From: Nitrospirae bacterium GWC2_42_7
GTDB taxonomy: Bacteria; Nitrospirota; Thermodesulfovibrionia; Thermodesulfovibrionales; UBA6898
DNA length: 10,721 nucleotides
Reading direction: 5' to 3'
Assembly: GCA_001803645.1 (NCBI GenBank)
Contig: MHDW01000214.1
Coordinates: 1 to 10,721 of the forward strand
Positions 1-10,721 of the stretch are shown in pieces (the first letter of the stretch is position 1; every line of letters begins with the position of its first letter). Both the position numbers and the translations under genes were made by a program. Under the pieces are notes generated by a model, which was not told the origin of the DNA, made no database searches, and saw only the letters and a program-made list of their open reading frames with translations.

Positions 1-2
1 CA

Positions 3-476
3 GTCAATTCATATCCTGCAGCCAAATTCTGGCTCCACTGCAATCACGTTCATGTCTCCGGGCAGAAAATGTCCAAGAGCAAGGGGAATATCTATTACAC
101 TGATATGCTTCTTAAAAAAGGTTATTCGATGGCGGAGATCAGGTTCTTTCTTGTTTATGAGCATTACAGGGATAAAATAAATTTCACTGGGCAGAATATG
201 CAGTCAAGCGCTCTGAAGCTCAGGGAATTCCTTCAGATCATGGAGAAATTTAAAAAAAGATCAGGCCATACATCAGGGATCGAGAGTAGAACCAGCAGGG
301 AAATAAAAAAAGTCTTCTCTGATAACATGGATGCTGATCTGAATGTAAGAAAGGCTTTTGACAGTATAAATGGCATCCTGCACAGCATCGAACCAGACAG
401 AATGTCACCATCTGAAGCTGCAGGAATATTGCGATCTGTTAAAAAGATCGATGAAGTCCTTAAGGTCATTTATTAA
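3..476 (+). CDS. cysS: Cysteinyl-tRNA synthetase, C-terminal part (5' truncated by window edge)
   Basis: Class I aminoacyl-tRNA synthetase that charges tRNA-Cys with cysteine in the cytoplasm. The frame is open from base 3, so the gene starts before the window; 157 residues are visible. The catalytic signature KMSKSKGN lies at fragment residues 22-29, preceded by FWLHCNHV, which matches the region before KMSKS in CysRS. It is followed by a segment with RFFLVYEHYRDKINFT, the conserved stretch that closes the CysRS catalytic part, and then by about 100 mostly helical residues expected for the DALR-type tRNA-binding region. An internal ATG at 69 falls inside the KMSKS motif and is not a real start. 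The assignment to CysRS rather than another class I enzyme rests on the YR..NFT context and the short C-terminal region. The zinc-binding residues and HIGH motif lie outside the window. Confidence 0.88.
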   Translation, partial: VNSYPAAKFWLHCNHVHVSGQKMSKSKGNIYYTDMLLKKGYSMAEIRFFLVYEHYRDKINFTGQNMQSSALKLREFLQIMEKFKKRSGHTSGIESRTSREIKKVFSDNMDADLNVRKAFDSINGILHSIEPDRMSPSEAAGILRSVKKIDEVLKVIY

Positions 477-592
477 CTTGAGTTATTGCAGCTTTTAAAA
501 AATACAGCTCCTCATAGGTCATGGATTCATCAGGTTTAGTTTTAATCTGTGTCTGGTTAAAGACCAGCATCCGGCTCCTGTTGATTTCTTCA

Positions 593-622
593 TTGACTAA
601 TTGCCCGTGAAAATGCTAATAT
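593..622 (+). promoter_or_regulatory. Candidate sigma70 promoter for the cold-shock gene
   Basis: TTGACT at 593-598, an 18-base spacer, and TAATAT at 617-622 with a TG two bases upstream of the -10 (TGc at 614-616, an extended -10 arrangement). Transcription would start near 629, giving a csp leader of about 110 bases that contains the hairpin at 658-692. The -10 matches the consensus at only four of six positions, so this is a candidate only. Confidence 0.4.
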
Positions 623-657
623 CTAGTTGGAATTTTAGAAGTTTTTGCGATTACAGA

Positions 658-692
658 GGCCACAAAGACTTTTGACTTTGTGACCTTTTTTT
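658..692 (+). terminator. Terminator-like hairpin with T tract before csp
   Basis: GGCCACAAAG (658-667) pairs with CTTTGTGACC (676-685) with a single mismatch around an 8-base loop, and seven T residues follow at 686-692. This has the form of an intrinsic terminator. It ends about 180 bases after the cysS stop and 46 bases before the csp start. It could end the cysS transcript, or it could act as an attenuator in the csp leader if the promoter at 593-622 is real. Confidence 0.6.
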
Positions 693-738
693 ATTGAGGC
701 CTTCTGAGATTTTAGTTTAGAAAAAGGAGGTAAAAGAA

Positions 739-939
739 ATGACTGAAGGAACTGTAAAATGGTTTAATGAGAGTAAAGGTTTTGGCTTTATTACAAGTGA
801 AGACGGAAGTGAAGCTTTTGTACACCATACATCCATCCAGGGCAATGGCTTTAAAACCCTTGCCGAAGGTGACAGGGTCAGCTTTGATACTGAAAAAGGA
901 CCGAAAGGCCCCAAGGCTATCAATGTTGTCAAACTGTAA
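739..939 (+). CDS. csp: Cold-shock protein (CspA family, single CSD domain)
   Basis: A 66-residue single-domain nucleic-acid-binding protein of the CspA family, normal in length. These proteins bind single-stranded RNA and DNA and act as RNA chaperones or antiterminators. The N-terminus TVKWFN is the family's first strand. RNP1 is KGFGFI at residues 13-18. RNP2 is FVHHTSI at 27-33, with His-Thr where most homologues have Phe-Ser, a mild departure. The end follows the usual pattern of GPKGPKA.NV. The start is well supported by AGGAGGT at 725-731, seven bases before the ATG. A terminator hairpin follows directly. Which csp paralogue it is cannot be said from the sequence. Confidence 0.96.
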
Positions 940-945
940 TTAGGA

Positions 946-980
946 GAAAAGGGCCCCTTCCTTAAGGAGGGGGCCTTTTC
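946..980 (+). terminator. Strong GC-rich hairpin after csp
   Basis: Arms at 946-961 and 966-980 pair over about 15 base pairs with one bulged G and a TTAA loop. The arms run from GAAAAGG at the 5' end to CCTTTTC at the 3' end, so the T run is part of the stem, as in bidirectional terminators. It would end the csp transcript. The next gene starts 13 bases later with no visible promoter, so some read-through is likely. Confidence 0.75.
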
Positions 981-993
981 ATTCAGGAGAAAC

Positions 994-1383
994 ATGAACC
1001 ACACTATGAACAGCAAAAAGAATGCAGTAAGGGTAGAAAGAATTCAACAAAAACGAGATGCAGGCATTGTTTCTACACACTACCCTGAGGTCGCAGGCAT
1101 TGTTATCAATATGATGTACAATCAGAAGGGGATAAAAAAATCATTACAGCGTACTGTTAATTTCTTCCCGAGCAGTTGTGCTTTATTCAGGATAGACTGT
1201 CTTTGCAAAGACTGTGTTGATGGTGGATTTGATATGTCACAGGTTATAACAGCAATGATCGGAAAACGCAAAGAAGCGGCAAAAGGAACACTCAACTGCG
1301 AGGGCAATGGAGCTGGCAATGGATCTTCTGCTGAACATGCAACTATTGTCTACGAAGTAGCCATACAATACGCTAAGAACTAA
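994..1383 (+). CDS. Conserved-looking small protein with a cysteine cluster, unknown function
   Basis: A 129-residue soluble protein with no signal peptide or membrane segment. I do not recognise a named family. The middle holds five cysteines: C62, then C69, C71 and C74 in a CxCxxC arrangement, and C102. They surround a GGFDMSQVI stretch, which suggests a metal site or a redox site; this is inference. The first 40 residues are basic and include HYPEVAGIVINM. AGGAGA at 985-990 lies only three bases before the ATG at 994, which is short; an in-frame ATG at 1006 is the alternative start. The gene sits right behind the csp terminator with no promoter of its own in view, so it may be expressed by read-through from csp. 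Its stop codon touches the stop of the convergent dus gene. Confidence 0.72.
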   Translation: MNHTMNSKKNAVRVERIQQKRDAGIVSTHYPEVAGIVINMMYNQKGIKKSLQRTVNFFPSSCALFRIDCLCKDCVDGGFDMSQVITAMIGKRKEAAKGTLNCEGNGAGNGSSAEHATIVYEVAIQYAKN

Positions 1384-2376
1384 TCATTTTACTGCAGGAA
1401 TTGGCTGATATTTATCAGGAAAAGCCCGTAGTTCTTCTATTAATCGCAGCATATCATCCAATGTCACAGCATGGAAAGCCCTGTCTTTCAGTCCCTTTAC
1501 GGCCATTCCCTTCACATACCATCCAAAGAATTTTCGGAATAGCATAACTCCTTTTTCCTCACCATAGAATTGGGTATTCAAAGCAAGATGTTTTTTCATA
1601 GTTTGAGTTTTTTCAAGAATATCGGGATTTAGAGGTGTTATTCCGTTCTTCATATATTCTGCTGTTGCACGGAATATCCACGGATTACCTAGAGCACCCC
1701 TTGCTATAGCCACACCATCGCAGCCTGTTTCATCAAAGAGCTTTTTTATCAGACTCGGGGAAAAGGCATCTCCGCTGGCAATTACCGGTATTTTCAGTGA
1801 TTCTTTAACTTTTCTGATTATGTTGTAATCAACCTGTCCGCGGTATCCCTGCAATCTGGTTCTGCCGTGAATAGTAAGCCCTTTTACGCCTGCATCCTGC
1901 GCGCAGAGCGCGGCCTCAACAGCATTAACGGATGTCTCAGCCCAGCCTGCGCGTATTTTAACTGTGACAGGCAGGCTGGTATTTTCGACAATTACTTTCA
2001 GGAGTTCGTGAAGTTTCACCAAATCCTTCATGAGAGCAGCGCCTTTACCGCTTGATACCACCTTGGGTGCCGGACATGCGGCATTGAAGTCTATCATATC
2101 AAAAGCATACCCTGACAGAGCATCCAGAGCCCTTTTAATGATCTCGGGATCGTTGCCGAGGATCTGCACAGCTAACGGTCTGTCATTCATGTCTGAAGAA
2201 AGCATTTTAAGAGTGTTTTTGCTTTTATGAACCAGAGCATGGGAGCTTATCATCTCGGTAAATGCGAGCCCGCATCCAAGAGACCTGTTGATCAGGCGGT
2301 ATGGCAGGTCGCTAATCCCTGCCATAGGCGCAAGGACAAGAGAAGAAGGAAGACTTAAATTTCCGATAGAAAGCAT
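1384..2376 (-). CDS. dusB: tRNA-dihydrouridine synthase (DusB/NifR3 family)
   Basis: A 330-residue FMN-dependent enzyme that reduces specific uridines in tRNA to dihydrouridine, using NADPH. The TIM-barrel start has LAPMAGISDLPYR at residues 15-27, the FMN-binding signature. The catalytic cysteine is C101 in NAACPAPKV. VKIRAGW lies at 139-145, IHGRTR at 169-174, and the phosphate-binding end GVAIARGALGNPWIF at 221-235. A helical C-terminal domain follows. Length and motifs match DusB; the usual NMGC before the catalytic cysteine reads NAAC here. The gene is alone on its strand. Its stop abuts the stop of the upstream convergent gene with no base between. No clear Shine-Dalgarno is visible, and a TATAAT eight bases before the ATG hints at a leaderless transcript. 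Confidence 0.93.
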   Translation of the reverse strand: MLSIGNLSLPSSLVLAPMAGISDLPYRLINRSLGCGLAFTEMISSHALVHKSKNTLKMLSSDMNDRPLAVQILGNDPEIIKRALDALSGYAFDMIDFNAACPAPKVVSSGKGAALMKDLVKLHELLKVIVENTSLPVTVKIRAGWAETSVNAVEAALCAQDAGVKGLTIHGRTRLQGYRGQVDYNIIRKVKESLKIPVIASGDAFSPSLIKKLFDETGCDGVAIARGALGNPWIFRATAEYMKNGITPLNPDILEKTQTMKKHLALNTQFYGEEKGVMLFRKFFGWYVKGMAVKGLKDRAFHAVTLDDMLRLIEELRAFPDKYQPIPAVK

Positions 2377-2384
2377 GATTATTT

Positions 2385-2390
2385 ATTATA
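2385..2390 (-). promoter_or_regulatory. Possible -10 box for dusB
   Basis: A perfect TATAAT on the minus strand ends eight bases before the dusB ATG, so transcription would begin about at the start codon. No good -35 is present at 16-18 bases (GACTTA at 17 bases is poor). The sequence around it is AT-rich, so chance is a real possibility. Confidence 0.25.
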
Positions 2391-2492
2391 CATTACAAGA
2401 GAACTCATAAGTCTCTCGACAAATATAACACCTGTTGACTATAGGATCAGAAAAAGCAGCATGTCGCAGTTATATGAAACGTATACAGCAAG

Positions 2493-2520
2493 TTGCGTTA
2501 TTGAAATTATACTATATAAT
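2493..2520 (+). promoter_or_regulatory. Candidate promoter for the two membrane-protein genes
   Basis: TTGCGT at 2493-2498, a 16-base spacer, and a perfect TATAAT at 2515-2520. Transcription would start near 2527, leaving a leader of about 46 bases with AGGAGG at 2564-2569. The -35 is weak, and the call rests mainly on the -10 and its position. Confidence 0.42.
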
Positions 2521-2572
2521 TAAGATTAACCATCTATAAAGTTTTCAGCTTAAGGGCATCGAAAGGAGGAAA

Positions 2573-2902
2573 ATGAAACAGAGCAGAATTTATCTGAATT
2601 TATGCATACTCGGCGCATTTATCCCATGGTATATTTTAGTCGGATTTTTTGGGACTGAAAACGTATCTCTGCCGTCTTTTTTCATCTCGATCTTCGCAAA
2701 CAATGTAGCATCTGCAGTTGCAGCTGATCTGATCGTTTCAGGTCTGGTGTTTTTTGCATTCGTATATTTTGAAGGAAGGCGCATGGGGCTTAAACATCTC
2801 TGGATATATGTTTTGGCAACCTTGCTCGTAGGGCTTTCTTTCGGACTGCCTTTGTTCCTGTATTACCGCGCCAAGGCGATCGAACAGTCTGTTGAGTTAT
2901 AG
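2573..2902 (+). CDS. DUF2834 family membrane protein
   Basis: A 109-residue inner-membrane protein. It fits the DUF2834 pattern as I remember it: a first helix at about 7-26 with FIPWY, the motif FFISIFANNVAS at 36-47, a second helix at about 48-66 ending in YFEGRRMG, and a third at about 76-98 ending in GLPLFLYYRAK. The family has no known biochemical function. The start follows AGGAGG at 2564-2569, three bases before the ATG. A second membrane protein begins 53 bases after the stop on the same strand, so the two are probably co-transcribed. Confidence 0.85.
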   Translation: MKQSRIYLNLCILGAFIPWYILVGFFGTENVSLPSFFISIFANNVASAVAADLIVSGLVFFAFVYFEGRRMGLKHLWIYVLATLLVGLSFGLPLFLYYRAKAIEQSVEL

Positions 2903-2955
2903 AATTTGTACAGGGATATTGAAGATGCAGAGCCTTACTTAATTCAGGAGGAACT

Positions 2956-3369
2956 ATGGATTTTGCAAAGACAGCTATATTAACAGGCGGAATTCTGTCG
3001 TTTGGGGTTGCAGCAGGGCATAGCCTGTTCTACCGTTTATTTGGGTGGAAAAGTGAGTTTGAAAAGATCTCCATACTTAACAGAAAAATCTTATATACCA
3101 TCCATGTTTTCCTGACGATCTTCTTCCTGATATTTGCTTCTATATCCATTTTGTTTGCCGAAGAACTCAGCACAGGTAAAGGACTTGCCGGAAGTATTTG
3201 CTTTGGATATGCTCTTTTATGGTTTATACGTCTTATTTGGCAGATAGGATACTTCAGACTATCTGAGATCCCTTATAACAGGAACCTCCTGGTTCTTCAC
3301 TATTTCCTCATCTTCTTGTTTGCTATTCTCTCTTTGTGCTATCTTGCACCTTTAGTGCAAGACCGATGA
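2956..3369 (+). CDS. Small four-helix integral membrane protein, unknown function
   Basis: A 137-residue protein with four hydrophobic helices at about 6-26, 46-69, 77-100 and 110-131 and almost no soluble part, so it lies in the inner membrane. Polar residues that could matter are H22 in the first helix, H50 at the start of the second, R92 in the third and H115 in the fourth. The paired histidines near membrane faces might bind a metal or haem, but I recognise no family and this is speculation. AGGAGG at 2946-2951 with a four-base spacer supports the start. It probably forms an operon with the DUF2834 gene. A 7-bp inverted repeat, CTTGCAC/GTGCAAG at 3343-3361, covers its last codons. Confidence 0.75.
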   Translation: MDFAKTAILTGGILSFGVAAGHSLFYRLFGWKSEFEKISILNRKILYTIHVFLTIFFLIFASISILFAEELSTGKGLAGSICFGYALLWFIRLIWQIGYFRLSEIPYNRNLLVLHYFLIFLFAILSLCYLAPLVQDR

Positions 3370-3411
3370 ATTGCATGAGGAGAAAGTATCAGGTTTTGAG
3401 ACATGAAGCAG

Positions 3412-3433
3412 AAGTCGCGCCTCTGCGACTTTT
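3412..3433 (+). terminator. Hairpin between convergent genes
   Basis: AAGTCGC (3412-3418) pairs perfectly with GCGACTT (3425-3431) around a 6-base loop, and the T run reaches TTTT. It lies between the membrane-protein gene on the plus strand and the permease gene on the minus strand, where a shared terminator is expected. The T tract is short, and it is weaker still on the minus strand. Confidence 0.5.
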
Positions 3434-3455
3434 CCCATACCGCCGACAGCCTGCG

Positions 3456-4634
3456 CTATTCGCCGAGAAGTTCGCCGATGGGTTTCAGATCTTCCACCCT
3501 ATCGCATACTGCCTTGATGATCATGATAATGGGCACGCCCAGCAATAAACCCCATACGCCCCACAACCAGCCCCAAAACAGCACGCTGACGAAAACCACA
3601 ACCGGGCTCATCCGGCTTGCCCGACCTGTAAGCCATGGCGTCAGCAAATAACCTTCAAGACCTGTGATGACCAGCGAGATGCCGGAAACCAAAAGCGTCA
3701 CGCTGATCGTTCCGAATTGGAGAAAGGCGAAGAATGCTATGCCGCCGGTAACTATGACCGGACCAAGATAGGGGACAGTATTTAATACCCCGGCAGCGAT
3801 TCCCCAGATTGCCGCATGCTCAAGGCCGATCCAGAGAAACGCAAGCCAGGTCACTACGCCCACGAGAATGCTGGTGAATATCTGCACCAGAAGATAGCGT
3901 TGGATCTGGGCGGTAATTTCATCCAGCACCTGGTGGGTGATCTTTTTCTTGCTGAAGGTGGGGCCGTTGATCTTGACCAGTTTGCGCCGGAAAGTGTCGC
4001 CGGAAACCAACATAAAATATGCCAGAAACAATACCACAGTGAACTGGCCGGCAAACACGATCATACCCTTGGTCCCTATCCAAAGGTACTCTTTGACATT
4101 AAGTTTCGGCTTTTCGATCTGCACACGTGTCACCCCGCGCGAGGGAGCAGGAGATGGAGCGCCTGTCTCGCTTGCTACCTGCTCGAGTTGAGTGGCGGTT
4201 TTTTGCACATTCTCGATCGTGCTTTCAGATGTTCCCCGTTCTTTGAGCCTTGCCAGTCGGATCTTCTGCGCAGCTTCGGGCAGGGTTTCGATCAGCTTGA
4301 CAGCATCGTCGCTGAGCGAATAGACCAGAGCGCCTGTCCCTCCAACAATACTGAGCAGCAACACAGCAGCCCCGATAGCGCGCGTAATCCGCCATTTTTG
4401 CATCAGATTGACAGGGGGAGAAAGTGCATAGCTGATCATCACACCCAACATCAATGGGATGAAAATCGCCTTGGCCCAATGCAGCACAAAGATGACTGCG
4501 AGCACCGCGAGCAGTGCAAGCGAAAAACTGTACACATCAACCTGAGTGCGCAGCACCAAAGGAGCTGTTTTTGGAGATTCCGGGCTGTCTTTGTCCTGGT
4601 CAGTGTCAGACTTGGGTGAAAGTTTATTCTTCAT
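3456..4634 (-). CDS. AI-2E/PerM family transporter
   Basis: A 392-residue inner-membrane permease of the AI-2 exporter family (PF01594, named for TqsA/YdiK/PerM). A charged cytoplasmic start of about 30 residues is followed by paired helices at about 34-52 and 55-73 and a third at 85-106. A soluble, partly coiled segment spans about 107-185. The C-terminal half is a cluster of helices with the signature GVLNTVPYLGPVI at 282-294. The last part has LTGRASRMSPVVVFVSVLFWG and then LLLGVPIIMII, as in the family. The substrate cannot be read from sequence; members export autoinducer-2, act as Na+/H+ antiporters, or are unassigned. A PSPAPSRG linker at about 160-167 is low-complexity. The gene is richer in GC than its neighbours (lines I counted reached 57-62%). 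No convincing promoter or Shine-Dalgarno precedes the ATG. It is divergent from the phospholipase D-like gene. Confidence 0.9.
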   Translation of the reverse strand: MKNKLSPKSDTDQDKDSPESPKTAPLVLRTQVDVYSFSLALLAVLAVIFVLHWAKAIFIPLMLGVMISYALSPPVNLMQKWRITRAIGAAVLLLSIVGGTGALVYSLSDDAVKLIETLPEAAQKIRLARLKERGTSESTIENVQKTATQLEQVASETGAPSPAPSRGVTRVQIEKPKLNVKEYLWIGTKGMIVFAGQFTVVLFLAYFMLVSGDTFRRKLVKINGPTFSKKKITHQVLDEITAQIQRYLLVQIFTSILVGVVTWLAFLWIGLEHAAIWGIAAGVLNTVPYLGPVIVTGGIAFFAFLQFGTISVTLLVSGISLVITGLEGYLLTPWLTGRASRMSPVVVFVSVLFWGWLWGVWGLLLGVPIIMIIKAVCDRVEDLKPIGELLGE

Positions 4635-4801
4635 TTTTGCTTTCTCTATACACTATAGCACCAAAACATAAAAAAACTACTGATCATTCTGCTGCCTGAG
4701 CAGAAATGAGGAGACTTTAAGCTCAGGAAATGACTGAGAAACCTGAGTCAACGGAAAAAGGGTGAAATCGTACGCAGGAGATTTTCGTGATAAGATAGAA
4801 C

Positions 4802-6193
4802 ATGACAATCATCAAGCATTTCTTTTTGTTTTTTCTATTTGTATCCATTTTCCCCCTCAGTGGTGGATGTGCGACCTTGCCGAACGTCTCCGAAAAGATT
4901 GATGAGGCACAGACTACAGATAAGCCTCGTCAGATCGTTTCGTCCAAGGGACTGATATCACCGGAAAAAAGCAAGGCTATCATGGAACGGCTGAAGCGAT
5001 CGGTTGATCCGACGGACATTCTGGAACGCCACACTGCTGTGGTGGAATCAGTAACTGAAAGCCCGCTGACAAAGGGAAACAAAGTATCCCTGCTCGCCGA
5101 TGGTCTGGCTACCTATGCCGCCATGTTCAAAGTCATAGAAAAGGCCAAAGACCATATCAACCTTGAAAGCTATATTATTGAAGATGATGAAACAGGCCGC
5201 AAATTTGCTGATCTGTTACTGCAAAAACAGGCGGAAGGTGTTCAGGTTAATGTTATCTATGACAGCGTGGGCAGTATGAATACGCCTGCTTCTTTTTTCC
5301 AGCGCCTGCGTGACAGCGGAATTAAGGTGGTCGGATTCAATCCGCTAAATCCACTGGCAGACCGCGATAAATGGGGACTGACACACCGGGACCACCGCAA
5401 GATCTTAATAGTCGACGGCAAAGTCGCCATTATCGGGGGTATCAACATCAGCAAGGTTTATTCGAGTAGTCCTTTTAAACGGAAACGGAACGAAAAGGCG
5501 ACAGTTCACTGGCGTGACACAGACATTCAAATTGAAGGCCCGGCTGTGGCTGAATTCCAGAAGCTCTTTTTTGACACCTGGCAAAAGCAGAAAGGCCCGG
5601 AACTTTCGGGGAGGAACTATTTTCCTGATCTGAAAGAACAGGGAAATGCCCTGGTGCGGGTGGTAGGCAGCACCCCGGGACAGGACAACAGGGTAACTTT
5701 TATTATGTATGTGTCTGCCATCACGTTTGCCGAGCATTCGATCCATATGACGAATTCTTATTTTATCCCAGACGACCAGATTGTTACGGCCCTTACTGAG
5801 GCTGCAGAGCGCGGTGTTGACGTAAAGATCATTCTCCCCGGAGTCACTGATTCTAAGCTGGCATTATATGCACAGAGGTATCATTATTCCGGGCTTTTGA
5901 GATCAGGAGTGAAGATATACGAGCACAGCACTTCCCTGCTTCATGCGAAGACAGCAGTAGTTGACAAGGTCTGGTCAACAGTCGGCTCAACCAACATGGA
6001 TTTCCTGAGCTTATTAAACAATGATGAAGTGAATGCGGTTATCCTGAGCAAGGAGTTTGCCATTGAAATGGAGAAAATGTTTGCCGGCGATCTTGAGAAT
6101 TCCAAACAGATCCAATGGGAGGAGTGGAAAGAAAGACCGTTGCTGCCCAGGCTCAGGGAGTGGTTCATTAATTTATTCGTCCGATGGTTATAA
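4802..6193 (+). CDS. Phospholipase D-like lipoprotein, cardiolipin synthase type
   Basis: A 463-residue member of the PLD superfamily, resembling the bacterial cardiolipin synthases that join two phospholipids (ClsB/ClsC-like). Both HKD motifs are intact: HRKILIVD with H198, K200 and D205, and HAKTAVVD with H381, K383 and D388. Each is followed by the usual GG.N or GS.N element (GGINI; GSTNMD). The N-terminus is a hydrophobic signal ending in LSGGC with C23, a plausible lipobox, so the protein is probably a periplasm-facing lipoprotein rather than one with two membrane helices as in ClsA. The ATG lacks a well-spaced Shine-Dalgarno: AGGAGA lies at 4776-4781, about 20 bases upstream. The start is chosen because it gives the full signal peptide. 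A general PLD phosphodiesterase remains possible. A gene for a second exported protein follows on the same strand. Confidence 0.9.
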   Translation: MTIIKHFFLFFLFVSIFPLSGGCATLPNVSEKIDEAQTTDKPRQIVSSKGLISPEKSKAIMERLKRSVDPTDILERHTAVVESVTESPLTKGNKVSLLADGLATYAAMFKVIEKAKDHINLESYIIEDDETGRKFADLLLQKQAEGVQVNVIYDSVGSMNTPASFFQRLRDSGIKVVGFNPLNPLADRDKWGLTHRDHRKILIVDGKVAIIGGINISKVYSSSPFKRKRNEKATVHWRDTDIQIEGPAVAEFQKLFFDTWQKQKGPELSGRNYFPDLKEQGNALVRVVGSTPGQDNRVTFIMYVSAITFAEHSIHMTNSYFIPDDQIVTALTEAAERGVDVKIILPGVTDSKLALYAQRYHYSGLLRSGVKIYEHSTSLLHAKTAVVDKVWSTVGSTNMDFLSLLNNDEVNAVILSKEFAIEMEKMFAGDLENSKQIQWEEWKERPLLPRLREWFINLFVRWL

Positions 6194-6274
6194 AACATTT
6201 CGTCAACGGTGTGAGTGAGTCATGTGAATCAGATACATATTAAGGGTATCAAAATTGAAGCTGTATCTGCGCAG

Positions 6275-6396
6275 AAAATCCCTCCTACCCTCCCTTTGCC
6301 AAAGGGAGGAATCAGTGTTCCCTCTTTGGCAAAGAGGGGTGAGGGGTATTTTAGTTCCCCTCCCTTGAGGGGAGGGGATGAAGGGGAGGGTGATTT
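6275..6396 (+). repeat. Multi-hairpin GC-rich repeat (REP/MITE-like)
   Basis: About 122 bases made of three hairpins. The first has CTCCCTTTG pairing with CAAAGGGAG; the second has CCTCTTTG pairing with CAAAGAGG; the third has CCCCTCCC pairing with GGGGAGGG around TTGA. The outer ends AAATC.CTCC and GGGTGATTT are roughly inverted. The first two hairpins together (6275-6352) also form one long imperfect palindrome running from AAAAT to ATTTT. Elements of this style occur in many copies in genomes of Nitrospirota, Deltaproteobacteria and some others; that is recalled, not checked. It lies between the PLD gene and the signal peptide of the next gene, and is open in one frame by chance. Confidence 0.8.
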
Positions 6397-6406
6397 AAGT
6401 GACTTT

Positions 6407-7348
6407 ATGAATGACCGCATTAGTAAGATCAGAAGCCATCTGAGAGCCTTACTGTTCATGGCTGCAGCAGCGATTTTTTTTTCTGCTGGTTCTGCTTCAG
6501 CTGTTGAAAAACCCCGTCAGGGCGAAGACATCCTGCTTGATACCTATCACAGTATCGAGGCCAAAATAGAGAGAAACAGCTTCGGGTTCCCTCTCTTTCT
6601 GGAGTCCTTTGAGCGAGACAACAGAGTGCATGTGGATGTATACGGTATATTCGATTATCCCTTCACCAGCGTTGCCAACGTGCTTAAGGCCCCGGCGAAC
6701 TGGTGCGATATCGTATCCCTCCATCCTAATGTCAAGACATGCACCTACAGGGAATTACCGGTCGCCTGGCAGCTGACCTTTTACATTGGCCGCAAATTCT
6801 ATCAACCACCGGAAGCCGCACGTCAGGTCATTTACCATTACAGGAAAGTTGATCAGAAGCCGGGGTATCTTGATATCACTCTCAGTGCTGACGAAGGCCC
6901 TTTCAGTACAAAGGACCACAGGATGAGGTTCGAGGCACTGCCCCTTGCTGGAGGTAAAACTTTTGTCCACGTCAGCTACGACTATAACGACAGTGCTGCG
7001 ATTCGACTCACGGAAAAGGTCTATTTTGCGACACTCGGCCGTGGCAAGGTTGGGTTCACTGTAACCGGAACAGACAAAAACAACAAACCAGTTTATATCG
7101 GCGGGTCTCGTGGTGCAGTTGAGCGTAATGCTGTCCGGTACTATTTCGCTATCCAGTCCTTCATGAATACAATGCGCTATCCAGAGGGAAGCCGTTTCAG
7201 CATGAGGATCAGCGAGTGGTACGATCTTACGACCCGCTACAGGACACAGCTCTTTGAGATGGAAAAAAAAGACTACCTCACACTAAAGACAAAAGAGCAC
7301 AAGAACCAGGTGATACTCCAGTGGCGGATTGGGATGGGGTTGCAATGA
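6407..7348 (+). CDS. Exported protein of unknown function, possibly SRPBCC/START-like
   Basis: A 313-residue protein with a good Sec signal peptide: basic residues at 4-13, a hydrophobic core at about 14-28, and ASA before V33 as a likely cleavage site. The mature part includes VDVYGIFDYPF, then ANWCDIVSLHPNVKTC, alternating strand-like stretches and a helical end. This pattern brings a START/SRPBCC lipid-binding fold to mind, but I cannot name a family. The frame is open back to an ATG at 6215, but those 64 extra residues are only the translated hairpin repeat, so I place the start at 6407. The repeat's GGGGAGGG (6383-6390) is the nearest purine-rich sequence and lies 16 bases away, too far for a normal ribosome site. 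The gene follows the PLD-like lipoprotein gene and may be co-transcribed with it. The pairing suggests a shared role at the membrane or in the periplasm, which is inference. Confidence 0.8.
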   Translation: MNDRISKIRSHLRALLFMAAAAIFFSAGSASAVEKPRQGEDILLDTYHSIEAKIERNSFGFPLFLESFERDNRVHVDVYGIFDYPFTSVANVLKAPANWCDIVSLHPNVKTCTYRELPVAWQLTFYIGRKFYQPPEAARQVIYHYRKVDQKPGYLDITLSADEGPFSTKDHRMRFEALPLAGGKTFVHVSYDYNDSAAIRLTEKVYFATLGRGKVGFTVTGTDKNNKPVYIGGSRGAVERNAVRYYFAIQSFMNTMRYPEGSRFSMRISEWYDLTTRYRTQLFEMEKKDYLTLKTKEHKNQVILQWRIGMGLQ

Positions 7349-7425
7349 GTGTTAGGACACTACAACCCTGCAGCACTGCACCCGGCATCAAAGAAAGCTT
7401 ATTAAGGTATTAAGGTAAGTCCAGA

Positions 7426-7454
7426 TTGACAAGCCATACGTTTTTTGATATAAA
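7426..7454 (+). promoter_or_regulatory. Sigma70-type promoter P1 of the kai cluster
   Basis: A perfect -35 TTGACA at 7426-7431, a 17-base spacer and TATAAA at 7449-7454, eleven of twelve consensus positions. Transcription would start near 7461, about 200 bases before kaiC, so the PAS remnant would be in the leader. The stretch 7349-7425, just upstream, holds nothing else I can name. Confidence 0.72.
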
Positions 7455-7473
7455 GACAAGTATAGATTATAAT
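7445..7473 (+). promoter_or_regulatory. Overlapping sigma70-type promoter P2 of the kai cluster
   Basis: TTGATA at 7445-7450, a 17-base spacer and a perfect TATAAT at 7468-7473, again eleven of twelve consensus positions. Its -35 overlaps the -10 of P1, so the two would compete for polymerase. Its start, near 7480, would fall after the ATG at 7472, so the transcript would carry the PAS remnant without that start codon. Confidence 0.6.
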
Positions 7474-7664
7474 GACAAAACACAAAAGGGCAACTTATAA
7501 AGGAATCAGCAGAACTGCAGCAGCCTATTATAGAATTGCAAGCAAGGGAAACTGGGATCAGGCAGACAGATGAGGCGCTAAAGGTATCGGAAATCCGTTG
7601 CAGGAGGCTCTTTGAAACTGCTCAGGACGGGATATTACTTCTCGATAAAGAAGGAGACAACTAA
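7472..7664 (+). pseudogene. Remnant of a PAS sensor gene, N-terminal part, frameshifted
   Basis: In the frame ending at the TAA of 7662-7664, the 62 codons from 7476 read like the start of a PAS sensor kinase. KGQLIKESAEL is followed by a heptad-like linker with TDEALKVSE, then RRLFETAQDGILLLD, the first strand of a PAS domain, and a stop after EGDN. No ATG lies in this frame. An ATG at 7472 is in another frame and gives MTKHK before diverging; dropping one A from the run at 7483-7486 would join the two. This points to a decayed gene with a frameshift near its start and loss of everything after the first PAS strand. The TAA overlaps the kaiC ATG (TAATG), so it could still be translated from a weak start (TTG at 7536) and couple to kaiC. 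It is unlike the PAS protein encoded at the end of the window. Confidence 0.7.
7651..7656 (+). promoter_or_regulatory. Ribosome binding site of kaiC inside the PAS remnant
   Basis: AAGGAG seven bases before the ATG at 7664. It lies within the last codons of the PAS remnant and fixes the kaiC start. Confidence 0.8.
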
Positions 7665-9394
7665 TGACCAAAACAAAAGGCAACACGCATCTATCCGGCG
7701 CAACATTGATCAAATCCCCAACAGGAATCACAGGACTTGATGAGGTAACAGGCGGAGGACTTCCGAAAGGCAGACCCACTCTTATCGCAGGATCTGCTGG
7801 GTCCGGTAAGACTGTCTTTGCTATGGAATTCCTTGTAAACGGCGTGACAAAATTTAACGAGACAGGCGTGTTCGTCTCTTTCGAGGAGCCTGTCGAAGAC
7901 CTCACGAAGAACTTTGCTTCCCTTGGGTATAACCTGAATCGGTTTTCGGACAACAAAAAAATGATAATAGATTACATACATATCGAGCGTTCCGAGATCG
8001 AGGTGACCGGCGAGTATGATCTCGAAGGCCTCTTTGTCAGGCTTGGACACATGGTCGATTCGATCGGAGCAAAGAGGATAGTGCTTGACACAATTGAGTC
8101 TCTGTTCGGCGCACTGCCGAATGAAGGTATCTTAAGGGCGGAGATCCGCAGACTTTTTCGCTGGCTGAAATTAAAGGGCCTTACCGCCATTATTACCGGC
8201 GAAAAAGGCGACGGCATGATTACAAGGCACGGGCTTGAAGAGTATGTCTCCGACTGTGTCATATTCCTCGACCATCTCGTATTCGAACAAGTCGCAACGC
8301 GCAGGCTCCGGATCATAAAATACAGGGGCTCATCTCACGGTACAAACGAATATCCCTTCCTGATCGATAAGACGGGCATATCGGTCCTGCCGGTCACATC
8401 CCTTGAACTTATCCACAAGGCCACATCAGAAAGGATCTCTACCGGCATACCCCGCCTGGATACCATGTTCGAAGGAAAAGGCTATTACCGGGGCAGCAGT
8501 ATCCTCGTATCCGGAACAGCAGGCACAGGGAAATCGAGCGTAGCGGCAAAATTCGCTGAATCAGCATGTCAAAGGGGAGAGCGCTGCCTCTATCTTGCAT
8601 TTGAGGAATCCGAAAGCCAGATCATCCGCAATATGCGATCGATCGGCATCAACCTGGAACCATGGGTGAAAAAGGGACTTCTGAAATTCCATGCGTCCAG
8701 GCCGACCTTCTGCGGTCTTGAAATGCACTTGGTGCAGATACACAATCTGGTCAGCAGTTTCAACCCGAGCGTAGTTATCTTCGATCCCATAACCACTATG
8801 ATGTCAATCGGCAGTGACAACACGGTAAAGTCAATGCTGACACGCCTTCTGGATTACCTCAAGATGAAAAAGCTGGTCACGACCCTCTTTACCAACCTGT
8901 CGCATAACGAAGACCTCGAAAAAACAACGATGGCCGTTTCGTCGTTGATGGACACGTGGATACTCCTGAGAGACATCGAAATAGGGGGAGAGCGCAACCG
9001 CGGCTTGTATGTCTTGAAGGCCCGTGGTATCGGCCATTCCAATCAAATCCGGGAGTTCCTGCTCACAAAAGAGGGAATTGATGTGCGTGACGTTTATCTC
9101 GGACAGGATAAAGTCCTGACCGGCTCTGCGCGGCTTGCCCAGGAGGCTGAGGAAAAAGCCGAGGGCCTTATTCGCAGGCAGGAAACACAATGGAAGCAGC
9201 GCGAGCTTGAACGCAAACGGGAGACGATTGAATCCCAGATAAAAGTCCTTCGTTCTCAATATGAGTCGGAGGAAGAGGAACTTCGGATCTCTATACATCA
9301 GGCAAAATTGATTGAAGAAACGATATCCAGGGCCACGAGGGAGATGGCAAAATCCAGGAAGGCAGACGTCATTAAACCGGCTAAAAGAAAATAA
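7664..9394 (+). CDS. kaiC: KaiC homologue: double-domain RecA-like ATPase/autokinase with C-terminal coiled coil
   Basis: A 576-residue protein with two KaiC/RecA domains. CI has the P-loop GSAGSGKT at 43-50, the EE pair E74/E75 and Walker B aspartate D142. CII has GTAGTGKS at 284-291, E314/E315 and D374. In cyanobacterial KaiC the CI domain is the slow ATPase that recruits KaiB, and CII autophosphorylates on Ser431/Thr432. Aligned on the following DT.ILL block, this protein has S426 and S427 there, and T421 at the place of Thr426, so autokinase activity is expected. The segment ERSEIEVTGEYDL (108-120) lines up with the KaiB-binding loop of CI. After about residue 485 comes a charged coiled coil of roughly 80 residues and a basic end, in place of the KaiA-binding tail. 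The start is set by AAGGAG and the TAATG overlap. kaiB1 begins 21 bases after the stop. The role could be timing or a stress switch; a circadian function is not shown by sequence. Confidence 0.95.
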   Translation: MTKTKGNTHLSGATLIKSPTGITGLDEVTGGGLPKGRPTLIAGSAGSGKTVFAMEFLVNGVTKFNETGVFVSFEEPVEDLTKNFASLGYNLNRFSDNKKMIIDYIHIERSEIEVTGEYDLEGLFVRLGHMVDSIGAKRIVLDTIESLFGALPNEGILRAEIRRLFRWLKLKGLTAIITGEKGDGMITRHGLEEYVSDCVIFLDHLVFEQVATRRLRIIKYRGSSHGTNEYPFLIDKTGISVLPVTSLELIHKATSERISTGIPRLDTMFEGKGYYRGSSILVSGTAGTGKSSVAAKFAESACQRGERCLYLAFEESESQIIRNMRSIGINLEPWVKKGLLKFHASRPTFCGLEMHLVQIHNLVSSFNPSVVIFDPITTMMSIGSDNTVKSMLTRLLDYLKMKKLVTTLFTNLSHNEDLEKTTMAVSSLMDTWILLRDIEIGGERNRGLYVLKARGIGHSNQIREFLLTKEGIDVRDVYLGQDKVLTGSARLAQEAEEKAEGLIRRQETQWKQRELERKRETIESQIKVLRSQYESEEEELRISIHQAKLIEETISRATREMAKSRKADVIKPAKRK

Positions 9395-9415
9395 TAGCGG
9401 GAGGAACATATTGTT

Positions 9416-9790
9416 ATGGGAACTGAAGATAAAAAAAGGAAGGCTGGCAGCAAGACAAAAGCCTTAAAAGCAACTGCCAAGACACATGGGACAGCAGAAG
9501 TGAAATTGCCAAAGGAAATTTGGGATTTGATGCTTTACGTTGCGGGCCAGACCCCAAAATCCCTCACAGCCTTTGCCAACCTAAAGAAAATCTGTGAGAA
9601 GCATCTTGAGGGCAAGTACCGCCTCGAGGTGATTGATCTTTTGAAAAACCCTCAGCTCGCCCGCGGTGACCAGATTCTTGCAATACCGACACTGGTGAGG
9701 AAGCTTCCCGAGCCTATAAAAAAGATAATAGGTGACCTTTCAAATATGGAACGCGTCCTGGTGGGCCTGGATCTACGCCCGGCGGATTAA
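9416..9790 (+). CDS. kaiB: KaiB homologue 1, with lysine-rich N-terminal extension
   Basis: A 124-residue KaiB-family protein with a thioredoxin-like fold; KaiB in its rare fold-switched form binds the KaiC CI ring. The core from about residue 35 follows cyanobacterial KaiB closely: [10 protein letters not shown] at 40-49, [11 protein letters not shown] at 72-82, IPTL at 90-93 and IIGDLSN...VLVGLDL at 104-120. The Gly and Asp of IIGDLS, positions known to control fold switching in KaiB, are kept. The first 30 residues carry eight lysines and one arginine, an extension cyanobacterial KaiB lacks. GGGAGGA at 9399-9405, ten bases before the ATG, supports the start. The gene is second in the kaiC cluster; kaiB2 begins 16 bases after the stop. 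Confidence 0.94.
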
Positions 9791-9806
9791 GGCAAGGAGA
9801 ACAAAT

Positions 9807-10148
9807 ATGGAGAAAAAAGCATTGAAAGATGAATTAAAGGCATTGGGAAAAAAGATCAAGGCCTCTCCGGGAAAGAGGTATGTTTTAAGCCTTTATATCG
9901 CAGGAGCAACGCCTAAGTCCACCCGTGCAATTATGAATATCAAAAAAATCTGTGAAGAATACCTTATGGGCAGATATGAGCTTGAGGTTGTAGACATATA
10001 CCAGCAACCTGAGCTTGTAAAGGAGGAACAAATTATTGCTATCCCCACACTTCTAAAAAAACTTCCACTCCCTTTACGGAAATTCATAGGCGATATGTCA
10101 AAGACAGAAAAGATCCTTGTGGGTCTGGATATAAAGACAAGGAAATGA
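9807..10148 (+). CDS. kaiB: KaiB homologue 2
   Basis: A 113-residue KaiB-family protein. The core has [10 protein letters not shown] at 29-38, [10 protein letters not shown] at 61-70, IPTL at 79-82 and FIGDMS...ILVGLDI at 93-109. A hand count over 85 ungapped positions gives 47 identities (about 55%) with the first KaiB, so it is a diverged paralogue, not a recent copy. It departs from the cyanobacterial pattern where KaiB1 keeps it (YQQPEL instead of LKNPQL), so it may bind KaiC differently or bind another partner. The frame is open back to 9732 inside kaiB1, but AAGGAGA at 9794-9800 places the start at 9807. The PAS protein gene begins 30 bases after the stop, in the same direction. Confidence 0.93.
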
Positions 10149-10178
10149 ATAAACCCCCTATGCGATTTAAGAAGGAAG

Positions 10179-10721
10179 ATGGCGAAAAAGAATAAATCTG
10201 TTAAGCAACTATTGGAAGAGAACCAAACCCTTCGGACACAACTTGAAGAGTTAGAGGAGACTGTACGTGCCATCCGGTCCGGAGAGGTTGATGCCCTGGT
10301 TGTTTTAGGCCCTGAGGGCGAGCAGGTTTACACCCTGAAAAGCGCGGAACAACCTTACCGTGTTCTTGTCGAAACAATGAACGAGGGAACAAGCACTGTA
10401 GCTCCCGATGGCACCATACTTTATAGCAATAACCGTCTTACAGCCATGCTCAAAATGCCGCTTGAACAGGTCATAGGGACCTCAATACGTCTCTACATTA
10501 CAGGGTCAGATCTTCTGATATTCGATGACCTTTTGAAAAAAGGCCTGCAGACTGATTGCCAGGGAGAAGTGTCCCTAAAGACAAGGGAAGGGACTTTGCC
10601 GGTTCAGCTTTCTCTGAGCCCTGTGCGCAGTGAAGGAATGGATTGTACAGTAATAGTAATAACAGATTTGACTGAACAAAAAAAGGCCGAAGAGGCTTTG
10701 CGCAGAACTTCAGAGACTTTG
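10179..10721 (+). CDS. PAS-domain sensor protein, probably a histidine kinase (3' end outside window)
   Basis: An open frame of 181 residues with no stop before the window ends. It starts with a coiled coil at about 5-34 and AIRSGEVDALVV at 31-42, a lead-in often seen before PAS domains of sensor kinases. A PAS domain spans about 58-165, with NEGTSTVAPDGTILYSNNR near its start. It closes with ITDLTEQKKAEEALR (161-175), the standard PAS-to-linker junction. No membrane segment is visible, so the protein is probably cytoplasmic. The kinase domain itself is not in the window, so histidine kinase is an inference from domain habit and from the sensor kinases commonly next to kaiBC. The purine-rich AAGAAGGAAG before the ATG gives a ribosome site with very short spacing. 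It probably belongs to the kai operon. Confidence 0.82.
   Translation, partial: MAKKNKSVKQLLEENQTLRTQLEELEETVRAIRSGEVDALVVLGPEGEQVYTLKSAEQPYRVLVETMNEGTSTVAPDGTILYSNNRLTAMLKMPLEQVIGTSIRLYITGSDLLIFDDLLKKGLQTDCQGEVSLKTREGTLPVQLSLSPVRSEGMDCTVIVITDLTEQKKAEEALRRTSETL

Follow-up and report, generated by a model that had tools for sequence, protein, structure and literature searches.

Gene content of the locus

The window analysed here is the whole of contig C214 (MHDW01000214.1, 10,721 nt) of Nitrospirae bacterium GWC2_42_7, whose genome assembly is 70.8% complete. ORF checking confirmed four ORFs on a single strand, kaiC-kaiB1-kaiB2-PAS gene, with successive gaps of 21, 16 and 30 bases, exactly as given in a preliminary description of this DNA (Table 1). 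The gene content listed there was recovered by Pfam (PF06745 in KaiC, PF07689 in both KaiBs, and PAS), but the PAS gene is incomplete and runs off the contig end after 181 codons. The 188 bases before kaiC (7476-7663), missed in the description, are the remains of a further PAS-type gene. The DNA of locus L035 is 76% identical over positions 7427-7599, but the L035 frames are broken by stops. Eight genes further upstream were also sought in the compared loci, and only two were matched outside the window: the AI-2E transporter gene (22% match in L072) and a gene for a 377-residue protein (43% match in L035).

The operon had been described as following two strong promoters. Our scan found a single good upstream sigma-70-like site on the + strand (11/12), the other one lying on the − strand (10/12). 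Since the four sites in 7340-10721 match the number expected by chance (mean 3.7, sd 1.9), the two promoters were rejected as evidence for an operon. A sigma-54 promoter pattern, allowing up to three mismatches, had 54 matches in the window with 49 expected.

Table 1. Features of the kai locus, in positions of the window
Feature	Position	Strand	Remarks
Sigma-70-like promoter site TTGATA-17-TATAAT	7445..7473	+	promoter scan, 11/12; site count in region at chance level
PAS-type sensor gene remnant	7476..7664	+	open frame; its final TAA overlaps the kaiC ATG (TAATG)
kaiC, 576 aa	7664..9394	+	CI and CII ATPase domains; AVSSLMDT; 89-residue coiled-coil-like tail
kaiB1, 124 aa, first-position class	9416..9790	+	VAGQTPKS ... 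AIPTLV
kaiB2, 113 aa, second-position class	9807..10148	+	DIYQQP ... LPLPLRKF
Output gene, first 181 codons	10179..10721	+	Kai-linked N-terminal module and PAS; cut by contig end
Kai-linked N-terminal module of output gene	10206..10376	+	no Pfam match

KaiC matches PF06745 in two stretches (357.9 bits), with the Walker A/catalytic Glu pairs GSAGSGKT/FEEP and GTAGTGKS/FEESE and with Ser-Ser at the phosphorylation sites. Its C-terminal extension starts at position 488 and can be aligned with Cereibacter KaiC to residue 551. The best PDB matches, 8dba and 8fwi, are the KaiA-independent KaiC of Cereibacter sphaeroides. In excerpts of PMC5520375 and PMC10076222, the KaiC2 subgroup is defined by two RecA/KaiC domains carrying both pairs, by Ser-Ser sites and by a CI domain without the R-linker, and a C-terminal extension of about 50 residues is found mostly in this subgroup. 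By its Ser-Ser sites, long tail and two-domain build, the window protein is, as read from its sequence, a KaiC of the KaiC2 kind. It missed the cut-off of the NCBIfam circadian KaiC model TIGR02655 (349.6 vs 546.25) and passed that of the broader NF006799 (729.7 vs 408). Among 41 aligned KaiC rows, all 13 in which kaiB comes first have Ser-Thr; the other 28 comprise 25 with Ser-Ser, two with Thr-Ser (L041 and L042) and one with Ser-Thr (L040). The tail is missing in four tandem operons (L052-L055) and is thus not universal.

The KaiA model PF07688 matched in none of 18 chosen genomes, including the 70.8% complete genome of the window, although a divergent KaiA3 may escape this model; the positive control, Synechococcus elongatus, was found. 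This agrees with the description of the locus as a kaiBC cluster without kaiA. The accompanying generalization, on the absence of kaiA from kaiBC clusters outside cyanobacteria, does not hold strictly: in Rhodospirillum rubrum, according to an excerpt of PMC10931921, one kaiBC pair has a kaiA3 orthologue beside it.

Two classes of KaiB

Both KaiBs score well against PF07689 (gathering cut-off 27), KaiB1 with 95.8 bits over profile positions 2-81 of 82 and KaiB2 with 94.5 bits over positions 2-82. They missed the cut-offs of the NCBIfam circadian KaiB models TIGR02654 (103.2 and 95.4 vs 145.3) and NF006798 (109.2 and 98.3 vs 110). Of 395 genomes of the phylum that we surveyed, 16 have kaiB genes in tandem, with 17 pairs in all; further pairs were found outside this survey in one Bacteroidota genome, in one rhizobial genome and, three times, in a second sample. 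Hence the arrangement recurs, and the possibility raised in the preliminary description, that it is unique to this one assembly, was rejected.

In a KaiB tree of 85 columns, in which long branches meet, L072_B2 among them, which calls for caution, a 99/96 branch separates all 19 first-position KaiBs from all 19 second-position ones, and the KaiB2 clade has 97/86. Leave-one-out HMM assignment placed 38 of 38 tandem KaiBs in their class. Mean identity is 70% among KaiB1s and 57% among KaiB2s, and 49% between the KaiB1 and the KaiB2 of the same operon. The idea of KaiB2 as a recent tandem duplicate was rejected on the basis of these identities and of the split of the pairs by position class in the tree. 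The two KaiBs thus differ in kind. From its sequence, KaiB2 is a member of a second, older KaiB class and no recent copy, even if the window KaiB2 misses two class-typical residues. The pair does not look like the product of a local duplication but like two long-standing partners, each with its own task; that they serve as two alternative KaiB inputs or outputs, as previously suggested, is possible.

We then considered the fold state of KaiB. I68, V83 and N84 are three residues of Cereibacter KaiB whose change is reported to bring about the fold-switched state. These residues correspond to alignment columns 65, 80 and 81, as mapped by residue letters because the numbering of the paper is one off from that of the genome. 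If the locus were a stress-response or redox module and no timer, KaiB2 or both KaiBs would act as thioredoxin-fold adaptors and KaiC phosphorylation as a switch, much as reported for Legionella, one KaiB of which, in an excerpt of PMC10808063, crystallised fold-switched and is tied to stress, not rhythms. Consistent with this, the place of V83 is occupied by H, R or E in 7 of 19 tandem KaiB2s and in 0 of 19 KaiB1s. However, the window KaiB2 itself has V there and G at the place of N84, and KaiB1 groups with the fold-switching Cereibacter KaiB. The structure model of the window KaiB2 has a mean pLDDT of 58.2, falling below 50 over residues 68-86 and 92-105; at this low confidence its C-terminal strand would, if anything, be ground-state-like, which argues weakly in the same direction. 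A window KaiB2 locked in the fold-switched state was therefore rejected, and a stress or redox module appears somewhat unlikely compared with the timer that we favour.

Alternatively, KaiB2 could be a redundant or dosage copy without a role of its own, the pair being kept by chance or for the amount of protein. Indeed, either KaiB can be missing: L074, L075, L076 and L114 have KaiB1-class proteins only, and L057 and L038 have KaiB2-class proteins only. Against this, the two classes differ in many columns and share no residue at columns 8, 14 and 40, and all 22 of the 22 pairs, which come from at least three phyla and include 3 of 3 new pairs of the second sample, have the B1-B2 order. We consider a mere dosage role improbable. 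In the KaiC tree, built without rows L039 and L040, the L057 KaiC is sister to those of the window and L035 (100/99). A KaiC clade restricted to tandem operons was rejected (p-AU 0.0001, with L035, whose contig ends inside kaiC, counted as tandem), a result that favours either the loss of one KaiB in some lineages or transfers.

The output gene and its N-terminal module

The PAS match of the output protein begins at residue 60, preceded by the 57-residue N-terminal module. Across the 395 genomes this module has 25 matches, 21 of them beside a KaiB and four not, and it is present at all 17 tandem pairs, which marks it as Kai-linked. The domain behind it is exchanged, being mostly a histidine kinase but also GGDEF-EAL or a sigma-54 activator. 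A SasA-type, KaiB-like N-terminal domain was not seen, since none of the 181 residues that can be read in the window protein belongs to a Pfam KaiB match. In favour of a link between KaiB2 and the output, KaiB2 and the module gene are both present in two genomes, G208 (95% complete) and G091 (99% complete), that have no KaiC match at E 1e-8, although KaiB2 may simply be the last gene left there in decay. Conversely, single-KaiB1 operons, those of Cereibacter among others, have the module gene without KaiB2, so KaiB2 is not needed for coupling everywhere.

The output had been called a PAS kinase. Among the relatives retrieved whose fourth gene can be read, the two closest are L039, nearest by DNA, and L057, with the nearest KaiC beyond the window-L035 pair, and both encode sigma-54 activators. 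In L039, where the gene is partly readable, PF00158 and HTH_8 were found; its matching stretches are 84-92% identical to the window DNA, and runs of N separate the sigma-54 end from the PAS part. The L057 protein has PF00158 and HTH_8 with GETGTGKE and GAFTGA. A search of the window's own genome, 70.8% complete, for the rest of the gene with an L039 stretch gave a sole match of 38 bases, and rpoN is present in this genome. Judging from these relatives, the window gene most likely encodes a sigma-54 activator and is cut before that point. Because L039 and L057 carry such activators, a kinase is unlikely at the window, and although a histidine kinase of one sort or another forms the end of 18 of the 22 module proteins scanned, the chance that the cut gene follows this majority is slim.

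Proposed function and comparison with known systems

We propose, with a probability of roughly 55%, that the locus is a KaiA-less, KaiC2-type four-gene timer operon with a dedicated output protein, in which KaiB1 is the clock partner and KaiB2 possibly tied to the output. In the absence of KaiA, KaiC would phosphorylate itself at two serines, and its coiled-coil tail would take over the role that KaiA has elsewhere. KaiB1, placed in the tree with the Cereibacter KaiB that has been studied, would bind KaiC and drive its reset, and KaiB2 would most likely help to signal to the fourth protein what state the KaiC-KaiB complex is in. The N-terminal module is the likely docking part of that protein, and its exchangeable tail would decide the use of the signal, here most likely sigma-54-dependent transcription.

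A broader, speculative but possible scenario is that two KaiBs already shared the work in the ancestor of KaiC2 clock operons. KaiB1 would have reset KaiC, and KaiB2 would have passed the state of KaiC on to a protein that docks through a Kai-specific module and whose output end could be a kinase, a c-di-GMP enzyme or a sigma-54 activator, one being swapped for another. One-KaiB systems such as that of Cereibacter would then be reduced forms, and in the window lineage no phosphorelay would stand between the timer and the sigma-54 promoters that it switches.

In model systems a single KaiB serves both the clock and the output link, and with side-by-side KaiB classes the two roles could be told apart using purified proteins. 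The module provides a sequence handle for finding the output proteins of Kai systems outside cyanobacteria, and a sigma-54 output, if true, would be a one-step path from a Kai timer to transcription. In searches of one open-access collection we found neither tandem KaiB classes nor a sigma-54 Kai output in print, though figures in PMC3164672 may draw two kaiB genes. An excerpt of the same paper (2011) reports that nearly every non-cyanobacterial cluster in its first group has a histidine kinase or GGDEF/EAL protein directly downstream of kaiC or kaiB.

Compared with cyanobacterial KaiABC/SasA, the window shares the KaiC and KaiB families but has no KaiA match, Ser-Ser instead of Ser-Thr and kaiC before kaiB, and its output protein has no KaiB-like domain in the readable part, unlike SasA. 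Pararhizobium qamdonense, an alphaproteobacterium, carries on plasmid p3 (L072) a kaiC, a kaiB pair in B1-B2 order, annotated as two KaiBs in the record itself, and a module-bearing output gene, which encodes a histidine kinase with a receiver domain and so differs from the output we expect for the window. The Rhodopseudomonas palustris cluster, kaiC-kaiB-PAS histidine kinase as described in an excerpt of PMC4794148, has one KaiB and a kinase. The system of Cereibacter (Rhodobacter) sphaeroides on plasmid pB (L074; PMC10076222) resembles the window in its kaiC-kaiB-output order, in a KaiC with Ser-Ser and a long coiled-coil tail, for which KaiA-independent autophosphorylation is reported, in a KaiB that the tree places with the KaiB1s and in the N-terminal module of its output protein. 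It differs in having one KaiB and an HWE histidine kinase as output. The window operon represents a variant of the KaiC2 type, which is known from earlier work on Cereibacter and Rhodopseudomonas.

The four-gene operon and its recurrence

The window is the entire contig C214 of a genome in 238 contigs (70.8% complete). Its open frames match the preliminary description: kaiC, two kaiB genes and a PAS gene follow each other with gaps of 21, 16 and 30 bases, and the fourth gene runs off the contig end with 181 codons readable. The claim of a novel variant was partly right. The operon is a genuine KaiC2-type variant that recurs, combining two classes of KaiB with a Kai-linked output protein of modular build; the reading of the PAS gene as a kinase is probably wrong for this lineage, as the related loci L039 and L057 carry sigma-54 activators.

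To the left, the remains of a PAS-type gene (ALKVSEIRCRRLFETAQDGILLLDKEGDN, then a stop) run into the kaiC start with a stop/start overlap, TAATG. They look like a decayed sensor gene, since the related DNA of locus L035 has stops in its frames. The 377-aa protein has a 43% relative near kaiC in L035 too. The beginning of the 377-aa frame falls in a dispersed repeat that has at least 44 matches in its own genome, two of them being the repeat stretch of the window, with 40 of 127 candidates scored; the GTG start at 6215 is thus probably too early.

Features of the window and additional kai loci
Feature	Location	Remark
66-aa frame	window 739-939	presumably a cold-shock protein
PLD protein, cardiolipin synthase-like	window 4802-6193	upstream of kaiC
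377-aa protein	window 6215-7348	upstream of kaiC; no Pfam or NCBIfam match
Dispersed repeat	window 6250-6400	
PAS-type gene remains	window 7476-7664	
kaiC	window 7664-9394	+ strand
kaiB1	window 9416-9790	+ strand
kaiB2	window 9807-10148	+ strand
Output gene	window 10179-10721	+ strand
kaiB-kaiC-kaiB locus L118	G581:C73	
kaiB-kaiC-kaiB locus L119	G426:C178	
kaiB-kaiC-kaiB locus L122	G553:C333	
kaiB-kaiC-kaiB locus L123	G477:C1	
kaiB-kaiC-kaiB locus L117	G501:C26	
KaiC-less locus L056	G091	
KaiC-less locus L059/L116	G208	

We searched 395 genomes from the window's phylum with the KaiB family PF07689, which matched in 47, 36 of them exceeding the cut-off. Two KaiB matches on one strand were considered a tandem pair when their starts were at most 400 bases apart. 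Counting the window, 17 pairs were detected in 16 genomes, two of them in genome G253. In the other 16 stretches kaiC is followed by the two kaiB genes and the module-PAS gene; the exceptions are G091, which is without KaiC, and G063, G363 and G033, whose operons are truncated by contig ends. Beyond Nitrospirota, locus L036 of a Bacteroidota assembly has this order too, as does a plasmid of Pararhizobium, for which two KaiBs are already listed in the record. A second sample, 398 genomes from the phylum of G399 (record title: Gammaproteobacteria), gave KaiB matches in 37, three of which have a tandem pair with starts 302–406 bases apart. Taken together, the finds in the 395 genomes, outside the phylum and in the second sample indicate that the tandem arrangement is recurrent; it is commoner in the Nitrospirota sample than in the second.

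Several second-sample genomes display another layout, kaiB-kaiC-kaiB, in which kaiC separates two same-strand KaiB matches by about 2 kb. The window's genome is placed in Nitrospirota through G154, a genome of its order whose KaiB matches occupy identical places and contigs to those of G400. The latter, the genome of locus L040, is Candidatus Magnetocorallium paracelense XS-1, assigned to Nitrospirota in PMC10278575.

KaiC type and two KaiB classes

PF06745 occurs twice in the window KaiC, and each domain has a Walker A motif and a Glu pair. In the NCBIfam search the protein reached the cut-off of the broad KaiC model and not that of the TIGR02655 equivalog. The nearest solved structures, aligned over residues 16–551 including the tail, are the KaiCs 8dba and 8fwi. 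We take these to be the Cereibacter sphaeroides KaiC of PMC10076222, which agrees with the KaiB of 8fwj matching that of the Cereibacter locus L074. Among 41 KaiC rows, the phosphosites are ST in 13 of 13 kaiB-first operons; the remaining 28 comprise 25 SS, 2 TS and 1 ST, and the window motif is AVSSLMDT. Excerpts of PMC5520375 and PMC10076222 describe two serines at these sites as KaiC2, an extra tail of about 50 residues as predominantly of this subgroup, and the tail as enabling KaiA-independent autophosphorylation of Cereibacter KaiC. The KaiC2-like tail is present in the window KaiC and absent from tandem operons L052–L055. G253, of the window's family, carries two copies of the four-gene operon (L041 and L042), with differently built output kinases and KaiC phosphosites VTSLMDT (Thr-Ser).

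In a tree of 62 KaiB domains, a 99/96 branch divides all 19 first-position from all 19 second-position KaiBs. Since the alignment has only 85 columns, many other forks are unresolved, and the program warned of long branches including L072_B2 and L050_B2. The second-position KaiBs form one clade (97/86) with four single KaiBs, one of which, L058, begins near a contig end that may have cost it its partner. HMMs of the two classes assigned 38 of 38 left-out members correctly, and in three of three second-sample pairs, independent of HMM building, the first KaiB was called B1 and the second B2 (weakest B2 margin 5 bits, 138 vs 133). KaiBs of kaiB-first operons scored roughly equally with both, indicating that the classes are specific to kaiC-first operons. 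Mean identity is 70% among B1s, 57% among B2s and 49% between B1 and B2 of one genome. Columns that mark the classes include VAG in B1 vs VTG in B2, L vs Y in DLL/DIY, and I/V vs A before PTL. Of these three, the window B2 has its class residue at the second (Y), but reads A at the first and I at the third.

The output gene and its module

Residues 10–66 of the fourth gene, N-terminal to the PAS domain, form a module (L..RL.EAEETL.AIR.G.VDALVV...G.QVYTL.GA..PYR) without a Pfam match. Its profile gave 25 matches in 21 of the 395 genomes; 21 of these matches are no more than 0.4 kb from KaiB, and the module is present at 17 of 17 tandem pairs. Counting against a Kai link are two matches in G063 that are distant from KaiB, a match in G147, where neither KaiB nor (at E 1e-8) KaiC matched, and one in G363. 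The latter lies at a contig start, leads into GGDEF-EAL and may continue that genome's own kai operon. The second-sample check covered 30 loci in 30 of the 37 KaiB-positive genomes; the module matched at nine of nine kaiC-first loci, one weakly (34 bits), and kaiB-first loci, which stop in or just past kaiC, were uninformative.

The C-terminal ends of 22 scanned Kai-linked module proteins comprise 7 histidine kinases or their ATPase domain, 10 kinases with receiver, 1 HWE kinase, 1 GGDEF-EAL, 2 sigma-54 activators and 1 with PAS and GAF only; these counts leave aside the 241-aa gene of L036 and the truncated genes of L044 and L046.

L039 is a 5.6-kb contig (MGXK01000147.1) of a record titled Gammaproteobacteria that bears the same operon, with matching stretches 84–92% identical in DNA to the window; it is either misbinned or a recent transfer. 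Beyond the stretch shared with the window PAS gene, it continues in a single frame into PF00158, an AAA lid and HTH_8, although this frame crosses runs of N that mask most of the PAS domain. The L057 output gene is unbroken, with module, PAS, PF00158 (GETGTGKE, GAFTGA) and HTH_8. As these are the nearest fetched relatives with a readable fourth gene (the L035 contig terminates within kaiC), the window gene most likely encodes a sigma-54 activator too. Its own genome encodes sigma-54; the missing gene end was not found elsewhere in this 70.8% complete assembly.

Origin and candidate mechanism

In a KaiC tree of 39 rows (L039 and L040 excluded), kaiB-first operons stand apart from all others (100/99). 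Single-KaiB1 operons such as that of Cereibacter adjoin the tandem operon of Pararhizobium, a grouping without strong support (88/83). The KaiC of L057, a single-KaiB2 operon, is sister to those of the window and L035 (100/99). A single clade of all tandem KaiCs was ruled out (p-AU 0.0001). Together with the one KaiB2 clade, the KaiC tree fits an old two-KaiB operon with later loss of one KaiB or the other; transfers of KaiB2 may also have played a part.

G208 (95% complete) and G091 (99%) gave no KaiC match at E 1e-8 and retain KaiB2 and the module gene in overlapping frames; KaiB1 is not present in the G208 stretch and is without its start in G091. Their KaiB2s are 68% identical, with silent sites saturated and pN/pS 0.28, values expected of a protein maintained by selection at least part of the time. 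This suggests, without proving it, that KaiB2 is linked to the output protein. Within their genus label, g105, all four genes occur in G088, G258 and G382, and a module-bearing kinase alone in G147.

The module, tied to kai genes across different outputs, may be a docking site. The role of KaiB2 is the weakest step of the mechanism. In the published excerpt on Cereibacter KaiB, changing three residues (I68R/V83D/N84A) flips it to the fold-switched state. At the V83 place, H, R or E occurs in 7 of 19 KaiB2s, spanning three groups, vs 0 of 19 KaiB1s; the window KaiB2 is not among the seven, and its predicted model is too uncertain for use. Cereibacter KaiC autophosphorylates free of KaiA, as PMC10076222 states. 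KaiB there reportedly drives ATP use and dephosphorylation. Judging from its KaiC type, the window KaiC would likewise autophosphorylate without KaiA, with KaiB driving ATP use and dephosphorylation as in Cereibacter.
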